From Candidatus Kapaibacterium sp. (lineage in GTDB: Bacteria; Bacteroidota; Ignavibacteria; Kapaibacteriales; UBA4661), in NCBI GenBank assembly GCA_004292595.1, contig RDXM01000088.1, positions 1 to 61,844 on the forward strand: DNA of 61,844 nucleotides. Direction: 5' to 3'. Made by a program: the position numbers and the translations under genes. Numbering within the stretch: position 1 is the stretch's first letter; the number at the start of each line of letters is the position of its first letter. The notes beneath the pieces are model-generated. The model was not told where the DNA came from and did not search any database. It worked only from the letters and a program-made list of their open reading frames with translations. Shown here piece after piece: positions 1-61,844 of the stretch.

Positions 1-94
1 TTCGATTGTAAAATGAATAGTTTCAATTCTCCGAAACAAGGCAGCATGCTGCCTTGCTCAAATCAAAGTATTCAAAATACAGTCAAAACGGTAT
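1..94. repeat. Palindromic ~101-bp intergenic repeat, copy A (left end cut by window)
   Basis: This is almost identical (one visible mismatch) to the element at 29369-29469. The first 7 bases of the element lie outside the window. The ends form an imperfect inverted repeat of about 30 bp (ATACCGTTT outermost in the complete copy). The centre is the perfect 20-bp palindrome CAAGGCAGCATGCTGCCTTG. It has no coding capacity of its own. It sits just beyond the 3' end of coaD, as expected of a MITE- or REP-like element. Confidence 0.8.
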
Positions 95-151
95 TAGTGT
101 TATCGCTCGCTCTCGGTCTTGCTCGCTCTGAGGCGTTGCTCATCACATCGC

Positions 152-652
152 CTATAACCGTTGCGATTGCTGCCGAAGCGGATATTTTTGCTCCAACGCA
201 TCGGCAACGCTCTCTGGCACAAAACCATTCACACTTTGTCCGTGCCTCGCCAATTCACGAATAATTGACGAGCTTAAATACGTGTACTTGTCATGCGGCA
301 TAAGAAAAACAGTGTTTACCGACGGCGCGAGTTTGCGGTTCATCAGCGCAATTTGCATTTCATATTCAAAGTCCGTAACGGCTCGCAAGCCGCGTATTAT
401 CGCCACTGCGCCGTAGCTGCGAGCGAAATCAACGGTCAGCCCTTGAAAGGATTTTACCGTTGCGCGTGGCTCATGCTCTACGGCACGGCGAATCATATCC
501 AAACGCTCTTCTTCCTCGAACATTGGTTCTTTGCGGGAATTCTTCGCAACGAGCATACACACTTCGTCGAACATGGTAAGTGCGCGTTCTAAAATGTCGA
601 GATGTCCGTTGGTAACGGGGTCGAAGGTGCCGGGGTAAATTGCTTTGCGCAT
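152..652 (-). CDS. coaD: Phosphopantetheine adenylyltransferase
   Basis: The product transfers an adenylyl group from ATP to 4'-phosphopantetheine, giving dephospho-CoA, the penultimate step of cytosolic CoA synthesis. The 166-residue protein matches the usual bacterial length of about 160. It opens with the nucleotidyltransferase signature YPGTFDPVTNGH (the T/HxGH class) and has the conserved IIRGLRAVTDFEYE block and the late YTYLSSSIIRELA motif that contacts ATP. An ATG at 652 fits the family N-terminus. A TTG two codons upstream is possible but adds nothing. It lies 61 bp downstream of the M48 protease gene on the same strand and may share its transcript. Confidence 0.97.
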   Translation of the reverse strand: MRKAIYPGTFDPVTNGHLDILERALTMFDEVCMLVAKNSRKEPMFEEEERLDMIRRAVEHEPRATVKSFQGLTVDFARSYGAVAIIRGLRAVTDFEYEMQIALMNRKLAPSVNTVFLMPHDKYTYLSSSIIRELARHGQSVNGFVPESVADALEQKYPLRQQSQRL

Positions 653-713
653 GAACAATTAGACAATAAAAAAAGAGTAAATAGAGGTTACGTAATTTCT
701 ACCAAATACCATA

Positions 714-1505
714 TCAGCGCACCATCCCAACCATTTTCGCCATACGCTGTGCGCGTTTTGCGGGGTCGGGATGCGTTGAGAACATTGATTGCACAAAGTT
801 AGAACGTTGCCCGCCGAGTTTTGCCAATTTTGCCAGTGCTGTCGCCATTGCGTGAGTCTTGTAGCCATTGCGCTGCATAAATTTTAATCCATAATCGTCG
901 GCATCAATTTCCTGGGTGCGCGAAAATTTTGCATTCAAAAGGCTTTCCGCAAGTGCGCCCATGCCCGTAAGCGCAAGCTGCCCAACAATTCCATTCGACG
1001 TAGCGGCGGCTTTCCGTGCGGCTGAGGTGAGAAGCGCGGTGCGGAGCTTATCCTTGTGGTCGCCGTTTTTCACGTGTCCGACTTCATGCCCAATAACGCC
1101 CAAAATTTCTTCATCGGTCATAATGTCCATCAGCCCAGAATACACGCGCACCGTCCCGTCCGCGAGTGCGAAAGCGTTCACCTGCGGCGAAAGATACGCA
1201 CGGTAGTTCAGGCGCAGTCCGTCTTCCAGCACGTGCCGTCCCGTGAGTTTTGCAAGACGTTGCGCGTACTGGCTTTCTGGCGGTGCGATACGGTTTTGCG
1301 CGTCGGACTGGTTCGCGTACTGGCTTGCAACGGATAATATTTGCTTTTCCGAAATCGTCATTGCGCGAAAAGCATCAATACCAGCCGCTATCCACAGCCC
1401 AGAATTTGTGCCGAGTGCGGGGTTTTGTGTGTATTGTGCATTCGCGCTTGTTGCAAAAGCGACAAGGAGCGCGAAGGCTGCGAGAGTAGATTGTATGAGG
1501 TTCAT
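714..1505 (-). CDS. Secreted M48-family zinc metalloprotease
   Basis: This 263-residue protein begins with a clear Sec signal peptide ending near SANAQ (residue ~24), so it should act in the periplasm or at the outer membrane. The zinc site HEVGH is at residues 140-144. A downstream glutamate in QEIDADDYG is the likely third ligand, an arrangement typical of M48C proteases such as LoiP/YcaL/BepA. Family members degrade or quality-control misfolded envelope proteins; the substrate here is unknown. There is no TPR domain, unlike BepA. It precedes coaD with a 61-bp gap and no obvious functional link. Confidence 0.9.
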   Translation of the reverse strand: MNLIQSTLAAFALLVAFATSANAQYTQNPALGTNSGLWIAAGIDAFRAMTISEKQILSVASQYANQSDAQNRIAPPESQYAQRLAKLTGRHVLEDGLRLNYRAYLSPQVNAFALADGTVRVYSGLMDIMTDEEILGVIGHEVGHVKNGDHKDKLRTALLTSAARKAAATSNGIVGQLALTGMGALAESLLNAKFSRTQEIDADDYGLKFMQRNGYKTHAMATALAKLAKLGGQRSNFVQSMFSTHPDPAKRAQRMAKMVGMVR

Positions 1506-1527
1506 ATGTTAGAAAAAATCATAAAAT

Positions 1528-2169
1528 TTACTGACCAAACTCCGCCGCAAGCCGCGTAATAATAAACTTTGCTTCGCGGAGGATAGAAAAAATTGCAAGC
1601 AGTCCATCGCCCGTAGCGAGATATGGTGCGGTTTCTGCGTAAAAATCACCTTCCAACACCACAAAATACCACGCCCGCCCGACAACATAACAACCATACA
1701 ACGGATATTTGATTGCGTTCAACTCCCGTGCCGCCAGCATTTCTACAAGTAACTGTGCAAGTGGGTCGTTATCGGAGCCACGTGCTTTCTTGTATTCATG
1801 CAAAAAAAAGAATGGTTGCAAGGGATTTGCTTTACCTGTGGCTATCACAAAATCTACACGCCCATTTATTTTCACACCGTTCAACGTTGCAGAAAGTGTA
1901 CGCTGCGTAAAGGCGCGAAACCGCTCGGTATTGTAGCGAATAAGGCTGATGAGCGGCGCAATAAACTTGAATTTAAGTTCATCTTCGTTCCATAAATCCA
2001 CGTTTAATTGCAAGTCTTCTCGAAGAATCGTAATTGTATATTCCTCTTCAGGTCTGATTTCATGCCGCGCGGAACGCCATTCTTCCAACAATGGCAAAGT
2101 TGCTTTTGCGCGTATGCCGAATGTCCGTTCAACGTCGTCAATATCCCATTTTTCAAAAGACTTTGTCAT
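1528..2169 (-). CDS. Uncharacterised PD-(D/E)XK-like protein, paralogue 1
   Basis: I do not recognise a named function. The 213-residue protein has an acidic helical N-terminus, then a core reading GRVDF, about 19 residues later HEYKK, then DPLAQLL and YGCYVVGRAWYFVVL. An Asp on a strand followed by E-x-K on the next strand and a helix with a conserved Gln is the layout of PD-(D/E)XK nuclease folds, so a restriction-endonuclease-like core is inferred. A close paralogue is encoded at 27405-28061. Similar proteins occur, from memory, in Bacteroidota and cyanobacteria as hypothetical proteins. The start has a strong Shine-Dalgarno (AGAGGAG, 7-base spacing) inside the 12-bp gap after glgP, so the two are co-transcribed. 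Confidence 0.75.
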   Translation of the reverse strand: MTKSFEKWDIDDVERTFGIRAKATLPLLEEWRSARHEIRPEEEYTITILREDLQLNVDLWNEDELKFKFIAPLISLIRYNTERFRAFTQRTLSATLNGVKINGRVDFVIATGKANPLQPFFFLHEYKKARGSDNDPLAQLLVEMLAARELNAIKYPLYGCYVVGRAWYFVVLEGDFYAETAPYLATGDGLLAIFSILREAKFIITRLAAEFGQ

Positions 2170-2181
2170 GTATTTTCTCCT

Positions 2182-4764
2182 CTATACCTCAATGGTAACA
2201 GGCTTCACTTTCCAGATTTCATCAGCATACTGGCGAATGGTGCGGTCGCTAGAAAACTTGCCGCTTCGAGCGGTGTTCAAAATAGATTTTTTCGTCCATT
2301 CGGTTGGGTTTTTCCAGAGAGCATTCACGCGGTCTTGCGCTTCGATGTACGACGCATAATCCGCCAGAAGCAAGTAACGGTCGCCTTGCTCCATGAGCGA
2401 ATTCCAAATAGGTTGGAAAATTCCTGGCTCGTAGTGCGAGAACGCATTATCACGAATCATGTCCAGAACCCGCTTCAATTCTTGGTTTGCATTGTAGTAG
2501 TCCCAAGGATTGTAGCGCGGGCGCAATTCCGCCACTTCGTGCGTTTTCAAGCCAAAAATAAACATATGTTCTTCGCCGATTTCCTCCGCCATTTCCACGT
2601 TTGCGCCGTCCATTGTGCCGATGGTGAGTGCGCCGTTGAGCTGAAATTTCATATTGCCCGTGCCGCTTGCTTCCAAGCCCGCCGTTGAGATTTGCTCGGA
2701 CAAGTCGGAAGCAGGAATGATGCGCTCTGCAAGGGAAACGGAGTAATTCGGCAAAAAGAATACTTTCAAGCGGTCGCCAATGTCGGGGTCGTTATTCACC
2801 GTCGCACCGATGCTATTGATGAGCTTGATAATCAGCTTCGCTTGCGCATAACCGGGCGCGGACTTTGCACCAAAAAAGACCGTGCGCGGCGTGTAGTCTG
2901 CCTTCGGGTTGTCCTTGATGCGATTGTACAGCGTCGCAACGTGCAGCGCGTTCAAAAGCTGGCGTTTGTATTCGTGCAGACGTTTGATTTGGCTATCGAA
3001 CAAGGAATCAAGATTGACGCGGGTTGCGTAGTCGTCCCAGATGTCAATGTGCTGAATCAGTCGTTGTTTTGCCAAGTTCTTCGCAATGCGCCATTCCTCG
3101 CGGAATTCCTCATCTTCGACGTAGTTTTCGAGTTTGCGCAGTTCGTCCAAATTCGTTACCCAGCCGCCGCCGATGCGCTTCGTGATAAGTTCCGAGAGCG
3201 GCAAGTTTGATTTTTTTAACCAGCGTCGTTGCGTGATTCCGTTGGTTTTGTTGTTGAATTTATGCGGGTACAATCGGAAGAAATCATTGAATAATTCATC
3301 TTTCAAAATCTGCGTGTGCAATGCCGCCACGCCGTTCACTGAATGCGAACCGACGACCGCCAAATTCGCCATGCGGATAGCTTTTTCGCTGCCATTCGAC
3401 GCTTCTTGAATAATCGAAACACGAGAAATAATCGGGTCGTGTTCGCTGTAAAAGGTGTGGACGGTTTTCAGAAAACGATGATTGATTTCGTAAATAATCG
3501 CCAAGTGACGCGGCAATAATTTCTCGAATAGCGCGACAGACCAGCGTTCCAGAGCTTCCGAAAGCACGGTATGGTTCGTGTAGGCGAAGGTGTGCGTGGT
3601 GATGTGCCATGCTTCATCCCACGACAAATTTTCTTCATCCAACAAAATCCGCATCAGTTCTGGAATTGCGATGGCTGGGTGCGTGTCGTTGAGCTGAATG
3701 GCAATTTTATTCGGGAACGCACCAAAGCTCTTGTGCAGCTTTTTGTACGATGCGACAATATCATGCAAACTCGCTGCGACGAAGAAATATTGCTGGCGAA
3801 GTCGTAATTCCTTGCCTGCGACGGTGTTGTCATTCGGGTACAGCACTTTGGAAATTGTCTCGGTCGCGCTTTTATTTTCCACTGCGCCCATGTAATCGCC
3901 TTTGTCGAACGCCTTGAAATCGAAATCTTCCGTCGCGGAGGCTTGCCAAAGGCGCAAGGAATTGACGGTATTATTGCCGTAGCCCGGCACGGGAACATCG
4001 TACGCAACCGCCAACACGTCGTCGGTCTCGACCCACGAATGGCGCAGATTCCCGCGCTCATCGGTGTGCTGCTCGACGCGCCCGCCAAATTTCACGCGGC
4101 AGGTAAGTTCTTCGCGCAAGACTTCCCACGGAGAGCCGTAGCGAAGCCAGTTGTCGGGGTGTTCTACTTGATAGCCGTTTTCAATTTCCTGCTTGAAAAT
4201 ACCATATTCGTAGCGAATGCCGTAGCCAAATGCGGGCAGTTCCAGCGTCGCCATCGAATCCAGAAAACACGCTGCAAGCCGCCCCAAACCGCCGTTTCCA
4301 AGCCCCATGTCATGCTCAATGTCGCGGATTTCATCCAAATCATAGCCCAGCGTTTTCATAATGCGCTCGCACTCGGCGGTGTAGTCCAAATTCGTGAGCG
4401 CGTTGCCCAGAAGCCGCCCCATGAGGAATTCCAGCGACAAATAATACACCTTCTTCACGTCCTGACGCTCGTATTCGCGCTGGGTGCGAATCCAAGCACG
4501 AATCATGCGGTCGCGCACCGAGAGAGCGAGAGCTTTGTAGGCATCCTGCGGCGTAACGCTGAGGCGGTCTTTCACCAAGCGAAACTCCAAATGCTCGGCA
4601 AATTGGTTGTTGAGCGAGTAGGAATCTGGGTTTTCACTGTCGGTGAAATACAGCGATTGCCCGCCCGCCGTGATTTCTTCACGGGTTTTGTCGGTGGTGC
4701 GATCAGCCGTGCGTTTTTCTGAAGCCGCTTTTTTGGGCGCGGAGGAGGACGATGTTTTTGCCAT
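2182..4764 (-). CDS. glgP: Glycogen/starch/alpha-glucan phosphorylase
   Basis: This GT35 enzyme phosphorolyses alpha-1,4-glucan ends to glucose-1-phosphate in the cytoplasm. The 860-residue chain is slightly longer than the usual 800-840 because of a Lys/Ser/Thr-rich leader of about 40 residues. The PLP-binding segment EASGTGNMKFQLNG is intact, with the Schiff-base lysine near residue 706. Other family blocks are visible: RRWLKKSN, the SLAERIIPASDLSEQIS loop and the N-terminal LEFLMGRLLGNAL. The ATG at 4764 (MAKTSS) is preferred over a TTG three codons upstream. It is first in an operon with the PD-(D/E)XK-like gene. With the GH13 and GH31 enzymes elsewhere in the window it indicates alpha-glucan storage and use. 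Confidence 0.97.
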   Translation of the reverse strand: MAKTSSSSAPKKAASEKRTADRTTDKTREEITAGGQSLYFTDSENPDSYSLNNQFAEHLEFRLVKDRLSVTPQDAYKALALSVRDRMIRAWIRTQREYERQDVKKVYYLSLEFLMGRLLGNALTNLDYTAECERIMKTLGYDLDEIRDIEHDMGLGNGGLGRLAACFLDSMATLELPAFGYGIRYEYGIFKQEIENGYQVEHPDNWLRYGSPWEVLREELTCRVKFGGRVEQHTDERGNLRHSWVETDDVLAVAYDVPVPGYGNNTVNSLRLWQASATEDFDFKAFDKGDYMGAVENKSATETISKVLYPNDNTVAGKELRLRQQYFFVAASLHDIVASYKKLHKSFGAFPNKIAIQLNDTHPAIAIPELMRILLDEENLSWDEAWHITTHTFAYTNHTVLSEALERWSVALFEKLLPRHLAIIYEINHRFLKTVHTFYSEHDPIISRVSIIQEASNGSEKAIRMANLAVVGSHSVNGVAALHTQILKDELFNDFFRLYPHKFNNKTNGITQRRWLKKSNLPLSELITKRIGGGWVTNLDELRKLENYVEDEEFREEWRIAKNLAKQRLIQHIDIWDDYATRVNLDSLFDSQIKRLHEYKRQLLNALHVATLYNRIKDNPKADYTPRTVFFGAKSAPGYAQAKLIIKLINSIGATVNNDPDIGDRLKVFFLPNYSVSLAERIIPASDLSEQISTAGLEASGTGNMKFQLNGALTIGTMDGANVEMAEEIGEEHMFIFGLKTHEVAELRPRYNPWDYYNANQELKRVLDMIRDNAFSHYEPGIFQPIWNSLMEQGDRYLLLADYASYIEAQDRVNALWKNPTEWTKKSILNTARSGKFSSDRTIRQYADEIWKVKPVTIEV

Positions 4765-4832
4765 GACACACAAGGAAAAGTGGTGGAGTAATTTGATGCA
4801 AAGTGATTTTAGCGAGAAAGGTGAACAATCAA

Positions 4833-4912
4833 TAGTGGCACAGACATTCTTGTCTGTGTTTGTCGCCTGAATACCTCACCAACACTCACAGACAAGAATG
4901 TCTGTGCCACTA
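4833..4912. repeat. 80-bp palindromic repeat, copy 1 (inverted orientation)
   Basis: The ends are perfect inverted arms beginning TAGTGGCACAGACATTCTTG and closing with its complement. The asymmetric middle contains TGTTTGTCGCCTGAA. The same element recurs at 19186-19265 and 40152-40231; here the middle is reversed relative to those. It lies between the glgP start and the 3' end of the next minus-strand gene. It could fold as a long hairpin in RNA from either strand. Confidence 0.85.
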
Positions 4913-4960
4913 TGGAAGAAATTTTATCGTGTACGTGAATGTCTATTCTCCCAAAGCCTA

Positions 4961-6058
4961 TTATTCCTCATTCGCTTTCGGCGCAACGCCCATGTAGCAG
5001 ACGCGATACTTCCCTTGCAAACGAGCTACAATCAGCGTCCAAGCGTATTCTTTCTGTAATTCTTTCGCAATTTTATTCTGGCGTTTCAAAATATCCGATT
5101 GCTCTTTTGCTAATTCTTTGGGGTTGTCCGCTGCTGATGCGTTTGATGGTGTCGCTGCTGCACTCCCCATAAATCGCAACATTTCTTTTGAGAGAATATC
5201 CAGACGGTACATCTGCGCACCTTGCGGAACAATGCCGTTTGGCAGATAGATATTATCTCGCTCGGTCTTTATGCTGCTCCGAAACGCGCTTGAATCCTTC
5301 ATTTCCAGCACTTTGCGAAATGCAGGAAAGAGTGCGATGTTGTAATTGAGCATAAAATCTGTTTTTGAAACAAGGTCGGTCAACGCACCTTCAGGGCGGA
5401 CATAATTGCTGCCAACAAGCGGGAATGCGGTCATATATGCTACTTTCACGGAGTCGCGGGCGCGCAGACTTTTTGTATATTCTGCCCAATACGCTGAAAA
5501 CGGCACAGTATCTATGTTTGGCACAGCATCTTCATTGTCCTTCATAAAATAGACCTTGCCCTGACGCTGCTGCGTGATTGTGGTGTGGACGGGCTTGTAA
5601 GCGTGCCAGCGCGTCGTAATCGTATAGCCAGTACGCACAAGCGAAAACAGCAAGGTATCTTTTGCATATTGCCCCAGCGTCGGATTATGATTTTCGCCAT
5701 ACCTTTGGAAATACAGATGCACGGTGTCGTCAATTTCTTCCACGCGGCAATCAAGGTCGGAGGAATGCCGAATACCGCTTGCCGAGAGATTTGCCCGCAA
5801 AGAATCTTGGGCAGTTTGGCGAACAGTGAGTGTGTGTCCGACAAAAATCGCGGTGGGTATTTCTTCGCCAACGTCGCCGCTTCCATATTCATCGAAGCGA
5901 AAATAGCCTACCCAGACGTTACTTGGTGGCGCATCAAAGCTAAAAATATCCGCAGAAGAAGAACGTTTTTTGCGACGACAGCCGTCCAGCGTGAAAAGCA
6001 GCGCGACACAGAGACCAAGCATGAGACAGCGTTGGAAGAAGAAACGATACGATTTCAT
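4961..6058 (-). CDS. Putative lipoprotein of unknown function
   Basis: I do not recognise this 365-residue protein. Starting at the ATG at 6058 gives a basic n-region, a hydrophobic segment (LMLGLCVALLFTL) and a Cys in DGC at about residue 27, followed by RRKKRSSS. This is lipoprotein-like, though the Asp before Gly is not an ideal lipobox. The mature part begins WVGYFRFDEYGSG and looks beta-rich. The C-terminus has a Lys/Glu-rich helix (about residues 315-345). An upstream in-frame extension of 65 residues overlaps xseB territory and lacks the signal, so it was rejected. It lies 119 bp downstream of xseB. Confidence 0.7.
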   Translation of the reverse strand: MKSYRFFFQRCLMLGLCVALLFTLDGCRRKKRSSSADIFSFDAPPSNVWVGYFRFDEYGSGDVGEEIPTAIFVGHTLTVRQTAQDSLRANLSASGIRHSSDLDCRVEEIDDTVHLYFQRYGENHNPTLGQYAKDTLLFSLVRTGYTITTRWHAYKPVHTTITQQRQGKVYFMKDNEDAVPNIDTVPFSAYWAEYTKSLRARDSVKVAYMTAFPLVGSNYVRPEGALTDLVSKTDFMLNYNIALFPAFRKVLEMKDSSAFRSSIKTERDNIYLPNGIVPQGAQMYRLDILSKEMLRFMGSAAATPSNASAADNPKELAKEQSDILKRQNKIAKELQKEYAWTLIVARLQGKYRVCYMGVAPKANEE

Positions 6059-6177
6059 TGGCACAGAAAAAAATGAAAAGAAATGAAGTGAAGAGAAAAA
6101 ACTACGCATCTCAGAACACGAGCAAAAGTCGTTGAAAAATTCGACATTGCCAAGACTTTCCTCAACGATTTCCCGAT

Positions 6178-6408
6178 TTATTCGGCTTCCTGAAGTGCGC
6201 CATTTTTTAGCGTAAAAATTTTCTGTTCTGCCGCCTGAAGCTGGCTTGCACACTGCTCGCTCAGGCGCATTCCTTCTTCGTAGAGTGCGAGCATTTCCTC
6301 TAAGGGCGCATCAGCACTATCTAAAATATCAACGATTTCTTCTAAGCGCTGAAAACGCTCTTCAAAGCTAGTGGTGGTGGATTCGGCGGGAGAAGTTTTC
6401 TTTTTCAT
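6178..6408 (-). CDS. xseB: Exodeoxyribonuclease VII small subunit
   Basis: The 76-residue protein matches the XseB family: the FEERFQRLEEIVDILDS helix, then APLEEMLALYEEGM and a second helix ending in the short polar tail typical of the family. It binds the large subunit XseA to form the enzyme that degrades single-stranded DNA to oligonucleotides in the cytoplasm. No xseA is present in the window, so the two subunits are unlinked here or xseA lies elsewhere. It begins 36 bp downstream of the ScfR-type regulator on the same strand. Confidence 0.92.
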   Translation of the reverse strand: MKKKTSPAESTTTSFEERFQRLEEIVDILDSADAPLEEMLALYEEGMRLSEQCASQLQAAEQKIFTLKNGALQEAE

Positions 6409-6444
6409 AAAAAGTTATGTTTGTTGAAAAGGAAAGAGTGTTGC

Positions 6445-7977
6445 TCAAACATTCCCAGAAATGAGCTTGTGCAAGACCTCTTCCCGAATGCGCTGGCGTT
6501 CTGCTTTCATGTACAAGGTTGGTGGAGCAACGCGCTCGTGGCATACGTCATCGCGCAGTCCGCAGCGTTCGCAGGTTTCATTGACCTGAATTTTTTCGAC
6601 ACTGGGGTCGTTCCAAAAGCGCACAGCTTCTTTGAATTCATCGTTGATTTGAAAACCCAGCGAGACACTTGAGTGAAAAAGCGGCTTCAGGGCAAAGCGG
6701 CGAGCGACGGTAATCACAAAATACTCGGTGTTATTTTCCATAAAATACGGACGCTGCACCACGACAAGCGGGCGCGTGGGATCGCGCTCGGCAAGCTCTG
6801 TTTGTGCGCGTTTCAGCACGGCAACGGGCAGCCAACGACGACAGTAATGCTCGTTCAAATCTAATCCATATGGCGCGAATACTTGGGAGAGATTCAGGAA
6901 TTTTGTGAGCTTCATGTTGCCCGTGCTAGTGCGGTGGCTGAAGCGCAAAAAATGAATTTCTGGCAGACCAAAAAACTTCGGGAGCAGCTCTGTCATGCGG
7001 TAGAGCAGCATTTCGGGTGTAACGGCATATTTGTCCAAAAGCGAAAGAAAATACTGCTCATCCCATTGTTTTTTCTGAAAAAGACGGCGAATATCCTTGA
7101 CCATTGAATCGCTATTCATCAGCAGCGCACCAGAGAAATACGAGGCTTTGAAGTTATTCACAACCTGCTCGAAGGATTCTACCTTGAGCCACGACGAAGT
7201 AAGCGCACGTTCCTTGAGATTGAGGTAATTATAGCCAAGTTCGCGTCCGAAAATAAAGGCTTTTTGTCTATCAACAAGGTCGTGATTGAGCATCAAACGC
7301 GATTTCTTTTGTAGTGCTTTTGCATTTTTTCCTGTAGCTGGGGCAAGCACGGTACGGAATTTTTGCAATTCAGGATGACTCACAAGTGTTGTTGTATCAA
7401 TAATATAGCTATAACGCTCTTCCAGAGCCGCTCTCAGAGCTTCGGTCTGAAGCGGTGCTTTGTTTTTCCAGCGCATTTCGTTTTGAAAGCGTTCGGCGGC
7501 GTGTTCTAAGTCTTCAAAATAGTTCAAATGAATTTTTTGGTAGGAGCGCAGTGCCGCCAGAATAAAATGCTCGACGCTCATGTCGTAGCCGCGAATAATT
7601 TCGAGGAATGTTTTCAAAAGCGCACCAGCTTTGGCGGGCGAGGCAGAAAACAAATCCATAATATCTTGCTGCTCAATGCCGAACATCTCGAAGGGAAATT
7701 CGCGGAGCATTGGTGAGTTCAAGATTGCGGTAAGCGGATTCAAGGATTCATCCACTTTGAGCGTTACTAATTCATCGAATGTTGTGCCAAGCGATTCAGC
7801 AAGCGCAATAATTTTTTCGGGTTTTGGATATTTTTTTCCTTTCTCAATTTCGCTCAAATATGAAATGGAGAGGTCGGTCTGCTCGGAAACTTCTTTCAAA
7901 GAAAGTTTTTTTTCGGTACGAAGTTGTTTGAGTTTAATACCCAAAATAATACGCAAATTTTCGCCGCTAACGCTCAT
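6445..7977 (-). CDS. ScfR/RamB-type transcriptional regulator (HTH + IrrE-like + DUF2083)
   Basis: The 510-residue protein has an XRE-type helix-turn-helix at residues ~10-70 (LKQLRTEKKLSLKEVSEQ, then SISYLSEIEKGKKYPKP). Next is a long central region resembling the IrrE/ImmA domain but with the metalloprotease HExxH replaced by RELGY in FGRELGYNYL. The C-terminus carries CERCGLRDDVCHERVAPP, typical of DUF2083. This order is that of the short-chain fatty acyl regulators (RamB, MldR, PrpR type), which control acetate, propionate or glyoxylate genes by sensing acyl-CoA. The loss of HExxH argues against protease activity. A palindrome cluster 60-124 bp upstream is a likely autoregulatory operator. 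The ligand and target genes are not deducible here. Confidence 0.85.
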   Translation of the reverse strand: MSVSGENLRIILGIKLKQLRTEKKLSLKEVSEQTDLSISYLSEIEKGKKYPKPEKIIALAESLGTTFDELVTLKVDESLNPLTAILNSPMLREFPFEMFGIEQQDIMDLFSASPAKAGALLKTFLEIIRGYDMSVEHFILAALRSYQKIHLNYFEDLEHAAERFQNEMRWKNKAPLQTEALRAALEERYSYIIDTTTLVSHPELQKFRTVLAPATGKNAKALQKKSRLMLNHDLVDRQKAFIFGRELGYNYLNLKERALTSSWLKVESFEQVVNNFKASYFSGALLMNSDSMVKDIRRLFQKKQWDEQYFLSLLDKYAVTPEMLLYRMTELLPKFFGLPEIHFLRFSHRTSTGNMKLTKFLNLSQVFAPYGLDLNEHYCRRWLPVAVLKRAQTELAERDPTRPLVVVQRPYFMENNTEYFVITVARRFALKPLFHSSVSLGFQINDEFKEAVRFWNDPSVEKIQVNETCERCGLRDDVCHERVAPPTLYMKAERQRIREEVLHKLISGNV

Positions 7978-8036
7978 GGTATCAGTATTTTGAAGAAGAA
8001 ATGATGTGCCAGTGTTCAGCTCGTAAGATACGCTTT

Positions 8037-8101
8037 TTTCGCTTCAAGCGAAATAGAAATTTCGATAAATGCGAAATTTATGTAAAAGCGAAACTTCGCT
8101 T
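8037..8101. promoter_or_regulatory. Cluster of three inverted repeats, candidate operator of the ScfR-type regulator
   Basis: Three perfect dyads follow one another: TTTCGCTT-c-AAGCGAAA (8037-8053), AAATTTCG-N7-CGAAATTT (8057-8079) and AAGCGAA-ac-TTCGCTT (8086-8101). They share a GCGAAA/TTTCGC core. They lie between the divergent regulator (start 7977, minus) and the TPR kinase (start 8399, plus). The rest of this 421-bp interval is AT-rich and I see no gene in it. Binding of the adjacent HTH protein is inferred. Confidence 0.6.
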
Positions 8102-8398
8102 GTAGCTAAAAAATAAGAAGTGTTTTTTATTCCTGCTGTGTGTTTTTCAAAATTGTTCTTGTTTGCACCGTCGAAGACACAGAGTTTGCCGAGAAAATAG
8201 TGATTCTGTCTTCTACGATAGCAAGGACTTTCTCAACATATTTAGTGGCATACCCAAGCCCTTCCTAAAAAACTATTATGTTCTCCCAATTTTTTTTCGT
8301 TTCTTAGTCCTTTATTGGTTTTATGCCATATTTGCGTGTCTTTCTGCACGCTACTGCTGTCTTTTTCTATCCTTCCTTTTTGGCTGGAGCATTTTTTT

Positions 8399-10639
8399 AT
8401 GACCAAAATTCGTACAAGTAGAGTATTGACGGGTTATCGTTTTGGCGTGATTCTCGTGTATTGTCGTTGTGCGCTGTGCCTTGCATTTGGCGTAGTTACT
8501 GGCTTATACGCCAGCCCTACATGGGCTGTTCAAAACAAAACAGTGATTGACAGCCTGAGAACAGAACTGCCGAAAACGCATGGTGAACAGCGCGTGGCGG
8601 TGCTGAACGCGCTTGCGTGGGAATATCGCACTTCCAACCAAGACCGTGCGATTGAGTTTGGTTTGCAGGCATTGGGCTTGGCAGAGCAGTTGCAGTTCAA
8701 GTCAGGAATGGCGCGGTCGCTGAACAATCTCGGCGTGGTGTATCGTCGGCGGGGAAATTACCCGCAGGCATTGGATTATCACCTGAAAGCCTTGAAAATT
8801 AGCGAGGAAATCCGCGATTCAGCCGATATTGGGCAAGCATTAAACCGCATTGGCTTGATTTATCAAGGACAACTGAATTATCAAGCAGCATTGGAGTATT
8901 TCGAGCGAGCGCGGCTTATTTACGAGAAAAAAAACGACTTAGTTGGTGTCGGAAAAGCCATGACAAATATTGGTGAGGTGTATGCGCGGCAAGGTAAGTA
9001 CTCGCTTGCACTGGAATATTTGGTAAAAAGTCAGGCGATTCATGAAGAAACAGGTTCGAGCGACGGTGTTGCAGAATCAGGGCTTGAAATTGGCTTAGTC
9101 TATGGAAAGCAAGGAAATATGCGCCTGAGCTTGGATTATCTCCAAAAAGCATTAAAACTCTACGAAAAAATTGGTAATAAATCTGGCGTGGCGCAAACGC
9201 TCAGTAGCATTGCTGGAGTCCTTGTGCAAACAGGAGAATTGGACAAAGCCGAAGAATTTGCCTCAACCTCGCTCGAATACGCCCGCGATGTTGGCGAAAT
9301 CGAATCCATGAAGCAAGCAAGCAAAACCCTTTCGGCGATTTATACCAAACGCGAAAACTATAAGAAAGCACTGGATTATCAGTTGTTGTATTCTACGCTG
9401 AAGGATTCGGTTACGGGCGAGGAAAGTGTTCGCAAAATCGCCGACCTTGAAGCAATGCTGGCTTCGGAGAAACGACAAGCGCAAATTGAATTGCTGACGA
9501 AGGAAAATCAAATCCAGCAGCTTATTCGCAATAGCTTTGCCGTTGGTTTTGTGATGGTGTTTGTGTTGGCGTACGTACTGTTTCGCAGTAATCATCAACA
9601 GAAAAAAGCGAACCAACTTCTTTCGCAGCAAAACGAGGAAATTCTGCGCCAGCAAAAAATGCTGGAGGAGCAAGCAAGCGAGATTCAGCTTGCCAATACG
9701 GAACTTCAAGAGGCAAATATCAATTTGAAGCGGCAGCAGGATATTTTGGAGGAACAAACCCGCGAAATTGAGATGGCAAATAATGAGTTGTTGGAACTCA
9801 ATATCAATCTCGAACACAAGCAAAAAACGTTGGAAACGCAAGCCGAGCAGATTGAGAAAGCAAATGAAGAACTGCAAACTGGCAACAGCCAACTCAACGA
9901 ACTCAACGAGCAACTCAATGATTTTCTTGCGATTGCCGCACACGATTTGAAAAATCCGCTGTCGTCGATTGTCATGTCCGCCAGCGCAATAAAGCGATAC
10001 TACGACCGCATGAGCAAAGAAGATGTGCTGGAAATGATTGGAAATGTGGAAGTTACGGCAGAGAGAATGCGACTGATTATTCACAATTTGCTGGAATTAA
10101 ATCGCATTGAATCAGGCAAGCTCGAAATAGCAGCAGAGCCAGTGCAGCCAGGAGAAATCACAGAACAAATCGCTCAGGATTGGCAAACAAAAGCAATGGC
10201 AAAGTCTATTAAACTCCGCTACGACAACCAAGCACCCGATAAATTCATCACGGGCGACCCGAATATTTTTTACCAAATTGTTGAAAATATTGTTTCCAAT
10301 GCAGTGAAATACTCGCCATCCAACAAAAACGTTTGGGTGCGCGTTGTAAGCTCGGAAATATCCGCTTTTTCGGGGCAGAGCGGCGCGGGAATGGCGCAAC
10401 AATACGTGCGCGTGGAGGTGCAAGACGAAGGTCCGGGCATTAGCGCAGAAGACAAAGCAAAACTTTTTGGTAAATTTGCTCGTCTGACCGCACAACCAAC
10501 CGCCGGAGAGCATTCCACTGGCTTAGGGCTTTCGATTGTCAAACGCCTTGTCGAAGCGATGAATGGGCGCGTCTGGTGCGAAAGCAAGCTAGGCAAAGGC
10601 GCGACCTTTGTCGTAGAATTTCCTGTGGCGGTGGCGTAG
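8399..10639 (+). CDS. TPR-containing membrane sensor histidine kinase
   Basis: Taking the ATG at 8399 (GGAG 9 bases upstream) gives 746 residues. A hydrophobic N-terminal segment (residues ~15-45) exports a domain of about eight TPR repeats (to ~330). Then come a membrane helix near 377-395 (FAVGFVMVFVLAYVLF) and a Glu/Gln-rich coiled coil with three near-repeats of the pattern xxLEEQAxEIExANxEL. The HisKA H-box IAAHDLKNPLSS has the phosphorylatable His at ~515, followed by an HATPase with N-box NIVSNAVKYSP, DEGPGIS and TGLGLSIVKRL. All kinase motifs are intact. No response regulator is adjacent. The signal sensed is unknown; TPR sensors of this type are common in Bacteroidota. Confidence 0.93.
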   Translation: MTKIRTSRVLTGYRFGVILVYCRCALCLAFGVVTGLYASPTWAVQNKTVIDSLRTELPKTHGEQRVAVLNALAWEYRTSNQDRAIEFGLQALGLAEQLQFKSGMARSLNNLGVVYRRRGNYPQALDYHLKALKISEEIRDSADIGQALNRIGLIYQGQLNYQAALEYFERARLIYEKKNDLVGVGKAMTNIGEVYARQGKYSLALEYLVKSQAIHEETGSSDGVAESGLEIGLVYGKQGNMRLSLDYLQKALKLYEKIGNKSGVAQTLSSIAGVLVQTGELDKAEEFASTSLEYARDVGEIESMKQASKTLSAIYTKRENYKKALDYQLLYSTLKDSVTGEESVRKIADLEAMLASEKRQAQIELLTKENQIQQLIRNSFAVGFVMVFVLAYVLFRSNHQQKKANQLLSQQNEEILRQQKMLEEQASEIQLANTELQEANINLKRQQDILEEQTREIEMANNELLELNINLEHKQKTLETQAEQIEKANEELQTGNSQLNELNEQLNDFLAIAAHDLKNPLSSIVMSASAIKRYYDRMSKEDVLEMIGNVEVTAERMRLIIHNLLELNRIESGKLEIAAEPVQPGEITEQIAQDWQTKAMAKSIKLRYDNQAPDKFITGDPNIFYQIVENIVSNAVKYSPSNKNVWVRVVSSEISAFSGQSGAGMAQQYVRVEVQDEGPGISAEDKAKLFGKFARLTAQPTAGEHSTGLGLSIVKRLVEAMNGRVWCESKLGKGATFVVEFPVAVA

Positions 10640-10700
10640 AAACGTGAAGAAATTGCTATTTCTCATCAATTCATCCTATTATTTCATCGTTTATTCCTTC

Positions 10701-11426
10701 ATGTACACCCGAATCCAACAGCGCATCAACACAAGCCTCGCAGTAATTCTCTTTTGCTCTTTTTTCCTTGCTTCGTGTAAAAAAGATGAGCAAAATGGTG
10801 CAGCGCAAAATACCACGCCGCAAAATACGTTCTCGCAGCAAAACCCGCAATCTGGCACAACAGCTACGATTCAGAACAATTCAATGGGAAAATACGAACA
10901 GAAAAACTCCCAAGAGCAAGTTGCTTTTTCTGTTGATGCCGAGAAAGTTGGTGCATTTGTCAATGATGCGGCACTCGGTGTTTCTTTCGCTCCGCCGCGT
11001 AATTACGTGCCTCTCGCTCCAAACTCTCTTGCGGCAAGTGATATTGCGATGAAATTTGCTGCCTACACGTCGCCACAATTCAGCATTCAGCCCGTCCACG
11101 CCTTTCGCGCACGAAACAGTATGCTGGTTTCGAGCATTCGCTTGAAAAATATTTCCTACGAGCAGTTCCTCAAAGACTACGAAAACCTCGTGCGGACGCG
11201 CTTTTCACCTGCCAACATCACCACGACGTTCTTTTTGAAGGGCGATATAAACATCGCGCAATTTTTCATTCAAGAGGCGGATAAAGGTCTTATTCGCGTG
11301 GTTTTTGCGGGCTTGAAGCCGAATGAAGCCGTACAGTTCGATTTTGCCATTGAGCGCCAAACAGCCAGCGACGATATGCAAGCGATAGAGCCTGCACTTG
11401 GCTCTATTACTCGTCTTGCACGGTAA
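10701..11426 (+). CDS. Putative lipoprotein of unknown function
   Basis: The family is not recognised. The ATG at 10701 gives 241 residues with a good lipoprotein signal: basic start, hydrophobic core and lipobox LASC followed by KKDEQNG. A Gln/Asn/Thr-rich linker of about 50 residues comes next, then a globular part beginning near DAALGVSFAPPRNYVPL. That segment resembles small periplasmic proteins of mixed alpha/beta type. A GTG at 10644 would add 19 residues and spoil the signal, so it was not chosen. It follows the TPR kinase by about 60 bp and precedes the solute-binding protein gene by 38 bp, so a plus-strand operon of these genes is likely. Confidence 0.7.
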   Translation: MYTRIQQRINTSLAVILFCSFFLASCKKDEQNGAAQNTTPQNTFSQQNPQSGTTATIQNNSMGKYEQKNSQEQVAFSVDAEKVGAFVNDAALGVSFAPPRNYVPLAPNSLAASDIAMKFAAYTSPQFSIQPVHAFRARNSMLVSSIRLKNISYEQFLKDYENLVRTRFSPANITTTFFLKGDINIAQFFIQEADKGLIRVVFAGLKPNEAVQFDFAIERQTASDDMQAIEPALGSITRLAR

Positions 11427-11464
11427 TTTTCCTTTGCAAATTCTCCCTTTTTCAGGTCATCACT

Positions 11465-12766
11465 GTGCAAAAATTCATCGTACAAAAATTCATTCGCCAT
11501 ATTCTGCTCGTGTGCTGCGCCGCAACATCAACGATGATGCTGCTTTCCAGTCAATGCTCGCGTGAAGATGAATCCATTCCCATGTTCGGACAATCTAAAG
11601 ACCTTATCTTTTGGCATTTTCGGAGCGAACCCAAGCAGCGCGAGGCATTGCGAGCAATCGTAGCGCGGTTTGAGCAAGAACACGACTGTAAAGTAAAGCT
11701 CGTAGATTTAAGCTGGGGCGACGGCAAAACCAAGCTCATTGCGGCATTCAACTCGAACACCGCGCCCGACGTGCTGGAGCTAGGCTCAGACTGGGTTGCA
11801 CAGTTCTCGCAGGGTGGCGTGTTGCTGAATTTATCGAAGTCGGGCTTGCATTTGAACAATTTTGCAGCATTTACCCACAAAACTGCCACATACCACGATA
11901 GTATTTTCGCGCTGCCTTGGACGGTGGATACGCGGGTGCTGTTTTACAACAAAAATTTGCTCAAACAAATTGGCATGGATGCTCCGCCGAAAACCGCACC
12001 AGAACTGCTTCGCGCGGCACGTGCTATTCATGTAATCGGTGATGAACAAGCTGCAAAAGGCGTGAGAGACCGCGTGTATGGCTTTGGCGCGAATGGCTCA
12101 GACGAGCATCGCTTGTACAAGCGCGTTTTGCCGATGTTTTGGAGCGCGGGCGGCGATGTGCTGGACGATAGCAGCCGTCCCGTCATCAACAGCCGCGCAA
12201 ACATTGACGCGCTGCAAATGTACTGCGATTTGTCGCGGGTAGGCTTTATCGAAACCCAGCGCGAATTAGATAATCTCTTTGTTCGCGGCAAACTCGGTTT
12301 TTGGATTTCGGGTGCGTGGTTGCTGGATAAAATCAAGAAAGAATCTCCTTCATTGCCGTTTGGTGTGGCACTGATTCCAGCCTTTGGCGCGAAAAGCGCG
12401 TCGTTTGCGGGCGTGGAGTATGTTGCGGTGAATCGGAACACGCGCAATCCTTCATTGGCGCGGCGTTTGGCACTTTTTATCACAAGCGGCGATAATGCGC
12501 TGGCTCTTTTGAAGCAATTCCAAGATGCTGGCATTCCCGCCGATAAACGCTTCATGCGCGATGAATACGTGCTTTCTGCGCCGTACCGCAAAGTATTTGT
12601 GGAGCAGCTCGAAAGCTCGCACACTTCGCCGATACACCGCCACTGGCTTGATATTGAGCGGGTTGTGGAGGATGCGATTGTATCAGCATTGTACGGAATA
12701 AAGTCGCCAGAACAAGCTCTGAACAGTGCGCAGTGGTTTATCAATGACATTGTAACGCGCCCGTAA
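11465..12766 (+). CDS. Extracellular solute-binding protein, family 1 (carbohydrate ABC type)
   Basis: The 433-residue protein begins with GTG and a signal sequence containing several Cys (LLVCCAATS and SSQCSRED), so lipidation is likely. The mature part has the family-1 layout: IVARFEQEH..VKLVDLSW near the start, then AAFNSNTAPDVLELGSDW and LPWTVDTRVLFYNKNLLKQIG, which matches the maltose/sugar binding signature. It should bind a sugar or oligosaccharide in the periplasm or at the surface. No permease or ATPase genes are nearby, so it is an orphan in this window. It is downstream of a TPR kinase and a lipoprotein gene, which could hint at a sensory rather than a transport role. Confidence 0.88.
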   Translation: MQKFIVQKFIRHILLVCCAATSTMMLLSSQCSREDESIPMFGQSKDLIFWHFRSEPKQREALRAIVARFEQEHDCKVKLVDLSWGDGKTKLIAAFNSNTAPDVLELGSDWVAQFSQGGVLLNLSKSGLHLNNFAAFTHKTATYHDSIFALPWTVDTRVLFYNKNLLKQIGMDAPPKTAPELLRAARAIHVIGDEQAAKGVRDRVYGFGANGSDEHRLYKRVLPMFWSAGGDVLDDSSRPVINSRANIDALQMYCDLSRVGFIETQRELDNLFVRGKLGFWISGAWLLDKIKKESPSLPFGVALIPAFGAKSASFAGVEYVAVNRNTRNPSLARRLALFITSGDNALALLKQFQDAGIPADKRFMRDEYVLSAPYRKVFVEQLESSHTSPIHRHWLDIERVVEDAIVSALYGIKSPEQALNSAQWFINDIVTRP

Positions 12767-12901
12767 ATGCGTACAGCGAGTATCTTGCGTTGGGTCGTCT
12801 AAAAATCGTATATTTGAATGAACCGTGCCACATTTGATGAAAGACACGACTTAAACAAAAAACGTACTATGCAATCATCTCAAACCCAAACACAAGATTA
12901 T

Positions 12902-13330
12902 ATGCGGCATTCAAGGCTTTTGCTCGCCAGCGTGATTCCTTGCCTTTTTCTTTGCGCCGCCTGTGCGATGATTGTGGTGAAAGAACCGACAAATACCCGC
13001 ACCATTACTGAGCGCGACCAAGAGAGTCCGCAGGGTGTGGTGTTGCTGTTCAAAGCGGAAATTGACAGCAACAACGTCCAAGCAGCAATCAAAGTGATGG
13101 CAAGCGACGATGAACGCCCGCTTTTGGCGATTGAGAAATTGGATATGCAAGAAGAAATCGCGCGGCTTGGGCGCATCATTACCAAGCGCGACATTACCGC
13201 ACAGCGCGTGGATACGCTCTCGCCCGTTCGCCAGCGCTTGCGCACGGAATTTGGGTATTTGAAAGAACTCACTTTTATGACGGTGCGCATTGATAGTTTG
13301 TGGTTTATTTCTAAAATTTCCGAGCGATAG
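12902..13330 (+). CDS. Small putative lipoprotein of unknown function
   Basis: With the ATG at 12902 this is a 142-residue protein whose first 22 residues form a lipoprotein signal (MRHSRLLLASV..LFLCAAC). ATGs at 12869 and 12818 would add 11 or 28 residues; neither has a Shine-Dalgarno. The mature part has the pattern GVVLLFKAEIDSNNVQAAIKVM and ends FMTVRIDSLWFISKISER. This looks like the DUF4878/NTF2-like layout (a helical start, then strands, with a terminal tryptophan strand), but the match is weak. Its function is not known. It lies 135 bp after the solute-binding protein gene. Confidence 0.65.
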   Translation: MRHSRLLLASVIPCLFLCAACAMIVVKEPTNTRTITERDQESPQGVVLLFKAEIDSNNVQAAIKVMASDDERPLLAIEKLDMQEEIARLGRIITKRDITAQRVDTLSPVRQRLRTEFGYLKELTFMTVRIDSLWFISKISER

Positions 13331-13673
13331 AACTACCTTTCTTACCTTCCTTTGCCAAAGCAGTCTCGCAAAAACCGCATCAATTCTGAATATCTTCACT
13401 GATTTCCCTGCCTGATTTCCTCGCGTTCCTGTGCTATCATTATGAATTTCCATGCCATTATTGATGAAGGCGAATGAATTTTCGTTGATTATTTCCGAGA
13501 CTCCTCGTATATTGCGGGTCTGCATAATTTATTAGAATGCACTGATATTTATGTAGTTTCCTCCTTTCAAAGCCGCATCAATCCTTGATTCGTTGGCATT
13601 GAACAATCTAAAAATTTGACATAAACCATTTCGTTTTGTTTGCACAACTTTCACTATTTGAAGGAGTAGAACC
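13331..13673. other. Gene-free interval upstream of secD
   Basis: This is an AT-rich 343-bp stretch with no supported gene. The only clear signal is the secD ribosome binding site at its right end. It is the likely home of the secDF promoter, which I cannot place precisely. Confidence 0.5.
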
Positions 13674-13676
13674 TTG
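13661..13676 (+). promoter_or_regulatory. Ribosome binding site with TTG start of secD
   Basis: AAGGAG lies 7 bases before a TTG codon that begins the protein MKKGLLGKWL. No ATG in frame fits the expected cytosolic N-terminus before the first membrane helix. This strong Shine-Dalgarno therefore decides a non-ATG start. Confidence 0.8.
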
Positions 13677-15725
13677 AAAAAAGGATTACTTGGAAAATGG
13701 CTGATTATTATTCTCCCGCTCATCGCGGCTGGAATATTGCTGTTTCCGACGTTCCGCGCATCCCAGCTTGACAAACAGCGTCAAGAACTGGTCAATGCGA
13801 AGAACGAGACCGCTCTCGCTGCTTTCGACAAAGAAAACGGCGAAACACTGCGCAAGGCAAAAGACAGCCGCTTGAAGCTCGGCTTGGACTTGCAAGGTGG
13901 TATTTATGTAACGCTCGAAGTAGATGTGGTGCGCCTTTTGGAAGAATCGGCTATGCGTGAAGCAGTGGACGATATTTTCCTTGAAGTTATCGAAAAAACG
14001 CGCCAGCAAGTCGATGCTTCCGGCGATGATGACGTACTTGGAGCTTTTCTGAAAAACTTTGACGCAATCGCTCGCCCAAAAGGTCGTAAACTTTTCTCGT
14101 ATTACGACACTGGCGATAACCGCGACCTCAGCGAAGATGCGATTGTAAAACGTCTTGAACGCAATATTAACGAAGCGATTGACCAAGCAATGGAAGTTGT
14201 TCGCCAGCGTATTGACAAATACGGTGTTGCTGAAACAACCATCCAAAAACAAGGTACACGCCGCATCGTTCTTGAGCTTCCAGGCGTAAACAATGAAGCA
14301 GAAGTACGCTCACTTCTCCAAACAACCGCTCGTCTTGAATTCAAACTTGTTCGCAATAACGTCCAGATTGTACGCGCTTTCTACGCTATTGACCAACTTT
14401 TGAAAAACAAAGGTGTTGCTCCGACAGCCTCTACAACAGGCACCGTTGCTAGCTCTGGTGCGACCGCACCCGCAACATCAACCGCGACCGTTGCAAGCAA
14501 CAGCAAGGACACGACGAAAAAAGACCCCTACGCGGGCTTGACCGACGAGCAAAAACGTGCGAAATTCAAAAAAGATTATCCGTTTACCTCGCTTTTCGCA
14601 ACGTTCTTTAATCCGCCAGAAGGCGCACAAAATCGCCAACCTGTGCCAGTGATTTACGAAAAGAACGAGTTCCCCGAAGGCGATTACACCTTCCAAATTG
14701 CGGACGAGCAAGTTGCGGAATTTGAGCAAATTATGGCGCGAAATGATGTTCGCCGCATCGTTGGCAATGAATATCAAGCACTCCTTTCTGCAAAACCCGA
14801 ACCGTTCTACGAAAAGCAAGGCGTGAAGATTTACTACATCTACGGTGTGCTTGCAAAAGCTGAACTGACAGGTGATGTTATCTCTGACGCGCAAGCAACC
14901 TTCGATCCAACCAACAATACCCCAATGGTAATGATGGACATGAACGCCGACGGCGCAGCAACATGGGCGCGGGTAACGGGTGCGAATGTAAAAAAGCGCA
15001 TTGCAGTTGTGTTGGACGACCGGGTTTATTCTGCACCAACGGTACAGAACAAAATCACAGGCGGACGCTCGCAAATCACAGGTAGCGCGAACATTGAAGA
15101 AGCACGTTTGTTGGAAATTATCTTGAAGGCAGGCGCACTCAAAGCTCCCGTGAAAATCGTGGAAGAGCGCGTTGTTGGTCCGTCGCTCGGCGAGGATTCT
15201 ATTCGCAAAGGTATTCTTTCCAGCGTGATTTCTGCCTTGCTCGTTGTGCTGTTCATGATTATCTACTACGCAACGGCTGGCATTCTTGCGGACATCGCAG
15301 TAACGGTAAACATCATCATTATCATCGCAGTATTGGCGGCTTTCGCTGGTACGCTCACGCTTCCGGGCATCGCTGGTTTGATTTTGACCTTCGCTATGGC
15401 GGTGGACACGAACATCCTCGTTTTCGAGCGTATTCGTGAGGAATTGCGTCGCGGACGCTCACTCCGTGCGGCGGTAGATGAAGGCTTCAAACGCGCATTT
15501 AACGCGATTTTGGACTCAAACATTACCACTATGATTACGGGCGCGATTCTCTTCTATTTGGGAACAGGTCCAATTCGTGGTTTTGCCGTAACCCTGATGA
15601 TTGGTATTATCGTTACGCTTTTTACTGGTATTACGCTCTCGAAAGTGTTCTTTGAGCTTATCCTTTCGCGTGGCGCAACTCATTTCAACCTTGGTCAGCC
15701 GGCTGAGGACAAAGCAACTGCGTAG
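13674..15725 (+). CDS. secD: Protein translocase subunit SecD
   Basis: SecD is an inner-membrane subunit of the SecDF accessory complex, which uses the proton gradient to pull translocating proteins into the periplasm. The 683-residue protein has one N-terminal membrane helix and the LKLGLDLQGGIYVTLEV block at residues ~65-80. A large periplasmic P1 region follows, with a low-complexity Ala/Thr/Ser/Lys insert near 245-285. The five C-terminal helices of the RND type contain the conserved AMAVDTNILVFERIREE segment with its functional Asp. The insert makes it longer than E. coli SecD (615). It is followed by secF after 137 bp that hold a palindromic repeat. Confidence 0.97.
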   Translation: MKKGLLGKWLIIILPLIAAGILLFPTFRASQLDKQRQELVNAKNETALAAFDKENGETLRKAKDSRLKLGLDLQGGIYVTLEVDVVRLLEESAMREAVDDIFLEVIEKTRQQVDASGDDDVLGAFLKNFDAIARPKGRKLFSYYDTGDNRDLSEDAIVKRLERNINEAIDQAMEVVRQRIDKYGVAETTIQKQGTRRIVLELPGVNNEAEVRSLLQTTARLEFKLVRNNVQIVRAFYAIDQLLKNKGVAPTASTTGTVASSGATAPATSTATVASNSKDTTKKDPYAGLTDEQKRAKFKKDYPFTSLFATFFNPPEGAQNRQPVPVIYEKNEFPEGDYTFQIADEQVAEFEQIMARNDVRRIVGNEYQALLSAKPEPFYEKQGVKIYYIYGVLAKAELTGDVISDAQATFDPTNNTPMVMMDMNADGAATWARVTGANVKKRIAVVLDDRVYSAPTVQNKITGGRSQITGSANIEEARLLEIILKAGALKAPVKIVEERVVGPSLGEDSIRKGILSSVISALLVVLFMIIYYATAGILADIAVTVNIIIIIAVLAAFAGTLTLPGIAGLILTFAMAVDTNILVFERIREELRRGRSLRAAVDEGFKRAFNAILDSNITTMITGAILFYLGTGPIRGFAVTLMIGIIVTLFTGITLSKVFFELILSRGATHFNLGQPAEDKATA

Positions 15726-15732
15726 CAGAAGA

Positions 15733-15830
15733 CCCTCACCCCAACCCTCTCCCAGAGGGAGAGGGCTTTTGCGCGACTTCTACAAACCCTCTCCCTCTGG
15801 GAGAGGGTCGCTCGCAGAGCGGGGTGAGGG
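15733..15830. repeat. 98-bp palindromic repeat between secD and secF
   Basis: The outer arms are CCCTCACCCC and GGGGTGAGGG. Inside are two hairpins built from CCCTCTCCC and GGGAGAGGG, with GCTTTTGCGCGACTTC between them. Elements of this CCCTCACCCC...GGGGTGAGGG type are a widespread intergenic repeat in many bacterial genomes. It sits within the secDF transcript and could form a stable RNA structure between the two cistrons. Confidence 0.85.
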
Positions 15831-15862
15831 CATAAATACATTTCAAACTTGGAGAATTTATC

Positions 15863-16825
15863 ATGCAATTTTTTCACGATACAAAAATTGACTTTATGAG
15901 CAAGCGTCGCTTGTTCTTCTTTATGTCAATCGCCATTAACATTATTGGTTTGCTCGTTGTCGCAATTAAGGGCTTGGATTACGGTATTGACTTTGTTGGC
16001 GGTACTGAAGTCGGCATTAAATTTAGCGGCGCGGCGGTGCAAACCGAGCAGGTTCGTAAGGTAATGGACGAAGCAAAATTCACGGGTTCGGAGATTAAAT
16101 CCTACGGACGTAGCGATGAATTTTTGATTCGCTTGCCCAACGTTGTTGGAAAAGATTATACCTCGACCGCAATTTTGGAAACCCTCAAAAAATCATTTCC
16201 AAACTCGACACCAACACTCTTGAAGGTTGATAAAATCGGTCCCAAAGTAGGCGCGGAACTCCGCAGTAAAGCTATCTTGGCACTTGGTTTGTCGTTTCTT
16301 ATGATTACGATTTATATTGCCTTCCGCTTTGAGTTCTTATACGGTTTGGGTGCGCTCGTCGCGCTTCTGCACGATGCCATTATCGCGTTTGTGATTTCAG
16401 TCATGGTTCACGATTTGGGCATTATTAACCTTGAAATAAATCAAAGTACACTCGCGGCAATGCTGACGGTAATTGGTTTCTCCGTTCACGACACGGTTAT
16501 TATTTTCGACCGTATCCGCGAGAACCGCGAGAAGCTCAAAAATATGCCCTTCTTGGACATGATGAACCTCAGTATCAATGAGACCTTGAGCCGCACTATC
16601 AACACCGTACTTACGGCGGTCTTGGTACTTTTGGTGATTACCGTTTTCGGAGGCGCAGTGCTTCAAGGCTTTGCGTTTGTGATGTTGATTGGTTTTATCA
16701 CGGGTGCGTATTCTTCGATTTACATTGCTACCTCCTTTGTAGGTTGGTACTTGGAATCGGTGAAGAAATACGACTTGCATAAAGAAACCTACGCAACGCT
16801 TACCGCGAAAGCAAAAGCAGCGTAA
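15863..16825 (+). CDS. secF: Protein translocase subunit SecF
   Basis: This is the partner of SecD in the membrane-embedded SecDF proton-driven export motor. The 320-residue protein is of usual length. It has an N-terminal helix (FFFMSIAINIIGLLVVAI), the periplasmic DYGIDFVGGTEV block at ~35-47, and five C-terminal membrane helices with the family motif VIGFSVHDTVIIFDRIREN carrying the conserved Asp and Arg. NETLSRTINTVLTA is also typical. The ATG has GGAG 8 bases upstream. A strong terminator follows 29 bp after the stop, closing the secDF operon. Confidence 0.97.
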   Translation: MQFFHDTKIDFMSKRRLFFFMSIAINIIGLLVVAIKGLDYGIDFVGGTEVGIKFSGAAVQTEQVRKVMDEAKFTGSEIKSYGRSDEFLIRLPNVVGKDYTSTAILETLKKSFPNSTPTLLKVDKIGPKVGAELRSKAILALGLSFLMITIYIAFRFEFLYGLGALVALLHDAIIAFVISVMVHDLGIINLEINQSTLAAMLTVIGFSVHDTVIIFDRIRENREKLKNMPFLDMMNLSINETLSRTINTVLTAVLVLLVITVFGGAVLQGFAFVMLIGFITGAYSSIYIATSFVGWYLESVKKYDLHKETYATLTAKAKAA

Positions 16826-16853
16826 TAGCATAAAGATTTTGAAAACACAGGTG

Positions 16854-16892
16854 AAGGGCTTACATTTGAATTCAGATGTAAGCCCTTTTTTT
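16854..16892 (+). terminator. Rho-independent terminator after secF
   Basis: A 12-bp perfect stem (AAGGGCTTACAT paired with ATGTAAGCCCTT) encloses a 10-base loop and is followed by a run of seven T. It ends exactly before the first ATG of the next gene. Confidence 0.9.
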
Positions 16893-16916
16893 ATGGCAAA
16901 TTGGAAGCTAGCAATT

Positions 16917-17543
16917 ATGGAAACGCTTTTTGAAACAGAATCCGCCACGATGGTGGCAGCCGAAGAGCCGCACGATGTGCTGAACGGCGCATCAACGCTG
17001 CCTCGCGTTACTTACGCCGAATACCGTGCGCTGGACATTGATGACAATTTTTTCTACGAACTTTTACAAGGAGAGCTTGTGAAAAAGGCTGCGCCCTCGC
17101 CCCTCCATCAACGCATTGTAAGAAAAACTCTGCTTGCATTGGAACAATTTCGCACTGCTCAGAACATTGGCGGTGAAGTGTTTATGTCTCCGATAGATGT
17201 TTTTCTGGATGATGAAAACGCTCCGCAGCCCGATGTTCTCTTTATCCGCGAAGAAAATAAGCAGATAATTACGCAGGATGGCATTGTTGGCGCGCCGGAT
17301 ATTGTTGTGGAAGTGGTTTCGCCGAGTTCGGTGGTGCGTGACCGTGTGCTGAAGATGAGATTATATGCGCAGTTTGGCGTTGCGGAGTATTGGATTATTG
17401 ATGTAAACAATATCACGTTTGAAATCTATCGCAACGACGCAGGAACGTTTGAATTGGATAATTACGCCGTTGAAGCAGGAACGGTGCAATCGCGTGTGCT
17501 GCAAGGATTGGTGCTGGATGTAGCCACGCTCTTTGCATCGTAA
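16917..17543 (+). CDS. Uma2-family (DUF820) PD-(D/E)XK endonuclease-like protein
   Basis: The 208-residue protein has the Uma2 layout: an early YAEYRAL..DDNFFYELLQGEL strand-turn, HQRIV, then PQPDVLFI, GAPDIVVEVVSPSS and a Lys-containing helix (RVLKMRLYAQFGVAEYWIID). The two Asp/Glu strands plus the Lys are the PD-(D/E)XK core. These proteins are extremely abundant in cyanobacteria and some other bacteria; a DNA-modifying or transposon-related role is suspected but unproven. The ATG at 16917 has GGAAG 9 bases upstream and avoids the secF terminator. An ATG at 16893 directly abuts that terminator. Confidence 0.88.
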   Translation: METLFETESATMVAAEEPHDVLNGASTLPRVTYAEYRALDIDDNFFYELLQGELVKKAAPSPLHQRIVRKTLLALEQFRTAQNIGGEVFMSPIDVFLDDENAPQPDVLFIREENKQIITQDGIVGAPDIVVEVVSPSSVVRDRVLKMRLYAQFGVAEYWIIDVNNITFEIYRNDAGTFELDNYAVEAGTVQSRVLQGLVLDVATLFAS

Positions 17544-17562
17544 GCAAATGTTTGGAATTGTA

Positions 17563-18507
17563 TTACAATGGCAACAACAGCACTTGCCATGCCTCTTCTA
17601 CGCGATTTTTTGACAACAGCAACTGCGCCACTTTGTGCGTCCGTTCTTGGAGCTTTTCGGGGCGTTGCTGTGCACCATGCAGTAAGGTATAGAGTGCGCC
17701 TAAGGGATTACCAGAGTTTAATTCCAACGAGAAATCTTCTGCTTGTTGTGCATGATTGTCGTAAGCAGGAAAGCTGCGGTCGCGCTTGGGGACTTGCTCC
17801 AACGAGGCGAGTTTTGCAAGGTCGTTGCCCGTTAAAATCGGACTTTTGCGAATCTGCTCTGGCAAGGAATCAATACCAATACCGACAACTTTTGGCTGTG
17901 CTAGCTCGAAAACCGCATCGCCGCTTGCTCGCGTGTACCACGACAGCCCCATACGCCCGACCAAGTCCATACGCTGCGGATCAATGTTGTCGCCGTCGAA
18001 AATAGAATTGCTGAGATGAAAACGCACCACGCGGCAAAGAGCCATATTGCCGCTTCTCTGCACTTCTGGCGCGAGATTTATCATCTGAACAAGTTTGCAT
18101 TCCATCGAAAAAGGCGACTCATTCACGCTTGGCGGCTTCACATCAAGGCTTGTGCGCTTCGTAAACCCAGCTTTCACAAATTCATCCACACTTGGCGGAT
18201 ACACGCACGAACTCAAATTCGTTTGCTCAACCATGCCGTAGGTAACAACGCTAATCGTGCATTCGCCCGTTGCCATGAGGTTCGAGTAGGTGTCTTTGTT
18301 GGTGCCATCGGTTGCGCGATGTCCAGGACCAATCGCTACGACGGGCGGATTTGAACCAAAGGCATTGAAAAAGCTAAACGGAGAAAGATTTGCTCTGCCG
18401 TCGCGGTCGGTTGTGCCGACAAGTGCAATTGGACGAGGTGCAACACCAGAAAGTAAGATTTTGTGCAGTTCGCGGGGAGAAATGTCCTGCGGTTGGAATG
18501 TTTTCAT
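17563..18507 (-). CDS. Flavin reductase family protein (FMN-binding split barrel)
   Basis: The 314-residue protein has the DIM6/NTAB-type flavin reductase domain in its first ~210 residues: APRPIALVGTTDRDGRANLSPFSFFNAFGSNPP near the start, then GPGHR and the NLMATGECTISVV strand. Members bind FMN and either reduce free flavin for partner oxygenases or have unknown redox roles. The C-terminal ~100 residues are helical and not typical of the minimal family. They end in a TPR-like hairpin, NRVEEAWQVLLLPL. The gene converges with Uma2 (20-bp gap) and diverges from the receiver gene. The substrate is not deducible. Confidence 0.88.
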   Translation of the reverse strand: MKTFQPQDISPRELHKILLSGVAPRPIALVGTTDRDGRANLSPFSFFNAFGSNPPVVAIGPGHRATDGTNKDTYSNLMATGECTISVVTYGMVEQTNLSSCVYPPSVDEFVKAGFTKRTSLDVKPPSVNESPFSMECKLVQMINLAPEVQRSGNMALCRVVRFHLSNSIFDGDNIDPQRMDLVGRMGLSWYTRASGDAVFELAQPKVVGIGIDSLPEQIRKSPILTGNDLAKLASLEQVPKRDRSFPAYDNHAQQAEDFSLELNSGNPLGALYTLLHGAQQRPEKLQERTHKVAQLLLSKNRVEEAWQVLLLPL

Positions 18508-18704
18508 TGAGTCTCGCCGTTGGAATGAAACAAAGTGATGTGAATGTTTTTTTACATACTCTGCGCAAAGATACGAGAATGTTTTTGTGATTCCATCGAA
18601 CTTTTGTAAAATTGTCGGCTTTTAGTTCGATACGTCCGTGTGATACGTGTTCAACAACGATAGATATTCACCACATCTTTCCTCCATCCTAGATTTTACG
18701 CGCT

Positions 18705-19079
18705 ATGCAAACAATTTGTCTTGTCGAAGACGACAAAATCACCCGCAAACTTTTCGTGATGCTCTTGGAACGCGCTGAATTTTCCGTCAAAGAGTTCGAC
18801 GAAGGAGCGTCCGCGCTGGACTGGATACGCACAAATACGCCCGATGCTGTGCTTTCTAACATTGTTCTCTCTGGCGCAATCGGCGGCGTAGAGATATTGC
18901 ACGAAGTTCGTGAGGTGCTGAAACGCCAAACACCCGTGCTTGCGCTCACCTCGTTTGTGCGGCGCGGCGACCGCGAAAAATACCTCGAAATGGGCTTCAA
19001 CGATTGCGTTGCCAAGCCAATCGACCCACAGAGCTTTGGCAAAGATTTTAGAACAATGCTAGCGGCGGCGGTGAATTAG
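18705..19079 (+). CDS. Stand-alone receiver-domain protein lacking the phospho-acceptor Asp
   Basis: The 124-residue protein is a complete CheY-like receiver with no output domain. The acidic pocket (E8, D9, D10), the switch residue T82 (LALTSF) and K104 in AKPID are present. The usual phosphorylated Asp at the end of strand 3 is Asn52: the segment reads PDAVLSNIVLSG, and its codon is AAC at 18858-18860. It is therefore probably not phosphorylated in the normal way and may act as a constitutive or ligand-controlled adaptor. It is transcribed alone, divergent from the flavin reductase gene. Neither large kinase in the window is adjacent. Confidence 0.9.
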   Translation: MQTICLVEDDKITRKLFVMLLERAEFSVKEFDEGASALDWIRTNTPDAVLSNIVLSGAIGGVEILHEVREVLKRQTPVLALTSFVRRGDREKYLEMGFNDCVAKPIDPQSFGKDFRTMLAAAVN

Positions 19080-19425
19080 TCATTGGCTGCTTGGGTCTTA
19101 GTTACTTGGTCGGTAGTCATTCGTCAAGAATAACACCATGCCCTAAGGAATGCTCAAAAATTAAATGAATAAATTTCAAAAATATTAGTGGCACAGACAT
19201 TCTTGTCTGTGAGTGTTAGTGCGGGTTTTAGGCGACAAACACAGACAAGAATGTCTGTGCCACTACTGACTTTTGCCACTTATTTTTGTTCAATCCTAAG
19301 TAACCAAGCCCCAAAAGAAGAAAGCGTCTGCCACTGCGGACTTCAGTTATCCCCGCATGAAAGCAGCAAAGTAATTTTTAAACTTAGTGATAACTGACCA
19401 CTTCCAACCATACATAGGTACAACC
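19080..19425. other. Gene-free interval between the receiver gene and ald
   Basis: This 346-bp stretch contains copy 2 of the 80-bp palindromic repeat. The remainder is AT-rich with no gene I can support. Confidence 0.5.
19186..19265. repeat. 80-bp palindromic repeat, copy 2
   Basis: The arms are TAGTGGCACAGACATTCTTG and its exact complement. The middle GTGAGTGTTAGTGCGGGTTT, followed by TAGGCGACAAACA, is shared with the copy at 40152 and reversed in the copy at 4833. It is non-coding. Confidence 0.85.
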
Positions 19426-20541
19426 ATGATTATTGGCGTTCCCAAAGAAATTAAATCCTACGAAAACCGCGTAGGACTTGTTCCGGCAGGTGTTGAGGTA
19501 TTGAAACAGCACGGTCATACAATTATTGTCGAAACAACCGCTGGAAACGGGAGTGGTTTCAGCGATGAAGCGTACATCAAAGCTGGAGCGGAAATTGGCA
19601 AAGATGCTGCCGACGTATATGGACGTGCGGAGATGATTGTCAAGGTCAAAGAGCCGATTAAACCTGAGTATGAACTTATCCGCGAAGGACAAATCCTCTT
19701 TACCTACTTCCACTTTGCTGCAGACCGCGAACTGACCGAAGCAATGGTCGAAAGCGAAAGCATTTGTATCGCTTACGAGACCGTACAACGCGCTGACGGC
19801 TCGTTGCCGCTTCTTATCCCGATGAGCGAGGTTGCAGGGCGCATGGCGGCTCACGAAGGCTCGAAATATCTGGAACGCGCAATGGGCGGACGCGGTATTC
19901 TCTTGGGCGGCGTTCCTGGCACACCGCCAGCGAATGTCCTCGTGCTTGGCGGTGGCATTGTCGGTACGAATGCAGCGAAAATTGCGGCGGGCTTGGGCGC
20001 ACGGGTTTCGATTTTGGACACCAACTTGTACCGCTTGCGCTACTTGGATGATGTGATGCCGAAAAACGTTGTTACGCGGATGTCGAACCCAGCAACAGTG
20101 CGCGAAATTGCCTACGAAGCGGATTTGATTATCGGCGGCATCTTGATTCCGGGTGCGAAAGCTCCGAAGCTCATCACCCGCGAAATGCTCAAAAACATGA
20201 AAGAAGGCGCAGTAATGGTGGATGTGGCGATTGACCAAGGCGGTTGCTTTGAAACAAGCAAAGCCACTACGCACGAAAATCCGACCTACACCATCGACGG
20301 CGTATTGCACTATTGCGTAGCGAATATGCCAGGCGCAGTACCGCTTACGTCCACGCTCGCGCTCACCAACGCAACCTTCCCCTACACGCTCGAACTCGCC
20401 AACAAAGGCTACAAAAAAGCGATTGCGGACAACAAAGAATTGCGCTTGGGATTGAATATCATCGAAGGTACAATCACGTATCAAGCCGTTGCCGAAGCAT
20501 TTGACTTGCCATCAGAAGATTCTCACAAATTTATCCCCTAA
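19426..20541 (+). CDS. ald: Alanine dehydrogenase
   Basis: The enzyme catalyses NAD-dependent interconversion of L-alanine and pyruvate plus ammonia in the cytoplasm, linking nitrogen and carbon metabolism. The 371-residue chain matches the family (about 370) and starts MIIGVPKEIK, the standard N-terminus; 13 residues available upstream are not expected. Key residues visible are the pyruvate-binding KVKEP lysine, the His in YFHFA, the Rossmann motif GGGIVGTNAAK and the catalytic Asp in VDVAIDQGGC. The final block TFPYTLELANKG is also typical. No operon partner is obvious; a small secreted protein gene follows on the same strand. Confidence 0.97.
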   Translation: MIIGVPKEIKSYENRVGLVPAGVEVLKQHGHTIIVETTAGNGSGFSDEAYIKAGAEIGKDAADVYGRAEMIVKVKEPIKPEYELIREGQILFTYFHFAADRELTEAMVESESICIAYETVQRADGSLPLLIPMSEVAGRMAAHEGSKYLERAMGGRGILLGGVPGTPPANVLVLGGGIVGTNAAKIAAGLGARVSILDTNLYRLRYLDDVMPKNVVTRMSNPATVREIAYEADLIIGGILIPGAKAPKLITREMLKNMKEGAVMVDVAIDQGGCFETSKATTHENPTYTIDGVLHYCVANMPGAVPLTSTLALTNATFPYTLELANKGYKKAIADNKELRLGLNIIEGTITYQAVAEAFDLPSEDSHKFIP

Positions 20542-20565
20542 CATTTTTTCATTATTGTCTTGTTT

Positions 20566-21009
20566 ATGAAAACACTCACATCTCTCGCCCTCGTGGCAAC
20601 AATGGCGTTTAGCACAAGTATTGGTGCCTCAGCACAAGAAGCAGTTTCTGGTAAAAAAGGCGCGGCAGCTCCCGCAGCAGCTTCAACGCAAGCAGGTGAG
20701 CCTACCGCAAGCGCAGGCAAAAAAGCTGGCGGCAGTCGGATTAGCGTCAGCAAAATCACACGCGGCACGGTCTTTAATCTCTACACTTTGAAGCGCGTCA
20801 ATGCTGACGAAGCAGGCGCACTCGCCAACAAAGGTGCGCTCGCACTTCTGGTTGGTTCACGAGTTGTCTATGTTCTCAAAGCTGATGGCAGCTCGGCTGG
20901 CGACGATTTAGCACGCTTGGCAAGCGGCACCGTCGGTGTGGCAGGTAAAACCATGACCAGAAGCGGCGCAACCGTTATTCTCGCTGATGTTATCGAAACA
21001 GTGAAGTAA
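20566..21009 (+). CDS. Small secreted protein of unknown function
   Basis: The family is not recognised. The 147-residue protein starts with a Sec signal peptide (cleavage after GASAQ near residue 24). A linker rich in Ala, Gly and Lys follows (to ~60). The compact remainder contains ARGxxFxLYTLKRVNADEAG-like sequence, then GALALLVGSRVVYVLKADGS and GKTMTRSGATVILADVIE, predicted to be beta-rich. The mature protein is likely periplasmic. It lies 24 bp after ald and is followed by a strong terminator, so it probably belongs to the ald transcript. Confidence 0.75.
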   Translation: MKTLTSLALVATMAFSTSIGASAQEAVSGKKGAAAPAAASTQAGEPTASAGKKAGGSRISVSKITRGTVFNLYTLKRVNADEAGALANKGALALLVGSRVVYVLKADGSSAGDDLARLASGTVGVAGKTMTRSGATVILADVIETVK

Positions 21010-21031
21010 ATTTACCTCGCACAAAAAATCT

Positions 21032-21071
21032 TCCCAAGCAAGTAGATAAGCACTTGCTTGGGATTTTTTTT
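21032..21071 (+). terminator. Rho-independent terminator after the ald operon
   Basis: A 12-bp perfect stem (TCCCAAGCAAGT with ACTTGCTTGGGA), an 8-base loop and eight T residues lie 23 bp after the stop of the small secreted protein gene. Confidence 0.92.
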
Positions 21072-21166
21072 GTCGTGTGCGAATCTTCTTCAAGAATCTT
21101 CTTCAAGTGGTATGATAATTTCTGTATTTTGAATCGGTCTCGTCATTTTTTCTATTTGTTCCGATT

Positions 21167-24100
21167 ATGTCTAAACAGTTTCCACGCACTGTCTGCCGCA
21201 GTATTACTTGTGTTTCGCTTCTATTTGGCTTTTGGGGAATGTTTGTACAATCGCTCGTGGCGCAACAGAATACCCGCATTGCTCCCGCCGACCGTTTACT
21301 TTCTCAATACGCTTTTGAAAATTGGCAAATCAACGACGGTTTGCCACAAAACACCGTGCAGTCAATCGTCCGCACACGTGATGGATACTTGTGGCTGGGT
21401 ACGGTAGAAGGCGCGGCACGGTTCGATGGCATTTCCTTTGAAGTATTCTCCAAAGAAACCGTTCCTTTACTCACCAACAACGATATTAACGTCGTTTTCG
21501 AGACAAAAAGCGGCACACTGTGGCTCGGTGCGGAAGATGGAAGTTTGTACGCAAAAGCAAGCACCAATGCGGCATGGAAGCGATACGACACAACCAATGG
21601 TTTGCCCGGCAATGCGATTTGGAAAATTTTTGAAGACCGCGCTGGAACACTGCTTATTTCCACGCTCGGCGGCGGCTTGGTGCGCTTTCAAAATGGCACA
21701 TTTACTGCATTAACCAAGAAAAATGGTTTGCAAAGCAATGATATTTCCAAGTGCTTCGAGGATAGCGATGGAACGCTATGGTTCGGGACGTTTGGCGGCG
21801 GCGTTCACGTCCTGCAAAACGGGCGTATTGTCAAGGTATTCAAGCAAGAACAGGGCTTGCCAAGCAATTCTGTGTATGATATCCACCGCGACAACAACGG
21901 TACGCTCTGGGTAGGAACAGAGGGTGGTTTGGTCTTTTTGGAGAATGAGAAAAATGAAAAAAATGAGAAAAATCTAGCATTGGCGCGGTTTGTCCCCATT
22001 CAACACGAAACGCTCAAAAACAGCTTCATCTGGACGCTGCTTGGCGACAAACGCAGCGCAAACACGCTCTGGATAGGCACAGCAAAAGGCTTGTGGCGAT
22101 ACAATGAAACCACGCGCAGCATCACCGATTCCCTGTCCGCGCTTGGCGGCGAGCTTCCCAGCAACGACATCTACTCGCTTGCCTTCGACCACGAACACTC
22201 GCTTTGGTGCGGCACCGTTGGCGGCGGACTCTGCCGTTTGAAGGAAACAAAATTTATCGCCATTACCGCTAAACAGGGCTTGGCAACAGGTTTTGTCTGG
22301 TGTGGGGCGCAAGCAGCCAATGGTGAAATTTGGATTGGCACAAACAACGTCGGCTTGGTGGATATTCGCCGCAATCACGCCTTTCCAGTGGCAAATATCA
22401 ATAAGCTCCTGAACGCGCAGAAAATCTACGGTCTGCACGTGGGACGCTCTGGAACGGTGTACATGGCAACGTGGGGAAGTGGCTTGATGACGAGTTCCGC
22501 CGATGGTCGCACGGTGCAGCGCATCACCAAACAAGACGGACTTGCGGCGGATAATCTCTGGACGGTGCTGGAGGACAGGCGTGGTGCGGTCTGGGTGGGA
22601 ATGGGGTCGGGCGGTGTGCAGCGTTTTTCCAAAGAATTTTTTCAAAAAAAGAGTGCGAGAAAAGCATCAGCAACAAACCTTCTTCGCTCGTACACGAGTG
22701 CTGACGGGCTTTCTGGCATGACCGTGCGCCGTTTGGCAGAGGATGCGGCAGGGAAAATTTGGGTAGGAACGCTGAACGGTGTAAACGTCATTGACCCCGC
22801 TCGCGGAGATAGTATTGTTGCCACATTCAGCACCGCAAACGGCTTGCTGAGTAATTCCATTCGTTGCATCATGAACGACAACGACTCAGGCGGCGTGTGG
22901 ATTGGTACGCCTGGAGGCTTGCACTATGTGAAAAATGGCGCGATTGCGACGATTACGAAGAAACAAGGCTTGTTTAATGACAATGTTTCCGCGATTTTGG
23001 ACGACGGCGCAGGACGCTACTGGATGAGCTGCAATCACGGTATTTTTAGCGTGGAAAAGCGGGCGCTTCGCGCTGTGTTGGAAAAGCGGGCAGAGCGCGT
23101 AGAATCAACGGTGTACGGCGTGGACGATGGTTTGCCAAGCGCAGAATGTAACGCAGGTAATCCGGGCGCGTGGCACCTTGCTGATGGACGTATTGCCTTT
23201 GCAACAACGAAAGGCGTTGCGCTTATCAATCCACACCTTGTCGCACGAGATTCTGTGCCGCCTCCGGTGCTGATTGAGCAAATTCACGCCGACAGTATTT
23301 CCATTGCGCAAGAATTTTTGCAGGAAAATCAAGCGAAGGATAAGGCTGAAGTCCGCATCAACGCTCAAACAGCGCGATTACGTTTCCATTTTACTGCTCT
23401 TGGCTTGGCATTCCCGCAGCGAACCCGCTTCAAAGTGCGCTTAGAAGGCTACGATGCGGATTGGATTGATGTTGGTGCGCAACGCGAGGTTTCGTACACG
23501 AATTTGCCGCGTGGGAAGTCGTACCAGTTTCGTGTGATGGCGCGAAACCACGATGGCGTGTGGAGTCCCGTTCCAGCGAGTGCGGGTGTGTATTTGCAGC
23601 CATTTTTCTATGAAACGTGGTGGTTTTACGGAATATCTTTCTGTGCGAGTATTGGTGCGGGGTTTGGGGCATATCGCTTGCGAACACTTCAGCTTCAACG
23701 CCGTGCTGCCGAGCTTTCACGCCTAGTGCAAGAGCGCACAACCGAACTGCAAAGCACTAATGCGCTGTTGCGCACAGCAAACACGCACGTGCAAGACCAG
23801 ATGCGGCTTGTGGAGCAGAAGTCGGAAGAAATTTCGACGGCAAATCTGCGTTTACAAAATTTTATTGCCGAATTAGAGCGCACCAACCGCGAATTGAAAC
23901 AAGCGAATGAGTTCAAATCCACGATGCTTTCGATGGCTTCGCATGATTTAAAAAATCCGTTGTCTTCTATTCTCGCGCTCGTCGAAGTAACGATGGGGCG
24001 CACAGCAGATTCTGCCATTACCGAAATGCTCCAACTCGTTACGTCCTCTGCCGAGCGAATGCTGCAACTTATTATTGACCTGTTGGATACATCGGCACTA

Positions 24101-24892
24101 GAACTAGGACGCATGGACATTCGCAAAGTCATGATAAATGCAACGCCTGTTGTTGAGAATGTTGTGGAGCAGTATCGCACTCACGCCGAAAGAAAGGGTC
24201 AAAGTATTGTGTGGGAAAGCGATGTACAGTGCCTTCTGGAAGCTGATACCAAGCGTTTACGCCAAGTCGCGGATAATATCATTTCCAATGCGGTGAAATA
24301 TTCGCCGAAAGGTGGTACAATTATCGTGCAGTTGAGAAATACGACCAATACTGAAGGGAATGCGGAAGTGATGTTCTCGGTGCAGGATAGCGGACAGGGC
24401 TTCAGCAAAGCCGACCAAGAGCAGATGTTTGGGTATTTCAAACGACTTTCTGCCCGCCCAACTGGTGGCGAAAGCTCGTCTGGCATGGGCTTGGCAATCG
24501 TGAAGCAAATTGTTGATTTGCACAACGGAACGATTGATGTAAAAACGGAATTTGGCGTAGGCTCTACCTTTCTCTTACGCTTTCCGAGTTTGAATGCAGC
24601 AGAAATTCAGGAAGAAACCGAACGCATTCAGAACAACGGAACGCAACCTCTGGAGCGAGTTTGGTATGACATGGCACAAGTACTTTTGTCATTACCACAA
24701 CACCAACGCACACCGCTTTTTGAAGCACTGACGAACAATGATTTTCACCTGCTCGCCGAACTCGCTGGATATCACGAAACACACGACGAAACCGAAGGAA
24801 TGGTGATGATTGCGATTCAATCATTTGCCGAAAATAACGATGAAGCGGCATTGGGTCACATAAAAGCAGCGTTGATAGCACTAGCAAAATAA
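21167..24892 (+). CDS. Two-component propeller sensor histidine kinase (HTCS-like, no output domain)
   Basis: This is a 1241-residue membrane sensor. After a signal peptide (to ~36) come two blocks of Reg_prop repeats forming periplasmic beta-propellers (to ~740; recurring GLPSNxI and DGTLWxGTxGGG motifs). A Y_Y_Y domain (~750-830, ending NHDGVWSP) and a membrane helix near 835-860 follow, then a coiled coil and HisKA with MASHDLKNPLSSIL (His ~926). The HATPase has NIISNAVKYSP, QDSGQGFS and SGMGLAIVKQI. In Bacteroides such sensors usually end in a receiver and AraC domain controlling polysaccharide use. Here about 90 helical residues of unknown type follow the ATPase instead. No response regulator is adjacent. 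Confidence 0.94.
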   Translation: MSKQFPRTVCRSITCVSLLFGFWGMFVQSLVAQQNTRIAPADRLLSQYAFENWQINDGLPQNTVQSIVRTRDGYLWLGTVEGAARFDGISFEVFSKETVPLLTNNDINVVFETKSGTLWLGAEDGSLYAKASTNAAWKRYDTTNGLPGNAIWKIFEDRAGTLLISTLGGGLVRFQNGTFTALTKKNGLQSNDISKCFEDSDGTLWFGTFGGGVHVLQNGRIVKVFKQEQGLPSNSVYDIHRDNNGTLWVGTEGGLVFLENEKNEKNEKNLALARFVPIQHETLKNSFIWTLLGDKRSANTLWIGTAKGLWRYNETTRSITDSLSALGGELPSNDIYSLAFDHEHSLWCGTVGGGLCRLKETKFIAITAKQGLATGFVWCGAQAANGEIWIGTNNVGLVDIRRNHAFPVANINKLLNAQKIYGLHVGRSGTVYMATWGSGLMTSSADGRTVQRITKQDGLAADNLWTVLEDRRGAVWVGMGSGGVQRFSKEFFQKKSARKASATNLLRSYTSADGLSGMTVRRLAEDAAGKIWVGTLNGVNVIDPARGDSIVATFSTANGLLSNSIRCIMNDNDSGGVWIGTPGGLHYVKNGAIATITKKQGLFNDNVSAILDDGAGRYWMSCNHGIFSVEKRALRAVLEKRAERVESTVYGVDDGLPSAECNAGNPGAWHLADGRIAFATTKGVALINPHLVARDSVPPPVLIEQIHADSISIAQEFLQENQAKDKAEVRINAQTARLRFHFTALGLAFPQRTRFKVRLEGYDADWIDVGAQREVSYTNLPRGKSYQFRVMARNHDGVWSPVPASAGVYLQPFFYETWWFYGISFCASIGAGFGAYRLRTLQLQRRAAELSRLVQERTTELQSTNALLRTANTHVQDQMRLVEQKSEEISTANLRLQNFIAELERTNRELKQANEFKSTMLSMASHDLKNPLSSILALVEVTMGRTADSAITEMLQLVTSSAERMLQLIIDLLDTSALELGRMDIRKVMINATPVVENVVEQYRTHAERKGQSIVWESDVQCLLEADTKRLRQVADNIISNAVKYSPKGGTIIVQLRNTTNTEGNAEVMFSVQDSGQGFSKADQEQMFGYFKRLSARPTGGESSSGMGLAIVKQIVDLHNGTIDVKTEFGVGSTFLLRFPSLNAAEIQEETERIQNNGTQPLERVWYDMAQVLLSLPQHQRTPLFEALTNNDFHLLAELAGYHETHDETEGMVMIAIQSFAENNDEAALGHIKAALIALAK

Positions 24893-24922
24893 TCTTACTT
24901 TTCTCATTTTTTCTTCGTCAAT

Positions 24923-26149
24923 ATGCGCCATGTTTTTATCGTCGAACCAATGCGCACACCCATCGGCAAATATGGCGGCGCACTTGCCGCACATCGCCCC
25001 GATGACCTTGCTGCACACGTGATTTCATCGCTTGTACAGCGTACAGCGATTCCAGCAGAATGTATTGATGATGTGCTGTTGGGCTGCTCGAATCAAGCGG
25101 GCGAGGACAATCGCAATATTGCGCGAATGGCGTTATTACTGGCGGGACTGCCAGAGAGCGTACCAGGAATGACGCTCAATCGTCTGTGCGCATCTTCCTT
25201 GGAGGCAGTGATTGTGGGCGCACGGGCAATTCAAACAGGAGATGCCGAATGCGTGATTGCTGGCGGCGTAGAGTCCATGAGCCGCGCACCCTTTGTGATG
25301 CCCAAAAATGCAAGCGGCAAAGCGCAGTTTGGCAATCTCACCGCCTTTGATACTGCGCTGGGTTGGCGATTCCCCAATGAGCGCATGAAAGCTCGCTTTC
25401 CGCTCGAAGCAATGGGCGAAACCGCAGAAAACCTTGCCGAGCAATATAGCATTTCTCGCACAGAGCAAGATAAGTTTGCGCTGCGTTCGCATGAGCGAGC
25501 CGTTCAAGCACAAAAAGCGGGAATATTTGCCGAAGAAATCATTCCTGTTCCCGCAAACGCAGCATGGACACAGCCTTCCGCGCTTCATCTGATTGAGCAT
25601 GACGAGCAGCCCCGTGCTGATGGGACTTTAGAAGCTCTTGCCAAGCTCAAACCCGCATTCCGACAGGGCGGAACAGTCAGCGCAGGCAATGCGTCCTCGC
25701 TCAATGACGGTGCGGCGGCAATGCTGCTGGCAAGCGAAGAAGCAGTAAAAAAATATAGTTTGAAGCCGCTTGCCCGCTTCGTTTCAGGCGCGGCAGCGGG
25801 AGTGAATCCGCGCACAATGGGCATTGGTCCTGTCGAAGCAATACCAAAAGCCTTGCACCGTGCTGCTTTGAGCATGGCAGATATTGGCTGTACGGAAATC
25901 AACGAGGCATTTGCAGCGCAGGTGATAGCCTGTTTTCGAGGACTACATGAGCGTGGACATCGCATCAACACTGAGCGCGTGAATATCAATGGCGGTGCAA
26001 TCGCGTTGGGGCATCCGCTCGGCATGAGCGGCGCGCGCCTCGTCGGAACGCTCGTGCGCTCGCTCCACCGCGAGCAAGAGCAATACGGCATTGCCTCGTT
26101 GTGCGTGGGTGTTGGGCAAGGCGTGGCGGCTGTCTTTGAGCGGGTGTGA
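24923..26149 (+). CDS. Thiolase (acetyl-CoA C-acyltransferase)
   Basis: The 408-residue enzyme has the complete thiolase triad: the nucleophilic Cys89 in NRLCASSLEAV, His364 in GGAIALGHPLGMSG and Cys394 in SLCVGVGQG. GGVESMSRAPFVM and NEAFAAQ are also family blocks. It catalyses condensation or thiolytic cleavage of 3-ketoacyl-CoA in the cytoplasm. The overall pattern resembles beta-ketoadipyl-CoA/acetyl-CoA thiolases (PcaF, AtoB type), which cannot be told apart by eye. No other fatty-acid oxidation genes are adjacent. It starts 30 bp after the propeller kinase. Confidence 0.95.
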   Translation: MRHVFIVEPMRTPIGKYGGALAAHRPDDLAAHVISSLVQRTAIPAECIDDVLLGCSNQAGEDNRNIARMALLLAGLPESVPGMTLNRLCASSLEAVIVGARAIQTGDAECVIAGGVESMSRAPFVMPKNASGKAQFGNLTAFDTALGWRFPNERMKARFPLEAMGETAENLAEQYSISRTEQDKFALRSHERAVQAQKAGIFAEEIIPVPANAAWTQPSALHLIEHDEQPRADGTLEALAKLKPAFRQGGTVSAGNASSLNDGAAAMLLASEEAVKKYSLKPLARFVSGAAAGVNPRTMGIGPVEAIPKALHRAALSMADIGCTEINEAFAAQVIACFRGLHERGHRINTERVNINGGAIALGHPLGMSGARLVGTLVRSLHREQEQYGIASLCVGVGQGVAAVFERV

Positions 26150-26177
26150 GCAATACATTGAGAAAAAATATGCTGGA

Positions 26178-27281
26178 TTAAAAGTCCAAATGCCCACCAA
26201 AATCCAGAGCTTGAAAGGCTGAAGGCGTGATATTTGCTTGCTGAAGAGCTTTTTGTAATTCTTGCAATGGCTCATGTTCGCCATCGTCGGCAAGAGGAAA
26301 CGTGCCAAAATGAATACCGATACTCTGCCGCGAATGCACGTCCTGATGCACCTTCACGGCTTCGTCGGGCGCGATATGCACAGGCGACATAAACCAGCGC
26401 GGACGAAACGCACCAATCGGAATAAGCGCAAGCGTGATATTGTGAAAGCGTTCGCCAATTTTTTTGAAATGCCCACCGTAGCCCGAATCGCCCGCAAAGT
26501 AGATTTCATCGGCAGTTTGAAGGTTTTTTGCCACAAAGCCGCACCAGAGCGTTCCTGCGCGGTCGCTCACGCCGCGTCCCGAAAAATGCTGCGCTGGAAC
26601 GCAGGTAATTTCAAGTTTTGCGGGAGCATTTGCAGAAGAATCGCTTTGGGACGTGCTGGTGTGTGTGCTGGAATGCGTGTAAGTATGCGCTTGCCACCAA
26701 TCCATCTCAATAATTGTGCAACGGATTCCTTCTTGCTCCAAAAATGCTTTTATGCCAAGCGGCACGACAATCACAGGTTTGAAGCGGTCTGCAAGGCGTT
26801 TCATGGTGGAAATATCCAAGTGGTCGTAGTGATTGTGCGACAGCAGAATCACATCAATCGGCGGCAGGTCTGATTCCTTCACGCCCGCCGGACGCACTCG
26901 CTTGGGTCCGATGCGGTCGAATACGCCGACGTAGTCCGACCAAACTGGGTCGGTGAGAATATTGATGCCGCCAGTTTGGATAAGTGCGGTAGAATGATTG
27001 ATGAACGTAACGCGATTTTTTACAGCATTGAGACGTATTTCGGGTTTGCTTGTAGCAGTATTCACGCGCTCTGCTTGCCACTCGCCGCGCTCGGCGGTCA
27101 TTTGCCAGCGAATCAGGTCGCCAATGCCCGTTTCTTTCGGGTGTTCGGGATTAAAAAAGCGTTCGCCATCGAAGTGGTCGCTTTTCGGACCTGTGTAGCG
27201 CGGCGCAGCAATAACGAAGCGTTCAAGCAGCATTCCAGTAAAAATCATAACAAATATTCCTCCAAAGAGCCATGCAAGCAT
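26178..27281 (-). CDS. Membrane-anchored MBL-fold metal-dependent hydrolase (NAPE-PLD/RomA-like)
   Basis: The 367-residue protein starts with a hydrophobic anchor (MLAWLFGGIFVMIFTGMLL). The metallo-beta-lactamase fold follows, with HNHYDHLD (HxHxDH metal ligands) at ~170, the strand AGDSGYGGHF and a late His in GIHFGTF. The lead-in PHHFDG-like segment (KSDHFDGERFFNPEH) and the WFMSPVHIAPDEAV block are typical of the NAPE-PLD/RomA (UlaG-like) group. A His/Thr/Ser-rich insert (THSSTHTSTSQSDSS) is unusual. The substrate is unknown. An extra 26 residues upstream are possible but would push the anchor inward. It converges with the thiolase gene. Confidence 0.88.
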   Translation of the reverse strand: MLAWLFGGIFVMIFTGMLLERFVIAAPRYTGPKSDHFDGERFFNPEHPKETGIGDLIRWQMTAERGEWQAERVNTATSKPEIRLNAVKNRVTFINHSTALIQTGGINILTDPVWSDYVGVFDRIGPKRVRPAGVKESDLPPIDVILLSHNHYDHLDISTMKRLADRFKPVIVVPLGIKAFLEQEGIRCTIIEMDWWQAHTYTHSSTHTSTSQSDSSANAPAKLEITCVPAQHFSGRGVSDRAGTLWCGFVAKNLQTADEIYFAGDSGYGGHFKKIGERFHNITLALIPIGAFRPRWFMSPVHIAPDEAVKVHQDVHSRQSIGIHFGTFPLADDGEHEPLQELQKALQQANITPSAFQALDFGGHLDF

Positions 27282-27363
27282 AGTATGTGTGCGATGAGAG
27301 TAGAGAAAATCGTCGGTTGAGAGCAGAAGATACGGAAAAATATGATAGCAGAGATGCAAACAA

Positions 27364-27399
27364 AAAAGCCGCTTCCAATCAAGATTTAAAGCGGCTTTT
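27364..27399. terminator. Bidirectional-looking stem-loop terminator
   Basis: AAAAGCCGCTT pairs with AAGCGGCTTTT across a 14-base loop, flanked by A-rich and T-rich tracts. It lies just past the 3' end of the minus-strand PD-(D/E)XK-like gene and upstream of the MBL hydrolase gene, so it probably ends the former. Confidence 0.75.
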
Positions 27400-27404
27400 G
27401 TTTT

Positions 27405-28061
27405 TCACAGCTCTTTTGCTTTTCGCTGTTTTTCCAAAATATCTTCAATGCGAACTCGGAGGCTTTTCATTATCCGAAAAATATCGAAAATCTCTTTATT
27501 TGCGCAGGAATAATCCTGACTAATGGCGTATTTCTTGCCGTACAGCACCATAAAGTACCACGTGCGCCCAATCACATAACAGCCATACACGGGATGTTTG
27601 CTTGCGTTGAGGTGCTGAGCGGCAAGCATAGCAATGAGAGCTTGTCCTGTTGGGTCGCCGTTAGGGTCTGTGCCACGCTTGTACTCGGCAAGCACGAAAA
27701 ACGGTTGTTTCGGGTTGCGAAATCCACCAGCAATGAGTCCATCTACTTTACCAGAAACCTCGTATTCACCGAGTGTTGCAGCCATATCACGTTCCAAAAA
27801 ATACGAGAACTGCTGCGTCGAAATATCGGAAAAAACAATGAGTGGGCTAATAAATTTATTTGCCAACTCTGTTTCGTTCCAATGGTCGCCACCGAGTAAA
27901 AACTGTGCTTGTAACTTCGATAAATACTTCGTTTCAAACGCATCGGCTTGGCAGGAAAACGAAACAAGCTCATCCAATTCGTCAAGTTGAAAAACCTGCT
28001 CCACCCCGAAAGCCTCTTCAATGCTATCAAGCGTCCATTCACGGAAATTTTTGCTTATCAT
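27405..28061 (-). CDS. Uncharacterised PD-(D/E)XK-like protein, paralogue 2
   Basis: The 218-residue protein is clearly homologous to the one encoded at 1528-2169. Shared blocks include the HWNETELANKFISPLI motif, SGKVDGLIAGG, QPFFVLAEYKRG, GQALIAMLAAQHLN and YGCYVIGRTWYFMVL. The Asp (KVD), then E-x-K (EYK), then the Gln-helix are conserved in both copies, supporting a PD-(D/E)XK-type core with a retained active site. A Lys-rich helix ends the protein. It appears to be a monocistronic gene bounded by a stem-loop terminator. The function is unknown; a restriction-like, DNA-repair or mobile-element role is conceivable. Confidence 0.75.
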   Translation of the reverse strand: MISKNFREWTLDSIEEAFGVEQVFQLDELDELVSFSCQADAFETKYLSKLQAQFLLGGDHWNETELANKFISPLIVFSDISTQQFSYFLERDMAATLGEYEVSGKVDGLIAGGFRNPKQPFFVLAEYKRGTDPNGDPTGQALIAMLAAQHLNASKHPVYGCYVIGRTWYFMVLYGKKYAISQDYSCANKEIFDIFRIMKSLRVRIEDILEKQRKAKEL

Positions 28062-28143
28062 ATTGGTGCTGGAAAAATATGTGCAAAAAAAGTTTCTGCG
28101 CTTCTAAATTAGCGAAAACCGCATCAATACTCAAACGCAGCAC

Positions 28144-28602
28144 TTATTTCTTTGCCTGCGCAGGTGTTTGTTCCTTCGGTTTGTCCTCGCGGTAGAAGAT
28201 TTTATTCACGATTTTCCAGCCGTCGCTGGTTTTGAGCATATTCATAAAATCAACAAACGTATGCGTTTCGTACACGAGTTCAAGCCGCGCTGTTGCTGCA
28301 TTTCCATAAAGCTGGATGTTGGTAATGCGGCAGGTACGATTGAGCTTTTCACCCGGCTTCATCCCACCAACAAAATCTTTCAACGACAAGATCTTGACCG
28401 TATCCTTGTGCATAAATATCATTTGCCCGTCGGTCATAAATGCTTTGGCAAAGGTGGCAGAATCTCGGTTTGTACCGCCTTCGATGTAGTAACTCAGCGT
28501 TTTGGTAATAGCGGCATACTCATCGCTGGAGTGCTGGGCAAGAGCGATATTTGCCGAGAAGCAAGCAATGATGAGGCTTGCGAGAGCTACGATTTTTTTC
28601 AT
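28144..28602 (-). CDS. Secreted NTF2-like (lumazine-binding-type) protein
   Basis: Starting at the ATG at 28602 gives 152 residues with a Sec signal peptide (MKKIVALASLI..., cleavage after NIALAQ). The mature part has the NTF2-like cone layout of the putative lumazine-binding group: YYIEGGTNRDSATFAKAF, then DGQMIFMHK, NIQLYGNAATARLELVYE and KTSDGWKIVNKIFYRE. Such proteins are common periplasmic small-molecule binders or enzymes without known substrate. A short Lys/Gln/Pro-rich tail follows. An upstream extension of 30 residues is in frame but not expected. Confidence 0.8.
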   Translation of the reverse strand: MKKIVALASLIIACFSANIALAQHSSDEYAAITKTLSYYIEGGTNRDSATFAKAFMTDGQMIFMHKDTVKILSLKDFVGGMKPGEKLNRTCRITNIQLYGNAATARLELVYETHTFVDFMNMLKTSDGWKIVNKIFYREDKPKEQTPAQAKK

Positions 28603-28668
28603 GGTTTTGGGAAAAGGATTAAAAAAAGTAAAACAAGAGTTGTTGTTGTCTGTCAGTGCAAAATAAAC

Positions 28669-28700
28669 AAGCCGCTTTTGCTCAAGGAACAAAGCGGCTT
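28669..28700 (-). terminator. Stem-loop between the NTF2-like and beta-barrel genes
   Basis: AAGCCGCTTT pairs with AAAGCGGCTT around a 12-base loop. It shares the AAGCCGCTTT core with the stem at 27364. It lies downstream of the minus-strand beta-barrel gene (44 bp past its stop) and probably terminates it. Confidence 0.6.
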
Positions 28701-28743
28701 CTGTGTGTTTGCACTTTTCAAATTTACCACGTCAGTTTACAGC

Positions 28744-29241
28744 TTACAGCTTAATGCTCAAACCAACACGACCACCTGCGCCATTTATCCCACCACCCAA
28801 GCGTAGTGTTATGCCAAATTTATCCGTAAAGAAATATCGTCCGCCAATATGCCCGCTCCAATCAATGGGAATATAATTACTGGTATTGCCGAACCAGTTG
28901 TAGTAATAAATACCGAGACCAAGATACAGGTCAAGATTTTTTGGCGGAAACGTGCCAAAGTCAAAGTGGTAGTTTGCTTCTGGACCAATGCTGAATGCCG
29001 TACCACCCGACCAAAACGCTAGAGATGCCGAGCCACCAACACCAATATAGCCAGGTCCCACTTTATCCGTAATGCCATATTCATATGTTACAAAAGGAGA
29101 GAGAGCATAACCAAGTCCCAAACCAACATCAAGAATGCTCGACCCTTTTTTCATCACTTGTGCATGGCTTGTTTGCACAACAGCACTGCTCAAAAGAACC
29201 CCCAGTGCGACAACAGCGAAAAATGTACGCATACTACGCAT
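28744..29241 (-). CDS. Small outer-membrane beta-barrel-like protein
   Basis: The 165-residue protein has a Sec signal peptide (cleaved after SHAQ, ~28). The mature part is rich in Gly and aromatic residues in alternating strands: ILDVGLGLGYALSPFVTYEYG, LDLYLGLGIYYYNWF, HIGGRYFFTDKFGITLRLGGG. It ends in a short amphipathic strand, VGLSIKL. This is the pattern of an 8-strand outer-membrane barrel (OmpX/OmpW-like size). The ATG at 29241 has GTGAGG 5 bases upstream; an in-frame codon 15 bases earlier is less well placed. Its function is unknown. Confidence 0.75.
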   Translation of the reverse strand: MRSMRTFFAVVALGVLLSSAVVQTSHAQVMKKGSSILDVGLGLGYALSPFVTYEYGITDKVGPGYIGVGGSASLAFWSGGTAFSIGPEANYHFDFGTFPPKNLDLYLGLGIYYYNWFGNTSNYIPIDWSGHIGGRYFFTDKFGITLRLGGGINGAGGRVGLSIKL

Positions 29242-29368
29242 AAAAACCTCACCCAAAAAAATGAGAAATAAAAAGAAACGTGATTTTGAGAGGGGGAACT
29301 TACGAAAGTTTTTCTAACATACAAGCCAATTCCTACGACCCACTACAAAATTTATGCTCTGTGTTGTT

Positions 29369-29469
29369 ATACCGTTTCGATTGTAAAATGAATACTTTCA
29401 ATTCTCCGAAACAAGGCAGCATGCTGCCTTGCTCAAATCAAAGTATTCAAAATACAGTCAAAACGGTAT
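29369..29469. repeat. Palindromic ~101-bp intergenic repeat, copy B (complete)
   Basis: The complete element starts ATACCGTTTCGATTGTAAAA and ends CAAAACGGTAT. The first and last ~30 bp pair imperfectly, and the centre is the 20-bp palindrome CAAGGCAGCATGCTGCCTTG. One mismatch separates it from the copy at 1-94. The 241 bp from here to the next gene hold no gene I can support. Confidence 0.85.
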
Positions 29470-29710
29470 TATAGCTTTGCCAGATGGCGGAAGAGAAAAG
29501 AAAACCCAGCAATCGCAAACAACGATTCTGCCTGAGAATCAAGCATTGGAGAGCCGTGTACGGTTTTACCTTGCAGGAAATGTTTTGGATGAGTAATTTC
29601 ACCGTCAATGTATTGCCAACGGTTACCAATTTTGACAGCGCACAAACAAACAACGGTTGTCTTCCTTCTGCGTTTTTGAATAATTACAAAAGTCTCTCAA
29701 AGCAGCTTTT

Positions 29711-32700
29711 ATGGATATTTTTACACATTCTCGCTATTCTAAGATTCAGGTACTCTCGACCACCGAACACGCTCATTTGCTTCGTGCATTCGATGATGAG
29801 CGTCAGGAGCAAGTAATGGTGCGGGTTTTTCGCACCTCGCGCGAGGCAGAGCAATCCTACATTCTTACCGAAATTGCCTCTGTTGCCAAAATTGCTGCTC
29901 CGCAAGTAGCTTCCATACTGGATATGGGGCTAACGCTGCACAACGAGCCATTTATGGTCTTCGAGCAGATTCCTCATATTCCCATCGAAAACGTTCCTTC
30001 CAAGCAGTTTCATTCGCCAGAATTTTTTGCGAGCGTGGCGGTGTCTGCCTTGCAAGCTCTTATACCATTGCACAAAAACTACCGCGCTCTCACCTGCTGT
30101 ACGCCCCAATCCTTGCGCTTGGAAGATATTACCTCCAGCAATGTGCGCATGAGCTTGGAAACATGGGAGCCACCCTACAATGCCGCCGTGATACGGGCTT
30201 TCTACGGCTCACACAACTGCTATGCCGCGCCAGAGCTTAACTTTGACGTAGTGCTGGACGCTCGCGCGGATTTATACTCGCTTGGTGTGGTGCTGTATGA
30301 AGCCCTGACCAGAAAATCCTTTACCGACCTCGCTTTGGTAGATTCGCCCGGCATGGTTGCGCATTTGGTGGTGAAAAATATCCACGCCCACGCACCACAT
30401 CTGCCAGATATTCTTATCCAATGGCTCTGCGGCTTGCTTGAGCGCGAACGCTCGCTGCGCTTTTTCTCGGCAAAAGAAGCATTAGAATATCTTGTGGAAA
30501 ACGGACAAGCCAGTAATGACGCACTCTCGGTGGATGATGACGCTCTCGAATCCACACCAATTCACTTTGCACCCGCCGCCGCAATCGGCTTAGAGCCTGC
30601 CTTTGCGGCAGTGGTGAACGTGCAATCGCCCTATTCCGAATCAGCAGTGCTGGAAATATCGGGCGAGCCAGGCGTGGGCAAGACGTTTTTGCTCTCGACG
30701 CTCTTGCAATCGCGCTTGCAATCTACCTCGCTTTTGCGCCAACGCATTGAATACATTCGCCCCCACGATGCCGCTAATCTTGCCGACCGCATCTGCCATG
30801 CCTTGGAGCATCAAGAACCAACGCTGTTCCTTGTCGATGATGCCGAGCAGATTCCAGAACGCATTCGGCAATCTGCAAAAGAAGCACTGGCACGAGAAGG
30901 AACGCTGCTGATTGGTGTGCGCGTTGTCGCAACGCATCGCTCGCAGCTTCCGCTCTTGGCAATCAAGCCGACAACAATTACGCTCTCGCACCTTGCGCCC
31001 TCGCATTTGCCGCTCTTCTGCGCAGAAATACTAGGGCGGTGCGTGTTCACAGCAGATTTTATCCGATATTTGTATTCCATGAGCAAAGGGCATCCGCTCC
31101 TGCTCGAAACTGCCTTGCGACGTATGGTGCGAAACGGCATCATTACACGGCACAACCGCATTTGGACCGACACAATCACTGCTTTTTCCGAACCCAAAAG
31201 CGATGCCCCGCAAACACTGCTTCAAATCGTTATTGAATCCTTACGCATTCTACCAGAAGAGTTTTTAACGACGCTTGCCGCGCTGGTAGCTCTCGGCAAG
31301 GCTGGTGTGCAAAGCGTTTCGCTTCATACACTTGCAGAGCTGCTAGATTCCTCCACCTACGCAACAATGCGTATCGTCTTGCCCTTGTCGTTTGAGGGAA
31401 TTGTCAAGGTTCGCGCTTCATATGTGGAATTTGCACACGACATTATGCTGGAAGCCGCCATGAATGCCTGTTCCGAAGCCAGCGTCCAAGCTCTCTTGCT
31501 CAAATGGCGGCTTGCAAAAAATAACGACGAACCCGCACCGCAATCACAAAGCGTTCCAGCAGATACAATGCTGCACCACCCAGCGCAACAGGCTTCCGAA
31601 AATGCTCACGCGGAGAATGCTCAACACCCAGCGCAGACCGCACACGAGCCTACAATGACAATACGCCCTTCGTCAGGGAGCAATCACGCAGAAAGAAGCG
31701 CAGAAAAAAGCGCAAAGAGAAGCGTAGAGCATCCGAGCGCGGTATTTTTTGAGGAAACAAGCATTGATGCGCCTTCGGCACTGATTTTACATGGAGCTTC
31801 TCGCTCTGTGCAGATTCTTCGTCGCAATGTAGAAATTGCCGCTTCGCACCAGCATTTATCCTGCTTGATTGAAGGCACCTTTGGGGCGCAAAAAGAAGAA
31901 TTAGCATTTCTCATTCACAGTGCAAGCGAGCGGCGCACCGCACCATTTCACGTAGTTTCGTGTGCAGATTTTCACGATAACGAACTGGAAACGTATCTTT
32001 TTGGACAGGGTGGAAGTCCAGCCAGCGCATCTTCTTTCGGTGTTCCGACACTTGGGCTGGAGGGCTTGCTGCACGCATCGCAAGGCGGAACGGTCTTTAT
32101 TGATGAAATTATTGACGCACCAAAACACCTGCAAACCCGCTTAGGACGGCTTATCCAGACGCTTCAAAAACAACGCACCAGAAACTATACGGGCTACGTG
32201 GCAAAATCGCTCCAATCGCAAGAAGTACTGCCAGATGTGCGGGTGATTGTTGGTTTTACGATTCAGAACGGACAAAAATCAGAAACTGCGCTCAGGCAAA
32301 ATCTCTTGCAGCCAGAATTATTTTTTGCCGTGAGCAGTGTGCGCGTATCGGTGCCGCTTCTGAGCGAACGCACGGAAGATATTCCGCTCTTGGCGCAAGA
32401 ATTTACCAAAGCGATTGCCCGTGAATACGGCATCGCACCTGAGCTTGCACATATTCCGCCCGAACTCTGGCGAAGCCTGATGAGCCGCAAAGAATGGCTC
32501 GGCGATATGAGCGAATTAGAAGCAATGATGCGCCGTCTCGCGCTCATGCTGGATGCCGGACAAGAAAGTATTCAGGATATGTTTCTGGAATTTACTGCGC
32601 AGCCTGCGTCCGCGAACGTGTACGCTTTGCCGCAGACGCAATCCTTTCCGCAGCAATCCTTTCCGCGACAATCTTCGCACCAGAATTTCCCTCGCGCAGT

Positions 32701-32899
32701 AAGCAAACATGCGGGTTTGCAGGAAGAATTACATCAAATCGCATCGGACGGGCTGCTTTCGATTGACGACGCACAAAAAGAGCATATTCTACGCGCCCTT
32801 GAGCGCACAGGCGGCAACAAAACCAAAGCCGCAGAAATGCTCCGCATCAAGCGTACAACCTTGCTTGCACGGATGAAAAAGTTTGGGTTGATGCCGTGA
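29711..32899 (+). CDS. Pseudokinase - AAA ATPase - degenerate sigma54-activator - Fis HTH fusion
   Basis: This is a 1062-residue soluble protein with four parts. (1) Residues 1-265 form a Ser/Thr-kinase-like domain with the APE motif (AAPEL, ~172-176) and DARADLYSLGVVLYEAL, but I see no HRD/DFG motifs or glycine loop, so a pseudokinase. (2) Residues ~290-600 form an AAA_16/STAND-type NTPase with Walker A GEPGVGKT (318-325) and Walker B LFLVDDAE (~372-379). (3) After a low-complexity linker (605-690), residues ~700-950 resemble a sigma54-interaction domain, with GGTVFIDEII, but the P-loop is degraded (EGTFGAQKEE) and the GAFTGA loop is replaced by GGSPASASS. (4) A C-terminal Fis-type HTH (RTGGNKTKAAEMLRIKRTTL). 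It is probably a DNA-binding regulator that does not activate sigma54 RNA polymerase. Confidence 0.85.
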   Translation: MDIFTHSRYSKIQVLSTTEHAHLLRAFDDERQEQVMVRVFRTSREAEQSYILTEIASVAKIAAPQVASILDMGLTLHNEPFMVFEQIPHIPIENVPSKQFHSPEFFASVAVSALQALIPLHKNYRALTCCTPQSLRLEDITSSNVRMSLETWEPPYNAAVIRAFYGSHNCYAAPELNFDVVLDARADLYSLGVVLYEALTRKSFTDLALVDSPGMVAHLVVKNIHAHAPHLPDILIQWLCGLLERERSLRFFSAKEALEYLVENGQASNDALSVDDDALESTPIHFAPAAAIGLEPAFAAVVNVQSPYSESAVLEISGEPGVGKTFLLSTLLQSRLQSTSLLRQRIEYIRPHDAANLADRICHALEHQEPTLFLVDDAEQIPERIRQSAKEALAREGTLLIGVRVVATHRSQLPLLAIKPTTITLSHLAPSHLPLFCAEILGRCVFTADFIRYLYSMSKGHPLLLETALRRMVRNGIITRHNRIWTDTITAFSEPKSDAPQTLLQIVIESLRILPEEFLTTLAALVALGKAGVQSVSLHTLAELLDSSTYATMRIVLPLSFEGIVKVRASYVEFAHDIMLEAAMNACSEASVQALLLKWRLAKNNDEPAPQSQSVPADTMLHHPAQQASENAHAENAQHPAQTAHEPTMTIRPSSGSNHAERSAEKSAKRSVEHPSAVFFEETSIDAPSALILHGASRSVQILRRNVEIAASHQHLSCLIEGTFGAQKEELAFLIHSASERRTAPFHVVSCADFHDNELETYLFGQGGSPASASSFGVPTLGLEGLLHASQGGTVFIDEIIDAPKHLQTRLGRLIQTLQKQRTRNYTGYVAKSLQSQEVLPDVRVIVGFTIQNGQKSETALRQNLLQPELFFAVSSVRVSVPLLSERTEDIPLLAQEFTKAIAREYGIAPELAHIPPELWRSLMSRKEWLGDMSELEAMMRRLALMLDAGQESIQDMFLEFTAQPASANVYALPQTQSFPQQSFPRQSSHQNFPRAVSKHAGLQEELHQIASDGLLSIDDAQKEHILRALERTGGNKTKAAEMLRIKRTTLLARMKKFGLMP

Positions 32900-33007
32900 A
32901 ATCGGAACGGCTAACAACGACGTGAGAGCCTCAAAAAGAATTGAGACCCTCACCTGAAGTGCGCAGACAAAAGTGTTTACGCTACCAAATAGAAAAATGG
33001 AGACTTT

Positions 33008-36000
33008 TTAATCTCTATCCGTCAGAATCTCCACAATCCGAGCATTCGAGAGACCATCAGCCTTGAGCTTTTGAATGGTGGAAAGACGCACACCGCGCAC
33101 ACCAAGCTCGGCAATGTCGCCAGTGGAAAGTCCGAGTGCTTTCATTTCCTTTGCAAGCTCAGGTTTAATGCCGCGTACAGCCAATTCTGCAATGTCATCG
33201 GTGCGGAAGCCAGCTTTTGCATATTCCTTCGCCGTCTCAGGTCTAATGCCGCGTACAGCCAATTCCTCAATGTCATCCCTGCGGAAACCTGCTTCTTGGT
33301 ATTCTTTCGCCGTGCTAGGTTTTATACCGCGTACAGCCAATTCTAGTATGTCATCTACGCGGAAGCCGAGTGCTTTGTATTCTTTCGCCGTTTCCGCTTT
33401 TATGCCGCGCACACCGAGTTCTTCAATGTCGTCGCTTGAGAAGCCCAGTGCTTTCATTTGCTTCACATATTCAGGTTTGATGCCGCGTCTGCCGAAATCA
33501 GACGTTTCCTCGCGCGAAAAACCTGCATCGCGGAAGGAGCTGATATGCTCAAGGTTCAAGCCGCGTACACCAAACTCACGAATCTCATCGGCAGAAAAAC
33601 CTTTTACCCGCATTTTCTTTACAAAGTCAGGTTTGATGCCGAGTATAGCAAATTCTTTGATGTCGTCTGTGCGCAAGCCAGCGTCCTTAAAAGCACGTAC
33701 CGTCTCAGGTTTGATACCAAGTACACCGATTTCTTTGATGTCGCTCACCTTGTAGCCAAGCGATTTCATTTGCTTGATGTACTCAACGCGAATGCCCAAC
33801 ACGCCGTATTCCTTGATGTCGTCCACGGGAACGCCCGCGTCTTTGTATTCCTTCACCATCTGAGGTTTGATGCCGAGTACGCCAAGTTCTTTAATCTCGT
33901 CAATTTTGTAGCCGAGCGATTTCATTTCCTTGATGTACTCAACGCGGATGCCCAACACGCCGTATTCTTTGATGTCGTCCACTGGTACGCCAGCGTCTTT
34001 GTATTCTTTTACCATCTCAGGTTTAATGCCAAGTACGCCGATTTCTTTGATGTCCTCGACTTTGTAGCCGAGCGATTTCATGTTGTTCACGTATTCAGGT
34101 CGGATGCCAAGTACGCCGTATTCTTTGATTTCATCAATGGGAACGCCAGCATCTTTCAATTCTTTCACTTTGTCGGGACGAATGCCGAGTGCGCCATATT
34201 CCTTGATTTCTTCGGTTTTTACGCCGAATTTTTTCATCTCTTCAACGTAGTCTGCTTTGATGCCGAGTACGCCCAATTCCTTGATGTCATCAAGGCTGTA
34301 GCCATATTGCTTCATTTCCTTGATGTACTCATTGTTAATGCCCAACACGCCATATTCCTTGATTTCCTCGCCGTTCAAGCCATTTTGACGCGCTTCTTTC
34401 ACAAACTCAGGTTTGATGCCGAGTACAGCAATTTCAACTGCTTCTTCGGTGCTGAGTTTCAAGCCCGACAACTCGCGCAGCAATGCCATATTCACGTCCG
34501 TAACGGCGAGCGTAACAAGATCTTTTTCTTGCACATCGCTGAAACCCAAGCCTTTCATCTGCTCGACAAATTTGGTGTTTGCTTGGAACTCATATGTGCC
34601 GCCACCCGCACCACTATTGGTCTCGCCCGTAAAAACAAACGTGCCAGATTCTTTCACTAAACGAAACTGCACATCACCCGAAGCAGTGCGTATTTGTGCG
34701 GTGTTCAAGCCTTGCACTTCGTTGTACTGCAAACCTGTGTACATGGTGCCGTTGTAGCGATTTTTGCCACGCTTATTTTTGAAAAGAATGAGCGTGATTG
34801 ATTTTTCCTTGAACTTCGCTTCCCAAAAGCCTTCAATGCCGATGTTTCCTTCGTCCCAGTAATTGTTCCAGCTCGCCGAGCGAGAATTTGTGCGATTTGA
34901 GTCCGACATCGCAAATGGTGTAAGGGGCGAGAGCGGCGAAACAGGCGCAAGCGGCGCGAGTGGCGGTAAGAGCTTGGAAGCCAGTCCCGATGCGGTTTTG
35001 CGAGCATTCTCCATAATCGGCTCCATGACGGGCTTTACCATTGGTTGCAGTGCGGGGCTGGCTGTCAGCGAGAGGGCGAAAATGCAGGTAATGACGAGGT
35101 ATGCAGCCAGATATTCGATTGAAAAAGAGCGTTCTGGCTGCTTGCCCAAAAGACGCTTCACGCGCCCCAGCAAATGCCCGTCGGTGGCAGCAACGGAGGC
35201 GGTGCCGAAGGCGGATTCGTGTCCAGCGAAATTGCGTTCTTCCAAAATTGCCAATGCTGAAGCGAGTGCGCGGGAATCGCCGCAGACCTGCGCTGCCAAG
35301 TCATCGGAGGCGTGTTCGCGCTCTTCGCGCATGACGGACGACATCCACCAGACGGCAGGATGATAAAACAGCAAGGTTTCGATAGCTGCTTGCACAAGGC
35401 TGAGAAGGTAGTCTTTGCGCCATACATGGGCGAGTTCGTGTGCCAAAATTGCTTCGATGTGCTGCGATTGCAGCCCCGTCAGAAAGCCCATCGGAACAAG
35501 AATGACGGGCTTCAAGAAGCCAACAACCATCGGCACATTTGCCAAGCCTGATTCCAGAAGCTGCGGAACGTGCCGCGAGCCGAGTTTATGCGCCAGTTCG
35601 TACACGCGGTCTTGCCACTCGCGGCTTGCGGGAAAGGCGCGGTAGGTCTTCATGCGCTGCGCATAGGCAATGCCGCCCATAAGGCGCATCGCAAAGGCAA
35701 TCATGCCCACAAACCAGAGCAGCACAAGCGTTGGGAGATATTGCTGAATGCGTTCCATAAGCGCGAGTTGTGGCGTGAGTTTCACGGGCGAAAGTTGGAG
35801 CAATTCAAACGCGCGACGCTTCGAGGCGGATATGAGCAGATTTTCATTCAAGGCGTTATTTCGTGCGCTTTGGAGGGCGTGAAGTTTTGTTTGTGCGGCT
35901 TGTTCCAAATCTTCTTTGCTGACGGTTTTGGTGGAGGAAATATTGGCAATTTTTCCCGCATCAATATCGTTCACAAGGTCAGATTTCATCGCGCTTGCAA

Positions 36001-36307
36001 AGCTGTTTTCTGCTTGCAGAGCGTCTGCGTTGCCAGTTGTTTCCAAACGCTCTTCTGCCGTGAAGAGCGCATTACTGCTGATGTTTGGCTCATAGAGAAG
36101 CGCGAAAGTAAGAGCAACAAGCACAAAGGTAGCAATGATGCCGCTTGCAGCAACGGTGTAGCGCGTTTGTGCGCTGGCGCGGCGCAGAACGATGAGAAAC
36201 ACGCCGACAATAAATGCCACAAATGTTGCTTGCCACAAGGAATGAAGCAGTGTCCAGCCGAGTGCTTCGGAGAGTTCTACGGGAAGGAATGTTGTGAAGG
36301 AGTTCAT
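33008..36307 (-). CDS. M56 (BlaR1-like) membrane metalloprotease with 18 C-terminal 26-residue repeats
   Basis: The 1099-residue protein starts with BlaR1/MecR1-type membrane helices (LHSLWQATFVAFIVGVFLIV; others near 55 and 195) and the zinc protease site LAHELAHVWRKDY (H290, E291, H294). The EREHASDDLA block is also typical of M56. Another helix lies near residue 400. Beyond it, a beta-rich domain (~470-620) is followed by 18 tandem copies of a 26-residue unit of the form GVLGIKPEMVKEYKDAG-x9 (residues ~627-1095). There is no penicillin-binding sensor domain. It is co-transcribed with blaI (32-bp gap; Shine-Dalgarno AAGGAA before the ATG), so it should sense an envelope signal and trigger BlaI cleavage. 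What the repeats bind is unknown. Confidence 0.93.
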   Translation of the reverse strand: MNSFTTFLPVELSEALGWTLLHSLWQATFVAFIVGVFLIVLRRASAQTRYTVAASGIIATFVLVALTFALLYEPNISSNALFTAEERLETTGNADALQAENSFASAMKSDLVNDIDAGKIANISSTKTVSKEDLEQAAQTKLHALQSARNNALNENLLISASKRRAFELLQLSPVKLTPQLALMERIQQYLPTLVLLWFVGMIAFAMRLMGGIAYAQRMKTYRAFPASREWQDRVYELAHKLGSRHVPQLLESGLANVPMVVGFLKPVILVPMGFLTGLQSQHIEAILAHELAHVWRKDYLLSLVQAAIETLLFYHPAVWWMSSVMREEREHASDDLAAQVCGDSRALASALAILEERNFAGHESAFGTASVAATDGHLLGRVKRLLGKQPERSFSIEYLAAYLVITCIFALSLTASPALQPMVKPVMEPIMENARKTASGLASKLLPPLAPLAPVSPLSPLTPFAMSDSNRTNSRSASWNNYWDEGNIGIEGFWEAKFKEKSITLILFKNKRGKNRYNGTMYTGLQYNEVQGLNTAQIRTASGDVQFRLVKESGTFVFTGETNSGAGGGTYEFQANTKFVEQMKGLGFSDVQEKDLVTLAVTDVNMALLRELSGLKLSTEEAVEIAVLGIKPEFVKEARQNGLNGEEIKEYGVLGINNEYIKEMKQYGYSLDDIKELGVLGIKADYVEEMKKFGVKTEEIKEYGALGIRPDKVKELKDAGVPIDEIKEYGVLGIRPEYVNNMKSLGYKVEDIKEIGVLGIKPEMVKEYKDAGVPVDDIKEYGVLGIRVEYIKEMKSLGYKIDEIKELGVLGIKPQMVKEYKDAGVPVDDIKEYGVLGIRVEYIKQMKSLGYKVSDIKEIGVLGIKPETVRAFKDAGLRTDDIKEFAILGIKPDFVKKMRVKGFSADEIREFGVRGLNLEHISSFRDAGFSREETSDFGRRGIKPEYVKQMKALGFSSDDIEELGVRGIKAETAKEYKALGFRVDDILELAVRGIKPSTAKEYQEAGFRRDDIEELAVRGIRPETAKEYAKAGFRTDDIAELAVRGIKPELAKEMKALGLSTGDIAELGVRGVRLSTIQKLKADGLSNARIVEILTDRD
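33023..34429 (-). repeat. Coding tandem repeat, 78-bp unit, ~18 copies
   Basis: Each unit encodes one 26-residue repeat of the M56 protein. Near 33770-34060 adjacent units group into a 156-bp higher-order repeat that is almost identical at DNA level, alternating KEYKDAGVPVDDIKEY and KEMKSLGYKxxxIKE. Recent duplication and copy-number variation are therefore likely here. Confidence 0.9.
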
Positions 36308-36339
36308 AGTTGTTCCTTGAAAAATGCGTTGAGTTAGGG

Positions 36340-36783
36340 TTATTTGCTTGATTTCTTGCGGGTGCTGGGCGTATGTGCGGCTGTTTCTTCTGCGGTTCGA
36401 TTGGCATTATTTTCCAGTTCTTCGTCTAGCAGAGCGCGTATTTGCTGGAGTTCGGAGGTAGAAGTTTTACCAGAGCCGAGTGCTTGCAAGACCAATTTCA
36501 TTGCCGAACCGCGAAAGACGGAATCCATGAGTTTGCTCACGAAGGCTTGCTGTACCTCGTCTTCACGCACCTCTGCCGTATAGATGTGCGTTCTGTTCGA
36601 TTCATCCCGCGAGAGCAAGCCCTTTTCTGCCATGATTTGCATAATTTTCAAGGTGGTTGTGTAGCCAATCGTGTCGTCGTTGTCCTTATTCAGAGCGTCG
36701 TTGATGGTGCGGACGGTTGCTGCGCCGTTTTGCCAGAGAACTTGTAAAATCTCAAGTTCTGCGTCGGTGGGTTTGTATTTCAT
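36340..36783 (-). CDS. blaI: BlaI/MecI-family transcriptional repressor
   Basis: The 147-residue winged-helix repressor starts MKYKPTDAELEILQVLWQ, the classic BlaI N-terminus. It continues with TTLKIMQIMAEKGLLSRDE (recognition helix and wing) and a dimerising C-terminal helical part (EVREDEVQQAFVSKLMDSVF). GGAG 6 bases before the ATG at 36783 decides the start over two upstream ATGs. The C-terminal ~35 residues are a polar tail beyond the usual ~125-residue length. It is first in an operon with the M56 protease and is preceded by two palindromic operators. In this family, protease-triggered cleavage relieves repression. Confidence 0.95.
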   Translation of the reverse strand: MKYKPTDAELEILQVLWQNGAATVRTINDALNKDNDDTIGYTTTLKIMQIMAEKGLLSRDESNRTHIYTAEVREDEVQQAFVSKLMDSVFRGSAMKLVLQALGSGKTSTSELQQIRALLDEELENNANRTAEETAAHTPSTRKKSSK

Positions 36784-36815
36784 TGTTTTCTCCATTGAAA
36801 TTGTTTGACGGGTTG

Positions 36816-36855
36816 TTATACGAAGCATTTCGTATAATTTACGAAAGAGTTCGTA
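36816..36855 (-). promoter_or_regulatory. Tandem BlaI operator palindromes
   Basis: Two perfect dyads, TTATACGAA-gcat-TTCGTATAA (36816-36837) and TACGAA-agag-TTCGTA (36840-36855), share the core TACGAA-N4-TTCGTA. Their centres are 21 bp apart, two DNA turns. They lie 33-72 bp upstream of the blaI start. Their position and symmetry fit autorepression by a BlaI dimer on each site; the sequence differs from the staphylococcal TACA/TGTA box. Confidence 0.8.
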
Positions 36856-37146
36856 GAATGTTGCATTTTTTATTGATGTGGTGAAAAAAGCTGGGTGCGT
36901 GGCACGGAAGTATTTGGAATAGCTTGCTCAGATATTTTTTTTACCAACTCTTCATCAACAAAAAATTCAGAAGCGTGTAAAATTGGGAATTGTTTTGTAA
37001 ATTAAGATGTTTACACGATACACCACCGCAGCGAAAAGCACACAGACACAGCATGATGCCTCGCTGTAAGAAGGTTTGAAAAAGATTTTGGCAGGGCACT
37101 GAATTAGAGTAACTGAGATTTTTGCGAGCTTTTTTAGGAACGATCT
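36856..37146. other. Divergent intergenic region between blaI and the prenyl synthase gene
   Basis: With the operators, the blaI-prenyl synthase gap is 363 bp. This part is AT-rich and carries no gene. A GTGTAAA and a distant TTTACAC (about 36976-37017) form a weak inverted repeat of uncertain meaning. Promoters for both directions presumably lie here. Confidence 0.4.
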
Positions 37147-38301
37147 ATGAATAACGGTACTGCAAATGGTATTGCCTTACACATACCCTCGACGATGCCG
37201 CGCGAGCGGTCGTTCTTCCTGCACCCGCATGAAGGACGGAATAATGACCATCTGGCCTCCTCACCACACCTTGCTTTTGTGGAAACACCTCCCATCGAAA
37301 ACGCTGCACAGCACTTTCAGCACCAGTACACAATCTACAGGGACAGCGTTGAAGCAATGCTGTCGAGCCTCGTAGATAAGCCTGTTCCAGCGTCGCTTTA
37401 CGACCCAATGCGCTATATTCTGGGCATTGGCGGAAAGCGTGTGCGCCCTGTGCTGGCGATGATTGCGGCAGCAGCCGTCGGCGGAAACCCGCATGATGCC
37501 TTGTTTGGCGGCATTGCGGTTGAAATTTTGCACAATTTTACGCTCATCCACGACGACATCATGGATGCTGCCCCAACGCGGCGCAATATGCAGACCGTCC
37601 ACGTGAAATGGAACGAAAGCGCAGCAATTCTTTCGGGCGACGGGATGATGGCGGTTGCGTATCAAGTAATGATGCGTTCTGCCAATCTTTCGCGCCTCCG
37701 AGAGCTTGTTGATGCAATGAACACAGGCATTCTCGAAGTGTGCGAAGGACAAGCATATGACTTGGAGTTTCAAGACCGCTCATATGTTGCGCTTGATGAA
37801 TACTTTATGATGATTGAAAAGAAAACAGCGAAAATGCTTGAGCTATCGGTGCGGGCAGGTGGAATTTTAGGCAATGGCTCGCAGGCACATATTGATGCAC
37901 TTGCCAAGTACGCACTGGCTATCGGTATTGCCTTTCAAGTGCAGGACGACTTGCTGGATATTTCCGCAACAGATGCAGCCAAACTCGGCAAAACTATTGG
38001 TGGCGATATTATTGAAGGCAAAAAAACGTATTTGATTGCTCGCGCTCTCGAAAAACGCCCGACCTTCAATGACCGCGACCAAGCCTTGCTTGATGAGTTT
38101 ATCCGCAATCACGGGCTACCCGAAGAGCGTGTGCCAGAGATGCAGGACGTATTCGAGAGAAACGGCATTTTTGCATCGGCAAAAAATGAAGTCGAGCGTC
38201 TCACCAGCGATGCACACAAGGCACTTTCCGTTCTTCCCGATAATGCAGGACGCAGTATGCTTCATCAGTTTGCGCTCATGCTCTTGGAACGCAGCCACTA
38301 A
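37147..38301 (+). CDS. Polyprenyl synthetase (trans-isoprenyl diphosphate synthase)
   Basis: The enzyme condenses isopentenyl diphosphate with allylic diphosphates. Both aspartate-rich motifs are intact: DDIMD at 136-140 and DDLLD at 267-271. GGKRVRPVL at ~95 binds the pyrophosphate. The 384-residue chain has an N-terminal extension of about 50 residues rich in His, Pro and Arg that is unlike the family. Product length (farnesyl, geranylgeranyl or longer) cannot be read with confidence. The sequence HNFTLIHDD before the first motif suggests the larger-product or type II group common in quinone and carotenoid pathways. It is followed 54 bp later by the HPr gene. Confidence 0.93.
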   Translation: MNNGTANGIALHIPSTMPRERSFFLHPHEGRNNDHLASSPHLAFVETPPIENAAQHFQHQYTIYRDSVEAMLSSLVDKPVPASLYDPMRYILGIGGKRVRPVLAMIAAAAVGGNPHDALFGGIAVEILHNFTLIHDDIMDAAPTRRNMQTVHVKWNESAAILSGDGMMAVAYQVMMRSANLSRLRELVDAMNTGILEVCEGQAYDLEFQDRSYVALDEYFMMIEKKTAKMLELSVRAGGILGNGSQAHIDALAKYALAIGIAFQVQDDLLDISATDAAKLGKTIGGDIIEGKKTYLIARALEKRPTFNDRDQALLDEFIRNHGLPEERVPEMQDVFERNGIFASAKNEVERLTSDAHKALSVLPDNAGRSMLHQFALMLLERSH

Positions 38302-38355
38302 AAAGAAGAAGTACAGTATTGTACGTTGTTTTATTGTTGTTTTACTGAAGATATT

Positions 38356-38622
38356 ATGACCGAGCACGTTGTTACGATAAAAAATAAAGCTGGCTTGCAT
38401 ACTCGTCCGGCGGCAATGATTGTCAAAATCACCTCGAAATTTCGGTCTGAAATTTTTCTTTCACGCGAAGGATTTCGGGTCAATGCAAAAAGTATTATTG
38501 GCGTAATGACGCTTGCCGCCGAGCAAAATTCACAACTGACCATTGAGCTTGACGGACCAGACGAAGAGCAAGCCTTGAAAGAAATGCTCGAATTTTTTGA
38601 AGCTGGATTTGGCGAAGCATAA
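38356..38622 (+). CDS. HPr-family phosphocarrier protein
   Basis: The 88-residue protein has the HPr fold signature with the phosphorylatable His15 in AGLHTRPAAMIVK and Ser46 in NAKSIIGVMTLAAEQ, the position of HPr kinase control. Starting at the ATG at 38356 removes 10 residues that do not belong to the family. It could pass phosphate in a PTS or regulatory phosphorelay. No PTS enzyme I or II genes are in view, and HPr in such bacteria is often only regulatory, through HprK. A terminator follows. Confidence 0.92.
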   Translation: MTEHVVTIKNKAGLHTRPAAMIVKITSKFRSEIFLSREGFRVNAKSIIGVMTLAAEQNSQLTIELDGPDEEQALKEMLEFFEAGFGEA

Positions 38623-38648
38623 AGCCCAGCACCAATACTTTTTTCGCG

Positions 38649-38687
38649 CCCGCATCACTCTCCAAGAAGCAGTGATGCGGGTTTTGA
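38649..38687 (+). terminator. Terminator after the HPr gene
   Basis: CCCGCATCACT pairs exactly with AGTGATGCGGG over an 11-base loop and is followed by TTTTGAGTTTT. It ends the prenyl synthase-HPr transcript. Confidence 0.85.
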
Positions 38688-38786
38688 GTTTTATTGCGGG
38701 CGGAGAAGATGTGCCAATCGTTTCTTTGGAAGCACCATTTGCCGATGAGTAAAAGATGAGTAAAAAATGAGTAAAATTCACCGCAG

Positions 38787-40091
38787 CTACACAATATGCT
38801 GCAACAAATCGGGACGGTCGTTCAGGTATTCGTAGGTGATATTGCGAGCGTTCATGCGCTCTATCAGAGCATCAAAATCGTTGCGGTCTTGCAATTCCAG
38901 TCCCACAACGGCGGGACCTCGCTCGCGTGCTGTTTTCTTGGAATATTGGAAATAGGTAATATCATCGGTCGGACCAAGCACTTCCGATAAAAACTCACGC
39001 AGCGCCCCAGCGCGTTGTGGAAAACGCACAATAAAGTAGTGTTTCAGCCCTTCGTAGAGCATAGAGCGTTCCTTGATTTCTTCGGTGCGCGTGATGTCGT
39101 TGTTGCTGCCGCTCACCACGCACACAACCGTTTTGCCGCGTATTTCCTCGCGGAACTGCTCCATAACCGCAATCGCCAACGCTCCTGCTGGCTCGACCAC
39201 AATCGCATCTTCATTGTACAAGCGCAAAATCCGCGTACAAATTTGTCCTTCCGCTACCGTAACAACGCCGTCCAAAAGCTCTTTGCAAATGCTAAAGGTG
39301 AGGTCGCCGACGCGCTTGACAGCAGCACCATCCACGAATTTATCAATCTTCTCCAACGCAGTATTTACGCCCTTCTCAAGCGAGAGCTTCATTGCTGGTG
39401 CGCCGAGCGGCTCTACGCCAATCAATTTCGCCTCAGGATGCAGTGTTTTGAAAATGCTCGCAACGCCAGAAGCCAAGCCGCCGCCGCCGATTGGTAGAAA
39501 CACGTAATCAATTGCTTCGGGGCAATCATCCAGAATTTCCAAGCCGACCGTGCCTTGTCCTTCAATAACTTTTACATCGTCAAAGGGGTGAATAAACGCC
39601 ATTCCATGCCGTGTGCAGTCTGCGAGTGCTTCCTTGTAGGCATCATCAAACGTATCACCAATCAATATCACTTCCACAAATTCTCGCCCAAACATTTTCA
39701 CCTGACGCACCTTCTGTTGCGGTGTTGGGGCGGGCATGAAGATTTTTCCGTGAATGCGAAGTTTATTGCAGGAATACGCCACGCCCTGCGCGTGATTGCC
39801 CGCCGAAGCGCATACCACGCCACGCGCAAGCTCTTCTGCCGACAAGCTAGAAATTTTATTAAACGCACCGCGAATTTTGTAGGAACGAACAATTTGCAAA
39901 TCCTCGCGCTTCAAATATACATTTGCGCTAAATTCGTCGGACAAATTCGCGTTCTGCTCCAAAGGAGTGCGCCGCGCAACGCCGCGCAGCTTTAATTCAG
40001 CCGCTTTCACGGCGTGCAAGCCAATAACGATGCTGCTTTGCGTGGGCGTACTTTCTTCAGGACGAAGGGTTGTTTTGATATTGGTACTCAT
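38787..40091 (-). CDS. ilvA: Threonine ammonia-lyase (threonine dehydratase)
   Basis: The PLP enzyme converts threonine to 2-oxobutanoate and ammonia, the first step to isoleucine. The 434-residue protein has the PLP lysine in VRSYKIRGAFNK (K72), the ASAGNHAQGVA loop, the glycine-rich phosphate-binding PIGGGGLASG and a late VVSGSNND. The C-terminal ~90 residues form one ACT-like domain (YFIVRFPQRAGALREFL, then PAVVGLELQD), as in the shorter Bacillus-type biosynthetic enzyme, implying isoleucine feedback. The ATG at 40091 gives the expected start; 23 further in-frame residues upstream do not look coding. No other ilv genes are nearby. Confidence 0.95.
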   Translation of the reverse strand: MSTNIKTTLRPEESTPTQSSIVIGLHAVKAAELKLRGVARRTPLEQNANLSDEFSANVYLKREDLQIVRSYKIRGAFNKISSLSAEELARGVVCASAGNHAQGVAYSCNKLRIHGKIFMPAPTPQQKVRQVKMFGREFVEVILIGDTFDDAYKEALADCTRHGMAFIHPFDDVKVIEGQGTVGLEILDDCPEAIDYVFLPIGGGGLASGVASIFKTLHPEAKLIGVEPLGAPAMKLSLEKGVNTALEKIDKFVDGAAVKRVGDLTFSICKELLDGVVTVAEGQICTRILRLYNEDAIVVEPAGALAIAVMEQFREEIRGKTVVCVVSGSNNDITRTEEIKERSMLYEGLKHYFIVRFPQRAGALREFLSEVLGPTDDITYFQYSKKTARERGPAVVGLELQDRNDFDALIERMNARNITYEYLNDRPDLLQHIV

Positions 40092-40151
40092 AATCACGGT
40101 ATAGGGTGAAACATAGTCGCAGCCCTTAGTACACGAAAAAAAATTCTTCAG

Positions 40152-40231
40152 TAGTGGCACAGATATTCTTGTCTGTGAGTGTTAGAGCGGGCTTCAGGCG
40201 ACAAACACAAACAAGAATGTCTGTGCCACTG
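40152..40231. repeat. 80-bp palindromic repeat, copy 3
   Basis: The left arm is TAGTGGCACAGATATTCTTG and the right arm CAAGAATGTCTGTGCCACTG, with a few differences from the other two copies. The middle matches the copy at 19186. It lies 60 bp upstream of ilvA, between ilvA and the namZ 3' end. Confidence 0.85.
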
Positions 40232-40368
40232 AAGCCTGATTTTTCCTGCTGTTCAGAAATTTTGTCTGTACAAAAGTGCAGCCCATAATCTACGATATTT
40301 CTGAGAGTTTTTCGTGGAGAAAATGCGCCGAAAGCATTACAAATGAAGCATTTTGCAAAGCATTTTGC

Positions 40369-41664
40369 TCAATCATACAACAAATACTTCTTCCGCAATT
40401 CGATAAATTCCTTCATGCCACGCTGCGCAAAGCGGCGTATTTCCTCATCGGGCGACTTTTTCACAAAGAGCATCTCAAAGAGTTTGTCTGTTCCAGCGAC
40501 TTTGGCAAACATCTTTTTGAGGTTGTCGTCAATATTTTTTGGATTGAAAAATTCTGGTTGCAATGCACGTAGAGCCAGCATAAAATCTAGTCCCGCAGAG
40601 AATGGTTTGAATTTTTGACCGTCGGGCGTGAAGATAAATAAAATACCATTGCAATCAGTATTGGCAAATTTCCCATAAAATGGTCGCAGACGTGTGGGAA
40701 TAAGCGTAATGCCAGAAAGGTTCTGTTTGCGCACACTTTCCAACAATGATGCGGTTTTCAGGGTTGGTGCAGCAAGCATTTGGAAGGGCAAGGTATAGCC
40801 CACGCCGACGCTGAGCAAGCCTAATTCGCCGTACACGCCCGTCAGAGCCATACCGCGAATAGCATCCGCCGTTGGGATGTGTGGCGATGTCGGAATCCAC
40901 TTAAAATCAGTATCTTCCCACGTCATCCAGCGTTGCCAGCCTTCGGCGCGAATGACCGTGAGCGAGCATTTCCGCGCTTTTTTGTTGGCATCGCTCGTCA
41001 GCCAGCCTTCCCCATTGACCATAAGCGCGAATTCGCCCACCGTGCAGCCATGCACGTAGGGAATAGGCGCAATGCCGACAAAGGAGGTAAATTCTGTATC
41101 TAAGACCAATCCATCAATAATTTTTCCGCCGAGCGGATTTGGTCTATCCAGCACAATCAAGGGTTTATCGTATTCGGCGCAAGCATCCATCACCCAATAC
41201 AGCGTAGAAAGGTAGGTGTAGCCGCGCAAACCAATATCCTGAATATCGAACACAACCGCATCGCAGGGCGCGAGCATTTGTTTCGTGGGGCGGCGACGTT
41301 CCTTGCCAAAGAGCGATGAAGCCTTAATTTTGCGCACGGTTTCGGCAGAATCTTTGACCATTTCGCCTGCTCGCTGCACACCAAAGTAGCCATGTTCGGG
41401 CGTGAGGACGGACAAAATCGTACACGTTTTCGATTGCTGTAATGCTTCCAACGTAGAAACCATCTGCCGTGTGCGCCCGCTTTGGTTTGTTACCAGCACA
41501 ATTTTTTTGCCTTCCACCAGACCGAAATTCTGCGCTGCCAGAACATCAATTCCATTCTTGACATCGTAGCGAAAGGTGCTTTTAGGCTGCGCAAATGCTG
41601 GGTTTGTAGCACAATGAATGACTGTAAGCGTGATAGCGAACAACGAAAAAAAGCGAAACAACAT
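40369..41664 (-). CDS. namZ: Exo-beta-N-acetylmuramidase NamZ-type protein (DUF1343)
   Basis: The 431-residue protein has a Sec signal peptide (LFRFFSLFAITLTVIHCATNP, cleavage near AFAQ). Its domain matches DUF1343, now known as NamZ exo-beta-N-acetylmuramidases of peptidoglycan recycling. Visible family blocks are VLVTNQSGR, LTPEHGYFG (His/Glu pair), VFDIQDIGLRGYTY, LDRPNPLGG and YVHGCTVGEFA. It should release terminal MurNAc from muropeptides in the periplasm. The ATG at 41664 was preferred to a TTG three codons upstream. It lies downstream of the amylase gene on the same strand, separated by a terminator and a short direct repeat. Confidence 0.9.
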   Translation of the reverse strand: MLFRFFSLFAITLTVIHCATNPAFAQPKSTFRYDVKNGIDVLAAQNFGLVEGKKIVLVTNQSGRTRQMVSTLEALQQSKTCTILSVLTPEHGYFGVQRAGEMVKDSAETVRKIKASSLFGKERRRPTKQMLAPCDAVVFDIQDIGLRGYTYLSTLYWVMDACAEYDKPLIVLDRPNPLGGKIIDGLVLDTEFTSFVGIAPIPYVHGCTVGEFALMVNGEGWLTSDANKKARKCSLTVIRAEGWQRWMTWEDTDFKWIPTSPHIPTADAIRGMALTGVYGELGLLSVGVGYTLPFQMLAAPTLKTASLLESVRKQNLSGITLIPTRLRPFYGKFANTDCNGILFIFTPDGQKFKPFSAGLDFMLALRALQPEFFNPKNIDDNLKKMFAKVAGTDKLFEMLFVKKSPDEEIRRFAQRGMKEFIELRKKYLLYD

Positions 41665-41673
41665 AGACTTCAA

Positions 41674-41713
41674 GAAAAGTGTGCTTTGTGCATGAAAAGT
41701 GTGCTTTGTGCAT
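41674..41713. repeat. 20-bp direct repeat, two copies, upstream of namZ
   Basis: GAAAAGTGTGCTTTGTGCAT occurs twice head to tail, with a third partial copy (GAAAAT). It ends 10 bp before the namZ start and falls in its promoter or leader region. It could be a binding-site duplication or simple slippage. Confidence 0.7.
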
Positions 41714-41729
41714 GAAAATTACAAATGAA

Positions 41730-41778
41730 AAGTGTCCGTGCAACCACTTCCAGACTGGTTTCGGTGGCACGGACACTT
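41730..41778 (-). terminator. Stem-loop after the amylase gene
   Basis: AAGTGTCCGTGC pairs exactly with GCACGGACACTT around a 25-base loop. Downstream on the minus strand it runs into TTTTCATTTGT. It probably terminates the amylase transcript ahead of namZ. Confidence 0.7.
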
Positions 41779-41799
41779 GTTGTTGAATGAGTTTTACGA

Positions 41800-44673
41800 C
41801 TACCGCACGACAATAATCTTCCCTGTCTCCATGCGGCTTTCCGTCACAATCCGATAGAAATACACACCGTCGGAAACCGCATCATTGCTTGAGAGCCAGA
41901 CGTAGCTGTGCGAGCCACGTTCAAGGCGGGTGCTGGGCAAAAGCGTCGTAATTTCGCGTCCTTGCGCATCGTAAATTTTGATACTGACCGCGCTTGTTTG
42001 TTCCAGAGAGAATCGTATTTCTGCGGCTTCCGAAGCGGGGTTCGGGTACGCGCTTGCTTGCATCACGCTTTGGACGCGGTTTTCTTCCTTCACACTTGTC
42101 ACTAAGCCACTTGGCGGTGCGGGAAATGGCGTGGTGGAATAAATGCGGAACTCGCCCGGACGCAGCATAATCGGTGCGGCGGTATCACGAATCATTTGCA
42201 TTGTGTTCGTGAAGAAGTCCGTCCACGTGCCTGTGCGCTGGAAGTTCGGGACAATCGCGGCGGGTGTAACGCCGAAATTGCCAATGATGGTGACGTTGTT
42301 CGTTGGGTCGGTGATGTTGATGCGCTTCATTTCGCCATTCAGCGCGAGGCGCACGTTTTCACTGCGGAAGACTGCCTGCGTGGTTTTCAGCTTTGCCAAT
42401 TCTGCATAGACCTGCATAAGCGAGCGACGGCGCGGGTCTTGGAGGTAATCCCAGCGAGCGGGCTTGATGGCAAGGCGTGAATCCTCGCGTCCAGAGGGCC
42501 AGTTGATGGAATAATCAAAGCCCATTTCGCCAAATTGCCAAATCATTTTCGCGCCCGGAATCGTGAAAAAGAATGCAGCAGCAGCTTTCATGCGCTCCAG
42601 AGCCGTCGAGGTATCTTTGGTGGAATATGAACCAGATACATTTCCGAATTGAATATTTTTGAACATCAGGCGTTCTTCGTCGTGGCTTTCCATGTAACCC
42701 AGTAAATGCGGACTGTTCCAGCCACGCTGTTTGTACCACAAGCCGCTAAAATCGGAATTGCGTCCGCCGTTGCCATGATAGCCCATCGTTGCTTCGTTGA
42801 AATTGAACACATGATTGCCCCAGAGCATCATTCCGTAATTTGCCAATTCTGTTTCTTCGGAGTTGTCGGCGAAATGCTCCAAAATCACGTAGGCGCTAGA
42901 ATCAGTGCGCCAGATAGCATCTGCCATGCGCTTCAAAAGGCGGATACGCGAGGTATCGCGTGCGCTCCACGCGCCAACGTTTGTGCCGCTATTGCGCTGG
43001 GTAAATCCTTTCGACAAATCAAAGCGGAAACCGTCGAAACGGTAGCGGCGAAGCCACCAGCGATTCACTTGATCCACGAAAATTTGTGTTCCAACGTACT
43101 CATGGTTGAAGTCGTTGAACACGTTGAAAGGGTGCGTTGCAACGGCGTTAAAATATGGGTTCGTCGCGGCTGGATACATCTGATAGAGCGGGCTTGAGCC
43201 AGTTGCTTGATTCAGCACCATGTCCAAAATTACCGCAATGCCGAGTGCGTGTGCGCTGTCGATGAATGTTTGCAAATCTGCCTCTGTGCCGTAGTATTTG
43301 TCCACCGCGCAATGGAAGGCAGGATTGTAGCCCCAGCTTTGGTTTCCATCAAATTCCATCACAGGCATCATTTCAATACAATTCACGCCCAAGCGCTTCA
43401 AATAACCCAGCGAATCCATTGCGGCGCGGAAGGTGCGGCGGTCGTTGAAGTCGCGGATGAGGAGTTCGTAGGTAACAAGGTCGCCTTTGGCAGGACGACG
43501 GAAATTATTCACTTTCCAAGGATAGGGAGCGCGTCCTGACTGAATCACCCCAACCATACCCGTTGTGCGCCCTGTCGGATACGCGAGCAAATTCGGGTAG
43601 CGTCCTTCGCTCACGACTTGCGCGTCGTTGAAGGGGTCAAGGATTTTGTCTGCATATGGGTCGGGTGTGCGAATAGTGCCGTTGATGAGATATTGAAAAC
43701 CATACTCGCGGCGCGGCGTAAGCCCTCCAACCCGCACCCAATAACGGTTTCCGTCGGGAGTGCGGTTCATTTGCGTGTTCAGTTGCCAATTATTGAAATC
43801 GCCCATCAAATACACAAAAGGAACATTGGGCGCGAACAGCACAAAGACTGCGCTAGAATCGGAATCGTAGGTAATGCCGTCCTCGCGGATGCCCGCCGGA
43901 AGAGCCGCCACAGGCACAGCACCGCGAACGGTGATAGAAATAGAATCTGTAGCCGTATTTGTGCCAGCTTGCGCGGTCAAGCGCAAGAGAAGCTGCCCTT
44001 CTGATGCGGTAACGATGTAGCGTCCTCTGAAATCGAAGGTAGTTGCATTAGCAATTTCGCGTCCGTTCTCGGTAAGGCTGATGCTTGCTCGCGTGGAAGT
44101 CATAAACTGGATATTCACGGTGTCGCCGCGTTGCGCAAAAAAGGACTTCGTTTCAGGCAAAAGCAATTTCGCATTAAAGCTGCCAACGGGGTAAACATTG
44201 TAGAAAATATCGCCGCCACGGTCGTCTTTGCCTTCGCGTGAGCCATCTACATTGCGAAAGACAAACGCGAGGCGCAGAATTTCTTCATCGGCGGGAACGC
44301 CGTAAAAGCTACGCACTTGAAAACGAATACGATGAAGGTTATTCCCAAGAGCTTCCATGCGAACTTTGGGGTTATCCGTCCTCCAGGGCGCAGCAACGTA
44401 TCGCCATTGATTATTGCTGCGATTGGTAATCACTCCCGTATGCGCAAATACCGTCGCAACGCCCTGCAAGCCGCCTGTACCCTTGCTTGCATCGTAAATA
44501 ATAGTAACAGAATCGTTTGCGGTGGGGAAAATCGGCGTTACTTGGATAATCTGCGCAGTTGCCAGATGGGGCAAAAATACGACGCAGGCAAACACATTCA
44601 GTGCAGTAACAACGAGGCGCAACCATGCCCTGCGAGCAAGGTGTGGTGCGCTAAAAGAGGAAAAAGCATCCAT
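41800..44673 (-). CDS. Secreted GH13 alpha-amylase-family enzyme with T9SS sorting domain
   Basis: The 957-residue protein has a signal peptide (cleavage near ATAQ, ~41), N-terminal beta domains and a CBM48/E-set module (VYLMGDFNNWQLN). The GH13 barrel follows: NCIEMMPVMEFDGNQSWGY, DMVLNQATG, GFRFDLSKGF with the nucleophile Asp at ~552, VILEHFAD with the acid Glu, and MESHDEERL. The last ~85 residues (AYPNPASEAAEIRFSLE ... DGVYFYRIVT) are a type A C-terminal domain that directs export through the type IX (Por) system. It should degrade or branch alpha-glucans at the cell surface. The ATG at 44673 was chosen; a TTG 15 codons upstream is possible. Confidence 0.94.
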   Translation of the reverse strand: MDAFSSFSAPHLARRAWLRLVVTALNVFACVVFLPHLATAQIIQVTPIFPTANDSVTIIYDASKGTGGLQGVATVFAHTGVITNRSNNQWRYVAAPWRTDNPKVRMEALGNNLHRIRFQVRSFYGVPADEEILRLAFVFRNVDGSREGKDDRGGDIFYNVYPVGSFNAKLLLPETKSFFAQRGDTVNIQFMTSTRASISLTENGREIANATTFDFRGRYIVTASEGQLLLRLTAQAGTNTATDSISITVRGAVPVAALPAGIREDGITYDSDSSAVFVLFAPNVPFVYLMGDFNNWQLNTQMNRTPDGNRYWVRVGGLTPRREYGFQYLINGTIRTPDPYADKILDPFNDAQVVSEGRYPNLLAYPTGRTTGMVGVIQSGRAPYPWKVNNFRRPAKGDLVTYELLIRDFNDRRTFRAAMDSLGYLKRLGVNCIEMMPVMEFDGNQSWGYNPAFHCAVDKYYGTEADLQTFIDSAHALGIAVILDMVLNQATGSSPLYQMYPAATNPYFNAVATHPFNVFNDFNHEYVGTQIFVDQVNRWWLRRYRFDGFRFDLSKGFTQRNSGTNVGAWSARDTSRIRLLKRMADAIWRTDSSAYVILEHFADNSEETELANYGMMLWGNHVFNFNEATMGYHGNGGRNSDFSGLWYKQRGWNSPHLLGYMESHDEERLMFKNIQFGNVSGSYSTKDTSTALERMKAAAAFFFTIPGAKMIWQFGEMGFDYSINWPSGREDSRLAIKPARWDYLQDPRRRSLMQVYAELAKLKTTQAVFRSENVRLALNGEMKRINITDPTNNVTIIGNFGVTPAAIVPNFQRTGTWTDFFTNTMQMIRDTAAPIMLRPGEFRIYSTTPFPAPPSGLVTSVKEENRVQSVMQASAYPNPASEAAEIRFSLEQTSAVSIKIYDAQGREITTLLPSTRLERGSHSYVWLSSNDAVSDGVYFYRIVTESRMETGKIIVVR

Positions 44674-44834
44674 AAACACACAAAAAACAAGGGTGAAAAA
44701 AAGAGGAAAAACTGACAATTCCAGAACGGAATATACGAAACACGACGGAGAAATTCTTTGCGTTCTCTCCTTTCTTTTGTGCGTACTGAAATAATGCCCT
44801 TTCTGGCTCTTGGTGTTGTGGCAGCAAGATACTC

Positions 44835-44888
44835 ATTCACATCATCATTCACATCATCATTCACACCGTCATTCACACCATCACTCAC
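44835..44888. repeat. 12-bp tandem repeat at the 3' end of the chemoreceptor gene
   Basis: ATTCACATCATC is repeated about 4.5 times (last copies ATTCACACCGTC and ATTCACACCATC) and runs right up to the stop codon of the minus-strand chemoreceptor. It is outside the reading frame of either neighbour. Confidence 0.75.
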
Positions 44889-46750
44889 ACGCGGAAATGC
44901 TCCACCATGCGCCGAAGCTGCTCGGCAAGCTGTCGAATGTTCGTGGAAAGCTGCGCAATTTGCACCGTATCTTTTGCCGTTTGGCGACCAATCGCGCTCA
45001 TTTCGCCAACGCCGTTTGCAATCTGCTTCCCGCGTGAAAGCTGCTGTTCATTTGCTTCGGCAACAGAACTGATGCGGTGTGCAACGCTTTCCGACTGCGC
45101 AACAATTTGCTTGAGTGCCTCGCCCGCTTTCAGTGCCAAGCCGCGCCCGCGCTCTACCTGCGCCGAAGCAGCAACCATGCCCTTGTTGGCAATATCGGTA
45201 TCTTTCTGAATGCGCCGCACAATATCGCTCACTTCCTTCGTGGCTTCGCTTGTACGCTCGGCGAGTTTGCGCACTTCGTCGGCAACAACCGCAAAGCCGC
45301 GTCCTTGCTCGCCTGCGCGGGCGGCTTCGATGGACGCATTCAGCGCAAGAAGATTGGTTTGGTCGGCAATTTCGTGAATCACGCCGACAATATCGTTGAT
45401 GTTGTCGCTATTGCCCTTCAGCACGGTGATTGTCGCGCCAAGCTCGCCAACAATCTCGGTAATGCGCTGCATTTCTTCAATCGTCAGCTGCACGACGCTT
45501 CCGCCCTGCGACGCGCTGAAACCCGCTCCCAGAGCTTCTTCAACGGCTTTTGTTGCCAGCACATTATTCGAGGCAATCACATCGGTATTTTGATGTACCA
45601 TTTCATCAATACTCATCATTTGCGCTTGCTGCTCTTGGGTTGCCGTCGCAATGCTTTCTGCGTATTCGGCAATGTGCGAACTCGCGCCAGCAGTGGTTTC
45701 GATGGCATTCATCAGTTGTGAAATGAGGTCTTGCAAGGTTTCCACAACGCCGTTAAATCCTTCGTATAATTCACCAATTTCATCATGCTTTGTAATGTCC
45801 AAACGTGTGCGAAGGTCGCCGACACTAAACTGTTCCATTGCCTCCAATGCCGTACCGACGCTCGTTTGCAGATACATTTTCTCTTTTTCGGAAGTCTCCA
45901 CCGCGAGGCGCACTTTCTCTTCCACGCTCGCTTTTTCGGCGCGAACATCCTCCAAACCCCTGCGAATACTGGCAACCATGATGTTGAAGGATTGCGCTAA
46001 ACTTCCTAATTCATCTCGCGTCAGAACCCGCACCGTTACTTGTGTTTCGCCCGATGCGACGGCTTTTGCGGCGTGGTCGAGATATTGAATCGGTCTGCCA
46101 ATAAGCCGCGCAAGCCACCAACCAAGCGCGATTGCGGACAGAAGAGCAATCACGGTAAAGGTAAGAAGCTCAATTTGCAAGGTGTGAAAACGCTTCATAC
46201 TAGCTTCTTTTGCCTCTTGCGCGGCGGCGAGTTTGGATTTTGTGAAATTATTCAACGCCACAAACATACCGCGTGAGGCTTTCGCGCCAGCTCCGAAGCG
46301 GTAGTGCTGCAATGCTGCCTCCGCGTCGCCAGCTTCACCCAAGCGCATAACCTCAGAAAACGTTGTTTTGAAAAAAGCAACGCTATCCTGCAATGCCTTA
46401 TACTGTGCGGCTTCTGCGTCGTCATCAATAAAATCTTTGTAGCGCGTTGTTGCGGTGTCGAGCATTTTATACATCTGGTTGTTCACCGCGCTTTTCATTT
46501 TCTGCACTTCTGCCGAGTCCTTGATAAGCATGAAATTGAGCGCGTAAACGCGAGTTCGCTGATATGCTTCGCTCAAGCGAGAAAGATACGAAAGCGGCAA
46601 AAGCTGACGCTCGTACATCGTTTCGGCATTATTTGCCATCGTCGAAGTGGCGGTATAGCCAATAAATCCCGCTCCGACAACAAACGACGAAATCAGCATA
46701 AAGCCAATAATAAGTTTTGTTTGAATCGAAAGATGTTGAAACCATTTCAT
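44885..46750 (-). CDS. Methyl-accepting chemotaxis protein
   Basis: The 621-residue inner-membrane receptor has TM1 (~10-30), a periplasmic four-helix-bundle ligand domain (to ~195) and TM2 (~200-220). A HAMP domain, a coiled coil, a second HAMP-like segment (~300-350) and a full signalling domain follow, with the hairpin tip [41 protein letters not shown] (cited in part; tip core is [16 protein letters not shown]). It ends without a CheR-binding pentapeptide. ATG at 46750 with AGGGG upstream. It would control the kinase CheA, but no che genes are in the window, so it is an orphan receptor here. Confidence 0.95.
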
Positions 46751-46967
46751 AGAAGCACGCCCCTTTCTCAAGAGAGGATTCGGACAATGAACAAAAAAAT
46801 GAACAAAAATAGTTGCAGCGAGCCATATCGCTTATACGATAAAACCACTACAATCATGGCATTACGGTGGAACTACAACATGAGCGTAAAGAGCAATGTA
46901 TCAAGAAGTCTCGCATTTTGGAAGGAGAAAGTTTTGCGCAGGGCATTTTAGGCAAATTAAGCAAATA

Positions 46968-48443
46968 CTACGGCACAAATTTTTCTGCCAGCAGACGCAT
47001 CGCACGGCGGTCGGTGCTGCCTTTTGGCGTGAGCAGCCAGTCTGAAAAAGGAAGGAGAAGAATACGGTCAAAAAAATCCACAGGAACGCCACAACACAAG
47101 CTACAATCACGCTTCCACGCTTCTTTGCTTTGCTCAGAAACATGAGCAAGACCAAGAACAAGGCTACAGGTTTCGCCATTCTGCGTAAAAATCATACAGC
47201 TTCGCACTTCCTCAAAAGCCGCTTGAATGCTGGCTTCCCAGTGAACGGCAGGAATAAAACGACCATTGGCAAGTTTGAAATTATCATCGCTGCGACCAAC
47301 AAAGAAATATCCTTCCAATGCCGCATCGTTGCTTGTTTGCACAATATCGCCCGTGCTGTGCCACCGCTCTGGCGGAAGTGCCTCAAAACCACGCGCCCGC
47401 GTCCATGCGCCGATACAAGCGTTTGCGCCGCGAAATTCCAGCACGGAATCAGCATTTATGCGCACATCAGAGCCGAGTGGCTTCGGAAGCGTCTTGCCGA
47501 GATAATTCGCCGCCCACACGCCTGGCGCACCAAGCGTGATTCCAGGCGAGGCTTCTGTTTGCCCGTAGCCCACGCGGAGCTTGGTTTGGCGCAATATCGG
47601 CACAATATCTTCCTGCACGGGCGCACCGCCAATCACGCCGCCCTGCAAGCCGCAGAGAAAGATGCGTCCGCGCTCGGACTCCGCCAAACGCCGCACCAAA
47701 AGCGGCACCATTGAGCAATGCGTGATGGAATGAGCCTCAGCGAGTGCGAGTAGTGCTTCTGTGTCGCGTCCGCCCTTTGTATCGCGCACCAGTTCTGCGC
47801 CCGCGAAGAATGCTGGCAAAAAGTCAATCAACAAACCAAAAGCATGATGCAACGGCAACACCGACAGCACACGCGCTGCGGGATAATTTTGCACAAGATT
47901 TTCCAATACTCCTGCAACGCGAACACCTTCGCCATGAGCTTGCGAGCTAGATTGCAAGCCAAGTTCGGGCAAATGGCTGTCTAAAACGGTAAAAATATTT
48001 GTATCGGAAAGTGCGAACCAGCGCGGCTCTGATGTTGTGCCAGAACTCGCCAGAAGCAAGCGAACATCAGGCGTTGGAGCTTGCGCGGCAGAGTGCGGCG
48101 AGAGTGTGCATTCGGCATCATTGGCGGTAATGATTGCGCTCACATCAAGCAATGAAGCGGCTTCCAAAGGATTCACACTCGGCGGACAGAGCGCAAGCGA
48201 ACAGCGTTCCCACAAGCCCGCAAGCAGCACCGCAACAAAGCTCCGCGATGGCGGCAAGGCAACAAGGATGCGGCTTCCAGCCGATAAATTATGTTGCCGA
48301 AAGATATTCACCCATTCGCGCATAGAAAACCACAGCGAAGCCGCCGGCAAGATTCCATCGTCAAAAACTAACAACGGATAGGCTTGCTGAAATAAGCGAG
48401 CATACAGGCGTTCTTGCCAGATATGGTGCGGTTGTTGGGGCAT
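46968..48443 (-). CDS. AMP-dependent synthetase/ligase (acyl-CoA synthetase-like)
   Basis: This 491-residue member of the ANL superfamily activates a carboxylate as acyl-AMP. Core motifs are present but degenerate: the P-loop reads SSGTTSEPRW (Lys replaced), A5 is GYGQTE, A7 STGDI, A8 FVGRSDDNFKLANGRF, and the catalytic A10 Lys is in LTPKGSTDRR. The C-terminal domain is short. The divergence suggests a specialised ligase, such as a standalone adenylation enzyme in fatty-acid or polyketide chemistry; the substrate is unknown. The ATG at 48443 lies 24 bp from the GH31 stop. A GTG at 48473 would overlap that gene by 7 bp, so translational coupling is plausible. Confidence 0.85.
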   Translation of the reverse strand: MPQQPHHIWQERLYARLFQQAYPLLVFDDGILPAASLWFSMREWVNIFRQHNLSAGSRILVALPPSRSFVAVLLAGLWERCSLALCPPSVNPLEAASLLDVSAIITANDAECTLSPHSAAQAPTPDVRLLLASSGTTSEPRWFALSDTNIFTVLDSHLPELGLQSSSQAHGEGVRVAGVLENLVQNYPAARVLSVLPLHHAFGLLIDFLPAFFAGAELVRDTKGGRDTEALLALAEAHSITHCSMVPLLVRRLAESERGRIFLCGLQGGVIGGAPVQEDIVPILRQTKLRVGYGQTEASPGITLGAPGVWAANYLGKTLPKPLGSDVRINADSVLEFRGANACIGAWTRARGFEALPPERWHSTGDIVQTSNDAALEGYFFVGRSDDNFKLANGRFIPAVHWEASIQAAFEEVRSCMIFTQNGETCSLVLGLAHVSEQSKEAWKRDCSLCCGVPVDFFDRILLLPFSDWLLTPKGSTDRRAMRLLAEKFVP

Positions 48444-48466
48444 TTGAATTGATGTTTTTATTGCAC

Positions 48467-51010
48467 TTACCACTGCACAACAAACTTTTCTACCTGAAGC
48501 GGAAACGTGATGACCGTCGAAAGTTCTTCCGCGCCTGACTTTACCTGCCCTCCAAGCGGGTCGTAGCCGGAAAGTTGTGGTAAAAAGGTGAAAAATTCCA
48601 TGCTGGTTTTTGTTGTTTTTGTGCCAACTTTTATCTCGTTTGGTAGCGTCGTTCCGAAGCCGTGAAAAATGCAGCGAACCGTCCGAAACTTCGATGTGCG
48701 CTTGCCTTCAGGCTGTTCAAAGGTCAAGTTTTTCTTTGCCGCATCGAAGCGAATGACGCGCTTTACAAAATCGCCCTGTTCGTGCGCATAGCTTTCGCCG
48801 TCGTCTTCGTAGTAGGTGAATGAGTTTGGATTATTGCCGCGATACACGTGCAGCGTCAGCGTATCGGTCGGCTTTTGCGCGGCATGAAGCACGGGCGATT
48901 GCTGAGGAATGATGCTGCCTCCACGCACAAAAATTGGCAAGCGATTGAGCGGTGCTTCCACCAACATCTCCTGTCCACCGCTTATTTGCTTGTGCGAATG
49001 GAAATCGTACCAAATCTCACCTTTTTCTGGCAAATACACTTTTGCAAATTGTTGCGCACTGACAACGGGTGCGACCAGCAACGACGCGCCAAAGAGGTAC
49101 TGCGCGGAAAATGCACCGTTGTAAATATTTGCATCAAACGGGTAATTGATTGCCAAACTCCGCGCCACAGGCAAGCCCGTTTGCGAGGCTTCGTAGAACG
49201 CTGAGTACAAGTACGGCATCAGATTATAGCGCAGTTGGATGTAGTTTTTGCAAATTTCCTCAACGTCCTCGCCAAACGACCAAGGGTCTTGTTCTTTCGT
49301 GTAAATAGCGGAGTGAATGCGGAAGAATGGCGTAAATGCGCCCACCGTAACCCATCGCGCAAAAAGCTCACGCGAACCATTGCCATTAAAACCGCCAATA
49401 TCCACGCCCGCAAACGGCACACCTGCTAGTCCCAAGCCCGCTACCAACTTTGCGCCCAGCATCAAATGGTCGTCTGTCGCCGTGTTGTCGCCCGTCCAAA
49501 TGGAGGAATAACGCTGAATGCCCGCATAGGCAGCGCGTGTGAGAATGTACGGACGTTTGCCGTTCAAATTCCGCTTCGCGCCTTCGTAACTGCTCCGTGC
49601 CATCTCCAAACCATAGACGTTATGCGCCTTGCGGTGTGTTCCTTTTGTGCCGTCGAAGTCAAATTCTACAATGTTCGGGATGCTTTGTCCCCACGTTGCG
49701 GGTTCGTTCATGTCATTCCAAAAGCCCGTAACGCCAGCATCGGTGAGGGTTTTCATCTTGTCGCCCCACCACTGGCGGGCTTTGGGATTGGTAAAATCTG
49801 GGAAATGACACCAGCCGGGCCAGACCTCGCCTTTGTACGGCGTTCCATCGGGATATTGCGCGAAAATTCCTTGTTTTACGCCATCTTCAAATGCCGAATA
49901 GCCTTTTTCCACCTTGATTCCTGGGTCGTTGATAACAACCGTATTGAAGCCCATTGCTTTCAAATCCGACGTAAGTTTTTTCGGATTCGGGAAGCGTTCT
50001 GGATGAAAGGTGAAAACTTTGTAGGCATCCATGTAGTGAATATCCAGCACAATCGCATCGCCCGCAAAGCCCTTTTCACGCATGGTTCGAGCAATGTTCA
50101 TCACTTCGGAATCAGGAAAATAGCTGTACCGACATTGCTGATAGCCCAGCGACCACAAGGGCGGAAGCGGCATCAATCCTGTGAGTTCGGTATAGGCGCG
50201 AATCGTTTCGGCAACGCTTACTTGATGGATAAAGTAGTAATTCATCTCGCCGGCATCGGCGGAAAACGAGGAAAAACGGTCGTTGGACGCGCCAAAGTTG
50301 AAGGTTGTGCGATAGGAATTATCCAAGAAAATGCCATAGACAAGCGATTTCGAGTGCAAGCCCATAAAGAATGGAATCGAGACGTAGAGCGGGTCGGACA
50401 TACCATGATACCCAAAAGCATCCGTGTTCCAATTCGTGAACGCGCTGCCGCGTTTGTCGGTGCCGCCTGCTTTTTCGCCCAATCCAATAAAGCGTTCATC
50501 AGGCAAGAGGCGTTTGTGCGTGGTTACTTCGGTGCCGAGCCAGGTCGTTCCGAACGCGCTTTCATCCTCGCTCAAGAGCTTTCCTTCGGGCGTGAAAAAT
50601 TGCACACGCACTGGGTTTTTCTTCACCACAACTTTCAGCGCGTCGGTGGTGAGTGTGAGCGCGTCGGCATCGTCTTTGACGGTGAATTTCACGGTTTGCG
50701 GCTGAAGCGTAACGGCAAACGAGTGGTCGTTCCAATCGGAAGTATTCCGCATCGCACGAACACGAATGATGGAAGGCGTATAGGCTGTGAGGCGCATCAC
50801 ACCTTGCGGCGTGGTGATGAGTAGTCCGTTTGGTTCTTGTTTCCAATCGGTGCATTTTCCAAGAGATTCAGACAACATAGACGAAGTATTTGATTGAGTA
50901 TTGGTGCGGGTTTGAGCGGAAATTGGCAATGAAAAATTGAGCAAAAAAGAGCTTGCGACAAGCAGTAGCAGCGTGGAAGAATGCCGACGAACAGCAGTAT
51001 TTGTGAGCAT
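48467..51010 (-). CDS. Secreted GH31 alpha-glucosidase-family glycoside hydrolase
   Basis: The 847-residue enzyme has a Sec signal peptide (LLLLVASSFLLNF, cleavage near ISAQ, ~33) and acts in the periplasm or outside. It has the GH31 N-terminal beta-sandwich (FIGLGEKAGGTDKRG), then the catalytic barrel with GFWNDMNEPATW (nucleophile Asp ~433) and SSIWTGDNTATDD (acid/base Asp). FFRIHSA and the C-terminal FVRGGSIIPQQ are also typical. It releases glucose from non-reducing ends of alpha-glucans or related glycans; exact specificity is not readable. It pairs functionally with the GH13 amylase and glycogen phosphorylase, and precedes the AMP-ligase gene on the same strand. Confidence 0.95.
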   Translation of the reverse strand: MLTNTAVRRHSSTLLLLVASSFLLNFSLPISAQTRTNTQSNTSSMLSESLGKCTDWKQEPNGLLITTPQGVMRLTAYTPSIIRVRAMRNTSDWNDHSFAVTLQPQTVKFTVKDDADALTLTTDALKVVVKKNPVRVQFFTPEGKLLSEDESAFGTTWLGTEVTTHKRLLPDERFIGLGEKAGGTDKRGSAFTNWNTDAFGYHGMSDPLYVSIPFFMGLHSKSLVYGIFLDNSYRTTFNFGASNDRFSSFSADAGEMNYYFIHQVSVAETIRAYTELTGLMPLPPLWSLGYQQCRYSYFPDSEVMNIARTMREKGFAGDAIVLDIHYMDAYKVFTFHPERFPNPKKLTSDLKAMGFNTVVINDPGIKVEKGYSAFEDGVKQGIFAQYPDGTPYKGEVWPGWCHFPDFTNPKARQWWGDKMKTLTDAGVTGFWNDMNEPATWGQSIPNIVEFDFDGTKGTHRKAHNVYGLEMARSSYEGAKRNLNGKRPYILTRAAYAGIQRYSSIWTGDNTATDDHLMLGAKLVAGLGLAGVPFAGVDIGGFNGNGSRELFARWVTVGAFTPFFRIHSAIYTKEQDPWSFGEDVEEICKNYIQLRYNLMPYLYSAFYEASQTGLPVARSLAINYPFDANIYNGAFSAQYLFGASLLVAPVVSAQQFAKVYLPEKGEIWYDFHSHKQISGGQEMLVEAPLNRLPIFVRGGSIIPQQSPVLHAAQKPTDTLTLHVYRGNNPNSFTYYEDDGESYAHEQGDFVKRVIRFDAAKKNLTFEQPEGKRTSKFRTVRCIFHGFGTTLPNEIKVGTKTTKTSMEFFTFLPQLSGYDPLGGQVKSGAEELSTVITFPLQVEKFVVQW

Positions 51011-51555
51011 AGCGGTTGGGTATGCAAAAGTGGGAAATGTTGTTTGTTGCGTGGATATTCCTCTGAAAGCAAGGTGTAATCTCTATTCTGCATTGCCAAT
51101 CTAGCAAAAGCGGCAGTGAATCACAAGGCGAATCATCGGCAAAATGCGTATTTTTGTTCTTTCGCCCCAAAGTGATTGACCTTCGCCGCGAAGCAAAGTA
51201 TCTTCGCAGCACATTTGTGTACGCTGTGGCTCTGCGCGATTGTCGGCGTACTGCTCATTTTTTCATCAAATAACTTTTGCCATGAAAATACGTGCGGATT
51301 GCGGGCGAAGAAGGCATTGAGCAATATTCGCTGAATGTGGTGCATTGAGGCTCAAGTTGTCAATTTGAGGCTCAAGAGCAGCAAGAATTTCTCCTATTGC
51401 GCTCATCAATTCTTGAATAACAAAGAGCTTTGGCACGGATTTTGACGGATAGACTAGGCGATAGCCTATCCAAGCGGTTTTCAATGATTCTCGTACATGG
51501 TAGAAGATTGTAGCTTTCATTGCGGGCATTTCACCGAGTAAATATCTGAAGAATT
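51011..51555. other. Gene-poor divergent interval between GH31 and PBP4
   Basis: This is 545 bp with no firm gene. It contains one weak minus-strand frame (listed separately) and a GCGCGATT/AATCGCGC-free AT-rich stretch next to the GH31 start. No palindrome or repeat stood out. Confidence 0.4.
51266..51529 (-). CDS. Doubtful small hypothetical protein
   Basis: This 87-residue frame has an ATG start without a Shine-Dalgarno and no family I recognise. The sequence begins MPAMKATIFYHVRESLKTAW and has an amphipathic helix (VIQELMSAIGEILAALEPQI). The composition is plausible for protein up to about residue 70, after which it becomes irregular. It may be a real small gene, a decayed remnant or chance. 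Confidence 0.3.
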   Translation of the reverse strand: MPAMKATIFYHVRESLKTAWIGYRLVYPSKSVPKLFVIQELMSAIGEILAALEPQIDNLSLNAPHSANIAQCLLRPQSARIFMAKVI

Positions 51556-53298
51556 ATGATGCACTTCATCACGAACAGTTCTCTTCTATCGTTCAAGCGT
51601 TTGCGGATATTGCCCTCCGTGCTGCGAAGCGTATTTCTTTGTTTCGCAGTGCTGTATCACACAGACGCAAGCCGCGCACAATCTCCCGCTATGCGCAATG
51701 CGCAGCATCGGCTTACGTCCGATATTCCCAAGCCACTGACAGGACAAAATAATCCCAACGGCATCAAGCTGACGCTCCAAGATAGCTTGGCTGCCATCGA
51801 ACAGCTTCGTGCAAGTATTGGCGGGCTTCTTAGCGAACATTCCAAGACATTTGCTCACAGCAAAACGAGTTTTGGTGTTTATGTGCATTCGCTCTCGCGC
51901 GGTAAGGATTTGTACAGCACTAACGCACAACTCGCATTTACGCCCGCTTCTACCACGAAACTCTTTTCTACCTTTGGCGCGTTGGATAAATTCGGTGCGG
52001 CACATTTTGTGGAAACAAGCGTTCTGACCGAAGCAACAGAAGTGCGCGAAGGTGTGCTGGAGGGCAATGTATATCTTGTCGGGCGCGGCGACCCGCTTCT
52101 TTCAGTGGCAGATTTGGAGCGCCTTGCCGACCAAGTTGCCCATGCAGGAATAAAGCGCATTACGGGCAATATCTGTGGCGATGATAGCTTTTTTGACCGC
52201 GTTACTAATCGCAGGGAATATAGCGGCGACGATGAAGAAGTGCAGCCTACCGCGCCTATTAGTGCGCTCAGTATTAATCGCAATTTGATAACCGTGATTG
52301 TCAGCGCAAGTGCTGGTGCTTCGCACGTTGGCGTACAGACATTTCCCAGCAGCAACGATGCTTTTAGTTTTGACGTAGAAGCCACTGTTCATGCTCCGCC
52401 AAAGAAAAAGAAACGCGGCGCAGTAGCACGATTTGGTATTTCGATTGCCGAGCAGTTTGGGCAGCCGAACGGAAAACAACGCTTTGTTATTCGCGGTACA
52501 ATGGCTCCCGGCACAACGATTTCTAAAGTATTTTTTATTGCTAATCCTGCTCTGACAGCCGCAGATATGCTGCGCAAACGCCTCCAAGCATCGGGCATTC
52601 AGATTGACGGAGGAACGCTCCTCAAGCAATCACCACCAACGGTTTCCGAGCTTGCAACGGTACAACGCCCGATTACCGATATTATCAACATCGTCAATAA
52701 AAAAAGCGACAATTTTGCTGCCGAACACGTCTTCAAGATGCTGGGCGGCTCGACGCTGGATAATCCCTCGCCAGAAATTGCCGCGAAAGACAACCACACC
52801 GTACAGGCTTCGATTGAGCAGATTCAAGGTGCGCTCAGGGAATACGGCATTGTAACAACCACCAGCAGCGTAGCGATTTACGACGGTTCGGGGTTGTCTC
52901 GGCGAAATAAAATCTCTCCCAGTACGCTCGTGCGCTTGCTCGACCGCGTACAAAACGCACCCTTTAGTAATGAATACTTCAACTCGCTTTCTATTGGCGG
53001 CTTAGACGGCACCCTACAACATCGGATGCGCGGCACAAACGCAGAGTACAATGCACGGGCAAAAACTGGCACACACAAAAACGTGAGCGCACTGGCAGGC
53101 TACGTGAAGACGCTCGACGGCGAGCGATTAGCATTTTCGTTTATGTTCAACGGAAATGCCGTTTGGCTCTACAAAGGGCTTGAAAACAAGCTCTGCGAAA
53201 TGCTCTCGAACTTCTCCTATTTTGGCTCGAAAGAATCTACTGCGCCGCTTGATTCCACAAGCACGGAGGACAGTGTCAGCGCAAAAGAGCTGAACTAA
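51556..53298 (+). CDS. dacB: D-alanyl-D-alanine carboxypeptidase/endopeptidase (PBP4, peptidase S13)
   Basis: This periplasmic low-molecular-weight PBP trims or cuts peptidoglycan cross-links. The 580-residue protein has a signal peptide (to ~41, SRAQ) and the S13 active-site set: STTK at 132-135 in TPASTTKLFS, SDN at 384-386, and KTGT at 503-506. The large insert between the first two motifs is the S13 hallmark, and it includes a very basic PPKKKKRG stretch (~277-283). The C-terminus is a polar Ser/Thr tail. Two consecutive ATGs are available; the first is listed. Together with NamZ it points to peptidoglycan turnover functions in the window. Confidence 0.94.
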   Translation: MMHFITNSSLLSFKRLRILPSVLRSVFLCFAVLYHTDASRAQSPAMRNAQHRLTSDIPKPLTGQNNPNGIKLTLQDSLAAIEQLRASIGGLLSEHSKTFAHSKTSFGVYVHSLSRGKDLYSTNAQLAFTPASTTKLFSTFGALDKFGAAHFVETSVLTEATEVREGVLEGNVYLVGRGDPLLSVADLERLADQVAHAGIKRITGNICGDDSFFDRVTNRREYSGDDEEVQPTAPISALSINRNLITVIVSASAGASHVGVQTFPSSNDAFSFDVEATVHAPPKKKKRGAVARFGISIAEQFGQPNGKQRFVIRGTMAPGTTISKVFFIANPALTAADMLRKRLQASGIQIDGGTLLKQSPPTVSELATVQRPITDIINIVNKKSDNFAAEHVFKMLGGSTLDNPSPEIAAKDNHTVQASIEQIQGALREYGIVTTTSSVAIYDGSGLSRRNKISPSTLVRLLDRVQNAPFSNEYFNSLSIGGLDGTLQHRMRGTNAEYNARAKTGTHKNVSALAGYVKTLDGERLAFSFMFNGNAVWLYKGLENKLCEMLSNFSYFGSKESTAPLDSTSTEDSVSAKELN

Positions 53299-53410
53299 AG
53301 GATGAAATATGAGGGCTGAAAATTGTAAAACCTAGCAAAGACAAGTTCCGCAACGACTTTTTTCACGAACAAACGTAGCTTATAGCGCGTATTTACTAGG
53401 TTATGAGACT

Positions 53411-53458
53411 TCATCCCTCAGATTTCATCCCTCAGATTTCATCCCTCAGATTTCATCC
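53411..53458. repeat. 14-bp tandem repeat, 3.4 copies
   Basis: TCATCCCTCAGATT is repeated perfectly three times plus a partial copy. It lies between the convergent PBP4 and DnaQ-UvrC genes and ends 8 bp from the stop codon of the latter. It is non-coding. Confidence 0.85.
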
Positions 53459-53465
53459 TTTCCTC

Positions 53466-55292
53466 TCAGGCTGCTTCTTCTGCCGCTTCGTAGCTGCGCG
53501 GTGGTGTGGAAAGGGCTTGGTAGAGCATTGTTTCGAGTTTTTCCTGTACCGCGCTTATTTCCTGCTTTTCCACGTATAAAAACATTCCCGATGCACGGTG
53601 CTGATAAACCCAGCTTGCAATGATGCGGATTTCGTCAATCTCTTCTTTTGCACAATGCTTGGGTGCTGCGCTTGCGTCGGTATAAACGTGTTCCAGCATT
53701 TTTGCCAGTTCCTTCATCGGCAGTTTTTTTCCTATCAAGCGTTGAAATTTCAAGCGTCCATGTCGAATAAAAAACACTTCCACTTTTTTATCGAAATCCT
53801 GCGTTGGAAGCACGATAATCACGTTGTTTTCGTTGATGGACGAAGAAATTTGCCGTTGCCGAAAAAAGACGCGCTCAAGCTCTTTCATGCGATTGCGCAA
53901 CAAGGCAGCATCTTCAAATTCTAAGCGCTGCGAGCTTTCCTGCATTGCCACTTTCAGTGCCGCCACCACGCCAAGCTGCTCGCCGCTTAAAAATCTTCGC
54001 ACTGCGAGGACTTCTTGCTCGTAGCTTTCGAGTGGTTGTAGTTCTGCGCAGGGCGCACCACATCTATCAATTTGATGATAAAAACAGGGCGAAAAATCTG
54101 GGCTGATGGTTATTGGTTCGGTGCATTTGCGGAGTTTGAAGGTGCGATTGACCATTTCAATAATTGCTTCTGCCGAGCCACGCGACCCAAAGGGACCAAA
54201 GTATTCCGCGCCGTCGTCGTTAATTTCAAAGCATATATCCAAGCGCGGGAGTGTGTCGCTAAAGCTGCCGTCTTCGCGCCGTGCTTGTAGCGGTGCGCCC
54301 AAGCGCAAAAATGGATAACGACGGTATTTCTTGATAAGCGTGTTGTAGCGCGGTGTGTGGGTTTTTATTTCCTTCGATTCGAGCAGCAACGCCGATAGCT
54401 CTGTGCCTGTGGTTTGCCATTGCACATCACGTACTTGCTTGACGAGTTCTTTAATTTTTGCCGTATGCTGCGCCGAAGCAAGGAAATACGAGCCAACGCG
54501 GGATTTTAGTGATTTTGCTTTGCCGATGTACAAGAGCGTGTCGTGTTCGTCGCGGAAGTAATAGACTCCCGGCTCGTCGGGAAGCTCGCGGAGGCGTTCC
54601 TGAAGGGCTTGGATGGATTTCGGTGGCTTTTTGAATTGCTCAAGGCGTTTGTTTTGGAAGGACAGCAATTCTTCGAGCGTTTGGACGTTGAATTGTTCTT
54701 GCAAAATCTCCAGCATCCGCACCAGTACGTGCGCGGTGGCAAAGGCATCGCCGTGCGCACGGTGGCGATTTTTGATAGCAATATCAAAGTATGAAGAAAG
54801 TGCGCTCAAGTTTAATTTTGTACGCTTTGGAAAGAGGCGTTTACTGATTTTGTAAGTACAGAGGCGCGGAATATCGGCAATGGGTAGATTGCTGCGCACG
54901 AAGGAATTGGAGACGAATGACCAATCAAAAGCAACATTATGTGCGACAAAAACTGCGTACGGCTGGGCAAACAATGGGCGCAAACTCCGCATTACGTCGT
55001 GGGTTTCGGGCGCATTGACCACCATTGCATCGTTGATGCCCGTAATGTGCGTAATTGAGCCGGGAATATGCTGGCGTGGATTGACAAGCGACGAAAATTC
55101 TTCAACAATTTCGCCATCGCGCACGACAATACAGGCAATCTCCGTGATACGGTTATCTCTTCCGCTTGGTCCGGTCGTTTCCACATCCACCACCAAAAAA
55201 GGCACTTCGGAAATATGAATATCCGAGGGGTCGAGCGTGGACGACGGCGGATTGGTAATAAAGGTAAGAGAGACTGGAGTATCAGTATTCAT
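53466..55292 (-). CDS. DnaQ-type exonuclease fused to the N-terminal half of UvrC
   Basis: The 608-residue protein has a DEDDh 3'-5' exonuclease domain (residues ~30-200: DVETTG with D36 and E38, HNVAFDWSF, HRAHGDAFAT). This is followed by a GIY-YIG nuclease of UvrC/Cho type (~238-320: PGVYYFRD, LYIGKAKSLKSRVGSYF). The UvrC Cys segment CFYHQIDRCGAPC and a UVR helix (LEFEDAALLRNRMKELE) that could bind UvrB come next. The C-terminal endonuclease V-like and helix-hairpin-helix parts of UvrC are missing. A DnaQ-GIY-YIG fusion of this kind is known in actinobacteria and Bacteroidota and is thought to act in DNA repair as a Cho-like backup for UvrC. Confidence 0.93.
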   Translation of the reverse strand: MNTDTPVSLTFITNPPSSTLDPSDIHISEVPFLVVDVETTGPSGRDNRITEIACIVVRDGEIVEEFSSLVNPRQHIPGSITHITGINDAMVVNAPETHDVMRSLRPLFAQPYAVFVAHNVAFDWSFVSNSFVRSNLPIADIPRLCTYKISKRLFPKRTKLNLSALSSYFDIAIKNRHRAHGDAFATAHVLVRMLEILQEQFNVQTLEELLSFQNKRLEQFKKPPKSIQALQERLRELPDEPGVYYFRDEHDTLLYIGKAKSLKSRVGSYFLASAQHTAKIKELVKQVRDVQWQTTGTELSALLLESKEIKTHTPRYNTLIKKYRRYPFLRLGAPLQARREDGSFSDTLPRLDICFEINDDGAEYFGPFGSRGSAEAIIEMVNRTFKLRKCTEPITISPDFSPCFYHQIDRCGAPCAELQPLESYEQEVLAVRRFLSGEQLGVVAALKVAMQESSQRLEFEDAALLRNRMKELERVFFRQRQISSSINENNVIIVLPTQDFDKKVEVFFIRHGRLKFQRLIGKKLPMKELAKMLEHVYTDASAAPKHCAKEEIDEIRIIASWVYQHRASGMFLYVEKQEISAVQEKLETMLYQALSTPPRSYEAAEEAA

Positions 55293-55606
55293 GCGGTTTT
55301 GAGAAGAAAAGCCCTAGCATATAGTTTTGTGCGCTACGTGACAATCTCAGTTCCCACTCAGAAATGTACGCCGTGCGCATAGCAAAGTACGAACTCTGAA
55401 TGCTGCTTCTGTGCTTATTTCAGAGCCGCACACTTCATCACGTACACTTCATCGTTTTCATATTTATGTTTTTTACGAAGCAGGGTTGAGAGTCTCACTG
55501 TTATTGCATAGACAATATAGCGAGAATAGTGAGACTCTTGAAGAAGAATTGAGAAACTATATGAAAAATCATCATATCCTCGCACGTTCGTCGCACGTTT
55601 GTCGCA
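55293..55606. other. Gene-free interval with one inverted repeat
   Basis: This 314-bp stretch has no supported gene. It contains the dyad AGAGTCTCACT (55489-55499) and AGTGAGACTCT (55528-55538), separated by 28 bp without a T-run. This is a possible transcript end or stem for the membrane protein gene. Confidence 0.5.
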
Positions 55607-56302
55607 TCATCGCACGTGCCGAAGCGACGCAATATGCCCCAAAACAGCTATCGGCACCACCACCGTCGGCAACCACACAAACGGAAACGAGAGAATGACG
55701 GTGTTTGCTGGTTCGTTCATAAACACGCGAAACGGTACGGGTGTTGATACGACGGCAACAACGACGATATTGAGCAAAATTGCGAGCGATACCCAATTCC
55801 ATGCGATAAGTGCAGTGCGAGATATTTTGTTTTGGACAAGCAACCGCGCTACTATTGGCGCGGTCAAGCCAACAAGAATATCGAAATTACGCCCTTCAAA
55901 GGTCATTTGTACGGGAATAACATTAGCTAAAAATAATTGCCACAAGATAAGCTCCATCACCACACGAAACACCTGAAAACCCACTATCCATGCGGGCGAG
56001 AGTGCTTTTAAAAGCTCACCAACTTTTCGAGAACGAGCAAACAGTACCATCCCTAAGAGCGTCGGTGCAACAAGAAAAAAAAGACGCGGCGGCTGTGCGT
56101 CGAACTGCCAAAGAAATGACGTAGATGCGACACCCGCCGTGAGGCATAACCACGCTCCTATCCCTACTGCTGTCAGAACAACAATGCGTGGATGAGAGCC
56201 TGTTTTCTGGACGGCAGTGCGCACGGCGAGCAAGAGTACAACGACGAGCGCGAGCGTCAGGGCAATAAACTCGGCGTTCAAAAGAAGTGGGGTTGGTGTC
56301 AT
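55607..56302 (-). CDS. Integral membrane protein of unknown function
   Basis: I do not recognise this 231-residue protein by name. It has about seven hydrophobic helices (FIALTLALVVVLLLAV, VVLTAVGIGAWLCLTAGVA, LFFLVAPTLLGMVLFA, and four more). Conserved-looking polar spots are PAWIVGFQVFRVVMELILWQ, VIPVQMTFEGRNFDIL and NEPANTVILSFPFVWLP. Similar seven-helix proteins are common as hypothetical proteins in Bacteroidota. The strand-edge positions of Glu, Gln and Arg within helices could form a polar site, but no function should be assigned. Confidence 0.75.
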   Translation of the reverse strand: MTPTPLLLNAEFIALTLALVVVLLLAVRTAVQKTGSHPRIVVLTAVGIGAWLCLTAGVASTSFLWQFDAQPPRLFFLVAPTLLGMVLFARSRKVGELLKALSPAWIVGFQVFRVVMELILWQLFLANVIPVQMTFEGRNFDILVGLTAPIVARLLVQNKISRTALIAWNWVSLAILLNIVVVAVVSTPVPFRVFMNEPANTVILSFPFVWLPTVVVPIAVLGHIASLRHVR

Positions 56303-56631
56303 ATTGAGCTTACCAAGAATGGTAGAGAAAAGATATTGAATGTCAAAAGCAAAGTTGAATGAAACAGCAAATATACGCTATTTACCTTGTTTTTGTTGAA
56401 GCTGCTGAATGACTGCCAAACTGTCGTTTTGTTCTGACAACTTGGCAGCCGCGTCAATCCTCGCGCTGGAGCGATTCTGCCACATTGGCGCACGATTGGT
56501 ATTTTTCTGCCAAAATGTCGTGAAAACCGCATCACAACTATCGTTGAAACACTTTGGCACACTTTTCGTAAATATCTCCTGCGAAAGCACATCAATAAAT
56601 TCCCATCAACATTTCTCAAGGAGACGCAACC
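56303..56631. other. Gene-free upstream region of the Hsp20 cluster
   Basis: This 329-bp stretch has no gene I support; short minus-strand frames here look like chance. The right end holds AAGGAG 9 bases before the first Hsp20 ATG. No CIRCE-like element (TTAGCACTC/GAGTGCTAA) is visible. Confidence 0.5.
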
Positions 56632-57108
56632 ATGCGCAATTTCTCATATAACTTCGACCCGCGTGATTTCCAACGCTTCCAAAATGCTGCTGAAACGGTC
56701 GCTGACCGCCTCGGTGATTTCTTCAACGAAATGAACAAAAACATCAATGTTGATGTGGACATCACCAAGCAGAAACAGGGCGTAAAATCTCGTATTGACG
56801 TTATCGAAGACGAAAATAACGTGTACGTTCATGCAGAACTTCCGGGCATCGCAAAAGAAGATGTTTTGGTGTCGATGAGCGAGGACAAAGTCCTCACAAT
56901 TAAAGCAAATAAACGCCGTTTGTACGATGATAACGCTCGCTCCATCCGCAATGAACGCGCGTTTGGCGAATACACCCGCACTATTACGATTGAGCAAGAA
57001 ATCAAGACCGACAGCATTTCGGCAACCTTCCGCGATGGTGTTCTGACCGTAACGCTTCCGAAGCCAGAATCTGCTCGTCCGAAAACAGTAAATATCAACA
57101 TTCAATAA
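56632..57108 (+). CDS. Small heat-shock protein Hsp20, copy 1
   Basis: This 158-residue ATP-independent chaperone holds unfolding proteins in the cytoplasm. The alpha-crystallin domain spans ~50-148: DVIEDENNVYVHAELPGIAKEDV, a central KVLTIKANKRR strand and the signature DGVLTVTLPKPE. The C-terminal VNINI provides an IxI-type assembly motif. The N-terminal arm is rich in Phe, Asn and Asp (NFDPRDFQRFQNA). It is first of three tandem Hsp20 genes; the gap to the next is 35 bp with an AAGGAA binding site. Confidence 0.95.
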   Translation: MRNFSYNFDPRDFQRFQNAAETVADRLGDFFNEMNKNINVDVDITKQKQGVKSRIDVIEDENNVYVHAELPGIAKEDVLVSMSEDKVLTIKANKRRLYDDNARSIRNERAFGEYTRTITIEQEIKTDSISATFRDGVLTVTLPKPESARPKTVNINIQ

Positions 57109-57143
57109 ACACACTCAACATTTTTTCATAAGGAATTACTACA

Positions 57144-57644
57144 ATGGCAACAAGCATCTATCATCCGATGAACCGCGTTATCAACGAATTGAACCTCCGC
57201 ATCAACAATATGCCGCGCTATGCTGGCGAAGTTGTGCAAATCGCAAATGCGTACGTTCCGAAAATGGACGTTGTCTTGAACAACGCATTCAACAACGGCG
57301 TACTCGGCAATATCGTTCTTGCTCCCCGCGTTGATGCGATTGAAGACACAGCAGCATACGTCATCGTTGCAGAACTTGCGGGCGTTACAAAAGAAGACGT
57401 AACGATTACCGTACAAGAGCGCGTTCTCACGATTGCAGGCGAGAAAAAACGCCCAGCAAACGCAGAAAATGTACAATTCCTTGCAAAAGGTCGTCGCTTC
57501 GGTAAATTCGAGCGTTCGTTTGAATTGCCAGAAAATGCAGCGACAGAAGGCATCAAAGCTGAATTTGCGCATGGTCTCTTGACCTTGACTGTACCAAAAG
57601 TTGCTGTGAAACAACCAGAAACCATCACGGTTGCAATTCAGTAA
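57144..57644 (+). CDS. Small heat-shock protein Hsp20, copy 2
   Basis: The 166-residue protein has an alpha-crystallin domain (~65-165) with DAIEDTAAYVIVAELAGVTKED, ERVLTIAGEKKRP and HGLLTLTVPKVAVKQPETI. The last residues TVAIQ weakly resemble an IxI tail. The N-terminal arm (IYHPMNRVINELNLRINNMP) differs from copy 1, so the copies have diverged and may form mixed or separate oligomers. It is co-transcribed with copy 1 and followed by a stem-loop and copy 3. Confidence 0.93.
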   Translation: MATSIYHPMNRVINELNLRINNMPRYAGEVVQIANAYVPKMDVVLNNAFNNGVLGNIVLAPRVDAIEDTAAYVIVAELAGVTKEDVTITVQERVLTIAGEKKRPANAENVQFLAKGRRFGKFERSFELPENAATEGIKAEFAHGLLTLTVPKVAVKQPETITVAIQ

Positions 57645-57668
57645 GAGCAGCAATTTTTGAGTAGTGAG

Positions 57669-57702
57669 GCGGTGTTGGTTTGTAATATTTTATCAACACC
57701 GC
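57669..57702 (+). other. Stem-loop between Hsp20 copies 2 and 3
   Basis: GCGGTGTTG pairs with CAACACCGC across a 16-base AT-rich loop. There is no following T-run, so it may be a processing or stability element rather than a terminator. Confidence 0.6.
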
Positions 57703-57778
57703 TTCATGACTTAATTCCTCATCTCACCTTTCACACTACCACAACAATTTTTTTCACTTTTTTGGAGGTCATTGCAGA

Positions 57779-58504
57779 ATGAATTCCGAAACAAACCCAG
57801 CAAATATCATGGAATCTCAAACAGAATTTCAGACAGAATCTCAAGCACAACAAACAGAGCAAACAACACCTAACACACAAGCAGCAGAAGCCGTACAAGC
57901 GGCTGGTGTAGCGGTTAGCAAAGCTGTTAATCACACAGTAAATCAAGTTGTAAACGAAGCGCGTAGCACCTTCCAACGCTTTGAGGCATTCCGTGAATTA
58001 GAGCGCATCAGCAATGAAGTTGGCAGCAAAGTTAGCAGCCAAGCAAGTTCGTTCTTCACACGCGAATCGCTTACAAACCTCTTGAATACAGACTTCATCG
58101 GCGGAACAGCTCTCAGCGACGTAGCAAAGCGTTTCACGATGGGCAATCTTATTCAAAACCCGATTTCTGTGCCGTTTTCCGTGCGCGTCGATGTTGCTGA
58201 AGACCACGACAATGTGTATATGCACATCGAACTTCCAGGCATCGAAAAAGAACACGTGAGCCTGAACGTCAGCAATGACCGCGTTCTGACCATCAAAGGC
58301 GAGCGCAAAAATGAATTCAAAGAAGAAGGTAAATCCTTCCTCCGCATGGAACGCAGCTACGGCGCATTTGAGCGCAGCTTCACGCTTCCTGCGAATGTGA
58401 AAACCGATAGCATCAATGCGCAGTTTGAGCATGGTGTACTCAGCCTCACGCTCCCAAAAACAGAAGAATCAAAGCCAAAAATGATTGCAATTGAAGTAAA
58501 GTAA
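57779..58504 (+). CDS. Small heat-shock protein Hsp20, copy 3, with long N-terminal arm
   Basis: The 241-residue protein has its alpha-crystallin domain near 135-235: VDVAEDHDNVYMHIELPGIEKE, DRVLTIKGERK and HGVLSLTLPKTEESKP. It is preceded by an unusual ~130-residue arm, first Gln/Thr/Glu-rich and then helical (AVSKAVNHTVNQVVNEARSTF; REL...VSSQASSFF). The tail MIAIEVK holds an IxI/V motif. GGAGG about 10 bases before the ATG supports the start. The arm is much longer than in the two upstream copies and may target this chaperone to membranes or specific clients; that is inference. Confidence 0.93.
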   Translation: MNSETNPANIMESQTEFQTESQAQQTEQTTPNTQAAEAVQAAGVAVSKAVNHTVNQVVNEARSTFQRFEAFRELERISNEVGSKVSSQASSFFTRESLTNLLNTDFIGGTALSDVAKRFTMGNLIQNPISVPFSVRVDVAEDHDNVYMHIELPGIEKEHVSLNVSNDRVLTIKGERKNEFKEEGKSFLRMERSYGAFERSFTLPANVKTDSINAQFEHGVLSLTLPKTEESKPKMIAIEVK

Positions 58505-58952
58505 TTGCAGGAATATGATTGCCGCGTGGCGATTTTTTGGTAAATTGAAGGCTGTTTTGCAAATGCTTCTCAAGTAGATTTTTACAACAAGCATTTGCAC
58601 CAAAGGTTAAGTTTCACAAACGACAGGTTTTGAATGAAGAATGGTTTTCTCAGTGCTGTGGGAAGTTTTTTATTTGACTTCTTTAATGGCACACCGCCCC
58701 AGCAATCAAGCCCTCTTTGCAAACATGATTCCTTGCTTTTCGGCGATGGATTCTTAGCACAAGCGGAAGATTAACGCGAGGGGCGGCAGAGAACAAAAGA
58801 TTTATCCGCATCATGCTTCACAAGCAAGCAACCATGCGGCATCCGTGAGAGACATCACAACATTACGGATGACGGCTTACACGAAACGCACGTAACTGTG
58901 CAGCTTGTAGGCGGTCATCCGTAATGTGCGTAAAAGACGAAAAGGTAGGATT
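58505..58952. other. Hairpin-rich gene-free region upstream of the HEPN pair
   Basis: This is 448 bp with no protein gene. It has three structured elements. TGCAAATGCTT/AAGCATTTGCA (58558-58599) has a 20-base loop. CATCCGT at 58840-58846 can pair with ACGGATG at 58866-58872. The perfect 14-bp stem ACATTACGGATGAC/GTCATCCGTAATGT (58860-58927) reuses that ACGGATG. The last two are mutually exclusive. The last stem ends 25 bp before the HEPN start and its AGGTAGG binding site. Confidence 0.7.
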
Positions 58953-59326
58953 ATGAAAGAATCGTTTATTGCGCGAGCAAAAGAGAATATCCTCGATGCA
59001 GAAATAGCCTTCAACGGCGGCAGATACAATGCTTGTGCGAACCGTGCATATTACGCGGCGTTTCATGCGGCGATTGCGGCACTCAAGCACTTCGGGCATA
59101 CACCGCCGAGTATTGACCATTCGCCTGTTAGTGGGAATTTTAGCAAATATCTTATCCATGAGCGGAAAGTATTTCCCTCAACGATAACAAATGAACTAAA
59201 AGAAATCATGAAGATTCGTGGCAAAGCGGATTATAGCGAGACAGGAATTGGTAAGCAACTCGCCGCAGCACAGCTAAAACGTGCAACAATTTTTGTTCAT
59301 CTTGTCCTACAAAAAATTGAAGAACC

Positions 59327-59330
<4 letters not shown>
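58953..59330 (+). CDS. HEPN-domain protein with RNase-type Rx6H motif
   Basis: The 125-residue all-helical protein matches HEPN: the opening helix KESFIARAKENILDAEIAFNGG, then YNACANRAYYAAFHAAIAAL with R31 and H38 (R-x6-H, within the R-x4-6-H signature of HEPN ribonucleases). A third helix (TNELKEIMKIRGKADYSETGIG) and a final one complete the domain. Many such proteins are toxins paired with MNT nucleotidyltransferase antitoxins, but none is present here. The stop overlaps the start of the next gene by 4 bp (ATGA), indicating translational coupling. It is preceded by a hairpin-rich leader. Confidence 0.88.
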
Positions 59331-61647
<2,317 letters not shown>

Positions 61648-61676
61648 GGTGTGAAGGTGTGTATGCACCTTTGCGG

Positions 61677-61732
61677 GAAAAGGCCCTGTATGCAAGATCA
61701 AAATATTATATTGTCTTGTGTGCAGGGCTTTT
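61677..61732 (+). terminator. Terminator after dnaK
   Basis: AAAAGGCCCTG pairs with CAGGGCTTTT (one bulged G), and the stem is extended by CAAGA/TCTTG around an AT-rich loop. The stem ends in a T-run and lies about 30 bp past the dnaK stop. Confidence 0.75.
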
Positions 61733-61750
61733 GGTTGTAAGTAGGTGAGC

Positions 61751-61844
61751 TGCTCCCCAAAATTCGGACAGGTAGCATATGTAAAAACTAAGCTGTATAT
61801 TAGCCGAAAAAAAAGGAGTACAACGATGGCAAAAAAGCGAATGA
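61751..61844 (+). mobile_element. Possible left end of an IS3-like insertion sequence (cut by window)
   Basis: TGCTCCCCAAAATTCGGACA resembles the terminal repeat of IS3-family elements, which often end in a TGxxxCCCCAAAA-like string. About 75 bp later AAAGGAG and an ATG open a frame MAKKRM. The rest lies beyond the window, so no other end or transposase motif can be checked. Confidence 0.5.
61826..61844 (+). CDS. Start of a truncated frame, possibly transposase OrfA
   Basis: Only six codons are visible (MAKKRM), after a strong AAAGGAG. The basic start fits the N-terminus of IS3-type OrfA helix-turn-helix proteins. The gene is cut by the window edge, so identity is a guess. Confidence 0.4.

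Follow-up and report, generated by a model that had tools for sequence, protein, structure and literature searches.

A predicted transcriptional regulator of Candidatus Kapaibacterium combining a pseudokinase, a STAND-like NTPase, a degenerate sigma54-activator domain and a Fis-type helix-turn-helix

How a regulator might work when both its kinase-like and its NtrC-like domain have lost catalytic residues is the question raised by a 1062-aa open reading frame at positions 29711-32899 (plus strand) of a 61,844-nucleotide stretch of Candidatus Kapaibacterium sp. DNA (contig RDXM01000088.1), the whole of which is called the window here. Pfam searches and a 12-row alignment of the protein family gave the order pseudokinase, intact STAND-like NTPase, degenerate sigma54-activator AAA+ and Fis-type helix-turn-helix (HTH). 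This bears out the motif inventory of the first-pass annotation (a kinase-like part, an AAA module with Walker A and B, an NtrC-like AAA domain and a Fis HTH), and the anatomy alone, that is the domains and the sites read as lost or kept, can be stated with high confidence (Table 1). Among solved sequences the best match was PknB for the N-terminal part and sigma54 activators, with ZraR at the top, for the C-terminal half. The upstream neighbour points away from the gene and the downstream neighbour points towards it, indicating that the gene is probably transcribed alone.

Table 1. Features of the regulator gene, with window positions and the observations on which each feature rests.
Feature	Residues	Position	Strand	Basis
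Whole gene		29711..32899	+	1062 aa
Pseudokinase	1-265	29711..30505	+	APE, alpha-F DxxxxG and Arg250 kept; glycine loop, VAIK Lys, HxD Asp and DFG lost
First NTPase, STAND-like, with the following winged-helix region	285-620 (limits approximate)	30563..31570	+	AAA_22, nSTAND_NTPase5, invariant columns
Walker A GEPGVGKT, intact	318-325	30662..30685	+	GExGxGK(T/S) in 12/12 members
Walker B LVDD	374-377	30830..30841	+	Asp376 in 12/12, Asp377 in 11/12
GHP triplet	460-462	31088..31096	+	G460 and P462 in 12/12
Unconserved linker	621-690	31571..31780	+	5-34% identity to six other same-genus rows
Degenerate sigma54-activator AAA+ and lid	691-970	31781..32620	+	GAFTGA and arginine finger 1 in 0/12 members vs 9/9 intact relatives
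Damaged P-loop GTFGAQKE	722-729	31874..31897	+	Comparison with GESGTGKE of intact relatives
Fis/NtrC-type helix-turn-helix	1013-1062	32747..32896	+	HTH_8

The kinase-like N-terminus had been described as lacking HRD, DFG and the glycine loop while keeping APE and a DLYSLG helix, and the alignment confirmed this. Pkinase aligned with residues 22-206 of the window protein at 27.4 bits, below the Pfam cut-off of 31.7. That the kinase fold was matched by chance can be discounted, since Pkinase was matched at E <= 0.001 in all 12 family members (best 2e-13) and the family profile matched solved kinases at 2.3e-25. In the window protein the glycine-loop glycines are absent, the VAIK Lys is replaced by R and the HxD Asp by C, and DFG is unrecognisable; APE and DxxxxG are present. 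Across the 12 members, neither the glycine-loop glycines nor the catalytic HxD Asp nor the metal-binding Asn occurred even once, the VAIK Lys was found in one and a DFG Asp aligned in one, and the PE of APE, the alpha-F Asp and Gly and Arg250, residues of the C-lobe, were found in every one. Judged by these residues, the domain is a kinase fold without an active Ser/Thr kinase site, that is, a predicted pseudokinase. That the domain is an active kinase of an unusual type, or that it senses nucleotides, would be in keeping with the strongly conserved C-lobe scaffold and with the VAIK Lys kept by one member (L050), but with the catalytic Asp and the metal-binding Asn missing throughout and the DFG Asp aligned a single time we regard this as very improbable.

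The second domain was recognised by AAA_22 at residues 313-394 (28.8 bits, above the cut-off of 27), and nSTAND_NTPase5 was found at E <= 0.001 in eight of the 12 members, the window protein itself scoring 21.5 bits, below the cut-off of 34. STAND NTPases are marked by a P-loop, an hhhhD(D/E) motif and a GxP motif, and we take the GHP triplet of the window protein to be the last of these. The canonical Walker A (GEPGVGKT) and B module seen in the first-pass annotation is thus intact, with the P-loop kept in all 12 members; its assignment as an AAA module was corrected to a STAND switch by the GxP found in all members and by the nSTAND_NTPase5 matches. Judged by its motifs, the first NTPase has the features of a STAND switch like those of PknK and MalT: a P-loop, a DD Walker B and GxP. 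The window protein differs from both in its dead kinase and in its C-terminus, where a degenerate sigma54 module is followed by a Fis-type HTH, the HTH of MalT being of the LuxR type. PknK is given as a STAND Ser/Thr kinase and MalT as a STAND transcription factor, and STAND proteins are described as closed when they carry ADP and as opening into oligomers with ATP (PMC4381067).

The third domain gave a Sigma54_activat match at residues 695-822 (71.1 bits, cut-off 20.2), with AAA_lid_14 at residues 886-968. An intact kinase site or a GAFTGA-competent domain, either of which the first-pass annotation would have counted against its own reading, was looked for by HMM and alignment and neither was present; the second P-loop, called broken in that annotation, proved to be damaged, not erased. 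Compared with the intact relatives its second Gly has become Q, but the Lys is kept, as is the Walker B (IDEI), so weak nucleotide binding by the second AAA+ of the window protein may occur. Q and A stand in place of the arginine fingers, and the sensor II Arg has become S. Among the 12 members GAFTGA and arginine finger 1 are never found, GAFTGA being present in all nine intact relatives, while finger 2 and the sensor II Arg are each found once; the P-loop Lys is kept in five members, the window protein included, and the Walker B D(E/D) in 10. These last two counts, together with the presence of sigma54 in the genome, would suit a protein that acts on sigma54 through an altered loop or hydrolyses ATP at its second AAA+, but with GAFTGA and arginine finger 1 gone from every member, and with 11 members lacking finger 2 and 11 the sensor II Arg, such activity is very unlikely.

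Sigma54 is encoded in the window's genome along with six other activator homologues scoring above 200 bits and five weaker Sigma54_activat matches (21-33 bits). The six homologues have GAFTGA (two), GAFSGA (two) or GAFTDA (two) as their loop and keep the P-loop and the arginine fingers. Since sigma54 is present and these homologues keep the loop, its loss is specific to the window protein. Similar losses are on record: NtrC of Caulobacter and Rhodobacter lacks GAFTGA and acts at sigma70 promoters (PMC10274813), and TyrR, DhaR and HupR are homologues that do not serve sigma54, VpsR probably being another, with sigma70 promoters described for TyrR and DhaR (PMC3162934). A sigma54 domain without the contact loop is common to these proteins and the window protein, which differs from them in having a pseudokinase and a STAND NTPase as its control part; it also lacks the arginine fingers and the sensor II Arg, sites that were read in the window family.

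The C-terminal Fis HTH of the first-pass annotation was found intact. HTH_8 matched residues 1018-1058 at 48.8 bits (cut-off 22), the HTH was 82-100% identical to those of six other same-genus rows, and IKRTTL(L/I)ARMKK occurred in it in all 12 members. The unconserved linker occupies the position of TPR (L050, L052) or of TPR and GAF (L082, L083) in longer relatives.

Selection on these parts was estimated as Ka/Ks by the Nei-Gojobori method in four pairs, the linkers serving as internal control; one pair used L043, whose gene is cut by a contig end, as a partial sequence. Ka/Ks was 0.098, 0.010, 0.042 and 0.084 for the pseudokinase, 0.068, 0.115, 0.099 and 0.182 for the first NTPase and 0.139, 0.113, 0.071 and 0.194 for the degenerate AAA+, and 0, 0.057 and 0.046 for the HTH (three pairs), ratios that are rough in several cases since Ks of the folded parts exceeded 1 there; the cleanest pair was L043-L046, with Ks of 0.13-0.19. 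For the linkers it was 0.53, 0.66, 1.32 and 0.78 where Ks was finite, and Ks was saturated in three more linker cases. Both dead domains are therefore under purifying selection (Ka/Ks 0.01-0.19) and the linkers far less so (0.53-1.32). With two of its three enzyme modules dead and TPR and GAF missing, the protein could be taken for a decaying relic that has no function beyond its HTH, but this is scarcely credible in view of the purifying selection that acts on all the folded parts and far less on the linkers, and of the complete lack of internal stops among the 13 genomes that carry the gene, one copy of which is cut by a contig end.

Those 13 genomes, out of 123 of the order, came from the search for the same domain order in other genomes that had been proposed as a check; each matched the N-terminal profile once at 1e-50 or better, a count that may miss more distant relatives since the profile was built from these same proteins and few candidates were scored per genome. 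All ten genomes listed of the window's family carry the gene; the other carriers are two genomes of a second family, for which three are listed, and the single listed genome of a third. Of 395 genomes drawn from the phylum, only four matched at 1e-45, namely the window's own genome and three of its genus. The 12 unbroken members were aligned, and the orthologue of genome G002 (L043, L044), cut by the contig end, was left out. Members from the window's family have 1015-1106 aa and are shorter, by a TPR-sized insert, than the degenerate proteins L050, L051 and L052 of the two related families (1251-1318 aa), in which the insert matched TPR_12 (L050 and L052) or gave a weak TPR-like SNAP match (L051), with no GAF match. 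The least degenerate member is L050, where the VAIK Lys, GTGKE and the sensor II Arg are all still present.

A class-wide search gave long frames in other families, nine of which (L082-L090) were read; they are mostly of 1701-1744 codons, lengths that are upper limits since the frames were taken from stop to stop. All nine have the order of the window protein with the sites intact. The first-pass annotation knew of no described protein with this exact order, and in this it did not hold up, the order being present in intact form in another group of the same class and, with its sites degenerate, in the 13 genomes of the order Kapaibacteriales named above. HGDLKPxN and DFG were found in all eight readable kinases (L084 starts at a contig end and has no kinase, so kinase counts are out of eight), and GESGTGKE, GAFTGA, FRQDLFYRL and the arginine fingers in all nine relatives. 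Pfam scans of two of them (L082 and L083) gave Pkinase, AAA_16, TPR, GAF, Sigma54_activat, the lid and HTH_8. The window protein thus has kinase, NTPase, sigma54 domain and HTH in the same order as these STK-AAA_16-TPR-GAF-Sigma54-HTH_8 fusions, but lacks the kinase motifs, the GAFTGA, the second P-loop in intact form and the arginine fingers that they keep, as well as the TPR and GAF of the two scanned. Eight of the nine intact relatives have the Lys of the first NTPase and L082 lacks it, indicating that the wider group can do without the STAND switch.

The origin of the degenerate form was addressed with trees of both halves. The degenerate group lay on one side of a branch in each (support 99 in the C-terminal tree, 100/100 in the N-terminal one). 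The degenerate and intact groups were also united on one side in the C-terminal tree, built from the best 80 rows (62 of them different), with a support of 91, or 95 with duplicate rows removed, values that are SH-aLRT only and carry long-branch warnings; in the N-terminal tree, under the same warnings, this grouping had 71/42. The clade tests counted L133-L135 (N-terminal) and L056, L057, L062, L066 and L091 (C-terminal) as belonging to the intact group, and a length filter removed L084 from the N-terminal tree. The HTH of the window protein was identical to those of the intact group at 22-25 of 44 positions; 93 distinct stretches, among them the degenerate family itself and some that have no HTH, gave a median of 14. 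An ordinary activator (L075) reached 26 of 44, so HTH likeness alone proves nothing on descent.

These data bear on two accounts of the origin. In one, a kinase-STAND protein and an activator module were joined independently of the intact fusion; the N-terminal support, the long branches of the degenerate lineage and the HTH of L075, as close as those of the intact group, speak for it. In the other, the two groups descend from a common fusion, as argued by the C-terminal tree, by the TPR that some proteins of both groups carry between the NTPase and the sigma54 domain, and by the single family profile that covers the intact L083 at E 7.3e-109. The weak N-terminal value, the reliance of the C-terminal tree on SH-aLRT and the long branches leave independent fusion some room, and we rate it as unlikely. 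Common descent is favoured, though not proven, and the window protein is best read as most likely a stripped-down derivative of an intact kinase-STAND-TPR-GAF-sigma54-activator fusion. No such intact kinase fusion was found in the window's own genome, where the one match at 1e-15 or better was the window protein (four of five candidates scored).

What is already known is the domain order with its sites intact, dead kinases on the one hand and dead activator domains on the other, and STAND regulators. The loss of catalytic motifs is common to the window protein and the bacterial Ser/Thr pseudokinase families ActPs1-3, GLW, CP1, DYD and DLHK named in a 2025 review (PMC12599244), and a term search of that review found no word starting with AAA, sigma, helix-turn-helix, DNA-binding, Bacteroidetes or Ignavi. 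Both losses combined in one conserved protein were not found in the open-access literature, among the matches listed.

With the kinase dead, GAFTGA absent and the first NTPase and the Fis HTH intact, the best reading is a sigma54-independent, NTPase-gated regulator. This is what the first-pass annotation had proposed: the sites lost and kept agree with it, and its gating and its action on DNA are what we infer from them. By analogy with described STAND proteins, the STAND NTPase would be the switch, closed with ADP and open and oligomeric with ATP. The C-lobe of the pseudokinase may serve for docking or for sensing a ligand, the dead AAA+ as a fixed scaffold holding HTH dimers, and the HTH as the output through which the oligomer would bind DNA, presumably acting at ordinary, non-sigma54 promoters like the described homologues without GAFTGA. 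The chain as a whole, from a lineage-specific double-pseudoenzyme regulator derived from an intact fusion to STAND gating, DNA binding by the oligomer and action at non-sigma54 promoters, seems to us rather probable. The enzyme parts having been lost and the switch and the DNA-binding end kept, gene control would probably be simpler than in the working relatives. More tentatively, as a proposal that may well fail in part, the protein could represent a distinct class of regulator, a kinase-coupled sigma54 motor stripped of both activities, in which the STAND domain is the sole working NTPase, while the dead kinase has been put to use for sensing or docking and the dead AAA+ as a scaffold on which DNA at ordinary promoters is bound cooperatively.

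The intact frames of about 1700 aa, the TPR-bearing double pseudoenzymes (1251-1318 aa) and the minimal ones (1015-1106 aa) form a graded natural series. It lets one ask why selection keeps the folds of a dead kinase and a dead AAA+, and how an activator of the sigma54 type turns sigma54-independent while the cell retains sigma54 and other activators.

Promoters and operators were also searched for. The strict sigma54 promoter pattern had no match in the window, with 0.2 expected, and the sigma70 scan gave 5 matches against 3.0 expected, neither figure being informative. Upstream of eight orthologues, over 300 bp, no dyad (half sites of 4-6 nt, gaps of 0-16) rose above shuffles. A palindrome at 29369-29469, upstream of the gene, was rejected as an operator: copies of it recur across the genome, six of the ten genomes of the window's family lack its exact 18-base core, and the 101-base element is unmatched in four of the nine other genomes of the family (G003, G004, G007 and G008), all of which carry the regulator. 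The genes flanking the regulator vary across the window's family, and neighbours are common to close pairs only.

The upstream region of the regulator (the 1062-aa pseudokinase, NTPase and Fis-type HTH protein) carries a MITE-like palindromic repeat, also present at a further place in the window. Its 35-nt arms are 80% complementary and flank a perfect core, CAAGGCAGCA/TGCTGCCTTG. The 18-base core occurs in 108 exact copies in the genome to which the window belongs, compared with none for the reversed control, and among the matches listed 12 of the repeat places lie near contig starts (within approximately 100 bases). The exact core was found in 3 of the 13 other genomes searched (30, 20 and 4 copies) and in none of the remaining 10. 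Many of the matches in genomes G001 and G005 were to the short core only; G002 contained full-length, diverged copies. At the orthologous place in L041, a locus of the regulator family, the repeat was missing.

Features noted in the window
Feature	Position in window	Strand	Remarks
Small outer-membrane beta-barrel-like protein gene	28744-29256	-	Divergent to regulator; Pfam OMP_b-brl
MITE-like palindromic repeat	29369-29469		Upstream of regulator
MITE-like palindromic repeat, further place	21-96
BlaR1-type M56 peptidase gene with repeats	33008-36307	-	1099 aa; convergent to regulator
Small BlaI/MecI-like regulator gene	36340-36828	-	Judged by eye

The OMP_b-brl match of the divergent neighbour (20.5 bits) was below the cut-off. 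L041 has a related gene in the same position, and none was found in the other regulator-family members compared. In the convergent protein the M56 peptidase part is followed by a long repeat run around 'EYGVLGIRPEYVKEMK', matching Pfam Decapeptide (66.9 bits), and the small gene near it reads, by eye, like a BlaI/MecI-type regulator.

The neighbour comparison did not find an apolipoprotein N-acyltransferase gene adjoining the regulator in the window's family. Such a gene, identified by LNT_N and CN_hydrolase for L050 and L051 and as a BLAST homologue for L052, lies downstream and in the same direction in all three TPR-bearing relatives.
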